NCBI GenBank assembly: GCA_000525675.1
Contig: CP002190.1
Span: 930,001 to 994,000, forward strand
DNA: 64,000 bases
Direction of reading: 5' to 3'
Source of the DNA: Bdellovibrio bacteriovorus W
Lineage (GTDB): Bacteria > Bdellovibrionota > Bdellovibrionia > Bdellovibrionales > Bdellovibrionaceae
In this document: piece after piece, positions 1 through 64,000 of the stretch
Layout of the letters: every line of letters begins with the position of its first letter
Numbering within the stretch: the stretch's first letter is position 1
Notes under the pieces: model-generated
What the model was told of the DNA's origin: nothing
What the model saw: only the letters and a program-made list of their open reading frames with translations
The model's database searches: none
Position numbers and translations under genes: made by a program

Positions 1-117
1 CGCGCTGATAACTTTCAAGCAGGGGCAGTTGCGGTTATTCAAAATGGCGGCGGTAACGATGCGTGGGCTATAGATAGCTCGAAGGTCTTGCGGAATACAA
101 TAAACGGGATTCAATAA
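1..117 (+). CDS. C-terminal end of a probable type IV pilin-like protein (partial)
   Basis: An open frame enters from the left edge and stops with TAA at 115-117. The 38 visible residues contain a Gly-rich stretch followed by DAWAIDSSKVLRNTINGIQ, which resembles the C-terminal end of type IVa pilins, where a W-x-I-x-x-x-K-x-L-x-N-T motif closes the globular domain. The N-terminal prepilin cleavage site and hydrophobic helix are outside the window, so the call rests on this short tail only. The next gene starts 11 bases later and may be co-transcribed. Confidence 0.45.
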   Translation, partial: RADNFQAGAVAVIQNGGGNDAWAIDSSKVLRNTINGIQ

Positions 118-128
118 GCTTTAAATCA

Positions 129-821
129 ATGATTTCAAAGTATTTAGTAAAAGTCCCAAGTATATTGCTTGGGACTTTTGCATTCATAATCATAATTGTA
201 ACCCAAGTACACCAGGTGGAGAGTCTTCGAGTGGATCGCAGACTGATACATCCTCCAGTTCATATTGAAAAACTTGTATTTGGGTTCAATGAAATTATTG
301 CTGATTCTTTGTGGATTCGTGCAGTTCAGGATTTTGACTATTGTGAGCAGAAAAGTTTAGAAAATACCTGTATAAATAACTCTTGGTTATTCGTAATGCT
401 TGATGCGATTACTAATTTATCACCCTATTTCAGAGTTGCTTACTCCGCTGGTTCCCTAGCGTTGACAGTTATTATATCAGATATTGATGGTGCGACTCAA
501 CTTTTTGAGAAAGCTCTTAAATATTTCCCGAACGACTGGGTTATTAACTACCGCGCGGGTTATCACTACATTTACGAAGTGAAAGATAAGAAGCGTGCGG
601 CTGTACTTCTAGAAACGGCGGCAAAAAATGGCGGACCGCCTTGGCTCTACAGTTTGGCGGGAGGCTTGTATTCTGAATCAGGATCTCAGCAAGCAGCGCA
701 AACTCTTTTGAAGTATATGATTCAGACTGAGCAGGATACGTCGATTATAAAACGACTTCAAGAAAAGTTGGCCAAGAGTTCAGAGACTTTAGGCTCTCAA
801 GGCCCAGCAAAGGGGCAATAG
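129..821 (+). CDS. Membrane-anchored TPR-like protein of unknown function
   Basis: 230 residues. One hydrophobic segment (about residues 8-26) near the N-terminus would anchor the protein in the inner membrane with the rest outside the cytoplasm. Residues 115-205 read as degenerate tetratricopeptide-like helices (for example ATQLFEKALKYFPNDW and AAQTLLKYMIQTEQD). No catalytic motif is visible. It follows the pilin-like gene by 11 bases, so a role beside the pilus is possible, but this is inference from position only. The product name is a structural description and I do not recognise the family with certainty. Confidence 0.7.
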   Translation: MISKYLVKVPSILLGTFAFIIIIVTQVHQVESLRVDRRLIHPPVHIEKLVFGFNEIIADSLWIRAVQDFDYCEQKSLENTCINNSWLFVMLDAITNLSPYFRVAYSAGSLALTVIISDIDGATQLFEKALKYFPNDWVINYRAGYHYIYEVKDKKRAAVLLETAAKNGGPPWLYSLAGGLYSESGSQQAAQTLLKYMIQTEQDTSIIKRLQEKLAKSSETLGSQGPAKGQ

Positions 822-929
822 CTGGCTTTTCGCTCCACGAAGCGATGCGCAAAAACCGCTTCCAAAGCCCGATCTTACTTAATTTCCGATCAAACATTGA
901 CCTTCCCTGATCAGTGCCCATATTTTGAG

Positions 930-943
930 TTGAATCGATTCAA
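930..943. promoter_or_regulatory. 14-bp perfect palindrome upstream of dnaJ
   Basis: TTGAATCGATTCAA is a perfect inverted repeat 21 bases before the dnaJ start codon, inside the otherwise featureless 822-964 interval. It has the size and symmetry of a dimeric repressor operator. No regulator can be assigned from the sequence, and it is not a CIRCE element. Confidence 0.35.
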
Positions 944-964
944 AATAAAGGTACCAGCAAAGAT

Positions 965-2086
965 ATGGCTCAAAGAGACTATTACGAAATTTTGGGTGTC
1001 GGCCGTGACGCAAGCGCCGATGTCATTAAAAAAGCATATCGCAAACTTGCAATGCAACACCATCCAGATCGCAATCCTGGAGATAAAGAAGCTGAAGAAA
1101 AATTCAAAGAGGCGGCTGCAGCCTATGAAGTTCTAAGTGATGCAGATAAACGCGCAAAATATGATCGTTTCGGTCACGACGCCTTCTCCGGGCGTGGCGG
1201 TGGAGCAGGATTCTCTGACGTTGAGGATATCTTCTCTCATTTTGGTGATATCTTCGGAGACATCTTCGGCGGTGGAATGGGTGGCGGAGGACAACGTCGA
1301 CGCAGCAATCGCAACGAGCCTCGTCGTGGCTCTGATCTTCGTTACGTGACAGAGATCACTTTAAAAGATGTTATAACTGGCATTGAAAAAGAAATTGAAT
1401 TTGATACCGATAAAAACTGCGGAGAGTGTAACGGTTCTGGGGCTGAAAAAGGCTCTCAACCTATTACTTGTCCAACTTGTGGTGGTTCGGGCCAAGTTGT
1501 TCGCTCTCAAGGTTTTTTTGCGATGGCCTCTACGTGCCCTCAGTGTCACGGGGAAGGGCAGATCGTTAAGAATCCATGTAAGGGTTGTAAAGGCTCTGGC
1601 AGACAAAGTGAACATCGCAAGATTCGCCTGAATATTCCTGCCGGAGTTGATAACGGCACGCGCTTGCGTGTGGCGACGGAAGGCGAAGGTGGATATCGCG
1701 GAGGCCCTCCGGGAGATCTCTTCGTTGAGATTCGTGTGAAGCAGCATAAGGTGTTTGAACGCAATGGTGATGATTTATTCGCAGAACTCTCTGTGCCTTA
1801 CATTCAAATGATTTTGGGGGCCGAAGTGGACGCTCCTACTGTTACGGGGCAAACCACTGTTGAAATTCCTAAAGGTATCCAAGACGGAGATAAGGTAAAA
1901 CTATCAGGGGAAGGAATTCCTTCTTTGAGAGGCAGCCGTCGCGGAGATATCTATTACCAAGTTAAAGTAGAGCTGCCTGAAAAGCCGAATAAAGACGAAG
2001 AAAAGCTTTTGCGCGAAATCGCAAAGGCAAAGGGTTTGAAGGTCTCTGCTGAAGGATTGGGCAGTTTTTTCGGTAGAAAAAAGTAG
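965..2086 (+). CDS. dnaJ: Chaperone protein DnaJ (Hsp40)
   Basis: 373 residues, normal family length. DnaJ delivers unfolded substrates to DnaK and stimulates its ATPase in the cytoplasm. The J-domain (residues 1-70) has the HPD motif at 33-35. A Gly/Phe-rich linker (about 74-115) follows, then four CxxCxGxG zinc-binding repeats ([32 protein letters not shown], about 140-215) and the two C-terminal beta domains, so this is a type I (class A) DnaJ. It lies upstream of dnaK, the reverse of the common dnaK-dnaJ order, and 246 bases separate the two genes, so dnaK probably has its own promoter. Confidence 0.97.
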
Positions 2087-2160
2087 TCCCATAAATTGAA
2101 TGGCCCCAGTGAGAAGGGTTTCCACCAGGGCCAAATCAAACGCTTTAGGGAGGAGCGAGG

Positions 2161-2187
2161 CTTGATACTGCCGAAGAATCCCCTAAG
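2161..2187 (+). promoter_or_regulatory. Candidate sigma32-type heat-shock promoter of dnaK
   Basis: CTTGATA (2161-2167), a 12-base spacer and CCCCTAAG (2180-2187) match the heat-shock sigma factor consensus CTTGAAA / CCCCATnT. The start codon of dnaK is 145 bases downstream, leaving a long leader. A sigma70-like alternative (TTGTAA at 2203 and TTAAAA at 2226, 17-base spacer) lies just downstream. No CIRCE inverted repeat is visible. The 2087-2160 stretch holds no other recognisable feature. Confidence 0.5.
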
Positions 2188-2332
2188 TGGCGAGTTACGA
2201 TTTTGTAAGTTGTTGATTTAATTTGTTAAAATAATCTCATAAAAAAGTTACTGACGATGCTTGACGGATGAGCCAGAGGCCTCACATTTAAAGTGTCTAA
2301 AGGACATATCATACGTAGTAAGGAGAATGGGT

Positions 2333-4240
2333 ATGGGTAAAATTATAGGCATCGACTTAGGAACTACAAACTCCTGCGTTGCGATCATGGAAGGCGGAGA
2401 GCCGAAAGTACTAGTGAATGAAGAAGGCGCACGCACAACTCCTTCGGTAGTAGCTTATACAAAAGATGGCGAAAGACTTGTTGGACAGATTGCAAAGCGT
2501 CAAGCTGTTACAAATCCTGAAAATACAATTTATTCAGCAAAACGTTTCATCGGTCGTCGTTTTGACGAAGTGGCTGAAGAGATCAAGCTGACTCCTTTTA
2601 AAGTAGTTGGCAAGGGTAATGACTGTGCTTTTGAAGTACAGGGTAAACAGATCTCTCCAGAAGAAATTGGCGCAGCTGTTTTAGGAAAACTAAAAAAAGT
2701 AGCTGAAGATTACTTGGGCGAGTCAGTGACAGAAGCTGTTGTTACAGTTCCTGCTTATTTCAACGATGCTCAAAGACAAGCTACTAAAGACGCGGGTCGC
2801 ATTGCGGGTCTTGATGTAAAGCGTATCATCAATGAACCTACAGCGGCAGCTCTTGCTTACGGTCTTGATAAAAAGGCTGAAGAAAAAATCGTAATCTATG
2901 ACTTCGGTGGCGGTACATTTGACGTATCGATCCTTGAAGTAGGTGACGGTGTTGTTGAGGTTCGCGCAACGAACGGTGACACTCACTTAGGTGGTGACAA
3001 CTTCGATATCGTGATCCTTGAGTGGTTGATTTCTGAGTTTAAGAAAGATCAAGGTATCGATCTTAAATCTGACAAAATGGCGCTTCAGCGTTTAAAAGAA
3101 GCAGCGGAAAAAGCTAAGATTGAACTTTCTTCAGCGCAAGAAACTGAAATCAATTTGCCATTTATTACAGCTGACCAAACAGGTCCTAAACATCTTCAAA
3201 CAAAGCTTTCTCGAGCGAAGTTTGATCAGATGACAGAAGATCTTGTAAGACGCTCTATGGAGCCTTGTAAAAAAGCTCTCGCAGACGCGGGTCTTAAAGC
3301 TTCGGATATCGACGAAGTTGTACTGGTAGGTGGATCGACTCGTATTCCTTCTATCCAAAAAGCAGTTAAAGATTTCTTTGGTAAAGAGCCAAACAGAACA
3401 GTGAATCCGGATGAAGTTGTTGCGGTAGGTGCAGCAGTTCAAGGGGGTGTTCTATCTGGTGACGTTAAGGACGTTCTTCTTCTTGACGTGATTCCATTGA
3501 GCTTGGGTATCGAAACTCTGGGTGGAGTCATGACTACTCTGATCGAGAGAAATACAGCGATCCCAACGAAGAAGTCTCAGGTATTCTCGACAGCTGCGGA
3601 TAATCAGCCAGCGGTGGACATCCATGTTCTTCAGGGTGAACGAAAAATGTCGGCTGATAACAAAACTTTAGGACGTTTTGAGTTGGTGGGTATTCCGCCA
3701 GCACCTCGCGGAGTTCCTCAAGTTGAAGTGACTTTTGATATCGATGCAAATGGTATCTTGAGTGTTACAGCAAAAGACAATGCTTCTGGAAAGTCTCAGC
3801 AAATCAAGATCACAGCGCAATCTGGTCTTTCTGAAGAAGAGATCAAGCGCGCGGTGGCAGATGCTGAAGGGCATGCTGAGGAAGATAAAAAACGCGCAGA
3901 GGCAGTTACTCAGCGTAACAATCTTGATAACTTGATCTATCAAACAGAGAAGCTTGTTAAAGACTCTGGTGCTCAGATGGCGGAAGCTGATGTTAAAGAA
4001 GCTAACGACGCTATTGCTGAGGCGAAGAAGATTCTTGAGAACAAATCAGCAAGTGCTGATGAGTTAAAGACTCACTTTGATAAATTGCAGACTCTGACTC
4101 ATAAATTGACTTCTGAGTTGTACAAAAAACAAGGTGGTCAAGAGGGATCAGGCGGTGACGCGGGCTCTAGCGAAGCTTCATCTTCTTCGACTGAAGGTGG
4201 CGACGATGTGATCGACGCTGATTACAAAGACGTGAACTAA
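2333..4240 (+). CDS. dnaK: Chaperone protein DnaK (Hsp70)
   Basis: 635 residues from the chosen start. This ATG is preceded by AAGGAG with a 7-base spacer; the ATG six bases earlier is too close to the Shine-Dalgarno sequence. The protein opens with [14 protein letters not shown], the Hsp70 ATP-binding phosphate-1 loop. [14 protein letters not shown] and [11 protein letters not shown] are the other two Hsp70 signatures. The interdomain linker DVLLLDV precedes the substrate-binding domain, and the C-terminus ends in a Ser/Gly-rich tail followed by an acidic end ([12 protein letters not shown]). It acts with DnaJ in ATP-driven folding. A strong terminator follows. Confidence 0.98.
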
Positions 4241-4263
4241 GAATTCAAAAATATTTGAATAAG

Positions 4264-4294
4264 AAAAGGACCGGAGAACCCGGTCCTTTTTTTT
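4264..4294. terminator. Bidirectional rho-independent terminator after dnaK
   Basis: AAAAGGACCGG and CCGGTCCTTTT form an 11-bp stem with a 5-base loop followed by a T run; the A run on the other side serves the convergent sulfite-exporter operon. Confidence 0.9.
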
Positions 4295-4301
4295 GTAAAA
4301 A

Positions 4302-5090
4302 TTAGAGAACGAAGTGATCCAAAAGGATGAAGATACCAATTCCAATAAGTAAAAAGGCAAAGACTTTCTTAAGTCGTTTTTCTGGGAGCTTCGCTTGAAT
4401 GCGGTTACCAATAAAAAGACCTAAAAGAGAAATAATAGATAGAGCTGTCAGAAGTTTAAGATCTATCTGTGCTAAGGATTGAGTGTCTCCAAGGAGACCA
4501 ACAAGTGAATTTGCAGAAATAATTGCAAGAGAAGTTCCCGTGGCAATGGCCATCGGCATTCCCACTAAAATCACCAACGCAGGGATAATCAAAAACCCAC
4601 CACCGACGCCCACAAAACCTGTGGTGAAGCCGACGAAAAGACCTTGAAGGGCGATCAGCATATAGCGGGGGTCCATTTCCTGTACGCGGTTAGAGGCTTT
4701 AGGTTTTAACATGGAGTAAGAAGCAGCCAACATTATTAAAGCAAAGCTGAGCATTACAAGAGAGCTCTTAGTAAGCGTCCATGAACCCAGGTTTATGATA
4801 GTAGGGGGAATTAGCGGCATTAGAAATGCCCTTGTTAAATAGACTCCGACAAAACTTGGTAGAGCAAAAAGAAGTCCTGTTTTAAAGTCGACTTCTTTTT
4901 TTATTGCTTTGAGGGAAGCCCCAACAAAGGCGGTACTTCCTACGACAGAGAGAGAAAAGGTTGTCGCCAAAAGGGCATCCATCTTAAAAAAGTAAATCAG
5001 GATCGGGACGGTCAAAATTGAACCGCCCCCTCCAAGAACTCCTAGAGACAGACCCATTAAAACTGTTGCTGCATAACCTAGGATTTCCAT
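4302..5090 (-). CDS. TauE/SafE family sulfite/organosulfonate exporter
   Basis: 262 residues, almost entirely hydrophobic, with about eight membrane segments arranged as two similar halves (GLSLGVLGGGGSILTVP near the start and GFTTGFVGVGGGFLIIP in the middle), the hallmark of the TauE/SafE (DUF81) family. Members export sulfite or other sulfur oxyanions. Its ATG lies 3 bases after the stop of the upstream YeeE/YedE half, with AGAGG overlapping that gene's end, so it is translated as part of the same leftward operon. Export of sulfite formed during persulfide oxidation is the likely job here (inference from context). Confidence 0.88.
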   Translation of the reverse strand: MEILGYAATVLMGLSLGVLGGGGSILTVPILIYFFKMDALLATTFSLSVVGSTAFVGASLKAIKKEVDFKTGLLFALPSFVGVYLTRAFLMPLIPPTIINLGSWTLTKSSLVMLSFALIMLAASYSMLKPKASNRVQEMDPRYMLIALQGLFVGFTTGFVGVGGGFLIIPALVILVGMPMAIATGTSLAIISANSLVGLLGDTQSLAQIDLKLLTALSIISLLGLFIGNRIQAKLPEKRLKKVFAFLLIGIGIFILLDHFVL

Positions 5091-5093
5091 TTT

Positions 5094-5522
5094 TTACCTC
5101 TTGAAACCAAATTTTGTGTCGAGCACTTTAAAAATAAAAATACCCGCAATCATACTGAGAACAAAAACAACGGGGGTGATTTCAAAACTCGCAAGCGAAG
5201 TGAGTCCAGGACCTGGGCAGAAACCGCCTAAGCCCCAACCCACACCGAAAATCAAAGAGCCAATAACTAATGAAGGCGTAATGTCTTTTTTATTGGGCAC
5301 CTGCCATTCTTTCGCAAGAATAGGAGTGGGACGTTTGCGAATGAGTTTGTAAATCACACTATGAACGGCAATGGCTCCGATCATGACAAACATCAATGAG
5401 GGGTCCCAGCTTCCGAAGATATCCAGGAAGCCGATCACCTTCGCAGGTTGAGTCATACCAGAGACTGCAAGTCCGATGGCAAAAGAAAGTCCGACGAGGA
5501 AGGCAAAGAAATTATTTTTCAT
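5094..5522 (-). CDS. YeeE/YedE family (DUF6691-like) transporter half, C-terminal type
   Basis: 142 residues with about four membrane segments. The motif GGFCPGPGLTSL carries the conserved Cys of the second half of YeeE/YedE thiosulfate transporters (TsuA-like). In this family the two halves are either fused or, as here, encoded by two adjacent genes. The start codon overlaps the stop of the upstream half by one base (TAATG), indicating translational coupling and an expected one-to-one assembly. The substrate is probably thiosulfate or a related sulfur anion; this is inferred from the family and the neighbours. Confidence 0.85.
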   Translation of the reverse strand: MKNNFFAFLVGLSFAIGLAVSGMTQPAKVIGFLDIFGSWDPSLMFVMIGAIAVHSVIYKLIRKRPTPILAKEWQVPNKKDITPSLVIGSLIFGVGWGLGGFCPGPGLTSLASFEITPVVFVLSMIAGIFIFKVLDTKFGFKR

Positions 5523-5944
5523 TATAAGACTCCTAGATTTCTAAAAACAGTCACTGCAAGAATACCGGCAACCATGAATGCGATTGTTGCGACCAGAGAG
5601 CGGATGGAAAAACGACTGATTCCGCAGACGCCATGGCCACTGGTGCAACCGCTTCCTAAGACAGTACCGAATCCAACCAGCAATCCTGCAATCGCCGTGA
5701 CTGGTAAGGAATTGTTAAGTGTATTTTCAAAATAGGATGGGTTTGCTGAAAACATGACGAGCCCACCGACAAAGAGGCCTCCTAGAAAACTCCATCTCCA
5801 TGAACTGTCTTTGTTGGGAGCAGAAAGTGCACCGCTAAGAATTCCGCTAATACCCGTGACTCGGCCATTTGCTAAGAGCATTAATGAAACGCTGACTCCT
5901 ATAATTACCCCCCCAACGAGGGCGTTGATCCATTCTTGTGGCAT
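5522..5944 (-). CDS. YeeE/YedE family transporter half, N-terminal type
   Basis: 140 residues from an ATG preceded by AAAGGAGATC; the open frame extends further upstream but overlaps the rhodanese gene and has no other ribosome binding site. About four membrane segments are visible. The motif GSGCTSGHGVCGISR supplies the two conserved cysteines typical of YeeE/YedE proteins, which pass thiosulfate along a line of cysteines. It partners the next gene (TAATG overlap). It sits 22 bases behind the rhodanese gene, so the order is rhodanese, half 1, half 2, TauE in one operon. Confidence 0.87.
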   Translation of the reverse strand: MPQEWINALVGGVIIGVSVSLMLLANGRVTGISGILSGALSAPNKDSSWRWSFLGGLFVGGLVMFSANPSYFENTLNNSLPVTAIAGLLVGFGTVLGSGCTSGHGVCGISRFSIRSLVATIAFMVAGILAVTVFRNLGVL

Positions 5945-5966
5945 ATGATCTCCTTTTGTTTTTTTA

Positions 5967-6314
5967 TTAAGTAATTTTTTGAGAACAGTCTTGAGGAGTA
6001 CCTTCCATTGGATACTCCAACGAAAGCCAGCGCTCACAATCCCGCATGAATACAAAGTTCGAGTATTCGTAAAGACTTTCTGAGAGGCGAAGTTGCTCTT
6101 CCTGTGAACAGATAAACACTGCAAGTCTATCATTGAGATTCTCTAAGATCTTGCTAGCTTCAGCTTCCGTGATGTTAATGGCTTGAGGAATGTGGTTTTT
6201 TTGAAATTCCACTGAGTCTCGAAGGTCTAAGATTTGGATAACTTCGGGTTCCGTTGTCCAAATTTGATAAACCTGCTCACAGCTTAGTTGAGATGTTAGT
6301 TTTAAAGTTTTCAT
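5967..6314 (-). CDS. Rhodanese-like sulfurtransferase
   Basis: 115 residues, a single rhodanese domain. ILDLRDSVEFQKNHIPQAINI (residues 28-48) is the conserved CH2A-type start of the fold. The active-site loop is CSQEEQLR with Cys69 as the probable persulfide-carrying residue; the loop departs from the usual C-x-x-G-x-R sequence, so substrate preference cannot be predicted. It is the first gene of the leftward sulfur operon, and a repeated 18-bp element lies 36-53 bases upstream of its ATG. A role in moving sulfane sulfur between persulfide, thiosulfate and thioredoxin is inferred from context. Confidence 0.85.
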   Translation of the reverse strand: MKTLKLTSQLSCEQVYQIWTTEPEVIQILDLRDSVEFQKNHIPQAINITEAEASKILENLNDRLAVFICSQEEQLRLSESLYEYSNFVFMRDCERWLSLEYPMEGTPQDCSQKIT

Positions 6315-6349
6315 GAACCTATAATGTCACAGGCATTGCAAACTCAATG

Positions 6350-6367
6350 ATGTGGCAGAACATAATT
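6350..6367. promoter_or_regulatory. Candidate operator, copy 1 (before the rhodanese operon)
   Basis: ATGTGGCAGAACATAATT; 17 of 18 bases recur at 7087-7104. Its ATGT-N6-ACAT dyad has the 6-base centre typical of Crp/Fnr-family sites. It lies 36-53 bases upstream of the rhodanese ATG. Confidence 0.5.
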
Positions 6368-6392
6368 CCTAAAATATCTTAAGCATGGAGGG

Positions 6393-7028
6393 TTAAGAAA
6401 GAGCTAAGAGCTCTTTGCGATCTAGAATTTCAATAGAGCGGCCGGATTGGCGAATTAAACCGAGGTCTTCTATTGAAGCCAAGGCCTTAATCACTGTAGA
6501 AACAGTGCTACCACAGAAGTTTGCAATCTCTTGGCGAGTCCAATTATGCTCCGGATCGATATCCTTTAAATAGATCAAACTTTGTGCAACTCTGGGGATG
6601 ATTTGGTTTTCTAAAATAGAGACATGCTGAGTTTCTGCGCGGCGAAGCTCTTTAGCGAGTACGACGGCGATATCACGATAAAGTTCAGGCTGCTGCTTAA
6701 AAATCTCTTCAATCTTTTTTTGAGGAATAAAAAAGAAATGAGAACTCTCTAAGACCATAGCATTTCCGTGGTAGGGCTCGCCAGATAGTAGAGAACGGTG
6801 ACCGAAGAATTGCCCTTCTTTGAAGAAACGCAATAAGTATTCTTTGCCGGAATTGGCGCCAATGATTGTCAGACCAACGAGGCCATTTTTTATATAATAG
6901 AGTCCCTTGGGGTTGTCATTTTGACGATACACAAAGTCGCCTCTCTTAAATTCAAGAGGCTGTGCGTTTTCTTCAAAAATATGACGGAGAGTCTTTGGTA
7001 ACTCGCCCCAGTTTACGTTTTCACTCAT
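6393..7028 (-). CDS. Crp/Fnr family transcriptional regulator
   Basis: 211 residues. An N-terminal cyclic-nucleotide-binding-like beta barrel (about 15-120) is followed by a dimer helix and a C-terminal winged helix-turn-helix (WTRQEIANFCGSTVSTVIKA). The Fnr iron-sulfur Cys cluster is absent; single cysteines cannot be tied to a sensor role by sight. The gene lies between the rhodanese operon and the divergent metallo-hydrolase gene, and copies of an 18-bp dyad lie on both sides of it, so it most likely controls both sulfur units and itself. The signal sensed (persulfide, redox state, nitric oxide) is unknown. Confidence 0.9.
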   Translation of the reverse strand: MSENVNWGELPKTLRHIFEENAQPLEFKRGDFVYRQNDNPKGLYYIKNGLVGLTIIGANSGKEYLLRFFKEGQFFGHRSLLSGEPYHGNAMVLESSHFFFIPQKKIEEIFKQQPELYRDIAVVLAKELRRAETQHVSILENQIIPRVAQSLIYLKDIDPEHNWTRQEIANFCGSTVSTVIKALASIEDLGLIRQSGRSIEILDRKELLALS

Positions 7029-7086
7029 AGCGGATTGATTCTAACTTGAAATAACGAAGGACTGAAGTGCTTTTTCTTTTGAAACT

Positions 7087-7104
7087 ATGGGGCAGAACAT
7101 AATT
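7087..7104. promoter_or_regulatory. Candidate operator, copy 2 (divergent promoter region)
   Basis: ATGGGGCAGAACATAATT, identical at 17 of 18 positions to 6350-6367 and in the same orientation. It lies 59-76 bases before the regulator gene and 89 bases before the metallo-hydrolase gene, placing it where one site could serve both divergent promoters. Confidence 0.5.
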
Positions 7105-7192
7105 GTTTTCTATCTAATAGGGTTATATTGGGTTTAAATGGTGGAGGTACTAATCCCTCATTACTTATTGAACCATTTATGAGGATAGAAAT

Positions 7193-8056
7193 ATGAAACC
7201 CATTGTTAAAGAATTTTTTGATAAAGCCACATGGACTTTGACGTATGTGGTTTACGATAACACCACGAAAGATGCTGTGATTATTGATCCAGTATGGGAC
7301 TACGATCCTGCGGCTTCAGCCATGTCGACTCAGTCGATCGAAAGTGTTCGCACTTTTGTGAAGGCCGCTGCCTTGAATGTTCACTATATTCTTGAAACCC
7401 ATGCTCATGCGGATCACGTTTCGGGTGCACAAGTTTTAAAGCAGTTCTTTCCGCAAGCAAAAATTGCCATTGGTGCGAAGATCACCGATGTGCAAAAAGT
7501 TTTTAAGGGAGTCTATAATCTGGACCCGCAGTTCCCAGTAGATGGGCGTCAGTTTGATATTCTTCTAAACGAAGAAGAAAAACTGCACGCGGGTACTTTA
7601 TCTATACAGACGATCTATACTCCGGGGCACACACCGGCTTGTAGTACCTATGTGATCGGAGATGCTGTCTTCACAGGAGATGCTCTATTCATGCCTGATT
7701 ACGGAACAGGTCGTTGTGATTTCCCTGCGGGCAGTGCTAAGGATCTGTATCACTCAGTGCATGAAAAGATTTATAAGTTACCTGAAGACTACCGAACATT
7801 TACAGGGCATGACTATCTTCCCAACGGAAGAGAGCTTGCTTTTGAATCTACGATAGGCCAACAGAAGAAAGAAAATATTCACTTGCCAGATGGAATCACA
7901 GAGACTGAGTTCGTAGAGTTTAGGAATCGTCGAGATGCGACACTCTCAACTCCACGATTGTTATTACCCAGTGTGCAAGTCAACATCAATGCCGGAAACC
8001 TTCCTCAGGAAGAAAATAACGGTGTTAAATACTTAAAAATTCCAATCAAAGAATAG
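7193..8056 (+). CDS. MBL-fold metallo-hydrolase, persulfide dioxygenase-like (ETHE1/Blh type)
   Basis: 287 residues. The metal-binding motif HAHADH gives His70, His72, Asp74 and His75; His146 (TPGHTPAC), Asp163 (FTGDALF) and His206 (FTGHDYLP) complete the site. GDALFMPDYGTGRCDFPAGSA is characteristic of the ETHE1/Blh branch, which oxidises glutathione persulfide to sulfite with one iron, rather than of glyoxalase II. It is the first gene of the rightward unit, 13 bases ahead of thioredoxin, and divergent from the Crp/Fnr regulator. Together with sulfite and thiosulfate transport genes this makes a hydrogen-sulfide/persulfide detoxification island. Confidence 0.88.
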   Translation: MKPIVKEFFDKATWTLTYVVYDNTTKDAVIIDPVWDYDPAASAMSTQSIESVRTFVKAAALNVHYILETHAHADHVSGAQVLKQFFPQAKIAIGAKITDVQKVFKGVYNLDPQFPVDGRQFDILLNEEEKLHAGTLSIQTIYTPGHTPACSTYVIGDAVFTGDALFMPDYGTGRCDFPAGSAKDLYHSVHEKIYKLPEDYRTFTGHDYLPNGRELAFESTIGQQKKENIHLPDGITETEFVEFRNRRDATLSTPRLLLPSVQVNINAGNLPQEENNGVKYLKIPIKE

Positions 8057-8069
8057 AGGAGAAGCAGCT

Positions 8070-8426
8070 ATGGAAACTCTCAACCTGCAAACATTTAAAG
8101 ATAAAGTTTTTGATTTTGAACAAAACAAAGAGTGGACTTTCAAAGGTACAAAGCCGGCGATCATTGATTTCTATGCAGACTGGTGTGGACCTTGTCGTGC
8201 GCTGGCGCCAATTCTCGATGAAGTCGCAAAAACTTATGAAGGCAAAGTTGATATTTATAAGATCGACACGGAAGCCTCTCCAGAACTCGCCGCAATGTTT
8301 GGCATTCGCGGTATTCCAAGTATTTTATTTGTCCCTATGCAAGGGGAGCCTGCGATGAGTTCGGGGTTGATGCCGGCGGAGAGTTTTGAGAAGGCGATAG
8401 CCGACCTCTTTCAAATCACCAAGTAA
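8070..8426 (+). CDS. Thioredoxin
   Basis: 118 residues, thioredoxin fold with the active site WCGPC (Cys39, Cys42) and the cis-proline loop GIPS (Pro83). The N-terminal 25 residues are a little longer than in E. coli thioredoxin 1. It sits 13 bases behind the metallo-hydrolase gene with AGAGGAGAAG as ribosome binding site, so it is in the same operon and probably reduces protein persulfides or regenerates the sulfurtransferase. A palindromic repeat begins within its stop codon. Confidence 0.93.
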   Translation: METLNLQTFKDKVFDFEQNKEWTFKGTKPAIIDFYADWCGPCRALAPILDEVAKTYEGKVDIYKIDTEASPELAAMFGIRGIPSILFVPMQGEPAMSSGLMPAESFEKAIADLFQITK

Positions 8427-8550
8427 GCTTCGTGAAAAGGGCCCAGCTGACTTCGTTGTCGGCAGGCTTTCTCGCTCCGACGTGCTTGGAGCACGCCTGC
8501 GCTGCGAGAGCCTGCCTTCGCCTCGCATCTGAACCCTTTTGACGAAGCTT
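8425..8550. repeat. Long palindromic intergenic repeat, copy 1 (subtype A)
   Basis: Imperfect palindrome of 126 bp. The outer arms AAGCTTCG and CGAAGCTT pair perfectly, then AAAAGGG pairs with CCCTTTT after a 2x2 mismatch. An inner stem joins GGCAGGCT..CTCGC to GCGAG.AGCCTGCC, and the tip hairpin is CGTGCT-tgg-AGCACG. Related copies lie at 12348, 12489, 31276 and 31414. It begins in the thioredoxin stop codon, so its transcript would fold into a very stable hairpin at the mRNA 3' end. Confidence 0.85.
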
Positions 8551-8576
8551 TGTTTCAGGGGAGGGTTTTATGGAGT

Positions 8577-8612
8577 GAGAATCTTTATTTGAAGATTCTC
8601 ATGTTTGTTTTT
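8577..8612 (+). terminator. Rho-independent terminator of the metallo-hydrolase/thioredoxin operon
   Basis: GAGAATCTT and AAGATTCTC form a 9-bp stem with a 6-base loop, followed by a T-rich run. Confidence 0.7.
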
Positions 8613-8644
8613 AAGTATCTTCGGATCTCGAAGGTTTCTTATAG

Positions 8645-8676
8645 AAAAGCGAGTCATAAAACTCGCTTTTGTTATT
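8645..8676. terminator. Second hairpin before acs, terminator-like
   Basis: AAAAGCGAGT and ACTCGCTTTT form a perfect 10-bp stem with a 6-base loop, followed by TTTTGTTATTT. It stands 55 bases before the acs start, so it is either a second terminator or an attenuator of acs. Confidence 0.65.
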
Positions 8677-8730
8677 TAGACTTTGTCTCATGTCTTAAAA
8701 GGATTACCCTATAGGGGTGAGGGTAAGACG

Positions 8731-10668
8731 ATGAGTAAAAAAATCTATCCAGTTCCTGCTGAATGGCAAACGAATGCCTTTGTGAATGAAGAAAAATACA
8801 AGGCTCTTTATGCGCAATCTATGAATTCTCCAGATGAGTTCTGGGCCGAGCAAGCGCAGAGGATTGATTGGTTTAAGCCGTTTCAAAAAGTCAAAGACGT
8901 TAGTTTCCATCGCCCCGTAAAAATTGGTTGGTTCCTAGAGGGAAAACTCAACGCCTCTTACAACTGTCTAGATCGCCACTTAAAAGATCGCGGTGATAAG
9001 GTCGCTTTGATTTGGGAAGCAGATGATCCAAAGACTCCTTCCAGAAAAATTACTTATAAAGAGCTTCATGCAGAAGTTTCTAAACTAGCGAACGTGCTTA
9101 AAAAGATGGGCGTCAAAAAAGGCGACATCGTTACTATCTATATGCCGATGATTCCAGAGGCGACAATAGCAATGCTTGCCTGCGCTCGTATTGGTGCGCC
9201 TCACTCTGTGATCTTTGGAGGCTTTGCTCCTGATGCAATTTCAGATCGTATGAACGATGGACAATCAAAATTTGTGATCACAGCCGATGGTGGGCATCGT
9301 GCAGGGAAGTTACTTAAGTTAAAAGACAATATCGACAAAGCTCTGCACAAAGTACCTCAAGCCGAAAAAGTTTTAGTTGTTAAGTTTGCAGGAAACGACG
9401 TGGCCTTCGATTCAGCTAAAGATCTTTGGTATCACGATGAAATGGCTAAGGCGGACTCTCACTGCGAGCCCGAGGTGATGGATGCAGAAGATGTTTTATT
9501 CACTCTTTACACTTCAGGTTCTACAGGAAAGCCCAAGGGTGTTGTGCATACAACAGGTGGGTACCTTGTCTATGCAAGTTTAACTCATCAGTATATTTTT
9601 GATTGTCATGAGAATGATATTTATTGGTGTACAGCCGATGTGGGGTGGGTGACTGGGCATAGTTATATCGTCTATGGTCCTCTTTCTAACGGCGCGACAA
9701 CTTTGATGTTTGAAGGAGTTCCCACGTACCCAACGCCTTCACGCTTTTGGGAAGTCGTTGATAAACATCAAGTCAGTATTTTCTATTCTTCACCGACGGC
9801 TATCCGAGCATTGATGCGTGAAGGAGAAAAGTACGTTCAAGCAACCTCGCGAAAGTCTTTAAGACTTTTAGGATCTGTGGGGGAACCAATCAATCCCGAA
9901 GCGTGGATCTGGTATTATAACAATGTCGGTGATGGGCGTTGTCCTATTGTCGATACTTGGTGGCAAACTGAAAATGGCGGGATCTTGATTTCGCCACTTC
10001 CAGGGGCAACAACATTAAAGCCTGGATCTGCCACGAAACCCTTTTTGGGAGTGAAGCCGGCCGTTCTTTCGCAAGAAGGGCAAGAACTTGAGGGAGTGTG
10101 CGAAGGACTTCTTGTGATGAAGGATTCTTGGCCAGGGCAAGCGCGCACAGTTTTAAATGATCATAAACGTTTTGAAGAAACATATTTTTCTCAATACGCG
10201 GGATACTACTTCAGTGGTGATGGTTGTCGTCGAGACGCTGATGGGGACTATTGGATCACGGGAAGAGTTGATGACGTTTTGAACGTCTCTGGTCATCGCC
10301 TTGGCACTGCAGAAATTGAATCTGCTTTGGTGGCCCATGGGAAAGTCGCCGAGGCCGCCGTCGTGGGATATCCTCACGATATAAAAGGCCAAGGGATCTA
10401 TGCCTACGTTTGTCTCAAAGCCGGCGAGGCGTCTTCAGAAGAACTGCGCAAAGAGTTAGTGCAAATTGTGCGCGAAGAAATCAGCCCTATTGCTACACCG
10501 GATCTGATTCAGTTTGTATCGGGTTTGCCAAAGACTCGCTCAGGTAAAATTATGCGCAGAATCTTAAGAAAAATTGCTGAAAATCAACCAGATCAACTTG
10601 GCGATACTTCGACTCTCTCAGAGCCGGCAGTTGTACAAGAACTGGTAGACAATAGATTGAATCGGTGA
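8731..10668 (+). CDS. acs: Acetyl-coenzyme A synthetase
   Basis: 645 residues from the chosen ATG, which has GAGGGTAAGA just upstream; an ATG 48 bases earlier lacks a ribosome binding site. AMP-forming acetate activation. Motifs: [15 protein letters not shown] (AMP-binding P-loop), DTWWQTENG (substrate and adenylate contacts), [21 protein letters not shown] (hinge) and [15 protein letters not shown], whose SGK lysine is the classic acetylation-controlled residue. Length and order match the family throughout. It sits alone between terminators and a membrane protein gene 30 bases downstream that may be co-transcribed. Confidence 0.96.
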
Positions 10669-10698
10669 TAATTTCGCCACGCATAAAAAGGGGATTCC

Positions 10699-11229
10699 AT
10701 GACTCAAAAAAATCAATCAATGAATCAATTATTCGCCTTAGGATTAATGATTTTAGCGGCAGCTTTTAGTCGTTTTATTCCTCATCCTTGGAACTTCACA
10801 GCTGTAGGAGCTATGGCTCTTTTTGGTGGTGCTTATCTTCCAAAAAGATTGTCACTCATTGTTCCGTTGGCGGCATTGATGTTAACAGATGCTATTCTGG
10901 GCTTTCATAACACGATGGTTTTTGTCTATGCAGCTTTTGCTGCGATCGTGGCTTTGGGATGGGTTCTGCGCTCACAGCGTTCAGTTGTTAAAGTTGGCGG
11001 AATGTCTTTACTTGCGAGTGTATTATTTTTCGCGGTTTCAAACTTCGGTGTTTGGATGATGGACGGCATGTACGCTCGTACTTTTGAAGGCTTAGTTCAG
11101 TGTTACGTAGCGGCTATTCCATTCTTCGGTAATCAAGTTGGCGGAGATTTATTTTTCTCTGCGGTTATGTTCGGCGGATACGAGGCTTTGAAGTCTCTAG
11201 TGCCAGGCATCGCGGGTCAGCAAGCGTAG
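10699..11229 (+). CDS. DUF6580-like integral membrane protein
   Basis: 176 residues with about five membrane segments and the pattern AAFSRFIPHPWNFTAVGAMA, GGAYLP, and NFGVWMMDGMYARTFEGL followed by GGDLFFSAVMFG. This resembles the DUF6580 family, which looks like the substrate-binding (S) component of ECF-type transporters; no ATPase or T component is nearby. It follows acs by 30 bases with AAGGGG as ribosome binding site. The function is unknown. Confidence 0.7.
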   Translation: MTQKNQSMNQLFALGLMILAAAFSRFIPHPWNFTAVGAMALFGGAYLPKRLSLIVPLAALMLTDAILGFHNTMVFVYAAFAAIVALGWVLRSQRSVVKVGGMSLLASVLFFAVSNFGVWMMDGMYARTFEGLVQCYVAAIPFFGNQVGGDLFFSAVMFGGYEALKSLVPGIAGQQA

Positions 11230-11287
11230 TTGATTTCGGCTTTTAGTCGTATCTGGATCTTTTGATCGACAATGGATAATTATAAAA

Positions 11288-12346
11288 ATGAATTACGGAC
11301 TGCATAGACCGATTTTAGGAGGGAAGGTAAACTTCCCTCTTTGCTTAGCGCCCATGGTAGGTCTTACTCATGTGGCCTTGCGCGAAGTGATGCGCGAATA
11401 CCTTCCTGAAGATGCCTACACTATTTGGCCGACAGAGATGCTCAATAGTCGGCGAATTCCCAGCGAGAATTTAGAAAAAACTCCCGAAACAATGCGCGCA
11501 GAGTTTGAGCCTGGGCTTATTCCGCAAATTCTTGGCAATGAAGAAAAGCCCATCGCTGAAAGTGTGAAGCGTCTGGTGGAGTGGGGCGCTGAAGGGATTG
11601 ATATCAACATGGGTTGTCCGGTGCAAAAAGCCCTAAAGCATAACTATGGTGTCGCCTTGATGGGTGATGCAAGTTATGCCGCTGAGGTTGTGCGCATGAC
11701 TGTTGAGAACTCAAATGTTCCCGTCAGTGTAAAGTTGCGAGCCGTTGGAAGTAATAAGGAACTCGACGAACTCCTAGAGTTTGTCAGTGGACTTCGTAAG
11801 GCGGGTGCAAGCTGGGTCTGCCTTCATCCGCGCACGGCAGAACAAAAACGTCGCGGTAGTGCGGATTGGAATCAAATTAAATATCTACATTCAGTTGTCG
11901 ACTTTCCCGTCATTGGCAATGGTGACGTGCAAACTGTCGATGATGCCCTCCTCATGCTGACCGAGACTGGCTGTGACATGGCCATGGCAGGGCGTGGCCT
12001 TGCTGCAAGACCTTGGATGCTTTGGCAGCTCGGCGAGAAGTTGGGTATGAAAGCTCCTCGAGGTAAAGAAGGTCTGCGCGCTCCGCAAACTCCCGAAGAA
12101 GAGGGAGCTGAGTACGGCCGCAGTCTCTTAAAACTTATCGAGCGCAGTCGTCATTATTTTGGCGAAGATCTAGCTATGCGCAAAGTGCGCTTCTACGTAC
12201 GCACTACTTCAGTGTGGTTGCCCTTTGGAAATACTCTTGTGGGTGTTTGCGCGAAGGCGAAAAACATTGATGAAATGATTCTGGGAGTGGCGAAGTTTTT
12301 TGAAAATAGGATAGAGATGTCGGCACACACCGACCTCCGCCAATAG
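11288..12346 (+). CDS. tRNA-dihydrouridine synthase family protein
   Basis: 352 residues, FMN-dependent TIM barrel reducing uridine to dihydrouridine in tRNA. APMVGLTHVALRE is the N-terminal FMN loop, INMGCPVQKALKHNYG carries the catalytic Cys region, VSVKLR and CLHPRTAEQ supply the Lys and His that contact FMN and uridine, and VIGNGDV..GCDMAMAGRGLAARPW is the phosphate-binding end. It is somewhat longer than DusB (about 320) and does not match a subfamily clearly by eye. A second Dus gene lies at 14084. Two tandem palindromic repeats follow directly after its stop codon. Confidence 0.9.
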   Translation: MNYGLHRPILGGKVNFPLCLAPMVGLTHVALREVMREYLPEDAYTIWPTEMLNSRRIPSENLEKTPETMRAEFEPGLIPQILGNEEKPIAESVKRLVEWGAEGIDINMGCPVQKALKHNYGVALMGDASYAAEVVRMTVENSNVPVSVKLRAVGSNKELDELLEFVSGLRKAGASWVCLHPRTAEQKRRGSADWNQIKYLHSVVDFPVIGNGDVQTVDDALLMLTETGCDMAMAGRGLAARPWMLWQLGEKLGMKAPRGKEGLRAPQTPEEEGAEYGRSLLKLIERSRHYFGEDLAMRKVRFYVRTTSVWLPFGNTLVGVCAKAKNIDEMILGVAKFFENRIEMSAHTDLRQ

Positions 12347-12347
12347 C

Positions 12348-12472
12348 GAAGTTCGTGAAAAAGGCCTGCCTGCTTTGTTGTCGGGCTTCGTCCTCTCTTC
12401 GGCGTACTTTGAGTACGCCTTTGTTGCGGGCGAAACCCTCCGCCGCGCATGCAAACCTTTTTGACGAACTTC
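12348..12472. repeat. Long palindromic intergenic repeat, copy 2 (subtype B)
   Basis: Begins one base after the dus stop codon. Outer arms GAAGTTCGT..AAAAAGG and CCTTTTT..ACGAACTTC pair; the tip hairpin is GGCGTACTTTGAGTACGCC. The inner part (TTGTTGTCGGGC .. GTTGCGGGC) differs from copy 1 and defines subtype B, shared with 31414-31534. The arm sequence differs from the other copies but stays self-complementary. Confidence 0.85.
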
Positions 12473-12488
12473 TAGAGCTTATGAATGG

Positions 12489-12600
12489 GGATCATCTGAC
12501 TTCGTTGTCGGCAGGCTTTCTCGCTCCGACGTGCATGGAGCACGCCTGCGCTGCGAGAGCCCACCTCCGCCTTGCATCTGAACCCTTTTGACGAACCTTC
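12489..12600. repeat. Long palindromic intergenic repeat, copy 3 (subtype A, left arm lost)
   Basis: From CTGACTTCGTTGTCGG onward it is nearly identical to copy 1, including the tip CGTGCATGGAGCACG and the right arm AACCCTTTTGACGAA, but the left outer arm is missing, so the outermost stem cannot form. It lies 17 bases after copy 2, giving a B-A tandem. Confidence 0.75.
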
Positions 12601-12690
12601 GAGTTCTGTATTTAGTGTCATTGCGGGATTCGGATTTCTTGTTGCAGAATTGGGCGTGAGGTGTGGTTGAGAGCGGGGGATCAAAATTGC

Positions 12691-12724
12691 AAAAGGTGAC
12701 GTTGCTTTCGCAGAGTCACCTTTT
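12691..12724 (+). terminator. Hairpin in the leader of the small peptide gene, terminator-like
   Basis: AAAAGGTGAC and GTCACCTTTT form a perfect 10-bp stem with a 14-base loop, ending in TTTT. It is 39 bases before the small ORF at 12763. It could end upstream read-through or act as an attenuator. Confidence 0.5.
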
Positions 12725-12737
12725 GGATGGAACTTTT

Positions 12738-12762
12738 ATCGATATCCTTAAAGGAGATCGAT
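12738..12762 (+). promoter_or_regulatory. Hairpin that buries the Shine-Dalgarno sequence of the small peptide
   Basis: ATCGATATCC, loop TTAAA, GGAGATCGAT: 9 of 10 positions pair. The ribosome binding site AAGGAG starts in the loop and continues into the right arm, and the ATG follows immediately. Translation should be blocked unless the stem is opened. Confidence 0.55.
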
Positions 12763-12864
12763 ATGACAAACACACAATGTCATTTTCGGCAGATTCTCAA
12801 AATAGTGAAGCTCGTTTTAGAAATAATTCGAGTTCTCATCGAAATTATTTCGAAGCTAATTTAA
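12763..12864 (+). CDS. Small hydrophobic peptide (33 residues), type I toxin-like
   Basis: ATG with a perfect AAGGAG seven bases upstream. The peptide begins MTNTQCHFRQ and continues with a helix-favouring stretch of Ile, Leu and Val alternating with Lys, Arg and Glu (LKIVKLVLEIIRVLIEIISKLI is its C-terminal part), so one long amphipathic or membrane helix is expected. Size, strong ribosome site, leader hairpins and a sequestered Shine-Dalgarno sequence are what type I toxin mRNAs show, but no antisense promoter was identified and I recognise no named family. It could instead be a small membrane regulator or a chance ORF. Confidence 0.4.
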   Translation: MTNTQCHFRQILKIVKLVLEIIRVLIEIISKLI

Positions 12865-12972
12865 AGAACACTCTGGCAGGTTTCTAGGCACTGACTTAGA
12901 ACCAAGGACGGGACTCAAAATCCCTCGATAGAGGTTCAAAAACTGGATCGACTCTGCGAGAGCACTTCTAAA
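12865..12972. other. Intergenic stretch, no gene seen
   Basis: Between the small peptide and the convergent methyltransferase gene. It contains a short tRNA-Leu-like anticodon arm (12910-12924) with no acceptor or T arm, treated as chance or remnant. The 12601-12690 stretch before the peptide leader is likewise empty. Confidence 0.5.
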
Positions 12973-13626
12973 TTAAATTTTCTGGAGTATGAAATAAGGA
13001 CTTCGTGCTTTTAGAATACGCAGTCCGAATTTTTGTGCAACCCATTCAAATGTTTTTTCAGAGAAAAACGAAACGTGAGTCAGATCGCGGCGGTAGTGCC
13101 AATCGTGAAATGCAGCCTCGCCTTTATGAGCAGAGGTCATAACTCCAAGCAGACCACCTGATTCGAGGAGGTCCACAAGGTTGTGAATTTCTTTATGTGG
13201 ATAGTAGAAGTGTTCCCACACTTCTGTGCTCAAGATGAATTTGTATTTGCTATTGAGGTAACTTTGATCAGGAGCAAAATACATATCGTAGTTCGTCATC
13301 TGATAGCCTTTTATCGCCATCAGTTCGCTGGCAACAGCCGTGGGGCCGCAGCCATAGTCTAAACCTTTCACGACTTGGGAATTCTTTAAGCTCTCTTTGC
13401 AGAGCTTGTGCAGGTCTTCGATCAGAGGTTGTAGGAAAGCAACATAACCCGCACTTAGATTGTTTTCGTGCAAATCATATCGAGCTTTTTCTTCTTGAGA
13501 AGTATAGCGCTCCAAAGGATGCATATAAATCATATCACAATCAATACAGTGAAAATAGCTGCGCTCAGGTTTTTTGACGACCTTAAAAAGGTCTGTTCTC
13601 TCGGACTGACATAAGATACAATTCAT
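12973..13626 (-). CDS. Class I SAM-dependent methyltransferase with N-terminal zinc motif
   Basis: 217 residues. Cys3, Cys6, Cys27 and Cys30 form a CxxC-N20-CxxC treble-clef-like zinc motif. KGLDYGCGPTAVASEL (about residues 87-102) is the SAM-binding motif I, and LSTEVWEHFYYPHKE is the motif IV/post-IV pattern of Methyltransf_23-like enzymes. Proteins with this arrangement often modify sugars or lipids, but the substrate cannot be inferred here. It is transcribed alone, divergent from the glutaredoxin gene 50 bases away. Confidence 0.85.
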   Translation of the reverse strand: MNCILCQSERTDLFKVVKKPERSYFHCIDCDMIYMHPLERYTSQEEKARYDLHENNLSAGYVAFLQPLIEDLHKLCKESLKNSQVVKGLDYGCGPTAVASELMAIKGYQMTNYDMYFAPDQSYLNSKYKFILSTEVWEHFYYPHKEIHNLVDLLESGGLLGVMTSAHKGEAAFHDWHYRRDLTHVSFFSEKTFEWVAQKFGLRILKARSPYFILQKI

Positions 13627-13675
13627 AATGCCTCAGACCTTGGCGATATGATTAGACGAAGTCAAAAGGAAAGTT

Positions 13676-13930
13676 ATGAAAAAAGTGAAGCTTTATAAGA
13701 AGAATCCATGCCCTTATTGCGACCGCGCAATTAATTTCCTTGAGGGACGCGGGATTGCGTTCGATGTTGTCGATTTGACAGATAATTTGGACGAACTTGA
13801 TAGACTTAGAAATGAAACGGGATGGCGAACAGTTCCGATGATTTTCATCAACGATAAATTGATCGGTGGATACACGGATTTAAAAGATCTGGATGAATCT
13901 GGAGAACTCGATAAATTATTGGCTGAATAG
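13676..13930 (+). CDS. grxC: Glutaredoxin 3-type
   Basis: 84 residues, class I dithiol glutaredoxin. The active site is CPYC (Cys12, Cys15); WRTVPMIFIND carries the cis-Pro loop and GGYTDLKDLDESGELDKLL the glutathione-binding GG-x-x-D motif. It reduces protein disulfides and mixed glutathione disulfides in the cytoplasm. Single-gene unit closed by a strong terminator. Confidence 0.95.
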   Translation: MKKVKLYKKNPCPYCDRAINFLEGRGIAFDVVDLTDNLDELDRLRNETGWRTVPMIFINDKLIGGYTDLKDLDESGELDKLLAE

Positions 13931-13936
13931 TCGAAT

Positions 13937-13970
13937 AAAAAAAGGCGGTGGAAAGACCGCCTTTTTTATT
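13937..13970 (+). terminator. Rho-independent terminator of grxC
   Basis: AAAAGGCGGT and ACCGCCTTTT pair around a GGAAAG loop, with a T run after and an A run before. Confidence 0.9.
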
Positions 13971-14083
13971 TCTCAATGAGTTTTCAATCTCTAAGGAGTA
14001 GATCCTGAAATCTTTTCCCCCGACAGAGTCGGAAGGTCATCATCCCCCAAAGGATTGTGGCGATGGTGGCTAACAAAAAATAT

Positions 14084-15034
14084 TTAGAGACAGATTTTTT
14101 CCAACTGAGTTTGAAACTCGACCGGATTCTTTAAAACCTTCAACTGCTCAAAAACAGGTTTTGCTTCTGGATTTTTTAACGACAGAGCACGCAGCCATTG
14201 TTTAGATCTGGAAACAGCAAAGTGATTGTTAATGTAGAGTGTACTTGCTTCAAAAAACTGCGGCAGAAGTGGTTTTGCTTTTTCCCAACTCATCTCTTCC
14301 ACGGTTTCTTTTTTTAGACTTTGTTGGATCTGCTTAAAAATAAACGGATTGCTCATCACTCCGCGGCCGATCATGTAGTCTTCGCATTGAGTGACTTCCA
14401 CGCAGCGATGAAAATCATCCACATTCCAGATTTCACCATTGGCGATAATCTTAATTTTGACTCGTTCTTTGATCTTAGGAATCCATTCCCAGTGCGCAGG
14501 TGGCTTATAGCCATCGGTCTTTGTGCGGCAGTGAACAGTGAGCCAAGTAGCATTGGCTTCTTCAACTGCTTGGGCGATGTCTAAGCAATGGGAAGGATCA
14601 TCAAAGCCTAAGCGAATTTTAGCGGTGACAGGGGTTGAAGCGGGAACCGCATCGCGTACCGTTTTTACAATGTCATAAATTCGATCGCAGGATTTTAAAA
14701 GACTTGCTCCGCCATCATGGCGATTGACGGTTTTTGCGGGGCAACCAAAATTTAAGTCGATGCCTTTGGCGCCGAGTTTCGCTGCGCGCTCTGCATTGAG
14801 AGCCAAGGGCTCAGCTTGGCCGCCAAGAAGTTGCAAAAAGACCGGTGTACCCCAGCGAGTCTCGGAGTTGGTTTTTAGCTCAGGGCAGTTCTTATAGAAA
14901 ACACTCTCAGGATGCAGGCGGTTGGTGACGCGCAGGAATTCAGTCACGCACTGGTCAATACCACCAATGCGAGTCAGCGTATCGCGCATCACCCAATCCA
15001 CCACGCCTTCCATGGGAGCTAAGAACAGTTTCAT
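14084..15034 (-). CDS. dusC: tRNA-dihydrouridine synthase, DusC-like
   Basis: 316 residues, close to E. coli DusC (315), which makes dihydrouridine-16. It begins MKLFLAPMEGVVDWVMRDTL, the DusC-type FMN loop; NFGCPAKTVNRHDGGASLL holds the catalytic Cys; TAKIRLG and VHCRTKTDGYKPPAHWEWI supply the FMN- and substrate-contacting Lys and His; IIANGEIWNVDDFHRC and DYMIGRGVMSNPF close the barrel. It lies 3 bases after the EVE-domain gene in a three-gene leftward operon (ychJ-like, EVE, dusC). The subtype is family inference, not tested. Confidence 0.92.
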   Translation of the reverse strand: MKLFLAPMEGVVDWVMRDTLTRIGGIDQCVTEFLRVTNRLHPESVFYKNCPELKTNSETRWGTPVFLQLLGGQAEPLALNAERAAKLGAKGIDLNFGCPAKTVNRHDGGASLLKSCDRIYDIVKTVRDAVPASTPVTAKIRLGFDDPSHCLDIAQAVEEANATWLTVHCRTKTDGYKPPAHWEWIPKIKERVKIKIIANGEIWNVDDFHRCVEVTQCEDYMIGRGVMSNPFIFKQIQQSLKKETVEEMSWEKAKPLLPQFFEASTLYINNHFAVSRSKQWLRALSLKNPEAKPVFEQLKVLKNPVEFQTQLEKICL

Positions 15035-15037
15035 GGA

Positions 15038-15493
15038 TTAAGCATCACCTAGTTTTTCAACCAATTCGAAGTGTTTTTTGTCAACAGGTTGAACTGAGAG
15101 GCGCGAGCCTTTTTGTAAAACCGTCATATCGGCAAGCTTAGCGTTGTCACGCAAGTCAGGAAGGCTGATGAAGTTTTTAAATTTCTTTACAAAAGAAACT
15201 TCAACGCAAGACCAGCGAGGCTTTTCCGGAGAAGACTTGGCATCGTAATATTCAGACTTTTTATCAAACTGCAACTCATCCGGAGCAGCTGGTTTAGAGA
15301 CTTTCGCAATTCCAGCAATTCCAGGAGGAGTCGCATTGGAGTGATAGAATAAAACCAAATCGCCGACTTCCATATCGATCATGAAATTCCGCGCTTGGTA
15401 GTTTCTGACACCTTCCCACCAAGTGCGCTTATCTTTTTTCAATTGGTCGATGGAATAAACATCGGGCTCTGATTTCATCAGCCAATATTTCAT
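15038..15493 (-). CDS. EVE domain protein
   Basis: 151 residues, a single EVE domain (PUA-like fold). It starts MKYWLMKSEPDVYSIDQL and contains WWEGVRNYQARNFM and GDLVLFYHSN, the signature of THYN1-type EVE proteins, which are thought to bind modified bases in nucleic acids. It is tightly linked (2-3 bases) to genes on both sides, so co-expression with a tRNA-modifying dusC and a SEC-C protein is expected. Whether its ligand is a modified DNA or RNA base is unknown. Confidence 0.9.
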   Translation of the reverse strand: MKYWLMKSEPDVYSIDQLKKDKRTWWEGVRNYQARNFMIDMEVGDLVLFYHSNATPPGIAGIAKVSKPAAPDELQFDKKSEYYDAKSSPEKPRWSCVEVSFVKKFKNFISLPDLRDNAKLADMTVLQKGSRLSVQPVDKKHFELVEKLGDA

Positions 15494-15495
15494 TC

Positions 15496-15903
15496 TTACT
15501 CCTCGGTCTCTTCGTCTTCGTAATCAATCACTTTACCAGTTTTAAAATACCACTGGCCAGATTGCTTTCTGAAGGTGCTCACTTCGTGGTGAAGGTACTC
15601 TTCACCATCCACAGTGTAGTTGGCCTTAAACTCAACGATTCCTTTATTGCCAGACTCTTCAGCGCGTAGAATTTCAAGAGACGTAAAGTCAGCGGACTCT
15701 GCCCACTCACGGTTGGCCTCTTGGTTGAAATCCTGAATATTCTGAGGATGAATTGTGTTTTTAATATAATCGAGTTGCTTCTTCGCAAAGGCTGTATAGC
15801 GCGAACGCATCAAGAGTTCTGCTGTTGGAGCAAGCTCTTTACCTGTGTGATAGATTGCACAACATTCTTCGTATTTTTTAGTATTTCCGCAAGGACAGTT
15901 CAT
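15496..15903 (-). CDS. YchJ-like SEC-C zinc-motif protein
   Basis: 135 residues from the ATG that gives MNCPCGNTKKYEECC; an upstream TTG in frame is less likely. The N-terminal SEC-C motif (CPCG-x7-CC-x-x-YH) binds zinc. The rest is the NTF2-like YchJ domain (AELLMRSRYTAFAKKQLDYI, SADFTSLEIL, GIVEFKANYTVDG), of unknown function. The acidic C-terminal tail (DYEDEETEE) ends just before the EVE gene. Confidence 0.88.
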   Translation of the reverse strand: MNCPCGNTKKYEECCAIYHTGKELAPTAELLMRSRYTAFAKKQLDYIKNTIHPQNIQDFNQEANREWAESADFTSLEILRAEESGNKGIVEFKANYTVDGEEYLHHEVSTFRKQSGQWYFKTGKVIDYEDEETEE

Positions 15904-16160
15904 AGAACGGAAGCTATCAAGATTCTGGCTGCAAGGTAACTGGAAGAGTGATTTGCGCTGCGGCAATTCTATCTTTTTTCGCCTCGACGAGTACGCTCAC
16001 ATAGAGGTTCATCAAAAAGGTTCGAATGTACAAAAAGTGCAAAGAATTTTTGAAGTGTAGGCCGCGCGGAAGCTGGCTTCATGCCATACCAAGCAAGAGG
16101 GCCTGCTGACAGCGTGGAAGATGAACCTTAATCGCGAACCTTAAGGTAGAAGGAGAGTTT
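15904..16160. other. Intergenic region with paired repeats, possible structured leader
   Basis: Two direct copies of AGGTTC (16005 and 16018) are answered by two copies of GAACCT (16123 and 16136), so a stem of about 6-9 bp could close a 110-140-base domain just before the oxidoreductase gene. TTAAGG next to the last copy overlaps the approach to its ribosome binding site AAGGAGAG. No promoter was assigned. Confidence 0.3.
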
Positions 16161-16922
16161 ATGAGTTCATGGGCGCTAATCACTGGAGCGACCTCAGGAA
16201 TTGGCTGGGCAACGGCAAAGGCGCTGGCAGCTCAGGGGCATCATTTGCTTTTAACAGGCAGAAGATATGAGCGCCTCGAAGCTCTAAAGAATGAAATTCA
16301 AAAGCAGCATGGTTCGCTTGAAATTCGTTTGGCATGTTTTGATGTCTCCGATCGCTTTGAGGTCAGTGAGTTTTTAAAAGAACAACAAGAGATTTTACCG
16401 AAAGTCGAAATCCTAGTGAATAATGCTGGATTGGCTCTGGGTACTGATAAAATGCAGAGTGCGAATCTGGATGATTGGGAGATAATGATTGATACCAATA
16501 TCAAGGGAATGCTCTTTATGACTCGTGCGCTAGTGGCAGAGATGGTGAAGAAAAACTCTGGCCATATTGTTAATCTTGGCTCTGTTGCAGGCAGATGGAC
16601 TTACCCAGGTGGGGGAGTTTATTGCGCCACTAAATTTGCCGTGCGCGCTTTAAGCGAAGGCTTGCGCATGGATTTATTGGGACACAACATTCGGGTCACC
16701 AATATCGAGCCAGGAATGGTGCACACAGAGTTCTCTGAAATTCGTCTGAAAGATAAAACGGCAGCGGATAAGGTCTATGAGGGAATGAAGCCTCTCAGCT
16801 CAGAGGACATTGCAGAGACCATCGCGTGGTGCCTGTCGCGCCCTTCTCATGTGAATATTCAAGAGCTCGTTATTTATCCCACAGCACAAGCCCATGTCGG
16901 GCAAGTAGCAAGGAAAGGCTAA
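16161..16922 (+). CDS. Short-chain dehydrogenase/reductase (YdfG-like)
   Basis: 253 residues, classical SDR. The NAD(P) loop TGATSGIG (8-15), NNAG, the catalytic Ser in NLGSVAG and the YxxxK pair in YCATK are all present; Arg residues after strand 2 (TGRRYERLE) favour NADPH. Motifs such as [13 protein letters not shown] and the C-terminal IYPTAQAH match the E. coli YdfG branch, which reduces 3-hydroxy acids or malonic semialdehyde. The gene precedes fumC by 4 bases, so both are probably co-transcribed; no common pathway is obvious. Confidence 0.9.
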
Positions 16923-16926
16923 GACG

Positions 16927-18321
16927 ATGAAGACTTCTGATTTTAGAATCGAAAAAGACACCATGGGTGAAGTGCAGGTCATGAAGGATAAACTTTGGGG
17001 AGCACAGACCCAGAGGTCTTTAGAAAATTTTAAAATCGGCGGAGATAGATTTCCAAGGGAGATGATTCGTGCCTTGGGTATTCTTAAAAAATCCGCAGCG
17101 AAGGTGAATCATCAACTCGGGCTGCTTGATCAAAAAAAGATGCAGGCTATTAGTGTGGCTTGTGATGAAGTGATTCGCGGTAATTTAGACGCGCATTTCC
17201 CATTGGTTGTTTGGCAAACAGGCTCTGGCACACAGACAAATATGAACGCCAACGAAGTGATCGCCAACAAGGCGATGACGGATTTGGGAGTCGTACTTCC
17301 TAGTAAAGAAATTCATCCTAACGATGATGTGAATAAAGGGCAGTCCTCCAATGATACCTTTCCCACAGCGATGCATATTGCAGTGGCCGAGCAGATTCAT
17401 CATCGGCTTTTGCCAGCTCTAGAAAAACTCCAAAAAGCTTTAGAGCAAAAACAAGAAGAGTTTAAGGATATCGTTAAAATTGGTCGTACGCACTTTATGG
17501 ATGCAACTCCTTTGACATTAGGTCAGGAGTTTTCAGGTTATGCCACGCAGGTGAAAAACACCCAGCAAAGGATTCGCAATACTCAAAGCCATCTCTATGA
17601 GTTGGCTTTGGGAGGGACGGCCGTTGGGACGGGACTCAATACTCATCCTGAGTTTGCTGTGAAAGCTGCGGCAGCTATCGCGCAAGAAACTGGATTGCCT
17701 TTTGTGACGGCTCCTAACAAATTTGAGGCTCTCGCGACCCACGACGCCTTAGTAGAGGTGAGTGGTGCGCTGAACTCAGCGGCCGTGTCTTTGATGAAAA
17801 TCGGCAATGACATTCGCATGCTGGGGTCGGGGCCTCGTTGCGGAATTGGAGAGATTCACCTGCCAGAAAATGAACCAGGCAGTTCTATTATGCCGGGGAA
17901 AGTGAATCCTACTCAGAGTGAAGCTCTCACGATGGTCTGTGCTCAAGTCATGGGCAATCATGTGGCGGTGAGTGTCGGCGGAGCAACGGGGCATTTTGAG
18001 TTGAACGTCTTTAAACCCCTGATTGTGTTTAATGTTTTAAACTCCATTCGTCTTTTGGCAGATGCCAGTGACTCGTTTGTTGAGCATTGTGTCTTGGGAA
18101 TTGAAGCCAACCGTGCGCGGATTCAAAGTCTTTTGCAGAGTTCTCTGATGCTGGTGACGGCGTTAAATCCCCATATAGGCTATGACAATGCAGCTAAAAT
18201 TGCGAAGGCAGCTCATGCAAACGGCACGACTCTTAAGGAAGAGGCCGTTAAGTCTGGCTTATTGACGGCAGAGGAGTTTGATAAAGCGGTGAGGCCTGAG
18301 GATATGGTGGGAATCTCTTAA
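16927..18321 (+). CDS. fumC: Class II fumarate hydratase
   Basis: 464 residues, the usual FumC length. It interconverts fumarate and L-malate in the tricarboxylic acid cycle without an iron-sulfur cluster. [13 protein letters not shown], the SSND stretch in [13 protein letters not shown] and the superfamily signature [13 protein letters not shown] (mobile loop with the catalytic Ser) are present, as is the helix [16 protein letters not shown]. Four bases separate it from the upstream reductase gene, with AAGACG as a weak ribosome site, suggesting coupling. Confidence 0.97.
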
Positions 18322-18522
18322 TGAGAGCCCCTTCTGGTGTCTAGAAAGCCAGTCTCACTCTGGCGCACCCTCAGGCTGGGTTGTAATCTTCGAGTTCAGT
18401 AGAGTGCGCTCAGATGAAAAAGGACTAGAGAACGGCGCATCATCAAACTTTGTCTCCTCAGACGGGCTGATTTTTAGTAAGATGACCCCTCGTACGTTTC
18501 ACTGTTTTTAGACTGGATATTC

Positions 18523-19455
18523 ATGAATTCTTTATTGGCAAAAGCGAACTGGATGGATAGAGATGATATCAGACCTTATGTTTTCGTAAGATCTGAAAAT
18601 CAAATCGCTCAACCCGGCTCCGTTCATCGCCTTGACTGGTTTCCTCACACACCCATAGTTAAAAATCCTCTTGAACTTAAAGAACTGGCCTTCGCTGATC
18701 GTATCTACTCTTTGGAAGAACGCGCTTTTGGCCCTTCAAATATGGCGATGCCTCGTTGGGTGTTTTACGATTGTGCAGTGATGCCAGGCTTTGTTGCAGG
18801 TTTTGCGGCACGCCCGAGTGCTTTGACTCCGGCCATGCGTGAAGCTCTAGATCCTAAAAAGTTTCCAGCATCCTTGAGTCCCGTTAAGTCCTCTTCGGTT
18901 TTGTCAGAAGTGCAGAGCCTGGATGATATGGACTGGGTTCCACTTTCACTTTTTATTATTATTCCGACGATGCATAAAGGGGAGTGGGTGGCCCACAACC
19001 TATGCTCAATCAACTCCTTATTACCTAAAGAAGAGCAGTTCTATGGACTGGGTTTCTTATCCAAGGCCTTCGGTCTGTGGTATGCTAACGTTGAGCAGTG
19101 CTCTGGAATGACTCAGTGGGGGAGTCCTGCATTAAAGCTTCACTCTCACTATGGCCACTTAGAAGTAATAGGTTCTTATGCTCCTGTTCACTCTCACGCC
19201 AAGACAATTACTTACCGCGCTGAGGTGAATACGAATTGTTGGGAAAAATTCTTTTCTAGAGAAGAAGATTATGCTTTTTTAGAGAAGTACGCGCAAACGG
19301 GCACTCACATTGATCCCACAAACGAGAAGAGCATGTTCGATATGCAAATGCGTATCGAAAGAAACGAAGGTCCTTTCTTTTTGAGTGCTGGAGAGATCGC
19401 GAAGAAGAGTTTGGATGAGCCTTTGATGATTTATAATTTAAAACAACGTTACTAG
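18523..19455 (+). CDS. Conserved-looking protein of unknown function
   Basis: 310 residues, soluble, no signal peptide, no membrane segment. Notable features are a His- and Tyr-rich middle (KLHSHYGHLEVIGSYAPVHSHAKTI, in shorter pieces) and an acidic C-terminal half. I do not recognise the family. It is followed after 13 bases by the zinc-ribbon/Tudor-like gene and then the Rep/UvrD-like helicase, so an operon of three is likely; a role in DNA metabolism would be inference from that alone. The 201-base gap before it holds no clear feature. Confidence 0.75.
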   Translation: MNSLLAKANWMDRDDIRPYVFVRSENQIAQPGSVHRLDWFPHTPIVKNPLELKELAFADRIYSLEERAFGPSNMAMPRWVFYDCAVMPGFVAGFAARPSALTPAMREALDPKKFPASLSPVKSSSVLSEVQSLDDMDWVPLSLFIIIPTMHKGEWVAHNLCSINSLLPKEEQFYGLGFLSKAFGLWYANVEQCSGMTQWGSPALKLHSHYGHLEVIGSYAPVHSHAKTITYRAEVNTNCWEKFFSREEDYAFLEKYAQTGTHIDPTNEKSMFDMQMRIERNEGPFFLSAGEIAKKSLDEPLMIYNLKQRY

Positions 19456-19468
19456 ATAGGAACGAAAA

Positions 19469-19909
19469 ATGTCGAACATTAGTTTACCCGCTGTCGCAAA
19501 ATCAATTTTTGTATTCTGTAAAAAATGTGATGCTGACAGGTATCATGTTGTTTTAGCTCATACCTCTTCAACATCTGCAAAGATCAAGTGTGAAATTTGT
19601 GGTTCACAAAAAGCATACTCTTTGCCAAAGGCTCAAAGCCGTACAACGAAGCCATTGACTGGTGCTGCTGCGAAAAAACGTGAGCAGACAATGAATTCAC
19701 GTCGCTCAAGCCATAAGAATGAGTACGAAATGTTGATGTCTGATGAAGGCGCTCCAGTAGAGTCGTACAATATGCGTAGCAAGTTTGCAAAAAACGTAAA
19801 ACTGAACCATCCAAAATTTGGTATGGGCTATGTCAAAGAAGCACTCGATGATAAAATCGAAGTGGTTTTCGAGGACGAAGTTCGTTCTCTTATTCATAAC
19901 AGAGTTTAA
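19469..19909 (+). CDS. Zinc-ribbon protein with UvrD/PcrA-type C-terminal Tudor-like motif
   Basis: 146 residues. Two CxxC pairs (Cys17/20 and Cys41/44) make an N-terminal zinc ribbon. The last 35 residues (KLNHPKFGMGYVKEALDD, then IEVVFEDEVRSLIHNR) follow the pattern HPKFG-x-G-x-V...V-x-F of the Tudor-like domain found at the C-terminus of PcrA/UvrD, which contacts RNA polymerase. The next gene, 21 bases downstream, is a UvrD/Rep helicase whose own C-terminus lacks this motif. The middle is basic and low in complexity. The idea of a split helicase accessory subunit is inference. Confidence 0.75.
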   Translation: MSNISLPAVAKSIFVFCKKCDADRYHVVLAHTSSTSAKIKCEICGSQKAYSLPKAQSRTTKPLTGAAAKKREQTMNSRRSSHKNEYEMLMSDEGAPVESYNMRSKFAKNVKLNHPKFGMGYVKEALDDKIEVVFEDEVRSLIHNRV

Positions 19910-19930
19910 GAGTTAGGATTTTTATAAATC

Positions 19931-21958
19931 ATGGAATGGCTGAAGGGTTTAAACCCCGAACAGCAGCAGGCCGTAAAGCATAATTACGGCCCGATGCTTA
20001 TTTTGGCAGGAGCCGGTTCGGGAAAAACCACCGTGCTTGTCTCAAGAACGGGTCGGCTGATCTCCGAGAGAGTCGCACAGGCGCAAGAAATTTGCGTACT
20101 TACATTCACTAATAAAGCTGCAAAAGAATTAAAGCATCGTGTAGGTGTCAAACTGGGTTCAACGGGTAAGAACCTTTGGGCTGGCACCTTTCACTCTTTT
20201 GGTTTGCAGATTCTTCGTAGATTTCATAAGCACGCAGGGTTGAGTCCTTACTTTGGTATTGTCGATCAAAGTGACTGCAATGCTATTATCAAGGACTTGC
20301 TCAAAGACGTTCGCAACTCTGGCAAAGATAAATTCGATGTGGATAAGATTTTATCCATGATCAATGATAGCAGAACAGGGCTTGCGCACACCACAGAAGG
20401 TTTTGACGAGTACCACGAGATGGTGGAACTTTTAACTCCTCGATTTACAAAGCGCTTAGAGCATCTCGGTGTGGTGGATTTTGAGGGGTTATTAATCAAG
20501 CCCTTGCAACTTTTTCGAGAGAATCCAGAAATTTTAGAAAAAGTCCAAAACAGTTTCACGCAAGTGATGGTGGACGAGTTCCAAGATACCAATCGCATGC
20601 AAATGGATCTGATTGCGCAAATTGTGAAGACTCACAATAATTTGACAGTGGTTGGGGACGATGACCAATCCATTTATGGATGGCGTGGGGCTGAAGTTAA
20701 AAATATTTTAAACTTCCCTCAAGAGTTTGCAAATTGCGAGGTGATCAAGCTTGAGAGGAACTATCGTTCTTCGGCAGAGATCCTGGCTGTTGCCAACGCT
20801 GCGATTTCCAAAAATAAAAATCGTCACGGTAAGATTTTAAAATCTGAAAATGCTAAGGACACAGGTGTTCTTCCAGAGCTTTTTGTTTTGGATCGGGAAG
20901 AAGATGAATGTGACTTTGTGGTTAGTGAAATCCTGAACTTTCAAAGGCAGGGATTTTCATATAAAGATTTTGCGATCTTATATCGCTCGAACACCCAGGG
21001 TGGTTTGATCGAGTCGTCTTTAAGGCGCGCTAATATTCCGTATAATATATCTGGTGGAACCTCGATCTTTGATCGCCGTGAGATCAAAGATATGATGGCG
21101 TATTTAAAGCAGGCTTTGGCTCCGAATGAAGTTTCTTTGCGTCGAATTATCAATGTTCCGAGTCGTGGAATTGGGGATACTTCTATTGAGAAACTCACGG
21201 AGTTTTCTCTCAGTCGCCGTATTAATTTCGTGGATGCTTGTCGATTCTGGAAGGATGCCGGAGTTCAGGATAAAGCGGGCGAATCCATCGAACAGCTTTT
21301 TGAGTTTATCGAAAATCTTCCTAAGAACATTTTGGATTTTCATGTGGGCTCTACTCCAGGTGCCAAGATGGTGGAGCTTTTTGAGAGCATCGGTTATCGC
21401 GAGTTTGTCTATTCGACGGCCGCTGATCCGACGAGCGCTGAGAAGAAATGGGTCGTTGTTGAAATCCTCGGACGCATTTTAGATGCCTACCTTGGGAAGC
21501 GATCTTATTCCGTTGAGGCCATTAAGTCTTTTGTGGACTCGATGATGCTTCGAGATGATCTGAACGAGGAAGAAGAAAATCAGAATAAAGTTCAACTGAT
21601 GACTCTGCATGCATCCAAGGGCTTAGAGTTTCCGGTTGTGATTTTAGCGGGGCTTGAGGAAGATCTTCTGCCGCATCGAAACTTGGGATCTGATATCGAT
21701 GAGGAGAGAAGACTTTTTTATGTCGGGGTGACGCGAGCAAAAAAACGCCTTGTGATGTCACGCTGTCAGCAGCGTAAGCGCAATGGTGTTGTTCGGCCGT
21801 CAGCTCCTTCAAGGTTCTTATTGGAAGTACCAACAGAGCTCTATACGGAGTTCCCACAGGGTGCTCGGCCCGTGGTAGGGCAAGATCGTGAAGATCTTGT
21901 GGCGAACTTCTTAGCTAAACTTGATGGTCAACTGACTTCAAAAAAAGGTGGATCTTAG
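19931..21958 (+). CDS. Rep/UvrD-family ATP-dependent DNA helicase
   Basis: 675 residues, superfamily 1A 3'-5' helicase close to Rep in length (673). Motif I GAGSGKT (27-33), Ia TFTNKAA, II VDEFQDTN, III GDDDQSIYGWRGAE, IV LERNYRS, V LMTLHASKGLEFPVV and VI FYVGVTRAKKRL are all intact. The protein stops soon after motif VI (about 60 residues), so the Tudor-like tail of UvrD/PcrA is missing and appears in the preceding gene instead. Likely roles are replication restart and removal of proteins from DNA. The 3' end overlaps the convergent lipoprotein gene by 21 bases. Confidence 0.95.
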   Translation: MEWLKGLNPEQQQAVKHNYGPMLILAGAGSGKTTVLVSRTGRLISERVAQAQEICVLTFTNKAAKELKHRVGVKLGSTGKNLWAGTFHSFGLQILRRFHKHAGLSPYFGIVDQSDCNAIIKDLLKDVRNSGKDKFDVDKILSMINDSRTGLAHTTEGFDEYHEMVELLTPRFTKRLEHLGVVDFEGLLIKPLQLFRENPEILEKVQNSFTQVMVDEFQDTNRMQMDLIAQIVKTHNNLTVVGDDDQSIYGWRGAEVKNILNFPQEFANCEVIKLERNYRSSAEILAVANAAISKNKNRHGKILKSENAKDTGVLPELFVLDREEDECDFVVSEILNFQRQGFSYKDFAILYRSNTQGGLIESSLRRANIPYNISGGTSIFDRREIKDMMAYLKQALAPNEVSLRRIINVPSRGIGDTSIEKLTEFSLSRRINFVDACRFWKDAGVQDKAGESIEQLFEFIENLPKNILDFHVGSTPGAKMVELFESIGYREFVYSTAADPTSAEKKWVVVEILGRILDAYLGKRSYSVEAIKSFVDSMMLRDDLNEEEENQNKVQLMTLHASKGLEFPVVILAGLEEDLLPHRNLGSDIDEERRLFYVGVTRAKKRLVMSRCQQRKRNGVVRPSAPSRFLLEVPTELYTEFPQGARPVVGQDREDLVANFLAKLDGQLTSKKGGS

Positions 21959-22462
21959 AAAAGCAGTGAGTGATTTATTACTCACGTTTGCTTGAACTTC
22001 TTTCAGTGGGGGAAACTCCACCTTGAGGCTCTCTCGATCCCCCTGTTCGATAGTAAGCACAAGGCCACCGCTTTCTTGTTTGGCTGCGATGAGTTTACCA
22101 ATATCAGGTCGGTCTATAAAAAGACCTCCATGGCCAATGGCTCCGACAGAGTAACCATTTTCATCGATGATATTATTACTTTCTAAACGATAGGGACCAG
22201 AAGAAAGTCCAAAGACCTTTTCGTCGATCACATAAGAAAAGCGGATCATGATTTTATCTTGTTGCAGTTGAATCAAAAGTTCAGAGGCGCAGTTCTCTGA
22301 GAGATGACAAGGTCCACTCCAAGTGCCGGCAAGATCGGCGGGCACACCTCTAAAAAGATTTTGAGGGGCTTGAGTGAGTTCACTATCGTCATCGGGCTTT
22401 CCCTTGCGGCAACCTGCCGTTGTAATAAGCATGGCTAAAATTACGATTAGAAGTCTTTTCAC
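21938..22462 (-). CDS. Lipoprotein of unknown function
   Basis: 174 residues. The signal peptide MKRLLIVILAMLITTAGC ends in the lipobox TTAGC, so Cys18 should be lipidated and the protein exported. The mature part contains LAGTWSGPCHL and CASELLIQLQQDKIMIRFSY, a beta-rich lipocalin-like pattern, but the family is not recognised. Its 3' end overlaps the helicase gene by 21 bases. A 34-bp palindrome lies 64 bases before its start. Confidence 0.8.
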   Translation of the reverse strand: MKRLLIVILAMLITTAGCRKGKPDDDSELTQAPQNLFRGVPADLAGTWSGPCHLSENCASELLIQLQQDKIMIRFSYVIDEKVFGLSSGPYRLESNNIIDENGYSVGAIGHGGLFIDRPDIGKLIAAKQESGGLVLTIEQGDRESLKVEFPPLKEVQANVSNKSLTAFLRSTFF

Positions 22463-22525
22463 AGCGATCTCCTGTGTTCATTAAAAAATACTATGGTCTG
22501 GGGCTTTTGGCCTTGAGGAGGATTA

Positions 22526-22559
22526 AGTGACAAAATTGTGAACTCACAATTTTGTCACT
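22526..22559. promoter_or_regulatory. 34-bp near-perfect palindrome between divergent genes
   Basis: AGTGACAAAATTGTGA and TCACAATTTTGTCACT are perfect 16-base inverted repeats separated by two bases. Each arm is itself nearly symmetric (TCACAAttTTGTCA). It lies between the lipoprotein gene (start 22462, leftward) and the small gene at 22680 (rightward). An operator pair is more likely than a terminator because it stands in a divergent gap and has no T run. Confidence 0.5.
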
Positions 22560-22679
22560 AAGCCCAGTCAGTACGGCGACCTCCGCACTGTATCTTTGCA
22601 AGTTTCTTCAAGAGGCATTCATTTCTAAGAGGGGGTTCGCGATATTCAAAGGCGAAAAACTTCACGAGGAGATACTGGA

Positions 22680-22967
22680 GTGAGTGAACCCATAAATCCC
22701 GCTATCGCGGACTTTTTACGATTTTTAGACAATCACGATGAAGAGTGGAATTACGGCGATTTTAAGAGGCAGGGTGATTTGTATTTACAGCGTATTGTGG
22801 ATTCAATGAAGCCTCTGACTCATGAGCAAAACTTGCAGCTTCAGAGGCTCCGTGAGCGCCTTTTGTGGTCTTATGAAGACGACGTCGATGCGATGAGAGG
22901 GATGCTTAAAGAGGCCACGGGATATCTTCGAGAAGCCTCATCTCAGCCCTCACCCGAAGCCCCTTAA
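22680..22967 (+). CDS. Small acidic protein of unknown function
   Basis: 95 residues from a GTG start with GAGGAG eight bases upstream. The protein is acidic and helical (HEQNLQLQRLRERLLWSYEDD), with no signal peptide, Cys pair or membrane segment, and ends in a Ser/Pro-rich tail. The family is not recognised. The ribosome binding site supports that it is expressed. The next gene starts 53 bases later. Confidence 0.65.
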   Translation: MSEPINPAIADFLRFLDNHDEEWNYGDFKRQGDLYLQRIVDSMKPLTHEQNLQLQRLRERLLWSYEDDVDAMRGMLKEATGYLREASSQPSPEAP

Positions 22968-23020
22968 CAGGATGCAGAGCTTAAAATTAATGGAAAATCT
23001 ATGACTTTGACGGAGGAAAC

Positions 23021-23653
23021 ATGCCGCACGTAACAACACACTATGAAAATAACAAAAAAAGGCTTAAAATGCATAAAGATCAAACTCTTCGTAAAAACAG
23101 GAAAAAGAAGATGACGGACGAATCTAAAATTCCCAATGAAGACCTAATGGCTGAAGAACATGCAGAGATGAAGGCGCAAGCTCAAAAAGCTGAGCATTCA
23201 CACTCTAAAAAAGCTTCGTCTGAAAAATCCCCTAAGCACGCAAGTCGCCACGAAAAAACAGAAGCAGACAGCGCTGAGATGGACCAATCTCATTCTGCTT
23301 ATGAAGCGTCAGGTGTCGAGCGTGAAGAAGAGGCGTCATTGGATGAGGATGAGGGAGTTCAGGCATCTTCGGAGGATATGGAAAATCCAAAAGTTCATCT
23401 AGAGTTTTATGGGAGTGAATACATCCGCATGAAAGCCCCTGAAGTTATGAACTTTGCGGAAAGTGTTGTCGGAGAATGGCAGCAAGATGGCGACTTCGAA
23501 GGCCTTCCCGTTGATAATCCAATGGCTCAGATGGTGGCCGCAAAAGCTTTAAGAAAAGCTAAAGATATCGAAAAGACTCTGGATGAAAAAGGCGTCTTCA
23601 CCATTGCACGCATGGGTGTTGATTACGTGAAATCAAAAATTGAAAAAAGGTAG
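23021..23653 (+). CDS. Highly charged, partly disordered protein of unknown function
   Basis: 210 residues; the ATG follows GGAGGAAAC. Residues 1-125 are low in complexity, first basic (KNRKKK), then rich in Glu, Ala, Ser and His (SEKSPKHASRHEKTEADSAE). The last 85 residues (HLEFYGSEYIRMKAPEVM..VGEWQQDGDFEGLPVDNP) look folded. There is no membrane or export signal. BolA follows after 13 bases and may be in the same operon. Function unknown. Confidence 0.7.
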   Translation: MPHVTTHYENNKKRLKMHKDQTLRKNRKKKMTDESKIPNEDLMAEEHAEMKAQAQKAEHSHSKKASSEKSPKHASRHEKTEADSAEMDQSHSAYEASGVEREEEASLDEDEGVQASSEDMENPKVHLEFYGSEYIRMKAPEVMNFAESVVGEWQQDGDFEGLPVDNPMAQMVAAKALRKAKDIEKTLDEKGVFTIARMGVDYVKSKIEKR

Positions 23654-23666
23654 TTAGGAAATATTG

Positions 23667-24005
23667 ATGAGTTCCCGCTTAGAGAGACTGCAAGATCTTT
23701 TAGATAACCAACTTCATCCTTCCGTTTTGCAAATTGAAAACGAGAGCGATAAACACTCTGTACCACCTAACTCAGAAACACATTTCAAAGTTCTGGTGGT
23801 CTCAGAAATTTTTGTCGGTAAATCCCGAATTGATCGGCAGCGACTGGTAAATGATATCATAGCGGGGGAGTATAAAACCGGTTTGCACGCTCTGACCCAA
23901 AGAGCTTTGACTCCTGAAGAGTGGGCCAAAGAGGCTGGTATTCCCTTTGAATCCCCAGATTGCCTTGGTGGCAGCAAGGTAGATTCAAAGATGACTCGAA
24001 AATAG
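23667..24005 (+). CDS. BolA family protein
   Basis: 112 residues, starting at the ATG three bases after an in-frame TTG, with AGGAAA upstream. The BolA fold is indicated by HFKVLVVSEIFVGKSRIDRQRLVNDII and the conserved H in GLHALTQRALTPEEW. BolA proteins partner monothiol glutaredoxins in iron-sulfur trafficking or bind DNA; the only glutaredoxin in the window (13676) is the dithiol type. A terminator follows. Confidence 0.92.
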   Translation: MSSRLERLQDLLDNQLHPSVLQIENESDKHSVPPNSETHFKVLVVSEIFVGKSRIDRQRLVNDIIAGEYKTGLHALTQRALTPEEWAKEAGIPFESPDCLGGSKVDSKMTRK

Positions 24006-24033
24006 AGATTCCGTAAATTAAGACGAAAAAATC

Positions 24034-24067
24034 AAAGGTGGAGTGGAAACATTCCGCCTTTTTTATT
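24034..24067 (+). terminator. Rho-independent terminator after bolA
   Basis: AAAGGTGGA and TCCGCCTTT pair (one G-T wobble), followed by a T run. Confidence 0.8.
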
Positions 24068-24093
24068 TAAGTGAGGGCAGAGGATTGAGGGGG

Positions 24094-24417
24094 CTACTCG
24101 ATAAACTCATCGAGCTGAGATTTTAACTCTCCCAAAAGGCGTTTAACCTCTAGGAGTTGCTCTTGATCTGGAGATATTTTGTCGCTCATTTCTTCCGTCA
24201 AAGTGTCCCAAGAGTTCAATGCGTTCTTTAGATCTGAATTCAGGTTTCCAAAAAGACCTTTTTTGGAGAGCCCTTTGGTAGGTGCTTTTTCATCAGGTCT
24301 TTTCGGATCGTGGGCTCCTTGCTCAGAATTTGAGCATGGCGATGCCTTCGCCGAGCTGGCTGAATCAGAAATTAAACTTAAGGGCTTTTTCGCTGGGTCT
24401 ACGATGCTGTCACTCAC
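24094..24417 (-). CDS. Small hydrophilic protein of unknown function
   Basis: 107 residues from a GTG without a clear ribosome binding site. Ser/Pro/Lys-rich N-terminal half, then a helix (LNSDLKNALNSWDTLTEEM) and a coiled-coil-like acidic end (EQLLEVKRLLGELKSQLDEFIE). No known family. It is divergent from ettA. The weak start and composition leave some doubt that it is translated. Confidence 0.5.
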   Translation of the reverse strand: MSDSIVDPAKKPLSLISDSASSAKASPCSNSEQGAHDPKRPDEKAPTKGLSKKGLFGNLNSDLKNALNSWDTLTEEMSDKISPDQEQLLEVKRLLGELKSQLDEFIE

Positions 24418-24561
24418 TGCTTAACGTTGTTAAAAAAATCGTTGAGGTGCTTCATGCACAGGCGCAGTAGTTTGCTAAGCGCAACTCCATTTGACAAGTG
24501 TTTTTACCCTGATACATTACGTCCCAGAGCCAAAATTTCACTTTGCGAGGAGTTTGACATC

Positions 24562-26232
24562 ATGTCTCAAGAGATTATCTACACAATGAAGGGCGTAAGT
24601 AAAGTATATCCTCCAAATAGATACGTTTTAAAAGATATTTATCTTTCGTACTTTTATGGAGCAAAAATCGGAGTTCTTGGTCTGAACGGATCTGGAAAAT
24701 CAAGTCTGCTTAGAATTATGGCAGGGGTTGATAAGGATTTCATCGGCGAAGCATTCCCTTCTAAAACAATGAAGGTGGGATACTTTGAGCAAGAGCCCCA
24801 ACTCGATGAAACGCTGAGTGTTCGTGACAATATTTTTGCCGGAATGGGTGAGTTGCCTGCATTGATGAAAGAATACAATGCGATCAACGATAAGTTCAGC
24901 GACCCTGATCTTGATCCAGATGAAATGAATAAGCTGATTGAAAAACAAGGCGTGATTCAAGAAAAACTTGAGGCTCTTGGTGCTTGGGATGTTGATCAGA
25001 AAATCGAAATCGTCATGGATGCACTTCGCTGTCCAGATGGAGAACTTCCCGTCACAAATCTTTCAGGTGGTGAGAAGCGCCGTGTGGCTTTGGCTCGTTT
25101 GATTATGTCTGAGCCGGATATTTTATTACTCGATGAGCCTACGAATCACTTGGATGCTGAATCAGTGGCATGGCTTGAGCAATACCTTGCAAAGTTCCCA
25201 GGAACTGTCATTGCGGTGACGCATGATCGTTACTTCCTAGATAACGTAGCTGGCTGGATTTTAGAGCTAGATCGCGGTGAAGGCATTCCTTGGAAAGGGA
25301 ACTATACATCTTGGTTAGAGCAAAAAGATAAGCGCACAGCGAACGAAGCGAAGGATCAAGCTCGTAAGACGAGAACTCTTGAAAGAGAGTTGGATTGGAT
25401 TCGTCAGGGAGCTAAGGCTCGCCAAGCTAAATCTAAAGCGCGTATTTCTAATTACGAAAACTTACTTAAAGAAGCTTCTCCTGAGAAAATTCAAGAGATG
25501 TCTATCTACATTCCACCGGGACCTCGTTTAGGAGACATTGTTGTCGAAGCAAATGGCATCACGAAAGCTTATGGACATAAGGTTCTTCTCGACAACGTGA
25601 GCTTTTCCATTCCTCGCGGGGCAATCGTGGGTGTTATTGGACCAAACGGTGTGGGTAAATCGACTCTTTTCCGTATGATTACAGGTAAAGAACAGCCTGA
25701 TTCTGGCTCATTTAAGGTAGGCGAAACAGTGAAGATTTCTTACGTGGATCAAACACGTGAGACTTTGGATCCAAATAAAACTATTTTTGAAGAGCTTTCA
25801 GGTGGGGCTGATGTGATTCAGTTGGGCTCTCGTGAGATCAATTCTCGTCAGTACGTTTCATGGTTTAACTTCTCTGGAACAGACCAACAGAAAAAAGTGG
25901 GTCAGTTATCGGGTGGGGAACGCAACCGTGTGAATATGGCGAAAATCCTGAAAGAGGGCGGAAACCTTTTACTTCTGGATGAGCCAACGAATGACCTTGA
26001 TGTGAATACAATGCGTGCTCTTGAGGAAGCTCTCTTAGAGTTCGGTGGTTCTGCGGTTGTGATTTCGCATGATCGCTGGTTCTTAGACAGAGTTTGTACT
26101 CATATCATGGCGTTTGAAGGTGATTCAAAAATTGAGTTCTTTAACGGAAACTTTACAGAGTACGAAGAAGATCGAAAAAAGCGCCTTGGAGAAAATGCAG
26201 CTCCAAAACGTATCAGATTTAAAATGATTTAA
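24562..26232 (+). CDS. ettA: Energy-dependent translational throttle protein EttA (ABC-F)
   Basis: 556 residues from the ATG after GAGGAG, matching the 555 residues of E. coli EttA; the open frame reaches further upstream without a better start. Two ABC ATPase domains: Walker A GLNGSGKSS and GPNGVGKST, signatures LSGGEKRRVALAR and LSGGERNRVNMAK, Walker B ILLLDEPTNHLD and LLLLDEPTNDLD. The linker between them (about 240-320) is the basic tRNA-contacting P-site motif. It binds the ribosomal E site and gates the first peptide bond according to the ADP/ATP ratio. It ends in a strong terminator. Confidence 0.96.
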   Translation: MSQEIIYTMKGVSKVYPPNRYVLKDIYLSYFYGAKIGVLGLNGSGKSSLLRIMAGVDKDFIGEAFPSKTMKVGYFEQEPQLDETLSVRDNIFAGMGELPALMKEYNAINDKFSDPDLDPDEMNKLIEKQGVIQEKLEALGAWDVDQKIEIVMDALRCPDGELPVTNLSGGEKRRVALARLIMSEPDILLLDEPTNHLDAESVAWLEQYLAKFPGTVIAVTHDRYFLDNVAGWILELDRGEGIPWKGNYTSWLEQKDKRTANEAKDQARKTRTLERELDWIRQGAKARQAKSKARISNYENLLKEASPEKIQEMSIYIPPGPRLGDIVVEANGITKAYGHKVLLDNVSFSIPRGAIVGVIGPNGVGKSTLFRMITGKEQPDSGSFKVGETVKISYVDQTRETLDPNKTIFEELSGGADVIQLGSREINSRQYVSWFNFSGTDQQKKVGQLSGGERNRVNMAKILKEGGNLLLLDEPTNDLDVNTMRALEEALLEFGGSAVVISHDRWFLDRVCTHIMAFEGDSKIEFFNGNFTEYEEDRKKRLGENAAPKRIRFKMI

Positions 26233-26252
26233 GGTTCACTAGAACTTTGAGG

Positions 26253-26280
26253 AAGGCGGGTCAAGAACCCGCCTTTTTTT
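26253..26280 (+). terminator. Rho-independent terminator of ettA
   Basis: AAGGCGGGT and ACCCGCCTT form a 9-bp stem with a 5-base loop and a T run; the T run overlaps the stop codon of the convergent kinase gene. Confidence 0.9.
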
Positions 26281-27544
26281 ATGGCGCCAGAGGGAAAGAT
26301 ACCGTGAAACGAGTTTCCCCTGGGGTAGATCCTGATTCAGTGCTCGATGTGACCGTTATTTTTCCATTTAAAAGCTGTATGTATTCAAGAACAAGAGGCA
26401 GCCCGTAGCCAGTGCCTTTTTCACCTTGGGTTCCCACTCTCGATGTCGAGGAATTGAACTTAAAGAGGTCCTCGAGCATTTCTTTGGGTATTCCTATGCC
26501 GTGATCTACGACGCTGACTTCGGCAAACTGCTTGGCTTCATCTGTGCCCACCTTAATAGTAACGCGGTTCCCAGGGTGCGAGAACTTGATCGCGTTATTG
26601 ATGAGATTCATCAGGATCAGGTTTGTGATGATCGTTCTTTCGCCTAAGATATTAAGGTTCTCCCTCGGAAGATCGAGAACAATTTTAATACTCTTAGGAG
26701 TGGCCGCTAGAGTGGCCGCCTCATAGAGTTCACTGAGAATCATCGTCAGAGAGAGAGGTTTAAGGGGGAGATTGATTTTTCCGTCTTTGACCGACTTAAT
26801 ATGCCTCACCTGAGAGAGGAGGTTTGCGATGTCCTCCACCGTTTTTTCAAGCTTGTCAAAATCAGGAGTTGCTTCACTTTTAGACTGTTCTTTGGCCTTA
26901 ACAAGGCTATAGGTCAAAGTTGAAAGAGTATTGGCAACATCATGCAAAAGCAGACGCAAGAGGTTTTCTATATCGTTTCTTTGCTCGTTGAGGTGCTTCA
27001 TATTGCGCTCTTCAGCGATCAAGTACTGTTGGGTCGTGAAGCAGGCGAAGAGGATAAAGAAAAAGAGATTGATGGTTTTTTCTCGAACATAGCTGCCATG
27101 TTCAGCCACCAAGTCAGGTCCAATCCCGTAAGCTCTCAGCATCAGAAATACCAAAAAGCTTACCGCCACCAAAACATAAGCTGCATAAGAGCCCTTGCGG
27201 CCAGCAAGGACCGCCATGGTCGGTGGGAAGCAGGCTAGCCAGATGATCCCCGGAGCATTAAGGCCACCGCCTATGTAGATCAAAATATTTGTCATCGTGA
27301 CCGCTGTGATGATCAGGGCAAGGGCGCCAGCTCGATAGCTCTTGCGCAAGAAGACCCACGGGGCGACCAAAAATAGAACGGTGAGGGGAAAGAGGACGGG
27401 GTTGTATCTGCTAACCCCATAATAGACGTTGAACTTCCAGACGTACATAAGGATCAAGAAGGCAGCAATAAAGTAGATGAGCCTAAAAAAGACGAGACGT
27501 TTTTTTTCCAATATTGCTTTTGTGCGTTCTTCTGATGCCTGCAT
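26279..27544 (-). CDS. Membrane sensor histidine kinase
   Basis: 421 residues. Residues 15-170 hold about six membrane segments without a recognisable periplasmic domain, so the signal is probably sensed in the membrane. The phosphoacceptor helix is LLHDVANTLSTL (His near 200, followed by Asp instead of the usual Glu). The ATP-binding domain has the N box NLINNAIKFSH, G1 VVDHGIGIP and G2 GTGYGLPLV. No response regulator gene is adjacent; the single-domain receiver at 33403 is a candidate partner but there is no evidence beyond coexistence. Confidence 0.92.
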   Translation of the reverse strand: MQASEERTKAILEKKRLVFFRLIYFIAAFLILMYVWKFNVYYGVSRYNPVLFPLTVLFLVAPWVFLRKSYRAGALALIITAVTMTNILIYIGGGLNAPGIIWLACFPPTMAVLAGRKGSYAAYVLVAVSFLVFLMLRAYGIGPDLVAEHGSYVREKTINLFFFILFACFTTQQYLIAEERNMKHLNEQRNDIENLLRLLLHDVANTLSTLTYSLVKAKEQSKSEATPDFDKLEKTVEDIANLLSQVRHIKSVKDGKINLPLKPLSLTMILSELYEAATLAATPKSIKIVLDLPRENLNILGERTIITNLILMNLINNAIKFSHPGNRVTIKVGTDEAKQFAEVSVVDHGIGIPKEMLEDLFKFNSSTSRVGTQGEKGTGYGLPLVLEYIQLLNGKITVTSSTESGSTPGETRFTVSFPLAP

Positions 27545-27629
27545 TTACCAGAGTCCTAGTTAATTCCCATTAGCTATCGGCACCAGCAGAGTAAATGCTG
27601 AACTGTTTTCTAGAATGTAATGTTCGGAT

Positions 27630-28055
27630 CTAAGGGTGTCCCACAGAGAGAATCTTAGCTAGGTTTTGATAATGGTCTTTGAGAGTGAAGAATTGCTCAC
27701 TGCTTCCACCATGGTCGGGGTGAAGGAGCTTGGCAGCTGAGCGGAAGGCTCTTTTTAGTTCTGTGAGGGTGAACCCCTCTGGAATGTCTTGGATAAGCTC
27801 TTTGAAAAAGACAAACGACTGAGCTTGAGACTCATCCATCGAGTGGGGAGTGCGAGCTTTGGGTTGAGGGCGAGGGTAGGCTTTTTGTCCCTTAGTAAGA
27901 GGGGGTTGAGCGTGCAAACGGTTGATTTTCCCTAGCAAAAACGCCATATGCAGAGGGTCTGCATCCAGTGTTGTCGACTGGTAAAAGGAAGTTTCGGTGG
28001 AGTTTTGCTCCATTTTATCTCTTAAGATTTCTTTGAAACTTGCCGTTGTTCCCAT
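27630..28055 (-). CDS. Protein with C-terminal J-domain
   Basis: 141 residues. The C-terminal 55 residues are a J-domain: FTLTELKRAFRSAAKLLHPDHGG contains the HPD motif, and the preceding 80 residues are unrelated, Pro- and Gln-rich and probably disordered. Such class C J-proteins recruit DnaK to a particular partner. Nothing in the sequence or neighbours identifies the partner. It is a single gene in the gap between the kinase and the H1/SWIB gene. Confidence 0.82.
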   Translation of the reverse strand: MGTTASFKEILRDKMEQNSTETSFYQSTTLDADPLHMAFLLGKINRLHAQPPLTKGQKAYPRPQPKARTPHSMDESQAQSFVFFKELIQDIPEGFTLTELKRAFRSAAKLLHPDHGGSSEQFFTLKDHYQNLAKILSVGHP

Positions 28056-28215
28056 GCACTTTTTATCGGTTTCCCGAGGGGAAAATTGAGTCTAGAACCG
28101 CATCTTCGAGGGGAAAAACGTCGTTTTTAGGGAGGCGAAGAGGGTTTTCAGAGGGGGGATAGAGGTGGAACGTGCATGGGTAGTGAAAAAAAAGTGAGAG
28201 GGCATGCATTTTTTT

Positions 28216-28244
28216 TTGGACAAACGCCTCGACTTAGATACACA
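28216..28244 (+). promoter_or_regulatory. Sigma70-type promoter of the H1/SWIB gene
   Basis: TTGGAC (28216-28221), a 17-base spacer and TACACA (28239-28244), about 60 bases before the start codon. The rest of the 28056-28304 gap shows no gene. Confidence 0.55.
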
Positions 28245-28304
28245 CTATGTTCATTCGGTATAACAAATAAAGCTAAAGCTAAAAACCTTAACGGAGGAAT
28301 TAAA

Positions 28305-28793
28305 ATGGCAAAAGCTAAGAAAGCTACTACTAAGAAAGCAGCAGCGAAAAAAGCTCCAGCGAAAAAAGCAACTACTAAGAAAGCAGTAGCTAAAAAAGCT
28401 CCAGCTAAAAAAGCTACTACAAAAAAAGCGGCAGCAGCTCCTAAGAAAGCAGTAGCTAAAAAAGCTACTACTAAAAAAGCAGCTCCAGCGAAAAAGGCTA
28501 CTACTAAGAAAGCAGCAGCTCCTAAAAAAGCTAAAACTGCTCGTAAGCCAAACGCAGCTTTCATGAAAGAGTTGACTCCATCTCCAGCTTTGGCTGCAGT
28601 AGTTGGTGCTTCTCCACTTCCACGTACTGAAGTTGTTAAAAAACTTTGGGCGTACATCAAGAAGAACAATCTTCAAGATCAAAAGAACAGAAGAAACATC
28701 AACGCTGATGCAAAACTTAAAGAAGTTTTCGGCGGTAAAACTACTGTTTCTATGTTCGACATGACTAAGCTTGTTTCTAAGCACCTTAAGTAG
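28305..28793 (+). CDS. Histone H1-like Lys/Ala-repeat protein fused to a SWIB domain
   Basis: 162 residues from an ATG preceded by GGAGGAAT. Residues 1-84 are almost only Lys, Ala, Thr and Pro in KKA-type repeats, like the C-terminal tail of histone H1 and of bacterial Hc1/AlgP proteins. Residues 85-162 are a SWIB/MDM2 domain ([56 protein letters not shown]). Basic-tail plus SWIB proteins are known in Chlamydiae and a few other groups and are thought to condense or organise DNA. The repeats make the DNA low in complexity. It is monocistronic with its own promoter and terminator. Confidence 0.92.
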
Positions 28794-28824
28794 TCTTAGA
28801 ATCAGCAATAGCTGAAGAATTAAG

Positions 28825-28857
28825 AAAGGCTCTGTTTAATACAGGGCCTTTTTTTTA
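28825..28857 (+). terminator. Rho-independent terminator of the H1/SWIB gene
   Basis: AAAGGCTCTGT and ACAGGGCCTTT pair with one wobble around a 5-base loop; an 8-base T run follows. Confidence 0.85.
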
Positions 28858-29075
28858 TCCAAAATCTTCAAGGCAAAGCTATTATGATCGCTTCGTTGAG
28901 GTCTTTGAGATCAGAGACCCGAATGTCTAAATCTTGCAAACCGAACTCTCATACATATCCCAAAACTTATTTCTTGCCTATGGCGTCCCTGAGAGGCATC
29001 TGAAGGGGCGAAATCCTCTGAAATCGGGCAAAATCGGCCTATTCATTGCTTTTTCCCTGTGCTATAAACCCAGTC

Positions 29076-29837
29076 ATGAGAATCACGCCATTATCACTAG
29101 AAGAAATCAAAAAGATGACGGTTGCTTGCCGTATCGCTGCCGATACTTTGACGTACTTGGATAAGTACATTAAGCCAGGGATCACAACGAATCAGATTGA
29201 TGAGTTGGCCAACGACTTTATGCTCACGAAGGGGGCGAAGTCGGCTTGTTTGGGCTATCACGGCTATCCAAAGTACACGTGCACATCCATTAACGAAGTC
29301 ATCTGTCACGGTTTACCTGATGAGACTGTTTTAAAAGACGGGGACATCATTAACGTGGATGTCACAGCTTGGATTGATGGCTTCTTTGGCGACACTTCAA
29401 AAATGTACACGATCGGAAATGTTTCTGATGTGGCGAAGGACCTTATCGAGACAGCGATGCTGGCTCGTGATAAGGGCATTGAAGCGATCACTCCTAACGG
29501 ACGCACAGGTGATATTGGCTTTGAAACGAACAAGGTTATCACACGCCGTGGTTATACAGGCGTGAAAGAGATCGGTGGCCATGGTGTAGGAAGAGTCTTC
29601 CATACAGAGCCCTTTGTTCCTTGTTACGGAAAAAAAGGCAAAGGCGAGCTTTTAGTTCCCTTTCATTGCATCACTGTTGAGCCTATGGTGAATCAGGGAA
29701 CGGATGAAATTATTGAATTTGACATTCCAAACTCTGACATCAAGTACTATCACACTGCGGATGGCTTGCTGTCTGCTCAGTTTGAGCATACTGTGCTAGT
29801 AACCGACACTGGCTACGAGATTTTAACTTTACCTTAA
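29076..29837 (+). CDS. map: Methionine aminopeptidase, type I
   Basis: 253 residues from the ATG giving MRITPLSLEEIKKM; an upstream in-frame TTG is less likely. It removes the initiator Met from nascent proteins. The two-metal site ligands are visible: Asp in VDVTAWIDGFFGD (two residues), His in GGHGVGRVFH, Glu in TVEPMVNQG and Glu in AQFEHTVLV. The region upstream (28858-29075) has no gene. The next gene, ahcY, starts 32 bases later and is probably co-transcribed; both act in methionine-related metabolism, though by different routes. Confidence 0.95.
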   Translation: MRITPLSLEEIKKMTVACRIAADTLTYLDKYIKPGITTNQIDELANDFMLTKGAKSACLGYHGYPKYTCTSINEVICHGLPDETVLKDGDIINVDVTAWIDGFFGDTSKMYTIGNVSDVAKDLIETAMLARDKGIEAITPNGRTGDIGFETNKVITRRGYTGVKEIGGHGVGRVFHTEPFVPCYGKKGKGELLVPFHCITVEPMVNQGTDEIIEFDIPNSDIKYYHTADGLLSAQFEHTVLVTDTGYEILTLP

Positions 29838-29857
29838 GATTTATATTTCATTTTTAG

Positions 29858-31271
<1,414 letters not shown>

Positions 31272-31275
31272 GGGC

Positions 31276-31396
31276 GGTTGGTGAAAAAGGCCTGTCTACT
31301 TCGTTGTCGGCAGGCTTTCTCGCTCCGACGTACTCTAAGTACGCCTGCGCTGCGAGAGCCTACCTTCGCCTCGTATCCAAACCTTTTTGACCAACC
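31276..31396. repeat. Long palindromic intergenic repeat, copy 4 (subtype A)
   Basis: Begins 5 bases after the ahcY stop codon. Outer arms GGTTGGTGAAAAAGG and CCTTTTTGACCAACC pair except for a 2x2 mismatch; the tip is CGTACTCTAAGTACG and the inner arms match copy 1. It forms a tandem with copy 5, 17 bases further. Confidence 0.85.
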
Positions 31397-31413
31397 TTGG
31401 TTTATGGGTTTGC

Positions 31414-31534
31414 GGTTGGTGAAACGGGCCCATCTGCTTTGTTGTCGGGCCCAGTCCTCTCACCGGCGTACTTTGAGTACGCCTGCGTTGCGGGCTGCAC
31501 CCTCCGTCGCGCATCTGAACCCGTTTGATCAACC
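31414..31534. repeat. Long palindromic intergenic repeat, copy 5 (subtype B)
   Basis: Outer arms GGTTGGTGAAACGGG and CCCGTTTGATCAACC; tip GGCGTACTTTGAGTACGCC identical to copy 2. The arms share the GGTTGGT start of copy 4 but use CGGG/CCCG, a compensatory change that keeps the stem. Confidence 0.85.
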
Positions 31535-31592
31535 TTGGTTTTTATGGTTTTGAGATGTTATAATGGCGTAGGGAATTTTTGTTTTTTTAATG

Positions 31593-31626
31593 AGGAGATC
31601 TTTTTTTGAAAGATCTCCTTTTTTAT
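31593..31626. terminator. Bidirectional terminator between ahcY and the AlkC gene
   Basis: AGGAGATCTTT and AAAGATCTCCT form an 11-bp stem with a 5-base loop followed by a T run, and it ends at the stop codon of the convergent gene. Confidence 0.85.
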
Positions 31627-32756
31627 TTTTGTAGAGTGAAGCTAACGCGTGCGCGGACTTCGCCGTTCACCATGATTTCAAGATGATGTGTTCCAGGATA
31701 ATAGGTTCTGGTTGTTACGATTTTAAACGAATGTTTTTTGCGAATTGTAGTGGCAGATTTTTTTTCGAGTTCTTTGCTGGTCAGTTTGAAAACTTTGGGG
31801 CTGTGGCTGCCGTTGGATTTTTTATGATGAATAATGTAATCCACCATCACAGCTATTCCTTTAGCGGTGTGCAGATTAAACGAAAATTCTAAGTGATCGC
31901 CGATGCGAACTTTCTTGGTAGAGATTTTTAAGTCTTTAACTTCTACTTTTTCAGATGAAGAGTATCCCAGTAATTCTAAGGCAGACTTATTGCCTTTTTT
32001 AATGAGCGTGCGCAAACCGTGGCGAACAATCCAGTCGATCTTTGGTTTATGCTCTTGAGGGCATTCTTTAAGCCATTTCTTAGAGATCTTAATAGCTAAC
32101 TCAGGGTGATCTTTTGAAATGTCGTTGAGATGATTAGCCACAGACTTTCTGACGTAGAGTTCTTCATCATACTTTAGCGCCTCTAAGATCGGAAGAGTCG
32201 GCGAGGGATCTTTGATGAAGGCTTTAAGTTGTTCCCCCCAGGGAAGGCGGGGGCGGCTTCCCTCCGAGGCTAAGCGTCGCAAGTGAACATTTTCCGACTT
32301 CATCCATTGATGAAAGTAGGAAAGAGTTTCTTTTGGGTGATGAATTAGAAACGGGCGCACGGCAAACTCTGCCGTGAAAAGTTTAGTGAACTCAGCCAAG
32401 GCTTGTAAGGACTCATCGAGATTACTGAGACCATAGGTTTGTACGAAGTCAGTGAAGGGCCATAGATCAAACCCCTTTAAAGGTTTTGTATTTTTATGGG
32501 GCGAAAGAGTCGCCTTCAACAAGATAGAAAGAGTTTTGTTATAATTAGTGGGAAGACTTTTATGAAGGGCCTCGCGAATAAGTTGTACGCGAGGTTTCAT
32601 TTCTAACTCTTGAAGCTTTCCGCCTACTTTTTCAAAAGACTTAAAATCAAACTGCGAAGAGTGCTTTTGAAGGTGTGAAGAAATTCTTAGCACTAGATCT
32701 TTATTGATCCAATTTTTAAAAGCGTTGTCTTCGGAGTTCTGATTTTTCTGTGGCAT
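31623..32756 (-). CDS. AlkC-type DNA alkylation repair glycosylase
   Basis: 377 residues. Residues 1-265 are HEAT-like repeats containing LRRLASEGSRPRLPWG and YVRKSVANHLNDISKDHPE, the signature of the AlkC/AlkD superfamily; the RRLASEGxRPRLPW box is specific for AlkC. Residues 270-377 form a beta-rich Ig-like domain (ISTKKVRIGDHLEFSFNL to HLEIMVNGEVRARVSF), as in the AlkC proteins that wrap around DNA. The family excises N3-methyladenine and N3-methylcytosine without base flipping. The gene lies 8 bases behind orn, so it is probably in one leftward operon with it. Confidence 0.9.
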   Translation of the reverse strand: MPQKNQNSEDNAFKNWINKDLVLRISSHLQKHSSQFDFKSFEKVGGKLQELEMKPRVQLIREALHKSLPTNYNKTLSILLKATLSPHKNTKPLKGFDLWPFTDFVQTYGLSNLDESLQALAEFTKLFTAEFAVRPFLIHHPKETLSYFHQWMKSENVHLRRLASEGSRPRLPWGEQLKAFIKDPSPTLPILEALKYDEELYVRKSVANHLNDISKDHPELAIKISKKWLKECPQEHKPKIDWIVRHGLRTLIKKGNKSALELLGYSSSEKVEVKDLKISTKKVRIGDHLEFSFNLHTAKGIAVMVDYIIHHKKSNGSHSPKVFKLTSKELEKKSATTIRKKHSFKIVTTRTYYPGTHHLEIMVNGEVRARVSFTLQK

Positions 32757-32764
32757 TTATTCGC

Positions 32765-33301
32765 TTACTTATTTGAGAGTGCAAAATCAATTTTATCACA
32801 GTAGTGACGAAGCTCTTGGATACTTTCGCGAATATCTTCCAGCGCGCGATGTTTATTACTTTTGTGATAGTAATAATTGAATTTATTATTAATGATCACT
32901 TTCCAAGAAGAAACATCCACCATGCGGTAGTGCAGGCGGGAAGAAAGATCTTTCCAATATTTATCAATGAAAAGTCGATCTTGCATAATCGAGTTCCCAG
33001 CAAGAACAGGACGATCATTTGGATTTGGAAAATGTTTTTTAATCATATCCACAAGTTTTGCTTCAGCTTGATCAGCATCCATTCCAAAGGGAACTTTTGC
33101 AGTCAGTCCAGATTTGCGATGATGTTCGGTGTTCCAAGCATCCATGGCATCGAGATATTTTTGCGGTTGTTTTACAACGGTTTCAAAAGTTTCTAACTCT
33201 GCAAAGTTTAGGTCCGTCACAATGGCAGCAACTTCGATGATGACTTCTTTTTCAACATCAAGTCCTGTCATCTCCATATCGACCCAAAAAAGCTTTTGCA
33301 T
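32765..33301 (-). CDS. orn: Oligoribonuclease
   Basis: 178 residues, DEDDh 3'-5' exonuclease that degrades 2-5-nucleotide RNA and pGpG, the product of cyclic-di-GMP breakdown. The acidic motif WVDMEMTGL gives Asp8 and Glu10; the Asp of the middle motif lies in LAGNSIMQDRLFI, and HRALEDIRESIQEL carries the His and last Asp. A ribosome site AGGAA precedes the ATG. The neighbour AlkC gene is tightly spaced downstream. Confidence 0.96.
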   Translation of the reverse strand: MQKLFWVDMEMTGLDVEKEVIIEVAAIVTDLNFAELETFETVVKQPQKYLDAMDAWNTEHHRKSGLTAKVPFGMDADQAEAKLVDMIKKHFPNPNDRPVLAGNSIMQDRLFIDKYWKDLSSRLHYRMVDVSSWKVIINNKFNYYYHKSNKHRALEDIRESIQELRHYCDKIDFALSNK

Positions 33302-33402
33302 AATAATTCCTGTTCTAGGGTAGAGGAGGTTCCTCCGTGTCCCGGTAAGTTTTTATAATCGAGGATTTTGAGCGGTCTGACAAGCTCAAGACGAAATGAC
33401 TC

Positions 33403-33822
33403 TTAGAGAGAAACTCCAGAGCGGAGGGCTTCTTCAACAGTGGAAATAAGCTTGCGCTCATCCCAAGGTTTATCAATCACAGCAAAGACGCCCCATTTCT
33501 GAGCTTCTTTCAGAACTTCTTTTTGGCCAAAGCCCGTGTGAATAATAAACGGAGTTTTGTATTGGTGTTCGCGGAGCCAACGTAGGACTTCAATGCCAGA
33601 TTTCTTTGGCATTTTTTCGTCTGAGAGAATGGCATCAATGCGATGAGACTTCAGCAGTTCAATCGCCTCTTCGCCATTACGAGCTTGAAGGATATCAGAA
33701 GCACAGCCCTCTAAGAGATCAGCAAGAATCTCGAGGATGTCATTTTCATCATCGATAATAAGTAGTTTGCCTTTTTGCTCTTCGCTTGCACGTGCCATAA
33801 ATCTATTATGACAAAAGTTCAT
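33403..33822 (-). CDS. Single-domain response regulator
   Basis: 139 residues (131 if the ATG at 33798 is used). A CheY-like receiver only: acidic pair IIDDEND, phospho-acceptor Asp in AILSDEKMPKKSG, Thr in IIHTGFG and the Lys in VIDKPWDERKL. No output domain, so it must act by protein contact or relay. The start at 33822 overlaps the stop of a short upstream ORF as ATGA, which favours that start if the short ORF is real. A cognate kinase is not adjacent. Confidence 0.9.
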   Translation of the reverse strand: MNFCHNRFMARASEEQKGKLLIIDDENDILEILADLLEGCASDILQARNGEEAIELLKSHRIDAILSDEKMPKKSGIEVLRWLREHQYKTPFIIHTGFGQKEVLKEAQKWGVFAVIDKPWDERKLISTVEEALRSGVSL

Positions 33823-33929
33823 AGATTCGTCATCGGCGAAGAACGTATTTCTAATAAAAAACGTAAGTATTTAGGCCGAGCAGAGTTTGGGGCTTCAGAG
33901 GGCTCTGCCTTTGCGATCAGAGCTGCCAT
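33819..33929 (-). CDS. Possible short ORF coupled to the response regulator
   Basis: 36 codons (MAALIAKAEPSEAPNSARP to SSPMTNL). AAGGAG stands only three bases before the ATG, and its stop overlaps the response-regulator start as ATGA. It could be a leader peptide, the end of a longer protein whose frame continues upstream, or chance. The remainder of 33823-34134 shows no confident gene on either strand. Confidence 0.25.
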   Translation of the reverse strand: MAALIAKAEPSEAPNSARPKYLRFLLEIRSSPMTNL

Positions 33930-34134
33930 TTGCTCCTTCGTGACTCTTGCCCCAGCCTTCGAAAACGGGCAGTTAGTTCCCCGGCAAGGGCGTTTTTTTC
34001 GAGTCCATTGGATCTTCTCTTGGCGTCCATTAGTAAGGGGATCGGTGTTTTGCTGAAAAACTATGCATAAGAGCGAATAGCACTGCCTTTTAACTTGAGA
34101 TGTCAGACAAAATGAATTCTTTTGCAAAATTATG

Positions 34135-34163
34135 TTGTCAGTCGGGGCCGTATTGGCTATAAA
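34135..34163 (+). promoter_or_regulatory. Sigma70 promoter of tRNA-Asp
   Basis: TTGTCA, a 17-base spacer and TATAAA, with the tRNA starting 20 bases after the -10 box. Confidence 0.75.
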
Positions 34164-34182
34164 AGATTCTCTCAAGCAGATT

Positions 34183-34259
34183 GGGGTGGTAGTTAAGTTG
34201 GTTATAACGTCCGCCTGTCACGCGGAAGGCCGCGGGTTCGAGTCCCGTCCACCCCGCCA
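34183..34259 (+). tRNA. tRNA-Asp (GTC)
   Basis: 77 bases including encoded CCA. The acceptor stem GGGGTGG pairs with CCACCCC; the D arm contains GTTAAGTTGGTTATAAC; the anticodon arm is CCGCC-TGTCACG-CGG with anticodon GTC (Asp); the T arm has GGTTCGAGTCC. Discriminator base G. Confidence 0.97.
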
Positions 34260-34309
34260 TTTTTTCCATGAAAAGATGGGGCCAAAGTGACAGATAAAAT
34301 TAGAATCTC

Positions 34310-34338
34310 AAAGGCAGTCCGCAAGACTGCCTTTTTTA
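34310..34338 (+). terminator. Terminator after tRNA-Asp
   Basis: AAAGGCAGTC and GACTGCCTTT form a 10-bp stem with a 5-base loop and T run. Confidence 0.85.
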
Positions 34339-34484
34339 TTTGTGCAACTTCATCACCGTAATGCAGGTGGGTGAACGCAGGATCTACGGTTCACCTAAAT
34401 CTAATATTCCACCATGAACCGATAAGAGCCGAAGTTAACTGGTCTAGGGTTAATTCATGTAAATTAACGGAGTGAATTCTCGAT
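34339..34484. other. Gene-free gap with two small hairpins
   Basis: GGTGAAC/GTTCACC (34370 and 34389) and GTTAATT/AATTAAC (34449 and 34462). Neither has a T run. The second lies just behind the convergent lipoprotein gene and may be its transcript end. Confidence 0.35.
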
Positions 34485-35489
34485 TTACAGATCTGTCACA
34501 AAACTGACGTAACACTTGCCAGAATCTGAGACAATAATTGAGAGTAAAGAATGGTTGATGGACGGTTCAAAAGCCGTTACATGTGAAATTGAGCTACAGT
34601 CCAGCGAATTTAATGAGTACGTCCGAGGCGTATTGTCTTCAATAATCACTGTATAGCTTCCACCCTTTTGTAAACCAGTAGCAGTTAGTGTACTAGAGGC
34701 TACAGCCGTTAAAGTGATTGTATTCGCGTACTGGAAGTCTACAGCTCCAGTTGATACTACACTTGAGGCAATAGATCCGGTGATGTTAGTTGATTTTAAT
34801 GGAGACGAAGGCGTGAGAAAACTACTATCGTTTGTAAGCTGGCTTACCTTGCTCGGAATTGAAGGCTTGTTCGTCAGATCGCTGTAACTCCCACTTTTTG
34901 CAACAACGTGAAATGCACTCATATCAGCATCTAATCCATTAACAGCGGATTGTGCAATTTGAATTTGAGCACACGAGAATGTACCAGTCACGGAATTGAA
35001 CTGTAGACTTTCGTTAATTCCACAAGACGATAAATCTGCTTTACGAACGAGAGACTGAGGTGGAACAGAGTCCACCCATTTTGCTTCACCGTCTATTATC
35101 GTTAAAACCTGACCTTCACTCCCGCCGTGAGGAAGGCTTGTGCTTCCTCCCTCGAAATAAATAGGGGTAGGTGAATTTGCGGAAGCAGGGTTTATAAAAA
35201 GAGAATAAATTGCGCCCGCCTTAATCGTGAAGCCGACTCTGTTAGTTCGGAAAAAACGCCATCCATTTTCTTCGTTAACAAAATATAAAGAGGCACGCAT
35301 GCCATCTTGGTCCACTAAATCGAATTGCTGGGAGTTATTCGGAATCACATGGCCCTTTATAGCCAAATACCCGTTTTCAATTTTAGCTCTGTTGTGCGGA
35401 ATCTTCAGCATTTGAACAATAGGGGTAGGTTCGGTACATCCGACCAAAAGCAGGGACGCTAGTAAAATGTTAAATAAATTAGCAAACAT
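34485..35489 (-). CDS. Lipoprotein with phage-tail-fibre-like motifs and C-terminal tip domain
   Basis: 334 residues. Signal peptide ending LLLVGC (lipobox, Cys18). The middle carries GQVLTIIDGEAKWV and SGSYSDLTNKPSIPSKVSQLTNDSSFLT (in two pieces), patterns common in phage tail fibres, where they build trimeric shafts. The C-terminal 110 residues (LQKGGSYTVIIEDNTPRTY, then KCYVSFVTDL) match the C-terminus of the divergent gene at 35591, so the two are paralogues. A surface-exposed trimeric fibre, with the lipid at the membrane and the tip outside, is inferred. Predatory Bdellovibrio are known to use fibre proteins with tail-fibre-like shafts to bind prey. Confidence 0.8.
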   Translation of the reverse strand: MFANLFNILLASLLLVGCTEPTPIVQMLKIPHNRAKIENGYLAIKGHVIPNNSQQFDLVDQDGMRASLYFVNEENGWRFFRTNRVGFTIKAGAIYSLFINPASANSPTPIYFEGGSTSLPHGGSEGQVLTIIDGEAKWVDSVPPQSLVRKADLSSCGINESLQFNSVTGTFSCAQIQIAQSAVNGLDADMSAFHVVAKSGSYSDLTNKPSIPSKVSQLTNDSSFLTPSSPLKSTNITGSIASSVVSTGAVDFQYANTITLTAVASSTLTATGLQKGGSYTVIIEDNTPRTYSLNSLDCSSISHVTAFEPSINHSLLSIIVSDSGKCYVSFVTDL

Positions 35490-35590
35490 TAAACTGTATA
35501 TCGACGTTTTCAGCTCATTTCTTAAATTTTTTTTGAAAAAAGAGTCTAATCTGCTGATTTACCTACATTTAATATATGGAGGTATGATTT

Positions 35591-36409
35591 ATGAAAAAAT
35601 TAGCGATTTTGATGGCTGGGTTAATGTTAACGGGGTGCTTGGGGGAAGAAGATAAAAAGCCTCTTTTAGATCTTAATCCACTCAATGAACGGGTGAGTAA
35701 ACTGGAACAGACGAGTGGTGGAGTGGTTGGTCACCGCCATGATATAAGTGAAATTGACGGGTTAACACTGGATTTTAACAGTTTAACGAATACTCCTGCT
35801 GGTTTTACACATACGGCTCACACTCACGACGTAGCGGATATTACGGGGCTTAGTTTAGAATGGAGTTCGATTAATAATAAACCTTTAACTTTCGCTCCGA
35901 CTGCTCATAATCACGAGATTTCGGAAGTTGAGGGATTGCAGTCGGCTTTAGATTCAAAAGTTAACACGAGCGCTTTAGCTGCTATTGCTGTAACCGGAAA
36001 CTATAGTGATTTGAGCGGTAAACCTGTTATTCCAACGACCGTAAGCGAATTAACAAATGACGCCGGATACTTAACCTCTTCCTCATCGCTCGACGGTGGA
36101 AATGTAATTAACAGCGTCGCTACTTCCGTTAATGCAACTGAGGCAGTTAATTTTACTACCGGGAATACTGCGGCGGCGGCTGCCGGAGCGGAGATTAGCG
36201 TGAGTGGATTAAAAGCGGGCGGGTCGTACTCGATTATAATAGAAGATACTACTGTACGTTTATATTTAATTACAGCTACGCAATGTGCGTCTATTAAATA
36301 TGTTAATAGCGTGGAAAGTAGTGCGGGACCATCCATTTTTACAATTATTGTGAGTGCGAGTTTAAATTGCTACGTAAGTTTCGTTGGGGGTCTATATGGT
36401 CAAGTTTAA
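35591..36409 (+). CDS. Lipoprotein with phage-tail-fibre-like HxH repeats, paralogue of the divergent gene
   Basis: 272 residues; ATG after GGAGGTATGATTT. Lipobox LMLTGC (Cys16). Three His-rich units follow: GHRHDISEIDGL, FTHTAHTHDVADITGL and FAPTAHNHEISEVEGL, separated by SLTNTP- and SINNKP-type turns, then ALDSK and SGKPVIPTTVSELTNDAGYLTSS, all typical of tail-fibre shafts, where HxH pairs can bind metal. The C-terminal domain (GLKAGGSYSIIIEDTTVRLY .. CYVSFVGGL) is shared with the protein at 34485. The following RCC1 gene starts within this one (14-base overlap), so they form an operon. Confidence 0.82.
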   Translation: MKKLAILMAGLMLTGCLGEEDKKPLLDLNPLNERVSKLEQTSGGVVGHRHDISEIDGLTLDFNSLTNTPAGFTHTAHTHDVADITGLSLEWSSINNKPLTFAPTAHNHEISEVEGLQSALDSKVNTSALAAIAVTGNYSDLSGKPVIPTTVSELTNDAGYLTSSSSLDGGNVINSVATSVNATEAVNFTTGNTAAAAAGAEISVSGLKAGGSYSIIIEDTTVRLYLITATQCASIKYVNSVESSAGPSIFTIIVSASLNCYVSFVGGLYGQV

Positions 36410-37606
36410 TATTGGAAATGCCGAGAAGAAAACCATGGTTTATTTACTATTATTACTTTTATTACCTGGAAAAGTTGAAGCTTTCGATTTTTCCGCTCGT
36501 TTATTAACGTCCGTAAAATTTTCGGAATTCACTTCGATTTCGGCAGGCAGCACTCACACTTGCGGGTTAACTGAAGGCGGGAAGGCTTACTGTTGGGGGT
36601 ATGGGGGGGGGGGCGACTGGGGAATGGTGGCACAACTGGCTCTCCGGTTCCGGTAGCAGTGAGTGGTGGTCACAATTTCACTTCAATTTCAGCAGGCGAC
36701 GGTCACACTTGCGGGATTACTGAAGGCGGGAAGGCTTATTGTTGGGGGCTCGGAACTTATGGGCTGCTTGGGAATGGTAGTACGGGTGGCTCTCCGGTTC
36801 CGGTAGCGGTGAGTGGCGGACACACCTTCACATCAATTTCAGCAGGGTTATCTCTCACTTGTGGAATCACTACCGACAAGAAGACTTACTGCTGGGGAAA
36901 AAATCAAAAAGGGGAACTTGGGAATGGTAGTACGGGTGACTCTTCGGTTCCAGTAGCAGTAAGCGGTGGATTAACCTTCACATCAATTTCAGCAGGTCAC
37001 TATCACACTTGTGGGATTGCTGAGGGGGGGGAGGCTTACTGTTGGGGTTATAGATGGAGTGGCGCGCTTGGGGATGGCATTGATAGTGGTTTTTCCGCGG
37101 TTCCGGTAGCGGTAAGCGGTGGACATACCTTTACCTCAATTTCAGTAAGTCAATATCACACTTGCGGGATTGCTACTGGCGGGCAGGCTTACTGTTGGGG
37201 GGGGGGGCAAAAAGGGGAACTTGGGAATGGTAGTACGGGTAACTCTTCGGTTCCAGTAGCAGTAAGCGGTGGATTAACCTTCACATCAATTTCAGCAGGT
37301 CACTACTATCACACTTGTGGGATTGCTGAGGGCGGGAAGGCTTACTGTTGGGGTGAAAGAGAGGGGGGGAAGCTTGGGGATGGCATTGATAGTGGTTTTT
37401 CCGAGGTTCCAGTAGCGGTAAGCGGTGGACATACCTTTACCTCAATTTCAGCAAGCTCCTACTACACTTGTGGGATTGCTGAGGGCGGGAAGGCTTACTG
37501 TTGGGGGGAAAATAATTTTTTCTCTGGGGGACTTGGGGATGGTAGCAGTATAAGCTCATTGGTTCCCATAAAAGTTAAAGGAAAAAGAGCACTTAAACGT
37601 AAATAA
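36396..37606 (+). CDS. Secreted RCC1-repeat protein, frameshifted at an 11-G tract (possibly phase-variable)
   Basis: As given, the frame from 36396 stops at 36656; a second frame entered at the G tract continues to 37606. Joined, the protein has a signal peptide (MVYLLLLLLLPGKVEA) and about seven RCC1-type repeats of 50 residues, each with FTSISAG..HTCGI..GG.AYCWG..LG.G and two Cys. The switch point is the G11 tract at 36603-36613; nine or twelve G would restore the frame. A second G11 tract (37197-37207) is in frame in this copy. RCC1 repeats form a seven-bladed propeller for protein or polysaccharide contact. Translation overlaps the upstream fibre-like lipoprotein gene. Assembly error in the G tract is the alternative. 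Confidence 0.8.
36905..37515. repeat. Internal tandem duplication of about 303 bp in the RCC1 gene
   Basis: Segment beginning CAAAAAGGGGAACTTGGGAATGG at 36905 recurs at 37208 (offset 303), and GATGGCATTGATAGTGG recurs at an offset of 306 because of one 3-base insertion. Identity over long stretches is nearly complete, so two RCC1 units were duplicated recently. Confidence 0.8.
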
Positions 37607-37615
37607 CACCTTTAA

Positions 37616-37648
37616 GCCCCTCAACCTCTGAGGGGCATCTTTTTTTAA
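37616..37648 (+). terminator. Terminator after the RCC1 gene
   Basis: GCCCCTCA and TGAGGGGC, 5-base loop, then ATCTTTTTTT. Confidence 0.85.
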
Positions 37649-37669
37649 AATTTGTTAAGTGAAACGTTA

Positions 37670-37975
37670 TTAGTTTACAGCGTGATTTTTGTCCGCCAAA
37701 AGTCCGTCTTTAAAGCAAAGACCAGACACGCCTGAACCCTTGCTTGAGCCGACCACTGAAGCAGCGCCTACCTTATGCCAAATTAAGCATGTTTTTTCTG
37801 GAACCATAGTGGTGGTATACCCGCTATATTTAGCTTTAATGTCTTTTAAAGTCGTTTCTCCGATTTTCATTGATGAAATATCGTCTTCGGACGGGTGTTT
37901 TTGGAACGCCTGCATTGCCATTTGCGCACACGCCACCTGACTTAATAAAGCGGCAATTATTGCGATCTTCTTCAT
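37670..37975 (-). CDS. Small lipoprotein, BamE/SmpA-like
   Basis: 101 residues. Signal peptide MKKIAIIAALLSQVAC with lipobox QVAC (Cys16). The mature part contains MKIGETTLKDIKAKYSGYTTTM, similar to the KIGMTxxEVxxLxG pattern of BamE-like outer-membrane lipoproteins, then LIWHKVGAASVVGSSKGSG. The resemblance is short. Role unknown. Confidence 0.65.
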   Translation of the reverse strand: MKKIAIIAALLSQVACAQMAMQAFQKHPSEDDISSMKIGETTLKDIKAKYSGYTTTMVPEKTCLIWHKVGAASVVGSSKGSGVSGLCFKDGLLADKNHAVN

Positions 37976-38051
37976 GATTATCCTCCAGATAATAAAAGTG
38001 TGTTTGTGTAAACTGAGTTTAGATTGTAATTATTTTTTTGATTATAGGTAG

Positions 38052-38270
38052 AGGTTTGTTCCTGACCCCCTTTTGATCGGCGTAGATATTCCGTCGCAGC
38101 TTTTAGAAGCTGGACTGATTGATGAAGTTCGCTTAGTCATTCATCCTGTAATCGCCGGCAAAGGAAGACGTCTTTTCGACGACCTGAACTTGCAAGATCA
38201 GTTAGGGTTTAAGCTTGTTGACTCTATGGCTTTCAAATCAGGACATATTGCCCTCAGATATTTGAAGTAG
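38052..38270 (+). pseudogene. C-terminal remnant of a dihydrofolate reductase/RibD-like reductase
   Basis: The open frame has no credible start codon or ribosome site, yet its 65 residues match the end of RibD_C/YwjB-type reductases: SQLLEAGLIDEVRLVIHPVIAGKGRRLFDD, then GFKLVDSMAFKSGHIALRYLK. The NADPH-binding N-terminal two thirds are missing; the frame is closed by TAG at 38049. A deletion between this remnant and the surface-protein cluster is likely. Confidence 0.75.
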
Positions 38271-38291
38271 CGTTTCATTTTTTGTAATAGG

Positions 38292-39131
38292 TCAGAGTTC
38301 TAAAGGATTTGGCTCAGATTTGGGGTGTGGATATTTAAAAAACGCAAGCTCCTTCGAGATCGCAATCATCGTCACCACAAACGTCAATCCACCTACATAG
38401 TAATATTTGAAATTAAAAAACAGCTCCAAGTTCGCATGGAAGCCTATGATGATGACAAGCCAAAGAGATCTGATTCTCTTAAACAGAGCCAGTGGAGCTA
38501 GCAGTTCCACTAACAAAGCTGCAAGCTGTGCCTTTTTAGCAAGCTGCACGTCCTTAAGAAGGGGAGATAAGACCTCGCGATAAGATTGGCCCTCATGGAA
38601 AATCAAAATCTGCAATGTCGTTCCATTGAGCCACGCAAATCCTGACTTTAGGATTTTCTCGACTCCCGCTGCGAAGTAAAAAAGAACAATTCCAAAAAAC
38701 AGTGCTTTCCAGATGTTTTCCGACCATTTCTTCTGCTGCATAAATATAGGAATTGCGCAGAGGCTGTACATCAAGGTGATCACAGCGGCGCGATGGTCTT
38801 CGTAGGTAATATGAAAAAGGTAAAATGATATAAATAGAAAATACGCGGCAAAGTTAAGAGCAAAAAATGTTCGCTTTAATGGAGTGAGAATAAGTAATAA
38901 GATACTGGCCGCAAAAACTGCGGCAAGAACATACAGTGTTGTTGAAGACTCCGTAAGGGGACCTTGCAAAAAGTAGAAGATAGAATTGGTGACTCGCATG
39001 GAATTGAGCCCCCAAGACGTCTTATAGACCGAGAGAATACGCCAGACGTCCAAAGAGGCCGCAAGGCCTAGGCAGGCTAAGAAAAGAATCTCTGCTTGGT
39101 TTGAAATAAAACTTTTTAGATTCTTAATCAC
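38292..39131 (-). CDS. HTTM-like integral membrane protein
   Basis: 279 residues from a GTG that overlaps the upstream stop (GTGATTAA) and follows GGGAG at a good distance; a GTG 24 bases earlier has no ribosome site. About eight membrane segments. FYFAAGVEKILKSGFAWLNGTTLQILI and the following charged loop resemble HTTM proteins, the membrane family that includes vitamin K-dependent gamma-carboxylase, but the catalytic residues of that enzyme cannot be confirmed. Third gene of a leftward operon with a small membrane protein and a spermidine-synthase-like protein. Confidence 0.75.
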   Translation of the reverse strand: MIKNLKSFISNQAEILFLACLGLAASLDVWRILSVYKTSWGLNSMRVTNSIFYFLQGPLTESSTTLYVLAAVFAASILLLILTPLKRTFFALNFAAYFLFISFYLFHITYEDHRAAVITLMYSLCAIPIFMQQKKWSENIWKALFFGIVLFYFAAGVEKILKSGFAWLNGTTLQILIFHEGQSYREVLSPLLKDVQLAKKAQLAALLVELLAPLALFKRIRSLWLVIIIGFHANLELFFNFKYYYVGGLTFVVTMIAISKELAFFKYPHPKSEPNPLEL

Positions 39132-39540
39132 GTCTAAACTCCCACTGATCTTCACGAATCAGGTCAAAATGCCCAACGGGCGAAGAGGTTCCCTTGAATC
39201 GGGTGACTAGAATTCTTTGAGGGGAGTCGCTTTTAAAGATAAACTGCGCGATGGAGTTTAACTCTTCTTTCCCCATCTTCTTATGCAATACAAAGTAAGC
39301 GTCAAATTTTGGATTTAGAAAGCTTTGTGCATGATAAGTTTTAAGGTACGGAGTCGTCAGACGCCCAAAATCATAAGGTTGATTTTTTTCATCTGTTATT
39401 TCGTAGTAGTACACTTCGTCCATTTTATTTGAATACATGTCGATCCTGTAAAAAGGATATTTTCCAATAAGTACATATCCTAAAAGATAAACGGAAAAGA
39501 CCAAAATAATTAGATAGATTTCTTTTTTAGGTTGAGACAT
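39124..39540 (-). CDS. Small membrane-anchored protein of unknown function
   Basis: 138 residues, one N-terminal membrane segment (EIYLIILVFSVYLLGYVLIG), then about 110 exported residues with an alternating beta pattern (RIDMYSNKMDEVYYYEITDE, AQFIFKSDSPQRILVTRF). No Cys pair or known family. It lies between the spermidine-synthase-like gene (24 bases upstream) and the HTTM-like gene (8-base overlap). HTTM proteins are often encoded with such a small companion, which supports a complex. Confidence 0.7.
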   Translation of the reverse strand: MSQPKKEIYLIILVFSVYLLGYVLIGKYPFYRIDMYSNKMDEVYYYEITDEKNQPYDFGRLTTPYLKTYHAQSFLNPKFDAYFVLHKKMGKEELNSIAQFIFKSDSPQRILVTRFKGTSSPVGHFDLIREDQWEFRRD

Positions 39541-39564
39541 CTTCCGACTCCTAAAAGTTCATAA

Positions 39565-41784
39565 TTACTGAAGAGAATTTAAACAACGCTTTTGTTGTGG
39601 AAACGTTGACTCAAGGATGTTTGGGGAAGCAGGTTTCTCTTCGTAGATAATCCTAACGATGTTGCGAATACTATTTTTTTCTAAGAACGATCTGTCTAGG
39701 GTGTTGAGGGGGGCCTCCCTCATATTTTCAAAGCTGATGGCAGGATAAAACTCAACACATCTATTGCTGTATGCAATAGGTGAAGCTTCAAGCTGAAGAG
39801 CATTTTGCATAGTTTGTATGACAAGGCTTCTGTCTTTTTTATTTTGGAAGTTCCGATCCGAAAGAAACTGAGGGGATCTGGGGCTGTTATAGGCAAATAC
39901 TTGAGGATAGGGATCTTGAAGAATATCTATAAACTTAAAGTGCCGAGCAATAGGAGCTAAGAATTGATATATATCGTCGGAGCTCATGGCTGAACTTGAA
40001 TCAAAATATGTATGATAAACACCGTCCGGCGAAAGGCAGCGCAAGGCTAATTCAATAAATTCATCACTATATAGTTTGGCTGCATTAAAACTAGAGGGAT
40101 AGGTCGAGGTGTTCAGGATAATGTCGTAGCTTCCGGCTTCACATTCTCGGACAAAGTTAAATCCGTCGCGCAAAATAAAGCTAACGTTTTCTTTACTTAA
40201 AAGATCGTGGTTATGCTCTTTAATAATTTCTAAATTACTAATGACAATCGGAGAGATTTCAACCAGATCTACTTTTTTGGAAATTGTAGAGGCTCCGAAT
40301 GCTGATTGCCCACTACCAACTCCAATGACTAGGGATTTTTTTACCGGAGCCGGAAAGTACATTCCTGCGGCAGCTCCGACAAAGATTTCATCACCTCGAA
40401 GTAGATTATGCGATTGGTGCCCATCGACAATATACCAGAGGGCGGATTCAGTATTGAAGCACTCACTGTTCTTAGTAGGGTCAGCATATAAGAGGGCTAC
40501 AGAAGCTTGAGGGTGTGAAAAGGTTTTAAAATCTGAGGTCTGAAGGCAGTGTTTTAAATGCTTTGGAAAACGTTGCTCGGCGATGGAGGTCTTAATGGGT
40601 GGAATAAATAGAAAAGCCGCCAAGGAAGTAATGCTGAGGGCGAGCGCTGATTTCTTTTTCTTTGAAAAAATAATTGAGCAGACTCCAGAAGCAGCAACGG
40701 CAATTAGGAAGTACGTTCGATCCCAAAACCAAGGGGCAAAGGGATAGACGAGTAGTAGGCCCGTGAAACTTCCGAGGCCCGCAAAAAGGTTTAGAATGCC
40801 GCTAGAAACATCGACGCTCCAATGCTTACTTAAGGTCTCTGTTTCTCTGATAAAAATTAAACTCGAAAAGAAAACAGGAATAGAGAGAAAAACAGCTAAA
40901 AGGACAGAGGTTTGATAATAAAGTAGCAAACTTCCGTTGTTGATAGAGCTGAGCTTTGGAGTGAGAATTGGAAACGACACTGCAATTATTAAAAAGCTCA
41001 GAGCCATGCCAAGAAAAAGAACCGATGAAGATAAGTTTACTTTCTTTCTGACGGTTCCAGCTAACGTCATCCAAAAAAAGACAGCGATTGAAATGCAGGT
41101 AGCGTGAAGACGAAATGTTTCTGTGAGCATGAGTTGAGTTTTGACGGCCCAACTAATGTTATAAAAGCTAATTGTGCAGGCTAAAAATACACAGGCAATT
41201 GATTTAAATACGACTCTGCTTTTCCAATCACTCAGTGGAATGGCATGAGTGGATGAATCGACTTCGAAACTCTTACGATGCCTTAACCCGAATAGGCATA
41301 AACCAAGGACTGATTGAATACAGCCAAGAATAAGGACTGATACCGACACAGAGCCAGCATTGATAAAGTGCCATTCAAGTGCGAGCAGGCCGAGTGCCCC
41401 GCCTAAATGGTAAAGAGCAAAGACGAGAGAGAATCGATGTTTGCGGAAGTAGTAACTATATAAAGGAATATGTGTGCCTAAAGCGAGGGCTGGTAAGAAC
41501 AGGCCTAAAAGAACAAGGGGGAGAGGAATCGTCACGTCGTACAAGGCTCTTTGCAAAAGTGCGAAAAGGATTAAATTATATATCCCAATGCCAAGCTCAA
41601 GTAGTGGTAAAGATTTCCGGAAATAATGACCGATGTAGCTGCCGATAGCAGCGCCGATTATAAATGCTAGAGTTACGGCGACAAAAACAGTGTAGAGGTC
41701 GCCCACAAGCATTGAGACAACCTTTTGATACATGACTTGTGATGATAAATTAATGAATCCTGAGATAAGTGCCAAAAATACCAT
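39565..41784 (-). CDS. Membrane protein fused to a spermidine-synthase-like domain
   Basis: 739 residues. Residues 1-390 hold about twelve membrane segments (starting MVFLALISGFINLSSQVMYQ), as in the fused MFS/spermidine synthase family. Residues 430-640 are a class I methyltransferase-type aminopropyltransferase fold: SLVIGVGSGQSAFGAST, then VDLVEISPIVI and YDIILNTSTYPSSFNAAKLYSDEF. The canonical DxxD/Asp pair of polyamine synthases is partly altered (NTSTYPS instead of DSTDP), so true spermidine synthase activity is doubtful. It is first in a three-gene operon. Confidence 0.82.
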   Translation of the reverse strand: MVFLALISGFINLSSQVMYQKVVSMLVGDLYTVFVAVTLAFIIGAAIGSYIGHYFRKSLPLLELGIGIYNLILFALLQRALYDVTIPLPLVLLGLFLPALALGTHIPLYSYYFRKHRFSLVFALYHLGGALGLLALEWHFINAGSVSVSVLILGCIQSVLGLCLFGLRHRKSFEVDSSTHAIPLSDWKSRVVFKSIACVFLACTISFYNISWAVKTQLMLTETFRLHATCISIAVFFWMTLAGTVRKKVNLSSSVLFLGMALSFLIIAVSFPILTPKLSSINNGSLLLYYQTSVLLAVFLSIPVFFSSLIFIRETETLSKHWSVDVSSGILNLFAGLGSFTGLLLVYPFAPWFWDRTYFLIAVAASGVCSIIFSKKKKSALALSITSLAAFLFIPPIKTSIAEQRFPKHLKHCLQTSDFKTFSHPQASVALLYADPTKNSECFNTESALWYIVDGHQSHNLLRGDEIFVGAAAGMYFPAPVKKSLVIGVGSGQSAFGASTISKKVDLVEISPIVISNLEIIKEHNHDLLSKENVSFILRDGFNFVRECEAGSYDIILNTSTYPSSFNAAKLYSDEFIELALRCLSPDGVYHTYFDSSSAMSSDDIYQFLAPIARHFKFIDILQDPYPQVFAYNSPRSPQFLSDRNFQNKKDRSLVIQTMQNALQLEASPIAYSNRCVEFYPAISFENMREAPLNTLDRSFLEKNSIRNIVRIIYEEKPASPNILESTFPQQKRCLNSLQ

Positions 41785-41908
41785 AGATGGTTCATTTTAA
41801 GGCAATCTCAACTTTAGGCATCTGCAAAATTCAACTAACTTGACGTTGGTCGTTTAGATTAAATTTTTTCCTTTCGTGCTCAAACTTAGTTACTTTCGGC
41901 TTAAGTAT

Positions 41909-44900
41909 ATGAAAAAGTCCTCCGATAGTATCAATATGGACCATAAGCATAGGCACGTTTCATCTTTGTTATTGATATTCATCTCATGTCTTCCGCGATT
42001 CGCGGTGAGAGTCACTAAAATAGGATTGATGTCCGTCACATTTTCGACATTATTAGGCTGCCAAATGGCCCTGGATGTTGAGGAAGTCAAATATTCTGCG
42101 ACCTTGCAAATGACTAAAGGGCGAGCCAAAGCCGACGGGCAGGACCCCGTTCAGTTTATTGTCACGGTTACGAATCTCAATATTCAAAAACCCGCAGCCA
42201 ACGTAGACGTTCAGATTCTGGTCAATGGCGAGAAGTCGACTTCCTATAACATTGTCTGTACTCAAACTGATATAAATGGAAAGTCAGAGTGCGAAGCGAC
42301 TTCAGAGCTCTGGTCTTTAGTATATTTTGAAGCAGATCTCGGTGAAAAAAAGCTCATCAGTGCAAATAAAACAATGATGGAGTTAAGCACAGGCCAGCTC
42401 TATGAGACGGCTGAACGCAAAGAGGCTTTGTTTTTCGATACCAACTCCTACATGGAAGGTTCTGCTCCCGGCTCTTTAGTAGCTTATGCGGACACTCCAC
42501 TTTCTTCCGTAGAAGTTGCCATTGTCATTTTAGATTCAGATAGAAATCCTATTGAAGGAATGAATCCAGTTATTAAGATCGAAGGCCCAGGCGCAATTAA
42601 CTATGAATGCACGCCTTCTGATTCCAATGGGGTGGCGATCTGTAAGGTTTTTACTGAAGTGCCAGGAACGTATGAACTTATAAGTGAAAGTCCACGTTTG
42701 GCAGATCCTTTAGAACTAAAATTTGAATCCCGCACTCGCTCTTGTAACGCACTTCCAAATGCGCATGCTTATGAGATCTGGGGCGAGAATGAGACGGCAG
42801 CTTGGGGACCATGTGTAGTCAGTGGATGTTTTGTTAACTATTCTATGAGTCCAAGTGGAGACTGTGTTGCCGACGTGCGTGTCTGCGAACCGTATCCAAC
42901 AGGTGCGGCTAACGCCACTCAGACTTGGGAGTCCGTAAAGACAGGGGAATGGGGGGGATGTACTATTTCTTCCTGTTCTCTAAATTATACAATGAACGGC
43001 ACGGGGATGGGGAATAGCTGTGATGCTAATACACGGCCAGTGGTTCCAGGCGATTTGCCGCCACACGCTGAAGTGGCAGAGCAAACTTGGGATGGTGAGA
43101 ACTGGGCCCCTCCTTATGTGACTTCGTGCTATTACCCCTACAAAGCGGTTTCGGGTGCTTGTGTGCCATTGGATACTATGCCCAATGCGTTTGTGATCTT
43201 AGACAAAGTTTATCAAAACTTGGATGAGGTGATTTACTCCACGCCTGTGACGATTTCTGGAATTGAAACATACGTGCAAGCGGGTATTACCGGAGCAACG
43301 AGTGCCTTCATCGAAAAGAAGTTCGCAGGAGAAAGTGATTGGTTGCCGTTTAATCCGTTAACGGATGTTTTGCGCAACGGAGATGAATTCAGATTAGGTG
43401 TTTTTAGTTCTGAAAATTTGAATACGACTTCAACGGTTTCATATAGCATTGGAGCAATGGGACCTTTGTCTTGGAGTATCACTACGAGAGACTCCAATCC
43501 ACCGAGTAATTTCTATTTAAGTCATGCGAATAATCAAAGAGAGTTCTTTATCGGTTGGAGCGGGGCCGGATTAGGAAATACGCCGCAAACTTGTGCTGTC
43601 GAATTTCAAGCGACGCCAACGACTTGGACAAGCGTCCTTAGTGGTTTGGATTGTGACAGTCCTTTGGTTACAACATCGACTTACTTACCATCTGCTGCAG
43701 GTTTTTCAACTTATTTCAATGCATCTGGAATTCCTTTGCGCATTCGTCGTTCTGATGGAATGGTCCTAGCATCGTTGGCGCAGAAGCTTCGCTGCTTCCC
43801 AGACCCATATATGCCAAGTGTGGATGATCACGATAGAGATGAAAACTGTAATGGCGTTTGGAATGACGATGGCGAAGTTAAACCCGTCGGTTCAGGACCA
43901 CTGGGAGGATTCTTCAGTATCGTTGAACCATCGCCAGTCACCCAGCCATTAATTACTTTGAGCATCACTTGTCCTGTAGATTTAGCAGGAGAGCCAATTT
44001 TGGTAGCCTACCAAGAGACGAATCCACCGACAAATTGGGAAGCCTGTGGAGCGACGAAGACGATGGTTCTATCTGGCGATGGAACTCATACGGTTTATGT
44101 ACGATTTAAAGACTCTAACAATAATATGACTGATGTTTTAAGCCAGACGATTATTTATGATTCGTCCTCTTATGTAAACACGAATGGAAACTTTTTTATC
44201 AATGATGGATATCCATATACAAACAACGAATCCGTGAACTTGAATATCTTCTGTCCAGCAAATCTTGATAATGGGATTGTTGAATACGCGCTTGGGGTAT
44301 CGTCCCCGCCGGGAAATCCTGCCAATGCTAACGATTGGAGCCCGTGTGTTCCGACCGAGGCACACTCTTTAGTTGGTGCAGATGGTGTCAAAGAACTATA
44401 TATGCGATTCAAAGGGGACGAAGACACTCTGACGCCTTCAGTGGCGGCATCGATCATTCTCGACAAGAACCCGCCGATCGCGACGATTAACTATGCCGAT
44501 GGATGGAGAACGCAGGCGGAGATTGCTGTCACTGTGTCGGCTTCAGATGCTCTTTCTGGATTGGAGCGTTGCGAGCTACAGATTTCACAGGCATCAGTTT
44601 CTTCGGGAACAGTGGGAACCTTTACGCCATGGTCAACGATGAGCACAGCGTGCTCTCCGATATCCATTAATGGAGTCAGCGGAGCCGCTTATAAGTTCCG
44701 ATTCCGTGCCACAGATAAAGCGGGAAATGTGAGTACATGGATCGAACCATCGAGCATTGCCAAGATTAATATGGAGGCTCCTTTTGGAGGAAGTATCAGT
44801 CATTTTAATAGCGTTCAAACAACGACGCCGGTTACAGTGAAAGTGGATCGTGGTCTAGATTCTTACTCTGGAATGAGTAATTCCGCAGGGGACTATCTAC

Positions 44901-45748
44901 TTTCAGTTTCCTCAGCAATTTTGGACCCGATCACTTTAGCATGTGGAACTTATGGTGCTTTTGTAGATGCGAACGTTACAGAGAGCCCAGCGGCTACTCA
45001 GTACACTTTCGCAGGTACTCAAGGGTACTGCTATAAATTTAGATATCAAGTTCGAAACTCTGTAGGCTCAACCGTCAGTTACACTTCAACTGATATAACT
45101 AAAATTAATTTTACTTACGCTTGGAATATCGGAGCCTATGGGGCTTGTCAGGGTGGAACGGGAACTTGGCAGTATGGTAACTGGGGCGCTTGCACCGGCG
45201 GAACAGGTGTTTGGGTGTACTCATCGTGGACGGGTTGTTCTAAATCTTGCGGCGGTGGAACTCAAACAAGAACCGCGAGCTGCAGCATCAACCCAAACAC
45301 GGCTGTCGAGATTCGTTCAGCGACTTGTAATAAAGTCTCTTTGAGTGGCGTGCAAAATAGAACTGTGGTTTGTCGCCGCAGTGACGGAGCAACAGTGGCG
45401 GATAGTTTCTGTGCTGGAACAAAAGCCGTTACTCAGCAAAGCTGTACACCGACGAGTGATAGCGTTTGTGGGACAGTGACGACTTCGCGCAGTTGCACTA
45501 ATAACTCAGTTTCAGTCTGTGGAAATCAAGCAGCGCTTCAGCAGAGTTGTAATACCCAATTGTGTTGTGCGACGAGTGGGACTTCTAATCTGTGCCCTGG
45601 CGTGAGTTTTAGTATCTGTAGTCAGTACTCGAGTTGTTCTAGTTATGGGGGCAGATGTGCTTCTGGTTCCTCAGCTATGGTGGGATACACGGGCACTTGT
45701 ACTGGAGGGAAGTGGGGCGGAACTGTATATCAATGTCGCTGTAACTAA
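41909..45748 (+). CDS. Large Cys-rich surface lipoprotein with Big-1-like and thrombospondin-like modules
   Basis: 1279 residues. The start is the ATG giving MKKSSDSINMDH; upstream GTG and downstream ATGs are possible. A hydrophobic stretch ends in TLLGC, a lipobox. Next come two Big-1 (invasin-like) domains (PVQFIVTVTNLNIQKPAANVD; then VAIVILDSDRNPIEG), three W/Cys modules (for example TQTWESVKTGEWGGC), Fn3/Big-like strands with repeated IDLDKNPP-type turns, and a C-terminal Cys-rich part whose WTGCSKSCGGGTQTRTASC is a thrombospondin type 1 repeat core. DHDRDENCNG recalls the metal-binding MopE motif. An adhesin for cell or prey contact is inferred. Confidence 0.82.
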   Translation: MKKSSDSINMDHKHRHVSSLLLIFISCLPRFAVRVTKIGLMSVTFSTLLGCQMALDVEEVKYSATLQMTKGRAKADGQDPVQFIVTVTNLNIQKPAANVDVQILVNGEKSTSYNIVCTQTDINGKSECEATSELWSLVYFEADLGEKKLISANKTMMELSTGQLYETAERKEALFFDTNSYMEGSAPGSLVAYADTPLSSVEVAIVILDSDRNPIEGMNPVIKIEGPGAINYECTPSDSNGVAICKVFTEVPGTYELISESPRLADPLELKFESRTRSCNALPNAHAYEIWGENETAAWGPCVVSGCFVNYSMSPSGDCVADVRVCEPYPTGAANATQTWESVKTGEWGGCTISSCSLNYTMNGTGMGNSCDANTRPVVPGDLPPHAEVAEQTWDGENWAPPYVTSCYYPYKAVSGACVPLDTMPNAFVILDKVYQNLDEVIYSTPVTISGIETYVQAGITGATSAFIEKKFAGESDWLPFNPLTDVLRNGDEFRLGVFSSENLNTTSTVSYSIGAMGPLSWSITTRDSNPPSNFYLSHANNQREFFIGWSGAGLGNTPQTCAVEFQATPTTWTSVLSGLDCDSPLVTTSTYLPSAAGFSTYFNASGIPLRIRRSDGMVLASLAQKLRCFPDPYMPSVDDHDRDENCNGVWNDDGEVKPVGSGPLGGFFSIVEPSPVTQPLITLSITCPVDLAGEPILVAYQETNPPTNWEACGATKTMVLSGDGTHTVYVRFKDSNNNMTDVLSQTIIYDSSSYVNTNGNFFINDGYPYTNNESVNLNIFCPANLDNGIVEYALGVSSPPGNPANANDWSPCVPTEAHSLVGADGVKELYMRFKGDEDTLTPSVAASIILDKNPPIATINYADGWRTQAEIAVTVSASDALSGLERCELQISQASVSSGTVGTFTPWSTMSTACSPISINGVSGAAYKFRFRATDKAGNVSTWIEPSSIAKINMEAPFGGSISHFNSVQTTTPVTVKVDRGLDSYSGMSNSAGDYLLSVSSAILDPITLACGTYGAFVDANVTESPAATQYTFAGTQGYCYKFRYQVRNSVGSTVSYTSTDITKINFTYAWNIGAYGACQGGTGTWQYGNWGACTGGTGVWVYSSWTGCSKSCGGGTQTRTASCSINPNTAVEIRSATCNKVSLSGVQNRTVVCRRSDGATVADSFCAGTKAVTQQSCTPTSDSVCGTVTTSRSCTNNSVSVCGNQAALQQSCNTQLCCATSGTSNLCPGVSFSICSQYSSCSSYGGRCASGSSAMVGYTGTCTGGKWGGTVYQCRCN

Positions 45749-45781
45749 ATAGGAAAGATTTTTTTTTTGGTGCACTTATTT

Positions 45782-45811
45782 AAAACCGCCATTTTGCAAT
45801 GGCGGTTTTTT
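45782..45811. terminator. Bidirectional terminator between the large lipoprotein and RRM genes
   Basis: AAAACCGCCAT and ATGGCGGTTTT form an 11-bp stem with a 6-base loop and T run. Confidence 0.9.
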
Positions 45812-45833
45812 ATTACAAAAGATGACCTGGAGT

Positions 45834-46136
45834 TTAGTATCGGCGAGAACCGAAACCACCGCCACGGCTGCCACCGTTAGAGCGATTCTCTTGTGGTTTA
45901 GCTTCAGAAATATTCATAGCACGACCAGAAATTTCCATACCATTCAATCTATCAATTGCGTTTTTAGCTTCGTCATCAGCTGACATTTCAACAAACGCAA
46001 AACCTTTGCTGCGACCTGTTTCACGGTCCATAATAACGTTCGCAGAATCAACAGTTCCGTATTCGCTAAATACACTTGATAATTGATCAGCATCTACTGT
46101 GTAAGAAAGGTTGCCTACGTATAATTTTTTTCCCAT
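45834..46136 (-). CDS. RNA-binding protein with a single RRM domain
   Basis: 100 residues from the ATG preceded by GGAGGCAAAC. RNP2 is LYVGNL and RNP1 is KGFAFVEM; the C-terminal 20 residues are Gly/Arg/Ser-rich (GGSRGGGFGSRRY). This is the small Rbp type found in cyanobacteria and many Proteobacteria, often cold-induced. The 286-base leader (46137-46422) toward the FKBP gene contains no gene and could hold a cold-responsive 5' UTR, which I cannot show. Confidence 0.93.
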   Translation of the reverse strand: MGKKLYVGNLSYTVDADQLSSVFSEYGTVDSANVIMDRETGRSKGFAFVEMSADDEAKNAIDRLNGMEISGRAMNISEAKPQENRSNGGSRGGGFGSRRY

Positions 46137-46422
46137 GTTTGCCTCCTTAAAAAGCTTTGGGGCCATTCTCAGAAAACAAAAGGAAATCTAATGAACTATG
46201 TGAACGACTTGTAAATCGATTAGATCACAGTTTAAAGGGTTTAGATACAAAAGGTTTTATTTCCTTTAAGATAATGCCAAGTCGACCTCCGACGATTTGA
46301 GTTAGCTGCCTACTCAGTAAGTGGTTATATTTTAACCTAGTCTTAGTTAGGAGCATTTGTTTGTATCTTCTCTGAGCGAACTGTGTCCTTATAGGGTTCA
46401 TCTCTGCTAAGAAAGGAATTTC
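46137..46422. other. Divergent intergenic region, no gene seen
   Basis: Between the RRM gene and the PPIase gene. AT-rich, with several TTTAA/TTAAAG stretches; no clear promoter pair or hairpin was identified. Confidence 0.5.
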
Positions 46423-46893
46423 ATGAGTGCTCAGATTATTTCCTTCAACTGTATTTTAAAAAACAGAGCCGGCAGTTTGATAAGTTCGACTTTCAATCGA
46501 GATATTCTAAATACAACTTTCGGTGGAGAAAGTATGCTTGAAGGTCTTGCAAAGGGCCTTCAAAATCTAAAAAATGGAGAGAGAAGGACTATTTTTCTTA
46601 AGGCCGAAGAGGCTTATGGATTGTATGATCCAAAGAAAATTATACTTTACCCTCGGAAAAAAATCTTGGACGAGGTTAGGGAGGGATCCATAGTTGTTAT
46701 TCGAGGAAAAAGTGGCACGACTAGAGTTTATAAAGTATTTGAAGTTTTATCAAACTTTGTGCGACTCGATGGTAATCATCCACTTGCAGGCCAGGACTTA
46801 ATTTTTGAAATAGAAGCCCTCAGTGTTCGGCAAGCAACTCCTGATGAACTTGATGAATCAGTCAATGGACTTGAGAATCAGGTATTGCATTGA
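46423..46893 (+). CDS. FKBP-type peptidyl-prolyl isomerase, SlyD-like
   Basis: 156 residues. It follows the SlyD/FkpB plan: GGESMLEGLAKGLQNLKNGERRTIFLKAEEAYG, an inserted-in-flap segment, and the closing motif VRLDGNHPLAGQDLIFEIEAL. It should catalyse proline cis/trans isomerisation or act as a chaperone in the cytoplasm (no signal peptide). The His-rich metal-binding tail of E. coli SlyD is absent. ATG preceded by AAGGAAT. Single-gene unit convergent with the DEAD-box gene. Confidence 0.9.
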   Translation: MSAQIISFNCILKNRAGSLISSTFNRDILNTTFGGESMLEGLAKGLQNLKNGERRTIFLKAEEAYGLYDPKKIILYPRKKILDEVREGSIVVIRGKSGTTRVYKVFEVLSNFVRLDGNHPLAGQDLIFEIEALSVRQATPDELDESVNGLENQVLH

Positions 46894-46930
46894 GTTGAGT
46901 ATCTTTCTAGAAAATTCGGAATTAATATTG

Positions 46931-46973
46931 AATCGATAGGTACTTGTTCCTCCTAGGATAGTACCTGTCGATT
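46931..46973. terminator. Long hairpin between convergent genes
   Basis: AATCGATAGGTACT and AGTACCTGTCGATT form a 14-bp stem with one wobble pair, 15-base loop; only a short T stretch follows. Confidence 0.55.
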
Positions 46974-46980
46974 TGATTTC

Positions 46981-48228
46981 TTACTTCTTCCTCCGCTTCG
47001 ACTTCTTAAACTCATCTTCACTGTTCAGCAATGCCTGAAGGCTGGCATCAATATCCTTCTCAGCAATAGCACTTGAAGTGGTCACGACGAAGTTATAATC
47101 AGCCTTGCTCACTTTGATGACTTCGATTTTCTTATTGAGGAACTTTTCAATTTCTTCAAGTTGCGGCTTTTCTTCAGTGCTGCAAAAAGAAACAGCGATC
47201 CCTTTGTTAAATCCACGGCCTGTACGACCCACTCTGTGAACGTAATTCTCAGGTTTTTCAGGGAGGTCATAGGTCACCACATGGGTTACGTTTGGAATAT
47301 CAATACCACGGGCGCTGACGTCAGTAGCAATTAAAACGCGGCAAGCGCCTGTGCGGAAGGCTTTCATCACTTCTGTACGGTCTGTTTGATCGTTGCCGCC
47401 GTGAATGGTGAGAGTATCAATTTCCGCGCGCGCCATGGCAGCTGCCACGCGCTCTGCACGCACGCGAGTACGCACAAAGACGATGAATTTCCCCTCGGGG
47501 TTTTGTTTGATGTACTCTGCTAAGAAGAAACGCTTATCATCCATTTCAACATACATCACAAAGTGCGAAACGTTTTTTGAGACAGGATCATCTGGTGAAA
47601 TTTGAATGCGAATTGCATTGCCGCGGATCTGAGAGTAAGCCAGTTTCTTAATTTCCGGATTGATCGTCGCTGAAAAGAAAAGCGTTTGATGATTGCGTGT
47701 GAGCTTTCTTTTAATAGATTCGATGTCGTCAATAAATCCAAGATCGAGCATATGATCGGCTTCATCTAAAACTAGAGTTTCGATGGCATTGACGTGAATA
47801 TGACCTTGGCTGATCAAATCAAACATACGCCCTGGAGTAGAAATTAAAATATCAATTCCGTCTTGAAGTTTCTTAATTTGAGCGTCTTGTTCTACCCCCC
47901 CAAAAAGAGCAAAGGGTTTTACCTTCGTATGTTTGCAAAGGGAGTTAAAAACTTCACCGATTTGTTGGGCAAGTTCACGGGTAGGGACCATGACAAGACA
48001 CTTAATACCAAGAGCGCGCTTACTGGATTTGTCGGAGTGAATGCCGTTGACGATAGGAATGGCAAACGCAGCTGTTTTGCCTGTTCCAGTTTGCGCAATC
48101 GCTAAAACGTCCTCGCCCTTCATAATCGATGGGATAGCTTTGTACTGAATATCAGTCGTGCGAAAGAAACCAAGCCCATGGAGGTTGCTCAATAAGTCTT
48201 CAGAAAGGTGGAATTTATCGAATTTCAA
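46981..48228 (-). CDS. DEAD-box RNA helicase (RhlE-like)
   Basis: 415 residues. Start is TTG with GAGG seven bases upstream, an unusual choice; no in-frame ATG fits. Motifs: Q motif (FFRTTDIQYKAIP), I AQTGTGKT, Ia PTRELAQQ, Ib STPGRM, II DEAD, III SAT, IV VFVRT, V ATDVSARGIDIP, VI HRVGRTGR. The C-terminal tail is basic (EFKKSKRRKK), which would hold RNA. It probably unwinds rRNA or mRNA in ribosome assembly or degradation. The subfamily is judged by length and general likeness only. Confidence 0.94.
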   Translation of the reverse strand: MKFDKFHLSEDLLSNLHGLGFFRTTDIQYKAIPSIMKGEDVLAIAQTGTGKTAAFAIPIVNGIHSDKSSKRALGIKCLVMVPTRELAQQIGEVFNSLCKHTKVKPFALFGGVEQDAQIKKLQDGIDILISTPGRMFDLISQGHIHVNAIETLVLDEADHMLDLGFIDDIESIKRKLTRNHQTLFFSATINPEIKKLAYSQIRGNAIRIQISPDDPVSKNVSHFVMYVEMDDKRFFLAEYIKQNPEGKFIVFVRTRVRAERVAAAMARAEIDTLTIHGGNDQTDRTEVMKAFRTGACRVLIATDVSARGIDIPNVTHVVTYDLPEKPENYVHRVGRTGRGFNKGIAVSFCSTEEKPQLEEIEKFLNKKIEVIKVSKADYNFVVTTSSAIAEKDIDASLQALLNSEDEFKKSKRRKK

Positions 48229-48366
48229 AGGAAACCTCGCAAGGGAATAATATTCGGAATTAGGGGCTTTCTTAGCATAGAAACCCCTTGGGATACATCA
48301 GGAAAAACAAAATCGGCCCTATCTGGGCCCTTGCATTCACCTAGGGCTTTATTCTATGGTCAAACC

Positions 48367-49140
48367 ATGAAATTAATTTCCTGGAATGTGAACGGGCTCC
48401 GCTCGGTTCATAAGAAAAATTTTCGCGAATGGTTTGAAAAAGAGACGGCAGACATCGTTTGTCTTCAAGAGATCAAGGTCAATGAATCCGCTATTGCTAA
48501 GGATGAGGATTTTTATCACCCTGCGGGCTATCACTCTTCTTGGGCCTTTGCTGAAAAAGCAGGGTATTCTGGTTTAGCGATTTATTCAAAAAAAGAGCCC
48601 GAAGCGGTTCGTAATGGCCTAGGGATCGACAAATTTGACTCTGAAGGGCGTTGGTTAGAGGCCGACTATGGCTCTATGACCGTGGTGAATAGTTATTGGC
48701 CCAACAGTCAAAGAGATCACGCGCGTTTACCGTTTAAGCTAGAGTTCTGCTTAGCCGCTGAAAAGCGTCTGCAAGATCTCAGAAATCAGGGACGCGAGGT
48801 TATCATCTGTGGTGATTTCAATATTGCGCACACAGAAATCGATCTCCGCAATCCAAAGACAAATATGAAGAACGCAGGCTTCTTACCTGAAGAGCGAGCT
48901 TGGATGACAAAGTTTCTGGACAAGCTTGAGTGGGTGGATAGTTTTAGGAAGTTTGAAAAAGGCCCTGATCATTACACATGGTGGAGTTATCGTCCCGGAG
49001 TTCGAGAAAAGAACATTGGGTGGCGCCTGGATTATTTCTTAGTGAATAAAGAAGCTTCGGATCGCTTAAAAGCGGCGACCCATTGCCCCGACGTGATGGG
49101 TTCTGATCACTGCCCAGTACGACTTGAATTGAAGAACTAG
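48367..49140 (+). CDS. Exodeoxyribonuclease III / AP endonuclease
   Basis: 257 residues from the ATG of MKLISWNVNGLRS; the frame is open further upstream but this is the family start. Motifs: WNVNGLRS, CLQEIK (metal Glu), GDFNIAHTEIDL (Asp/Asn pair), WRLDYFLVN and SDHCPV (catalytic Asp-His). It nicks DNA at abasic sites in base excision repair and belongs to the ExoA/Xth (EEP) family. It starts 138 bases from the divergent helicase. A perfect 10-bp terminator follows. Confidence 0.95.
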   Translation: MKLISWNVNGLRSVHKKNFREWFEKETADIVCLQEIKVNESAIAKDEDFYHPAGYHSSWAFAEKAGYSGLAIYSKKEPEAVRNGLGIDKFDSEGRWLEADYGSMTVVNSYWPNSQRDHARLPFKLEFCLAAEKRLQDLRNQGREVIICGDFNIAHTEIDLRNPKTNMKNAGFLPEERAWMTKFLDKLEWVDSFRKFEKGPDHYTWWSYRPGVREKNIGWRLDYFLVNKEASDRLKAATHCPDVMGSDHCPVRLELKN

Positions 49141-49160
49141 AGAGTTTTATAGTCAAACTT

Positions 49161-49200
49161 AGAAGAGGGAGTTCTCCCTCTTCTAAGGCAATTTTTAAAA
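49161..49200. terminator. Terminator after exonuclease III
   Basis: AGAAGAGGGA and TCCCTCTTCT, a perfect 10-bp stem with loop GTTC; short T run nearby on both sides. Confidence 0.7.
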
Positions 49201-49205
49201 CAAGA

Positions 49206-49559
49206 TTACTTAAAGATTTTATTAGAAGTAGCTAAGCCACCGGCTTTAAGAATAGATTTGATTTTCTTAAGATCCTCATCTGATTTAACGCGATCAAAAT
49301 GACAAGAACCTTCAAGTTCAGATCCATATCCACCATAAGCACTCCAACCGGTCACGCATTCCATTCCTAAAAGGCTATATGAGCGAATACGCACATATCC
49401 AGTGTCATCAGAACCCTCAGCCTGTCCTTTAATGTTGAGTGCCTCCATAGTTTTTACGATTGCCAGGGCATCTTTCCCATCAATAGATTCTTTATTCAAA
49501 GCATAGCTTTGCGCAGAGAAGGCAAGTAAGGCGATTGTGGTTAGAACGATCTTTTTCAT
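49206..49559 (-). CDS. Small exported protein of unknown function
   Basis: 117 residues. Signal peptide MKKIVLTTIALLAFSAQSYA with a signal peptidase I site after SYA. The mature protein has two Cys (MECVTGW and GSCHFD) that may form a disulfide. It reads as a small periplasmic or secreted domain; no family recognised. Single gene with GGAGTGC upstream of its ATG. Confidence 0.75.
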   Translation of the reverse strand: MKKIVLTTIALLAFSAQSYALNKESIDGKDALAIVKTMEALNIKGQAEGSDDTGYVRIRSYSLLGMECVTGWSAYGGYGSELEGSCHFDRVKSDEDLKKIKSILKAGGLATSNKIFK

Positions 49560-49727
49560 AGAGCACTCCTATAAATAAAAAAAACGCTAAAATACACCGA
49601 GCAATAGGAATGCAAGACTTATTCTTCCTGATTGCTCTTGGAGCTTAGTAGATTTGGATAAAGGCGTTCTTATAAGTAGTTAATAAGTGAGGGGAATAAT
49701 TTTTTCCTGCCATTTGCAATCAAGGTC

Positions 49728-51548
49728 TTGAATTCCGTCCTAGCGTATATTTTTGAAACAGGTGACAAAAAACGTCAGAAAATATCGAATGAAGTTAAGA
49801 TTATTATCACATTTTATTTAAAAACTCCGAAATGTTTACCATCTATGAAGCCGAATGCACCCATTGAAGTGGGCTCTCTTATTAAGATGTTGCAGTTAGA
49901 GAAGAAAGCTCAATACAGAAGATACAAACTTGAAACGGAAGCTCCCTTGAGTCGCATCTGTGATAGTGGCGATGCTTTGGGGCCATTGCTACTAGCGAGG
50001 AAGCTTTCTACATCAAAATGGATTTTAACTGGTAAGGCCTTTTACTCTCGTTTTCGATCAGGCGATCTGGTTGAGATTCATATTCAAAAAGAAAATACAG
50101 ACTCCTCTAAAAAGTTTTTGGATGGATGGGTTGTTGAGCGAGTCTATTATCCATCACCGGGAGCTATCGAAGTTGTTCTAAGTGGCGGAAAAATAGCAGA
50201 TCTCAATAAGACCCAAGAGATCTTTCTCTTCCAGAGCTCTGGCGGGATTTATCGCAATCATATGGAGAATAGATTACGAGCATTTTCTCAGAATGATGAA
50301 CCCATTATTCTAGCTGATGATTCATATGATTTAAATATTGATGATGATAAGTTTCGGAAAGTTTACGAACAATTAAATAAGAAACAGCAAGAAGCACTTC
50401 ACATATTGATTGGAAATAATTTTAATGGCGCAGTACAAGGGCCGCCTGGCACGGGTAAGACTCAATTGCTTCGTTCTGTCATATCATTGGCGGTAAACTC
50501 AGGATTAAGAGTTGGTGTGGCAGCATTTACAAATTCTGCAGTCGATAATCTTTTAAGTAGAATTGTCGGGGACTCCTTTGACAGTTCTTGGATTAGGGTC
50601 GCTTCATTAGGCAAAGTTCGCCAAGATTTGTATGATCAGAGTTTATCAATGATGAACTTCGTTGCTGAAGGATTTTCAGCAACCACCCGATCAAAAAGTT
50701 TAATAGGTACGACGCTTCATAAACTCGCATTCAGCAAAAATACTCCTAAATTTGATTTATTGGTTATTGACGAAGCTGGGCAGGTGCCAGTTTATTTTTG
50801 GCCATTTATCCAGCGTATGACCAAAAGATTGATCTTAGTGGGAGATCAATTTCAACTCCCCCCTGTTCTATCCGAGAAGCACAGTAACCTTCGTCACGAT
50901 AATATATTTTCTTTCTTCGTAAATAATGAAACACCAATGCTTGAGACTCAGTATCGAATGAGGCGAGAGATTCAGGAGTGGTCATCCAATAGATTCTATA
51001 AAGGAAAACTTAAACCTCATGTCTCAGTGTCCAATCGAGACTACTACGCTCACAGTCCGGCCTTTGTGGCGGATTCGTTTATTGCGCAACGACAGTTTAC
51101 TTCATCCTCGCATAACACTTCCCAAGCAGAAGCAAATTTCATAGCTGATAAGATCGAACGACTCACAGTTTTTAAAGAAGACTTAGGTTCGGTTGGCGTG
51201 ATATGTCCCTATCGTTCTCAAGCGGGTGTTGTTAATTCCGCACTTCAGTCAAAACTTGGCGTTGAGGCAGCGTCTAAAGTTCTGGTAGATACGGTTGAGA
51301 GATTTCAGGGGCAGGAAAGAGAAGCAATATTTCTTTCTCTTGGCGGTTCAGGTCAATCACAGGAAGATCTTCATTTTCTATCAGACCCACGTCGTTTAAA
51401 TGTTGCAGTAACGCGTGCTAGATCCCGATTTTATTGTCTCTTCGACCAGAACTTACTTCAGAATTCTCGAAATGTAAGAACAAAAGATCTTCATGAGTTT
51501 TTGGAATGGGTTACGAATGGAAAGCTTGCCGCTAAAAGAGCAGCCTAA
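49728..51548 (+). CDS. UPF1/DNA2-like superfamily 1B helicase
   Basis: 606 residues. The start is a TTG after AAGG; the next ATG (49845) lacks a ribosome site. Residues 1-215 are a beta-rich N-terminal region (about RSGDLVEIHIQKE) of unknown role. The helicase core has motif I GPPGTGKTQLL, Ia AFTNSAVDNLL, II VIDEAGQ, III GDQFQLPPVLSE, IV QYRMRREIQEW, V TVERFQGQEREAIFLSLGG and VI RRLNVAVTRAR. Members include Upf1, Dna2 and several bacterial defence helicases. It stands alone, AT-richer than its neighbours by eye, so horizontal acquisition is possible. Confidence 0.88.
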   Translation: MNSVLAYIFETGDKKRQKISNEVKIIITFYLKTPKCLPSMKPNAPIEVGSLIKMLQLEKKAQYRRYKLETEAPLSRICDSGDALGPLLLARKLSTSKWILTGKAFYSRFRSGDLVEIHIQKENTDSSKKFLDGWVVERVYYPSPGAIEVVLSGGKIADLNKTQEIFLFQSSGGIYRNHMENRLRAFSQNDEPIILADDSYDLNIDDDKFRKVYEQLNKKQQEALHILIGNNFNGAVQGPPGTGKTQLLRSVISLAVNSGLRVGVAAFTNSAVDNLLSRIVGDSFDSSWIRVASLGKVRQDLYDQSLSMMNFVAEGFSATTRSKSLIGTTLHKLAFSKNTPKFDLLVIDEAGQVPVYFWPFIQRMTKRLILVGDQFQLPPVLSEKHSNLRHDNIFSFFVNNETPMLETQYRMRREIQEWSSNRFYKGKLKPHVSVSNRDYYAHSPAFVADSFIAQRQFTSSSHNTSQAEANFIADKIERLTVFKEDLGSVGVICPYRSQAGVVNSALQSKLGVEAASKVLVDTVERFQGQEREAIFLSLGGSGQSQEDLHFLSDPRRLNVAVTRARSRFYCLFDQNLLQNSRNVRTKDLHEFLEWVTNGKLAAKRAA

Positions 51549-51680
51549 TTTTTTCGATTCATAATTGCTTGCAGTTGCCTGTTAGCAAAGAATCTTTTGA
51601 GGATAAATTTAATATCCAACTTTTAACAATCATCTTAACGAGACATAGACATCGATAAAGATCCTTCCTACTTTTTCTCA

Positions 51681-52256
51681 ATGGATTCTAAAAAAAGTCA
51701 CAAAGAAAGAATGATCGCGGGTGAGTTGTATCTGGGGACTGATCTTGAACTCATTGAAGATCAGCGTACAGTTCAAACACTAGTGCGAGATTTTAATAAA
51801 AGTAAACCTAAAGATGCTGGCCGCCGTTGGGATCTGCTAGGGCAAATCTTTGCAAATGTCGGTAAAAACACTGTCATTCGTCCGCCGTTTCATTGCGATT
51901 ATGGCTATAACATTTCCATAGGTGAAAGATGTTATCTCAATTTTGGTTGCGTCTTTTTAGACTGTACAAGTATCTCTCTGGGCGATGAGGTTTTATTGGG
52001 CCCAGGGGTTCAAATCTATACTGCAGCCCATCCTCTAGAGTCTATTCCACGAAGACAAGGGTGGGAGTTTGCCTTACCAGTGAGGATCGACTCCGGGGTA
52101 TGGATCGGCGGGGGCGCCATTATTTGCCCAGGAATCACAATCGGTGAAAACTCCGTCATTGGAGCGGGGAGTGTTGTGACCAAAAACATTCCGGCAAATG
52201 TTCTGGCCGTTGGTAATCCATGTCGAGTGATTAAGGAGAATAAAAGCGCTCTTTAA
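51681..52256 (+). CDS. Maltose/galactoside O-acetyltransferase-like (hexapeptide family)
   Basis: 191 residues, left-handed beta-helix acetyl-CoA transferase. It begins with the Maa/LacA-type N-terminal helix (KERMIAGELYLGTDLELIEDQ). Hexapeptide repeats follow: VIRPPFHCDYGYNISIG, ISLGDEVLLGPGVQIYTAAHPL (catalytic His), VWIGGGAIICPGITIGENSVIGAGSVV. It acetylates sugars or glycan precursors; the acceptor is unknown. A stem-loop (52245-52271) overlaps its end and serves the convergent P1 peptidase gene. Confidence 0.93.
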   Translation: MDSKKSHKERMIAGELYLGTDLELIEDQRTVQTLVRDFNKSKPKDAGRRWDLLGQIFANVGKNTVIRPPFHCDYGYNISIGERCYLNFGCVFLDCTSISLGDEVLLGPGVQIYTAAHPLESIPRRQGWEFALPVRIDSGVWIGGGAIICPGITIGENSVIGAGSVVTKNIPANVLAVGNPCRVIKENKSAL

Positions 52257-52275
52257 TATCTAAAGAGCGCTCCAC
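52245..52275 (-). terminator. Terminator of the P1-peptidase gene (leftward)
   Basis: AGCGCTCTTT and AAAGAGCGCT form a 10-bp stem with a 7-base loop; on the minus strand a TTTT stretch follows. Confidence 0.65.
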
Positions 52276-52301
52276 AAAAAAAACAATTAAGATACCAATA
52301 A

Positions 52302-53354
52302 CTATTTTTTCTTAAGATATTTACCATTCACATCGCGATACGCAGGCAAAGCCCCAAGGGCCGAAGCTTCATACACTCCACGCGCTACTGCGCGTGCCAG
52401 GCAATCAGCAGCAACAAGTCCGATGCGATTTACAAGGTCGGCGCGATTTTCTATATCGGTTCCCCAATGACCTGTAGAAACAGCAAAGACCGTATCTCCA
52501 TCAAAAGGAGTGTGTACTGGTCGGATGGAGCGTGCATACCCATCTTGTGCCATGATCGCAATACGAAGTGCTTCTGATTTTGTTAATCGAGCGTTCGTGG
52601 CAACAACTCCAATAGTCGTGTTTTCGCCAGCCTGATTGATGACGCTATCCAAAGGAGATCCTGTCCAAGCCTCTTCTTGGGAATCAAAATTGATGGAAGC
52701 CGATGGAAGAGGTTGACCTCCCATTTCATTGGCTTGTTCAAAAGGCCACGCCCAGAAACAAGCTTGTCCCGGCATCACGGGGCTACCAACACAGTTCACA
52801 GCAACATAGGCACCGACTTGAAGTCCGTCGCCTGAAATAGAAGAAGCACTTCCTAAGCCTCCCTTAAAAGGTCCCGCTTTGGCGCCGAAGCCAGCTCCGG
52901 CATTGCCGAGTTTGAAATCTAATCCTGCACTGTCAAGAGCCGCTCTGCCCAGATCGGCATAGGGAGATTTATCACCCCATTCTTTATTGCCTCCATTCAG
53001 GAGATCAAAAAGGACGGCGCTTGGAACAATCGGAGCGCGAGCAGGTCCAATGGGGAAGCCAATACCACGGGAAGCAAGAGTGTCTGTGACTGCTGAAGAT
53101 GCTCCCAGCCCGAAGACCGAACCGCCGCTGAGAACGATGGCATCAATGCGATCGACTAGGCAGCTAGGATTGAGAGCATCTGTATCACGAGTTCCAGGGG
53201 CACCGCCTCGAACGTCGACGGCAGCGACTGCTGAATTATCAAATAAAAGAACTGAAGTTCCAGTCCATACTTGGGTATTTTCAGCTTGTCCTACGCGAAT
53301 ATTTTCTACATCGGTAATTAAGTTGCGCGGGCCAGGTCGGAAGTTGAACTTCAT
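52302..53354 (-). CDS. P1 family peptidase (DmpA / L-aminopeptidase-like, S58)
   Basis: 350 residues from the ATG after AAGGAGACACC; the open frame extends to 53414 without a better start. GGAPGTRDTDAL, LSGGSVFGLGASSAV, and NTTIGVVATNARLTKSE (with the autoprocessing Thr/Ser and catalytic nucleophile) and HTPFDGDTVFAVSTG belong to the Ntn-hydrolase-like S58 family. These enzymes cleave D- or L-amino acid amides or beta-peptides after self-cleavage into two chains. No membrane or export signal. Substrate unknown. Confidence 0.9.
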   Translation of the reverse strand: MKFNFRPGPRNLITDVENIRVGQAENTQVWTGTSVLLFDNSAVAAVDVRGGAPGTRDTDALNPSCLVDRIDAIVLSGGSVFGLGASSAVTDTLASRGIGFPIGPARAPIVPSAVLFDLLNGGNKEWGDKSPYADLGRAALDSAGLDFKLGNAGAGFGAKAGPFKGGLGSASSISGDGLQVGAYVAVNCVGSPVMPGQACFWAWPFEQANEMGGQPLPSASINFDSQEEAWTGSPLDSVINQAGENTTIGVVATNARLTKSEALRIAIMAQDGYARSIRPVHTPFDGDTVFAVSTGHWGTDIENRADLVNRIGLVAADCLARAVARGVYEASALGALPAYRDVNGKYLKKK

Positions 53355-53549
53355 GGTGTCTCCTTCATGAGAACTTAAATAATATTCTAAAAGATATTTA
53401 GTAACTAAAATCATAAAAAGGGGAGGGCCGGATGGGAAGAAAATATCTTAGTGGAATTAAAGAAATGTTTTGTGCGATTGCTGAGTAAAATTTATTCGTA
53501 GTGACGACCGCACTTGAGACAAAGTAGGATTGAATGGTCGTTACTAGGG

Positions 53550-53912
53550 ATGGTTGAAAAAATGAATATAAAAATTGTCTTTATTCTTGTTCTTATTTTT
53601 CTTACTTATAGTGCTTACACCTATTTAGGGTATCACGAGGGGTTGCGTAATTCCCGCTACTTTTTTGCGATTGGATTGTCGTTGGCAATCGTTTCTAACT
53701 TATCTTGGATGATGGGTGTGCGAATTTTGAATGCGCCTCAATCCATATTTTGGCTCGCAATTGGTTTTGATATTATCGTAACGACCTGCTCCCTTTATGT
53801 TCCGATTGTTTTATCAAAAGTAAAATTTAACTCTTTCACCTGGTTGGGAATTGGTCTCATCGTTGGCGGTTTGCTAATTATCAAAAACTTAGGTATTCGC
53901 ACGGAAGTTTAG
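53550..53912 (+). CDS. Small four-helix membrane protein
   Basis: 120 residues from the ATG giving MVEKMNIKIVF; a later ATG (53562) or an earlier TTG is possible. Four membrane segments, the last being SFTWLGIGLIVGGLLIIKNLG. Size and topology are those of small multidrug resistance (SMR) or EamA-half proteins, but the conserved Glu in helix 1 of SMR pumps is not seen in MVEKMNIKIVFILVLIFLT beyond position 3. Function uncertain. Confidence 0.65.
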   Translation: MVEKMNIKIVFILVLIFLTYSAYTYLGYHEGLRNSRYFFAIGLSLAIVSNLSWMMGVRILNAPQSIFWLAIGFDIIVTTCSLYVPIVLSKVKFNSFTWLGIGLIVGGLLIIKNLGIRTEV

Positions 53913-53930
53913 GTATATCTCAATAAAAAA

Positions 53931-53953
53931 GGCGCCTAGAAAAATTAGGCGCC
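53931..53953 (-). terminator. Terminator of the gene at 53961
   Basis: GGCGCCTA and TAGGCGCC form an 8-bp GC-rich stem with a 7-base loop; read leftward it is followed by TTTTTT. Confidence 0.8.
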
Positions 53954-53960
53954 GATACAT

Positions 53961-55358
53961 CTACGGAATTGCCACTTGCGTGAGCTTGATAAAGTCACCG
54001 TAAGTAAAAATTCTTTCTTCACGCGAAAGATTTGGCATCAAGTGAGAGCCTTCAAAGACTTCTTGGGATAGAAGGCTCGCTCCTAAATCACGTCCTTTAA
54101 AGTTTGCCGTTCTCGTCGCAAAACGGAGGCTTCCATCACGCAGAGCTGCAAGGCTCGTGAATCTAGCAGCTGCTGTTGATGGCAAAGCTGACAAGCTTGC
54201 GATCAGCCCTGTCTCAATCGACATAATCGTCGAACTCAGAGCTTGTCCTGATAAGAACAGGGCAAACGTGGAGTAGATCAGGCGTGATTCGTTGTCTCTT
54301 AAAGCTTGATAGCTCTGCGCGCCCATCAGCCACATCGAAAAATTATCACTGAGTCGTGAGTATTCGACGTAAAACTGTTTGCTTGTTAGAGCTGCCGTGG
54401 AGCTTCCGCAGGCTAAAGAAATTGGCCATGATTGCAAGATCGCAGAAACCAGCGAACAAGTCGTGAGGGCAGCAAATTTAATACTCGGAGAATTACGAGC
54501 AACCCAAGCATCAAAACCTTTTTTCGGAAGCTTTTGCTGAATAAGTAAGTCTCTCAGTGGTTTTTCAATCACAGGATATTTTTGGATGACGTTTTCAACA
54601 ATTGGTGAATAAATCAAAAAACTATCCAGAGGATTTTTCTGATCGTCATAGATTTCATTTAAAATATTTTGTATGCGCTTGATGTAAAGACCCAAGGCAC
54701 GATTGATAGCGAGGTCGTCAATTTCATCATCTTGAAAGTAGATAATGAAAGGAATTTGATTGGCCAACAACAAAGCTTGAGTCTCGTAGAACTCCTCAGT
54801 GGCACGGGAGTACTCCGGCGCACCGATGCCCTGGCGAGAAAGTTGCGGGTTCAACAAAGGATCATTCTTCATGACCGCCGTTGTGGAAAGAGTCTGAAGT
54901 TTTTTTATGGCATCAATATCAGCACGATAAATTTTTTGCACAATTTCGAGCTCTGATGAGCGGTGGCCAGGGCGTGATGTTTCAAGTGTCACTCCTGGAA
55001 TGGTCAGACCTATTTTTACCGTATTTCCACCAGTCACGGTTTTGACAGCGCGACTCAGTCCTACTAAAAGACGGTACTCTGCGGACTTCTCATGGATCGT
55101 TTTACGGATACTAGGAATTTTATTTTTAAGTTCGGCAGAGCAAAGAGCCGAAAAGGCAAAACATCTTCTCAGAGATTCAGCCTCTGATTTCTGGCTTTCG
55201 ATGAGTTCAATGGTTTCTTTTTTTACCAGTACTAAAAGCTCTTCTTGTTCTGGGGTGTATTGTGTTTTTGAGGACGCGTCTGCCATCACGCACGTAAAAA
55301 AGATGCATGTGAAAAGCAATGATAAGATTAAACGTCCCACTTTCATTTTGAGTGTCAT
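53961..55358 (-). CDS. Exported protein of unknown function with C-terminal membrane segments
   Basis: 465 residues; the ATG follows GGAGCCTCAT. The signal peptide is MTLKMKVGRLILSLLFTCIFFTCVMADA. Then a long helical region (50-250), and hydrophobic helices near 300-400 (for example TTCSLVSAILQSWPISLACGS). No recognised catalytic motif. It is a single-gene unit in a predator-like genome, and an envelope location is all that can be said. Confidence 0.75.
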   Translation of the reverse strand: MTLKMKVGRLILSLLFTCIFFTCVMADASSKTQYTPEQEELLVLVKKETIELIESQKSEAESLRRCFAFSALCSAELKNKIPSIRKTIHEKSAEYRLLVGLSRAVKTVTGGNTVKIGLTIPGVTLETSRPGHRSSELEIVQKIYRADIDAIKKLQTLSTTAVMKNDPLLNPQLSRQGIGAPEYSRATEEFYETQALLLANQIPFIIYFQDDEIDDLAINRALGLYIKRIQNILNEIYDDQKNPLDSFLIYSPIVENVIQKYPVIEKPLRDLLIQQKLPKKGFDAWVARNSPSIKFAALTTCSLVSAILQSWPISLACGSSTAALTSKQFYVEYSRLSDNFSMWLMGAQSYQALRDNESRLIYSTFALFLSGQALSSTIMSIETGLIASLSALPSTAAARFTSLAALRDGSLRFATRTANFKGRDLGASLLSQEVFEGSHLMPNLSREERIFTYGDFIKLTQVAIP

Positions 55359-55513
55359 ATGAGGCTCCTATCGCATCTATATACAAGCTTCATTCCAAGG
55401 AAGGGGTTTTGTTGAAATGCGAGGAGTGCTTTAACTGTAGGTAATTCCAGAGCTTTAAAGCAATTCAATGGCTTTGACAGCCCGAAAGCTCAGCATTTTG
55501 ACGGCAGGGGGGA

Positions 55514-55533
55514 AAGGGCCTCTAAAGGCCCTT
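55514..55533. repeat. Short perfect hairpin in a gene-free gap
   Basis: AAGGGCCT and AGGCCCTT, 4-base loop, between the divergent-facing gene at 55358 and the end of the gene at 55583. No T run. The remaining 55359-55582 stretch shows no gene. Confidence 0.5.
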
Positions 55534-55582
55534 AGAAGGAATTTCATGAAGGGGACGGAAATTGTTAGCCAGTTTTATTTCT

Positions 55583-56692
55583 TTACTCTTCCCAATAGGC
55601 TTCTCCCACCATTAAAAGGCGAGCTGTTCTATAGAAGCTTCCTGATACAACCGAAGAGTTCTGCGTCTCCGCGCCGACACTTAAAATACCTGAGGGCATG
55701 CCCAGTTGAACGATCTCCGCTTCAGTTCTCGAAGCCACCTTGGCAACAAGAGTTCCAGGGATCTTCATGGCAACAGCCGTGCAAAGAGAAACCGTCAAGG
55801 GGAGGGCCTTATGAACTTGTCCCCCAGCAATCACGCGAATGCAAAGATCTTGGTCTTTATGAGAGATCAACTCGTTGGAGAGACTTTGAAAATCCCTCGG
55901 CGAACTTATAATCCCCACATAAGGAATCGTGGCGATGGATTGGGCTTCTTCCAATGTTTTTGCGATTCCCATTTTTACACTGGCTTGCGCGCGCAGATGC
56001 GCGATCTCGGGCAGAACTTTCTGGAAATCTTCTTGAGATGTTTCCACACCTTGTAGGCCCAAATCTTGAGCGCAAAAAAAGACAGCCGCATTTGCAGCAT
56101 CCACACAGGACCCTGGAATTGTTCTGCCATCAAGCCCTATAAAAAGATCTTCCGGGTTGTCAGTAGGCAGAAGCTTTCCAGTGCTCGCCCCTGCGGGGTT
56201 TAAAAAATCTAAACGAATCGGAGCACCACTTTGTGAGACTCCCGGAATTTTGAAATTGCCGGAATAACAAGGGAGTCCATCTTTACAATCAAAGCGCGCG
56301 TGAATAATTTTTTGTGTATTCGTGTTAAAAATACGAAGAGTGTTAGATCCCTCGTGGCCTGTCAGTAACCCCATTTCAAGGGCTGCGGGACCAACTGCTG
56401 CTGACATATTTCCGCAGTTTCCTTTATAGTCTACCAATGCTTGATCCACATGTACTTGAGCAAAAGTGAAATCAATATCGCAATCAGCTCTTTCAGATTT
56501 TTTGAGAATACAAACCTTAGAGGTTGAAGAGATCCCCCCACCAATTCCATCGAGCTGGCGCAAATAACTATCAGGGCTTCCCATAAGGCGTAGCAAAACC
56601 TTATCTCTATTTTTAGGAAGATCGGATTCGTGAATAAATAGACCTTTGCTGGTCCCGCCGCGCATATAGAGGGCTTTAAGGCTCTTTCTCAT
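55583..56692 (-). CDS. PrpF-like 2-methylaconitate / oxalomesaconate isomerase family protein
   Basis: 369 residues, two-domain diaminopimelate-epimerase-like fold. MRGGTSKGLFIHESDLP, QLDGIGGGISSTSKV and CGNMSAAVGPAALEMGL are PrpF family motifs (cis-trans isomerisation of 2-methylaconitate, or 4-oxalomesaconate tautomerisation in GalD). No other methylcitrate-cycle gene lies in the window, so the substrate is open. The 46-base spacing to the upstream gene suggests one operon with the unknown gene at 56737. Confidence 0.88.
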   Translation of the reverse strand: MRKSLKALYMRGGTSKGLFIHESDLPKNRDKVLLRLMGSPDSYLRQLDGIGGGISSTSKVCILKKSERADCDIDFTFAQVHVDQALVDYKGNCGNMSAAVGPAALEMGLLTGHEGSNTLRIFNTNTQKIIHARFDCKDGLPCYSGNFKIPGVSQSGAPIRLDFLNPAGASTGKLLPTDNPEDLFIGLDGRTIPGSCVDAANAAVFFCAQDLGLQGVETSQEDFQKVLPEIAHLRAQASVKMGIAKTLEEAQSIATIPYVGIISSPRDFQSLSNELISHKDQDLCIRVIAGGQVHKALPLTVSLCTAVAMKIPGTLVAKVASRTEAEIVQLGMPSGILSVGAETQNSSVVSGSFYRTARLLMVGEAYWEE

Positions 56693-56736
56693 AAGATGAG
56701 TTTTGCAAAGAAAATCTCAGAAAGCCAAAGATTAAT

Positions 56737-57594
56737 TTAGCGAGCACAGTCTTTCAGAAGCTTTTCGCACTGAGAGATCAACGTCGCCGTAATTTTTATT
56801 TTATGTTCTAAAAGCTCTGGTAGCTTTGTCGATTGAACGATTTTAAAAAGTTGCAAAGTGCGAGCAAGTTCGCAGAGTCTTTGCTTTTCAGGCCCACGGC
56901 TAAGAGGGAAAGCAGGAGGCGCTATCTCAAACTCTACCGCTTTAAGGATGTCTTCTACCCAGTCAATTTCGGTTTGAGTAAGATAGATAGTAGGTCTTAG
57001 GCTCGAGCCAGCAACAGGGGTAGCTTCAAGTTCTCGTTGTGCAGAATAAAGACCCTGAAGTTCTTCAATAATTGCGTTTGAGATAGCCTCTTCGCTAGGG
57101 CCGAAGAGAAAGTGCACAGTCTTCTTCCAAGCATTGCAGAAGTCACTGAAGCTAATTGTATAAACTTTTTCATGGGGCTGGGGGTGAGTTACTCTGTGAA
57201 GTGACTCCTGAAGTGCTTGATAGGAAATCGCTGCAGAGTCTTTTTTGAGACGAACGCGCATTAAATGATGGGCCCAACTAGCGATCTCAGCCAAAGCAAA
57301 ACTATCGATCATGGCATTGCCAAAATCCAAAGAAAAGTCGGAATAGAGATATTTAGGCAGGGGACGGTCTAAGATTTGGTCCAAATCACTTTTTTTGCGC
57401 TTTTGGGAGGGGATGGAGAAGAAGGCCGCGATTTTATCGCAAAAGTCTTCAAAGCTTTCCTGCCAAAGACCTTCCGACTGACAGGTTTTGTAGAGGTGAA
57501 AGCTTTTCAATGGGCTTGGCTCAGCTTGGTGAAGCAGATGATTGATTTTCTCCTCGAGACTCGTCGGAAAAGCGTTCCAAAGTTCATGAATCAT
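56737..57594 (-). CDS. Hypothetical helical protein
   Basis: 285 residues, no signal peptide or membrane helix. Largely alpha-helical and Leu/Glu-rich, with an aromatic stretch (LHLYKTCQSEGLWQESFEDF-like) at the start and a Pro-rich motif (PPAFPLSRGPEKQ). No family recognised. It is divergent from the SNF2 gene across 159 bases that contain no other gene. Confidence 0.7.
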   Translation of the reverse strand: MIHELWNAFPTSLEEKINHLLHQAEPSPLKSFHLYKTCQSEGLWQESFEDFCDKIAAFFSIPSQKRKKSDLDQILDRPLPKYLYSDFSLDFGNAMIDSFALAEIASWAHHLMRVRLKKDSAAISYQALQESLHRVTHPQPHEKVYTISFSDFCNAWKKTVHFLFGPSEEAISNAIIEELQGLYSAQRELEATPVAGSSLRPTIYLTQTEIDWVEDILKAVEFEIAPPAFPLSRGPEKQRLCELARTLQLFKIVQSTKLPELLEHKIKITATLISQCEKLLKDCAR

Positions 57595-57753
57595 AACGAA
57601 ATTGTAACATGCTCAAATTTAAAAAGATGACTTTTGTTTAGTGAGATTTGTCAAACATATAGACACATAAAAAACTAGCTCTTTAAGCAGTGACAAAATG
57701 AAAAAAATCTGCCACGCTATCGGATGCTTTTTTGATAGGTAAGGAAGTTTTTA

Positions 57754-60700
57754 GTGTTTTCATCGCCGCTCAATTTACAGTTAATTTCGCAACTCCGTGA
57801 CCCCAAAGATCGTGTACCTTTGAGTGAAACTCGTGTCTTTGAAGAAGGCGAGGTTGTCCTCGAAACTGGTTGTTTTGTTGGATATGACCTTAAGGAATCT
57901 CCGGCAGGAGCTTTGCGACTTAAGATATTCTTTTCGATTCCAAACTCAGACAATCTTGTGACAGTTCAGGTGAATGAAAAAGATCCGGGTGGGGATTTGA
58001 GTTTTATCTGTGGTCATTGCGGTGATGAAAAACTTGAAGACGGTTGCTCTTATCTTTGGGCTTCCTACTCTTTACTCGTCAAACTTCTAACTCGTGGAGA
58101 TGAAGAAGGACTTTCGGGGAACTACCTAAAGCTCTATCATGATTTAGAAGAGCCTCTTTTTACGAGTAAGGCCCGTGCGCAACAAGTGCGTGGGGGAATT
58201 CCCAAGGGCACAGTTTTAGAATCTGTATCCTTAGTGCTAGATGATTTGTCTTTCATGGGCGGAGATCTTTTAGGGACTCATTTTAATTTCTCTTTAGAAA
58301 AGTATCGTCCTCAAGATTTGGCAAATGAAAGAGATTCCTTATCGCCCCATCTGTGGAATATGCCAGAAGTTTTCAGAAGAAAGCTATCGGCTTATTCTGG
58401 TCACTATCTGCATGAGGTGAATGAGCAAAATCGCCTTGCTGGGATGCTTCGTTATAATTTTTCAAATGGCATGCAGATCTCTGCAAAAGAAATTTTACGT
58501 CATCCGATTTATAAATACGTGGATAAGGAACTTTTGCCTGAGGCTTGGGTGCATCGAGATCCATTTCAAAAATGGCCATTAACTCAGCAAAAAGAGCATC
58601 TATTCGTTTCTCAAACTTTGCGTGAAGTTGAAGACATCATGCAAAGCCTTTTTGCGACGGTCTTTGCGAAAGTGAACACGGGCGCCTTAAAACTTTACGT
58701 ACAGAGTTCTCAGTTTGGCACCCAGGGTTTGGAAATTAAAAAAATTGATTTTGATGTGGATGAAGAATTCTATTGGCGAGTCGACTTTCATGAAAAGAAT
58801 GAACTTCTTTCTGAGTTTCAACTCTTATCTCGTCATCAAACGGATTGCTTGTTTTTTGATTCCTTTGCCTTAGATAAAAAAACGAACACTCTTTGGGTGC
58901 ACGCTTGGCAGCAAGAGTGGAAGTTTATTAATGAGTCTTTAAAAAAATTAGGCGCGCCTGAAGGGTTATTCCTTTCAAGTTTTGGACGTCCAAGCTTTGA
59001 TCTCTCGGGCGAGGCTGAGACGAAGAATCTTTTGCGCAGATTGCGTAATCGCAGATTCTCTGTTGAGCTTACGGGCAAAGAGGTGACTCTTAGTCCTTCC
59101 GAGAGCTTAACCGAAATCCATCTCCAGCAAGATGCTTCGTTCTTTATTCAGCACAATGCAAGAGTTCTCGGGCAGAAAGATCTTCTGCGCAAGGGGTGGA
59201 CTCCGAAGTCCGTTTTGTTTTTAAAAATTCTTTCTGATGGATTACCAGCTCTTTTTCACATGGAGCCGAAAGAACTGGCGGCAAGGGCTCGCACGAAGCG
59301 TGAATGGGACTTGAAAATCCTTAAGCATCTTGGCGTGGTTCAGTATTTATTCTTTGAAACTTTGAACTATCACTTTGACGGTCAATTATCTGACGGGGCA
59401 AAACCCGAACCTGATGAGATTTTGAATTTCCTTCACGAGCGCATCCAAGCACTCCTAGTGTCGGGATCTGGATTGGTTTTGGCGAAGGAGCAAACTCTTT
59501 CTCAGCTCTGTTCTCGATCTGTGCTAGTGTACTTTGAAGAGTTCGTTGAGAAAACTCTTGAGACTCTCAAAGAGAGTGAATCCTTTTACTCCGAGTCAGG
59601 AGAGATCACTCTTGATGGAATCGTAGAGAGAGAGTTTCATTTAATTTACGAAATTCTTAAAAAGATGGCCGTGTCTTCTGGGGGCGAACTCTTTAAGAAG
59701 GCTCGCACTCCTTTACTGACAAAAATTTGGACTGGGAATAAAGAAAAAGATCCTTTCTTGACAGAGGGTTCCTTCTTTTTACCAAAGGGCAGTAAAGACG
59801 TCGCGGCTATTCACGAAACCCTTGAGACCTTTCAAGTTCTAATTCCTTTTGGATTTAAGCTTTTCTATAAAGGTCAGCCTTTGCAAGAATTGACGGAAGA
59901 TGAGTTCCAAGTTGATTTTAGCATTCAAAGTGAGCATGACGATCGCGACTTTAACTGGTTTGAGTTGAACCCTAGGTTCTTCTTGCGTGGGCAGGAAGTC
60001 CAACCTGGGGAACTTTCAAACTTTGGCAGTGGTGGTGTCATTGAGTACGAAGGAAAGCTTTTCCTTGTGCCTCGCAAACAGATGCCATCGCTAAGACGTT
60101 TGGAAAACTTTTGGCAGAAGCTACAAAAAGGGGAGAAGACTCAATCTCGTAAGAACTCGGCAGAGAAGATCTTTCAACTTCCATATCATCAGGTATTGGA
60201 ATTATTAGCGCTTAGAGCTTCGGGTTATAAAGTGCGCGGAGATGCCGAGTGGCAAAGTCTTTGCGAATTTTATGACAATATCGGTACCGAGAAAACGCAA
60301 GTTCACGTACCAGACACAGTGACGGCTGATTTGAAAAACTATCAGCGTACGGGTGTACAGTGGTTGATGGATCTTTTCCGTCTTAAACTCGGTGCCTTGC
60401 TTGCTGATGATATGGGGCTTGGAAAGACTCTGCAAACGCTCGCCTTCTTAGATACTTTAAGAGAGCAAAAAGAACTGGGACAAGTTCTTGTCGTGGTTCC
60501 GTCGTCCTTGATCTTTAACTGGCAACAAGAGGTAGAGAAGTTTACACCAAAAATTCCACTGACGGTCTTTACGAGTAAAGATATTGATCGTGTTGGTAAA
60601 CGCCTCGAAGCTAAAGAAGATCTGGTTGTGATTACGACCTATGGTCTTTTGATGGAAAACGAAGAGTTTCTATCTCAGTATCGTTGGCAAGTTTTGATTT

Positions 60701-61746
60701 TTGACGAAGCTCAGAATCTAAAAAACATCACAACGAAGCGAACTAGTTCCGCGAGAGCGCTGGCGGCGCGCTTTAAGATCTGTCTGACGGGAACACCGAT
60801 GGAGAATCATTACGGAGAGTTTTACTCTTTGATTGATCTTATCGTGCCAGGAAGTCTTGGCAAGGTGGATGAGTTCCGTAGAAAGTTTGTGAACACTGAA
60901 ATCGTCACCCGTGAAGAAATTGATGACTTAAAACTAAAAATTAAGCCATTGCTCTTGCGTCGTACGAAAAAGGAAATCTTAGATCAATTGCCAGAAAAGC
61001 AAGAAACTAAGGTCAGTATTGCATTTGAAGAACGCCAGATGGAAATCTATCGCGACATTGCTCTGTCTTATAACGAAAGAGTTCAAGAAAGTCTTATGAC
61101 TCAAGGAGAGGCGAGTGTGCAGTTACAAATGCTAACGGCTCTTCTACGCTTAAGACAGGCTTGTTCGGACCCATCAGCGCTTCCAAATGTGAAGTATGAT
61201 CGAGTGCCGCCAAAGCTTGAAGCACTCAGAGATTCTCTCACTGAAATCGTTTCGGCAGGTGAAAGTGCTCTTGTGTTTACTCAGTTCCTTCAGACACTCG
61301 AGCGCACAGCATCTATGCTCAAGGCGGAGGGGATTCCAGTCTTTGTTCTGCATGGGGGAATTCCCACGAAGCAGAGACAGAAGATCCTTTCAGACTTCAA
61401 TCAAACAGCAGGTGGAGCGGTGCTTGTAATGACTCTTAAAACGGGGGGCGTGGGTTTAAACTTAACCAAAGCTTCTTATGTCTTCCACTTAGAGCCATGG
61501 TGGAATCCATCTGTAGAGAATCAAGCCACTGACAGGGCCCATCGCCTAGGACAAAGTAAAGCTGTTCAGGTATTTAGATATATTATGCATGAGTCTTTAG
61601 AAGAAAAAATCGAACTTCTAAAAACTCGTAAGGATAAAAAGTTCCAAACTCTATTTGCTCAATCTGAATCAGAAGCAGATCTATCCAATAGTGGAAATGC
61701 TCTGAGTAAAGAGGACTTTGATTTCTTATTGGGAATCAAAAAGTAA
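57754..61746 (+). CDS. SNF2/SWI2 family ATPase (large DEAD/DEAH helicase)
   Basis: 1330 residues from a GTG with AAGGAA nine bases before. The first 850 residues have no clear known domain; a Cys/His cluster (FICGHCGDEKLEDGCSYLW, residues 88-106) resembles a degenerate SWIM-type zinc motif, as in other bacterial SNF2 proteins. The helicase core (870-1310) has LADDMGLGKTLQTL, DEAQNLKN, LTGTPMENHYGE, VFTQFLQTL, LKTGGVGLNLT and DRAHRLGQ. Such proteins remodel protein-DNA or protein-RNA-polymerase complexes (RapA-like). Full-length and intact. Confidence 0.92.
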   Translation: MFSSPLNLQLISQLRDPKDRVPLSETRVFEEGEVVLETGCFVGYDLKESPAGALRLKIFFSIPNSDNLVTVQVNEKDPGGDLSFICGHCGDEKLEDGCSYLWASYSLLVKLLTRGDEEGLSGNYLKLYHDLEEPLFTSKARAQQVRGGIPKGTVLESVSLVLDDLSFMGGDLLGTHFNFSLEKYRPQDLANERDSLSPHLWNMPEVFRRKLSAYSGHYLHEVNEQNRLAGMLRYNFSNGMQISAKEILRHPIYKYVDKELLPEAWVHRDPFQKWPLTQQKEHLFVSQTLREVEDIMQSLFATVFAKVNTGALKLYVQSSQFGTQGLEIKKIDFDVDEEFYWRVDFHEKNELLSEFQLLSRHQTDCLFFDSFALDKKTNTLWVHAWQQEWKFINESLKKLGAPEGLFLSSFGRPSFDLSGEAETKNLLRRLRNRRFSVELTGKEVTLSPSESLTEIHLQQDASFFIQHNARVLGQKDLLRKGWTPKSVLFLKILSDGLPALFHMEPKELAARARTKREWDLKILKHLGVVQYLFFETLNYHFDGQLSDGAKPEPDEILNFLHERIQALLVSGSGLVLAKEQTLSQLCSRSVLVYFEEFVEKTLETLKESESFYSESGEITLDGIVEREFHLIYEILKKMAVSSGGELFKKARTPLLTKIWTGNKEKDPFLTEGSFFLPKGSKDVAAIHETLETFQVLIPFGFKLFYKGQPLQELTEDEFQVDFSIQSEHDDRDFNWFELNPRFFLRGQEVQPGELSNFGSGGVIEYEGKLFLVPRKQMPSLRRLENFWQKLQKGEKTQSRKNSAEKIFQLPYHQVLELLALRASGYKVRGDAEWQSLCEFYDNIGTEKTQVHVPDTVTADLKNYQRTGVQWLMDLFRLKLGALLADDMGLGKTLQTLAFLDTLREQKELGQVLVVVPSSLIFNWQQEVEKFTPKIPLTVFTSKDIDRVGKRLEAKEDLVVITTYGLLMENEEFLSQYRWQVLIFDEAQNLKNITTKRTSSARALAARFKICLTGTPMENHYGEFYSLIDLIVPGSLGKVDEFRRKFVNTEIVTREEIDDLKLKIKPLLLRRTKKEILDQLPEKQETKVSIAFEERQMEIYRDIALSYNERVQESLMTQGEASVQLQMLTALLRLRQACSDPSALPNVKYDRVPPKLEALRDSLTEIVSAGESALVFTQFLQTLERTASMLKAEGIPVFVLHGGIPTKQRQKILSDFNQTAGGAVLVMTLKTGGVGLNLTKASYVFHLEPWWNPSVENQATDRAHRLGQSKAVQVFRYIMHESLEEKIELLKTRKDKKFQTLFAQSESEADLSNSGNALSKEDFDFLLGIKK

Positions 61747-61780
61747 AATAGCGATCTTCGGTGTTCGCTTATTTGAAATA

Positions 61781-61815
61781 AAAAACGGCTTTCATCGTGA
61801 AAGCCGTTTTTCTTT
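61781..61815. terminator. Bidirectional terminator between SNF2 and hflX
   Basis: AAAAACGGCTTTC and GAAAGCCGTTTTT form a 13-bp stem with a 5-base loop, T runs on both strands. Confidence 0.92.
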
Positions 61816-63251
61816 TAAAGACCAAATTTCTTTTTAATTTTTAGAATGTCATCATCATCGCCACGGACTTTAAGCATCAAGCCCCGGTCGGTATATTCCT
61901 CAGAAAGTACCTTGAGCTTTCCGCGAATATCGCCGATAGCCCCTTGAACATCATAGGGGATGAAGATCTCTTGATCGGTCATAGAGCTTTCGAAATGCTT
62001 AATGAGCTTTTCGCGAAGATCAATGACGTCTTCTTTTTTTAAAGAACACATTTGAATAGCATCTGGAAACTCATCTGAAAGCAGCTGTCTTTCTTCTTCA
62101 CTGAGTTTATCGATTTTATTCAAGATCAACTTGGACTCAATATCTTGAGCTCCAACTTCAGCGAGAACTTTTTTAGTGACCTGGAGCTGAGATCTAAATG
62201 TAGGGTCCGCGCAATCGACAATATAAAGCAATAGCGAAGCATTAAGGGCCTCATCTAAAGTCGATTTAAACGAAGCCACTAAGTCATGCGGAAGTTTTTT
62301 AATGAATCCCACTGTATCTGAAATCAAAATTTTCGGTTTTGATTCCGGCTGCATGATTCTAATTGTAGTATCTAAGGTCGCAAAGAGTTTATCTGCAATA
62401 TAGACATCACTTCCCGTAAGCGAGCGCATCAAAGAAGATTTCCCCGCGTTGGTATAACCCACCAAAGCCACGGTGATTTCCTGTTCACGGCGCGAACGGC
62501 GAACCGTGTGTTCGTTGGCGATAGAGCGAAGCTCATCACGAAGTTCTTTAATGCGATCACGAATCTTACGGCGATCCAGTTCAATACTTGTTTCCCCAAG
62601 GCCCTTAGAGCCCGTGCCGCCGCCTTGACGGTCTTCACCGCCAAGAGTTTCACGCAGGCGAGGAGCGATATATTTAAGGCGAGCAATCTCAACCTGAAGT
62701 TTTGCGGCCTTCGTACGCGCATGACGAGAGAAGATTTCAATAATCACACCGGTGCGATCTAAAACCTTAGCACCAGTAGCGCTTTCAAGATTGCGAATCT
62801 GTGAAGGTGAAAGTTCGCAGTCTACGACAAGAACCTCTGCAAGTTCTTTCTTCGGTGCCGTCACTCCAATTTCTTCAGGGTCTTCTTCTTGAACGGAGTA
62901 ATCAAGATCAGCATCCAGATCATCGGCTTCTAAAAGCTCATCCTCTTCGTCTTCTTGATTTTTCTTAAACTTTAAAGCTGCTTTGTGCTTCTTCTTAACA
63001 ACCAGGGGACCTACAACTCCAGTACCACCGGTCCAGCTTGCGACTTCTTTAAGTTTTCCGTCACCTAAAACCGTGCCACCACGCTCTGAAGATCTTCTTT
63101 GTGAGGTTTGGCCAATGACTTCATAACCAAGGGTGGTCACCAAACGAGAAAGTTCTTTTAGTGAAGATTGAATTTCAGCATCACTGACACGAGGAAGTTG
63201 AACCGCGACAAGAAATGCTTTTTGAGGTTTTTCGTTAATAATCACATTCAT
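61815..63251 (-). CDS. hflX: GTPase HflX
   Basis: 478 residues, longer than E. coli HflX (426). N-terminal HflX domain, coiled region (RRKIRDRIKELRDELRSI), then the GTPase: G1 GYTNAGKSS, G2 TLD, G3 DTVGFI, G4 NKID. An insert of about 45 residues (roughly 82-130) is first Lys-rich (KKKHKAALKFKK), then almost wholly acidic, and does not belong to the core. HflX splits stalled 70S ribosomes under stress. It lies 4 bases behind the cvfB-like gene, so the two are co-transcribed, and both act on RNA or the ribosome. Confidence 0.95.
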   Translation of the reverse strand: MNVIINEKPQKAFLVAVQLPRVSDAEIQSSLKELSRLVTTLGYEVIGQTSQRRSSERGGTVLGDGKLKEVASWTGGTGVVGPLVVKKKHKAALKFKKNQEDEEDELLEADDLDADLDYSVQEEDPEEIGVTAPKKELAEVLVVDCELSPSQIRNLESATGAKVLDRTGVIIEIFSRHARTKAAKLQVEIARLKYIAPRLRETLGGEDRQGGGTGSKGLGETSIELDRRKIRDRIKELRDELRSIANEHTVRRSRREQEITVALVGYTNAGKSSLMRSLTGSDVYIADKLFATLDTTIRIMQPESKPKILISDTVGFIKKLPHDLVASFKSTLDEALNASLLLYIVDCADPTFRSQLQVTKKVLAEVGAQDIESKLILNKIDKLSEEERQLLSDEFPDAIQMCSLKKEDVIDLREKLIKHFESSMTDQEIFIPYDVQGAIGDIRGKLKVLSEEYTDRGLMLKVRGDDDDILKIKKKFGL

Positions 63252-63255
63252 AAAT

Positions 63256-64000
63256 TTATACCAGTCGGATGCCGTCGTCAGAGACGGTGATAAGACGTTG
63301 TTTGTAGAGACTTCCTAAGGCCATTTTGTATTTCTTTTTACTGACGCCGAATAAGTCGTAGATTAGCTCTGCCGATGTCTTGTCGTTGATTTCAAGATAA
63401 CCTTTATTGTCCTTGAGCTTTTGTAGAATCAAGGGAGCAATATCATCCGCAGCCTGATGGCCGATGCGTTGAAGGCTCAGGTCAATCTTACCATCAGGTC
63501 TTAGCTTCTTAATGAATGCTTTTGTTTTCGTTCCAAGTGGAAGATCTTTAAAGACTTCATTAAAATAAAGAATTCCCCAAACGTTGTTTTGGATAATCGA
63601 TTTATAACCAAGGTCAGTTTTAGCTGCGACAAGAATTTCGACTTCCTGATTCTCACTCAGTCCCTCAACAGAGTTGGGAAGATTGCGATCTAAGCGCATG
63701 GAGGCAGCCAAACGATCCGTGTTATCGACGTAAACGTAGGCAATAACAAAGTCGCCAATTCGTAGTTTTCGTGTCTGCTCAGAAAAAGGAAGGAAGAGAT
63801 CTTTTGCCAAACCCCAATCCAAAAAAGGCTCCTGCACTTTCATTCGAGACCACTTTGAAGCTAGCAAATTCTCCGACTTGAGCTACGGGTTTTTGTGTCG
63901 TTGCTGTAAGGCGATTTTCAGAGTCTAGATATACAAAGACAGAGAGTTGATCTCCGAGCTCAAAAGTATCAGGAACAAAGCGACGGGGAAGAAGAACTTC
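63256..64000 (-). CDS. CvfB-like S1 RNA-binding protein, frameshifted and cut by the window end
   Basis: The frame ending at 63256 holds S1 repeats (FLDWGLAKDLFLPFSEQT, GILYFNEVFKDLPLGTKT) and the C-terminal winged helix (IYDLFGVSKKKYKMALGSLYKQ) of the YitL/CvfB family. Upstream of a run of six A (63821-63826) the other frame continues the family pattern: VLLPRRFVPDTFELGDQLS and AQVGEFASFKVVSNESAGAF. Removing one A joins AGAF to LDWGLAKDLF, so a single-base insertion splits the gene. The N-terminus is outside the window. The same kind of indel is seen in ahcY, favouring sequencing error. Confidence 0.82.

Follow-up and report, generated by a model that had tools for sequence, protein, structure and literature searches.

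Paired fibre and RCC1 genes of Bdellovibrio bacteriovorus W as a candidate unit of a proposed two-part fibre system in Bdellovibrionota

Introduction

How Bdellovibrio recognizes its range of prey is an open question; the account published so far invokes fibres that differ in the tips fused to them. In Bdellovibrio bacteriovorus W, two short fibre-like lipoproteins are read away from each other, and one of them is followed by an overlapping gene for an RCC1-type propeller. The locus raises the question of whether a fibre and its recognition head could be encoded by separate genes. We analyzed a stretch of 64,000 nucleotides of this genome (contig CP002190.1, positions 930,001 to 994,000), here called the window, together with the loci of related bacteria that encode the same fibre tip.

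Results

Coordinates in the window are as follows.

34485..35489, minus strand: fibre A, a lipoprotein of 334 aa with signal peptide and lipobox LVGC
34488..34823, minus strand: tip domain of fibre A, by sequence match to the tip of B and to the tip profile
35591..36409, plus strand: fibre B, a lipoprotein of 272 aa with lipobox LTGC; stop codon at 36407-36409
35729..35971, plus strand: PTR/HxH shaft of fibre B with three HxH units
36074..36406, plus strand: tip domain of fibre B, a predicted beta-sandwich resembling phage tail-fibre tips (AlphaFold, Foldseek)
36396..37606, plus strand: RCC1 partner gene, encoding a signal peptide and then RCC1-type repeats, in two frames as assembled
36486..36533, plus strand: predicted mature N-terminus of the RCC1 protein, the candidate docking segment (FDFSARLLTSVKFSEF)
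36603..36613, plus strand: first G11 tract, which throws the two RCC1 parts out of frame
37197..37207, plus strand: second G11 tract in the RCC1 gene, in frame as assembled
37616..37636, plus strand: terminator-like stem-loop and T run that close the B-RCC1 unit

The initial annotation had described two divergent lipoproteins that share a C-terminal domain, and both points held. A gap of ~100 bp separates A and B, and their C-terminal parts are 43% identical over residues 96 to 268 of B (E = 1.9e-33), a region that includes a tip domain of ~108 aa. The three HxH units ascribed to one protein are indeed found in B, which matches the Pfam family PF12789 ("Phage tail repeat like"; E = 4e-8, exceeding the curated cut-off), phage tail PHROGs, and a phage tail collar fibre of known structure (9d93, E = 9e-11). 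A tail-fibre shaft had been proposed for both proteins; these matches bear it out for B, and in A, which has no Pfam match, the shaft is recognized solely by a motif common to the two (SYSDLTNKPSIP...VSQLTND). The signal peptide and lipobox of A are followed by a unique N-terminal region of ~100 aa (no clear relative in 66 genomes), the short shaft motif SYSDL..KPxIP..LTND, and the C-terminal tip. The sole PHROG common to A and B is phrog_17509 (E = 7e-4 for A). Among genome contigs, the 11 matches to full-length B, from Mesonia and ten MAG contigs of Bacteroidales/Bacteroidia, fell largely on the shaft repeats, not on the tip, and were set aside. A simple promoter scan returned fewer sites than were found in shuffled sequences.

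The tip domain is widespread. A profile of 15 sequences located it at 77 places in 38 of the 66 genomes of the family, and with a wider profile 61 of the 291 genomes of the phylum, from 30 genera, proved to carry it. In about 70 fibres, true MATs included, it forms the very C-terminus (tail of 0 to 4 aa). One fibre protein (L082) carries the tip twice, internally and terminally (G034:C19:346546-346854 and 345292-345609). The tip profile matched no Pfam family, no relative was confirmed among IMG/VR viral contigs, and weak matches to an anti-tumor lectin among PDB sequences (E = 0.06 and up) were rejected. AlphaFold predicts a beta-sandwich for the tip of B (pLDDT 76.6, pTM 0.69); the model of another tip, from locus L142, is very confident (most of residues 10 to 110 above 90). 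The solved folds closest to the tip models are the phage capsid spike 9ny6 (E = 2.5e-3 and 1.2e-4) and the tailspike 7rej (E = 0.018), and the closest viral models found with Foldseek include many tail-fibre proteins. Because the closest folds are those of phage spike, tailspike, and tail-fibre proteins, the tip is, to judge from the models, a fibre tip common to bacteria of Bdellovibrionota.

A link to the MAT fibres of Bdellovibrio, also put forward by the initial annotation, is upheld. Tip-ending proteins in relatives are ~500 to 2000 aa long, many of them begin with the MAT N-terminal domain, and the same tip ends MATs that bear the TYQGR N-domain. However, A and B fall outside the N-terminal definition of MATs: the hallmark of these fibres, a conserved beta-rich domain of ~130 aa after the signal peptide, is absent from both, and a profile of this domain, which recovers bona fide MATs at E < 1e-20, gives A and B values of 0.07-0.09 in a tiny database. 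Since they are without the MAT N-terminal domain, A and B are best classified from their sequences as MAT-like fibres with a predicted lipid anchor, not as MATs.

The main new result lies in the neighbourhood of the tip-bearing fibre genes, where a secreted partner is typically encoded downstream. We scored as a partner any same-strand ORF with a signal peptide whose start lies −120 to +60 nt from the fibre stop. Such an ORF follows 47 of the 77 tip loci and 6 of 40 control loci, which encode MATs ending in S74 (Fisher test, P = 1.7e-6); a start at or before +5 nt is seen at 39 of 77 and 2 of 40 loci, respectively. Fibre and partner genes typically overlap or abut. Outside the family, such an ORF is present at 16 of 20 tip loci that were picked, blind to their neighbours, from the phylum's other families; in addition, the heuristic overlooked an ORF at −19 (L289), and at L287 an ORF, with the segment SFRSNVGFWK, starts at +142. 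Within the family, the heuristic overlooked four partners visible by eye (L142, the window's RCC1 protein, L180, and L186), at least 3 of the 47 called partners resemble membrane or periplasmic enzymes (L153, L154, and L087), and ~30 of the 77 tips, that of A among these, are without a partner by this measure. On these gene arrangements, the pairing of a tip-bearing fibre with a partner encoded directly downstream is well supported. The RCC1 protein, named earlier as a possible partner of B, is strongly supported in that role by the conserved pairing in relatives. A term search of the main text of the MAT account (PMC10769870) returned no mention of a downstream partner.

At three loci (L155:4819-5949, L169:5012-6019, and L188:5157-6200), tip fibres are followed by similar cytosolic proteins that end in PWYxxVxLFRQxxFGxW; that of L155 has no match in Pfam. 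We take these proteins to recall OGT-like glycosyltransferases, and the three fibres are perhaps glycosylated.

The folds of the partners are unrelated (Laminin_G_3 [LamG], RCC1, NHL, DUF5122/Rax2, Kelch, TSP1, Big_2 with PA14, and DUF285), and some partners exceed 1000 aa. At L182, in a genome of the same genus taken to be that of B. bacteriovorus HD100 from its 13 S74 matches, the number published for it, an NHL partner lies immediately downstream of a tip at 688,002-688,319. Common to them is a mature N-terminus that is poor in acidic residues, rich in F, W, and M, and often xxGFWK-like (FRxNxGFWK-like), examples being FRSNVGFWK, FRANIGFWQ, FRNTLGFWG, GGGFWQKR, and QMFNMGAFWKRK. Compared with the remaining secreted ORFs at these loci, the partners have fewer D/E residues per 14 aa of the mature N-terminus (0.30 versus 1.27, P about 1e-5) and more F/W/M (2.5 versus 1.2, P about 1e-5). 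A motif trained on the family ranks the partners from other families above controls (held-out AUC 0.88, P = 8e-7). On the tip tree, partner class changes 9 times, where the minimum possible is 4 and the shuffled mean is 18.2, and none of 200 shuffles is as low. Partners are thus kept within clades yet also swapped, as when RCC1 and DUF5122 partners occur within one 100/98 clade.

Seven units have RCC1 partners, and the window's genome contains two of these. The second unit of this genome (L159, 843000-862000; 851770) comprises a tip fibre and then an RCC1 protein of 1079 aa with a Tat signal; RCC1 matches there run on to about 858733, in a further frame of ~1086 aa. The signals of the partners of L167, L186, and L159 are Tat-like, with twin arginines, rather than Sec. 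Elsewhere in the window, an ORF of 1290 aa (41876-45748) with a lipobox-like start has a TSP1-like, Cys-rich C-terminal part (GGTGTWQYGNWGACTGGTGVWVYSSW) and recalls the TSP1 partner of L158.

The initial annotation had the tip itself recognizing prey. Receptor binding would then fall to the tip, a role already suggested for other MAT tips, and the protein encoded downstream would be an adhesin that is secreted separately and only co-expressed with the fibre. Known MAT tips do bind glycans directly (Bd2439, PMC10769870), and some tip fibres have no neighbouring partner. However, neither the tight overlap with a variable partner nor the N-terminal bias common to otherwise unrelated partners would be expected of proteins that act alone, and we regard a tip that serves as the head as unlikely. 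That the tip so often goes with a secreted binding protein, and a variable one, better fits a docking platform, so that the tip is better read, from these sequence patterns, as a mount for the partner. Alternatively, the downstream protein might help in folding or export, its N-terminus touching the tip during assembly only. Contact through the N-terminus fits this role, and gp38 of phage T4 is a chaperone for the folding of gp37 (PMC12892980, PMC6957217). But one would expect such a helper to keep the same fold, and the diversity of the partners, which have many binding folds and in some cases more than 1000 aa, makes a helper role quite improbable.

The RCC1 gene starts at an ATG at 36396, its first 14 nt lying within the end of the B gene. 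Translation by overlap had been proposed for this protein and is consistent with this start, although the ORF first listed for it (36593-37606) is merely its downstream part, without a signal peptide, because the gene begins at 36396 and its first part, running to ~36613, is broken from the second at the G11 tract. The product is an RCC1-like propeller with about seven repeats (PF00415, E = 2e-43 in 7 stretches; WD40_RLD, E = 2e-50), which are near-identical in places (204 nt, 88%). Of the five runs of 9 or more G in the 3.0-Mb genome, two lie inside this gene, and the other three are intergenic or in a doubtful ORF. None of 24 RCC1 loci from relatives has 8 or more G in a row, so enrichment in G tracts is not general among RCC1 partners. 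The G11 tracts would fit slipped-strand phase variation, with sequencing error or decay as alternatives.

Decay might extend to the whole cassette, with the RCC1 gene a pseudogene, A an orphan copy, and the pairing a relic. The frame break at the G11 tract would agree with this, as would fibre A, which is without a partner, and the N-terminus of the RCC1 protein, which matches the partner motif weakly (1.26, between the 75th and 90th percentiles of controls). On the other hand, the remaining frame is open and contains seven RCC1 stretches, and long G runs are sites of slippage and of sequencing errors. We consider decay of the cassette a serious contender that is nevertheless on the unlikely side; it can be true of the window at the same time as docking of partners on fibre tips is true of relatives.

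Discussion

We propose that Bdellovibrionota have a widespread fibre system in two parts, with B and the RCC1 protein as one of its units, in which a socket in the fibre tip takes the N-terminal plug of the partner, and we hold this reading to be probable, with some reserve. The first gene would encode a trimeric phage-like fibre, in the window the short lipoprotein B, with the C-terminal domain as a terminal socket. The second gene, which overlaps the first, would encode a secreted binding protein, in the window the RCC1 propeller, whose short, acid-poor, aromatic mature N-terminus would be the plug seated in the socket. If the plug is so seated, the propeller would be displayed at the fibre tip, where it would touch prey or another surface. 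Binding heads would be swappable between units, with plug and socket constant. A, which has this tip but lacks a partner, would be an additional fibre; the RCC1 head may serve it too, or A and B may mix. In a single-chain read-through model of the L142 tip and the partner N-terminus, the partner segment is undocked (pLDDT ~50), in a monomer with a signal-peptide linker that makes for a weak test. We view as rather doubtful an extended version, in which docking is general in Bdellovibrionota and the RCC1 head is also switched on and off by slippage at the G11 tracts, varying the recognition head across the population.

If many separately encoded heads do fit a common socket, the recognition repertoire would widen with the fibre unchanged, and a role would be found for many secreted lectins and propeller proteins of Bdellovibrionota that are so far unexplained.

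Several known systems resemble parts of this arrangement. The MAT fibres of Bdellovibrio bacteriovorus (PMC10769870) are phage-like, come from the same genus, and have the tip domain in common with A and B, which differ from them as short lipoproteins that lack the N-terminal domain. The shaft repeat of B, with its HxH units, is shared with phage PTR/HxH tail fibres (PF12789; 9d93 gp4), whereas B is anchored as a bacterial lipoprotein and ends in a different tip; in gp37 of phage T4, histidines like those of HxH hold iron in the trimer (PMC6957217). The match of the B shaft to the R2-type pyocin fibre is weak (E = 0.05). The folds closest to the tip, 9ny6 (the capsid spike of Pseudomonas phage Pa223) and 7rej (TSP4 of phage CBA120), are 14-17% identical to it in sequence, and function is not transferable at this distance. 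In phages T2, S16, and PP01, too, the fibre gene is followed by that of a binding protein, the adhesin. These gp37-gp38 pairs, with no sequence relation found to the proteins described here, combine a fibre with a separately made adhesin at the tip, and gp38 of T2-type phages binds the gp37 fibre through its N-terminus (PMC12892980); in Bdellovibrionota, the corresponding docking is what we infer. Unlike gp38, the partners of Bdellovibrionota are secreted proteins of many folds, in which a short mature N-terminal segment would replace the attachment domain.
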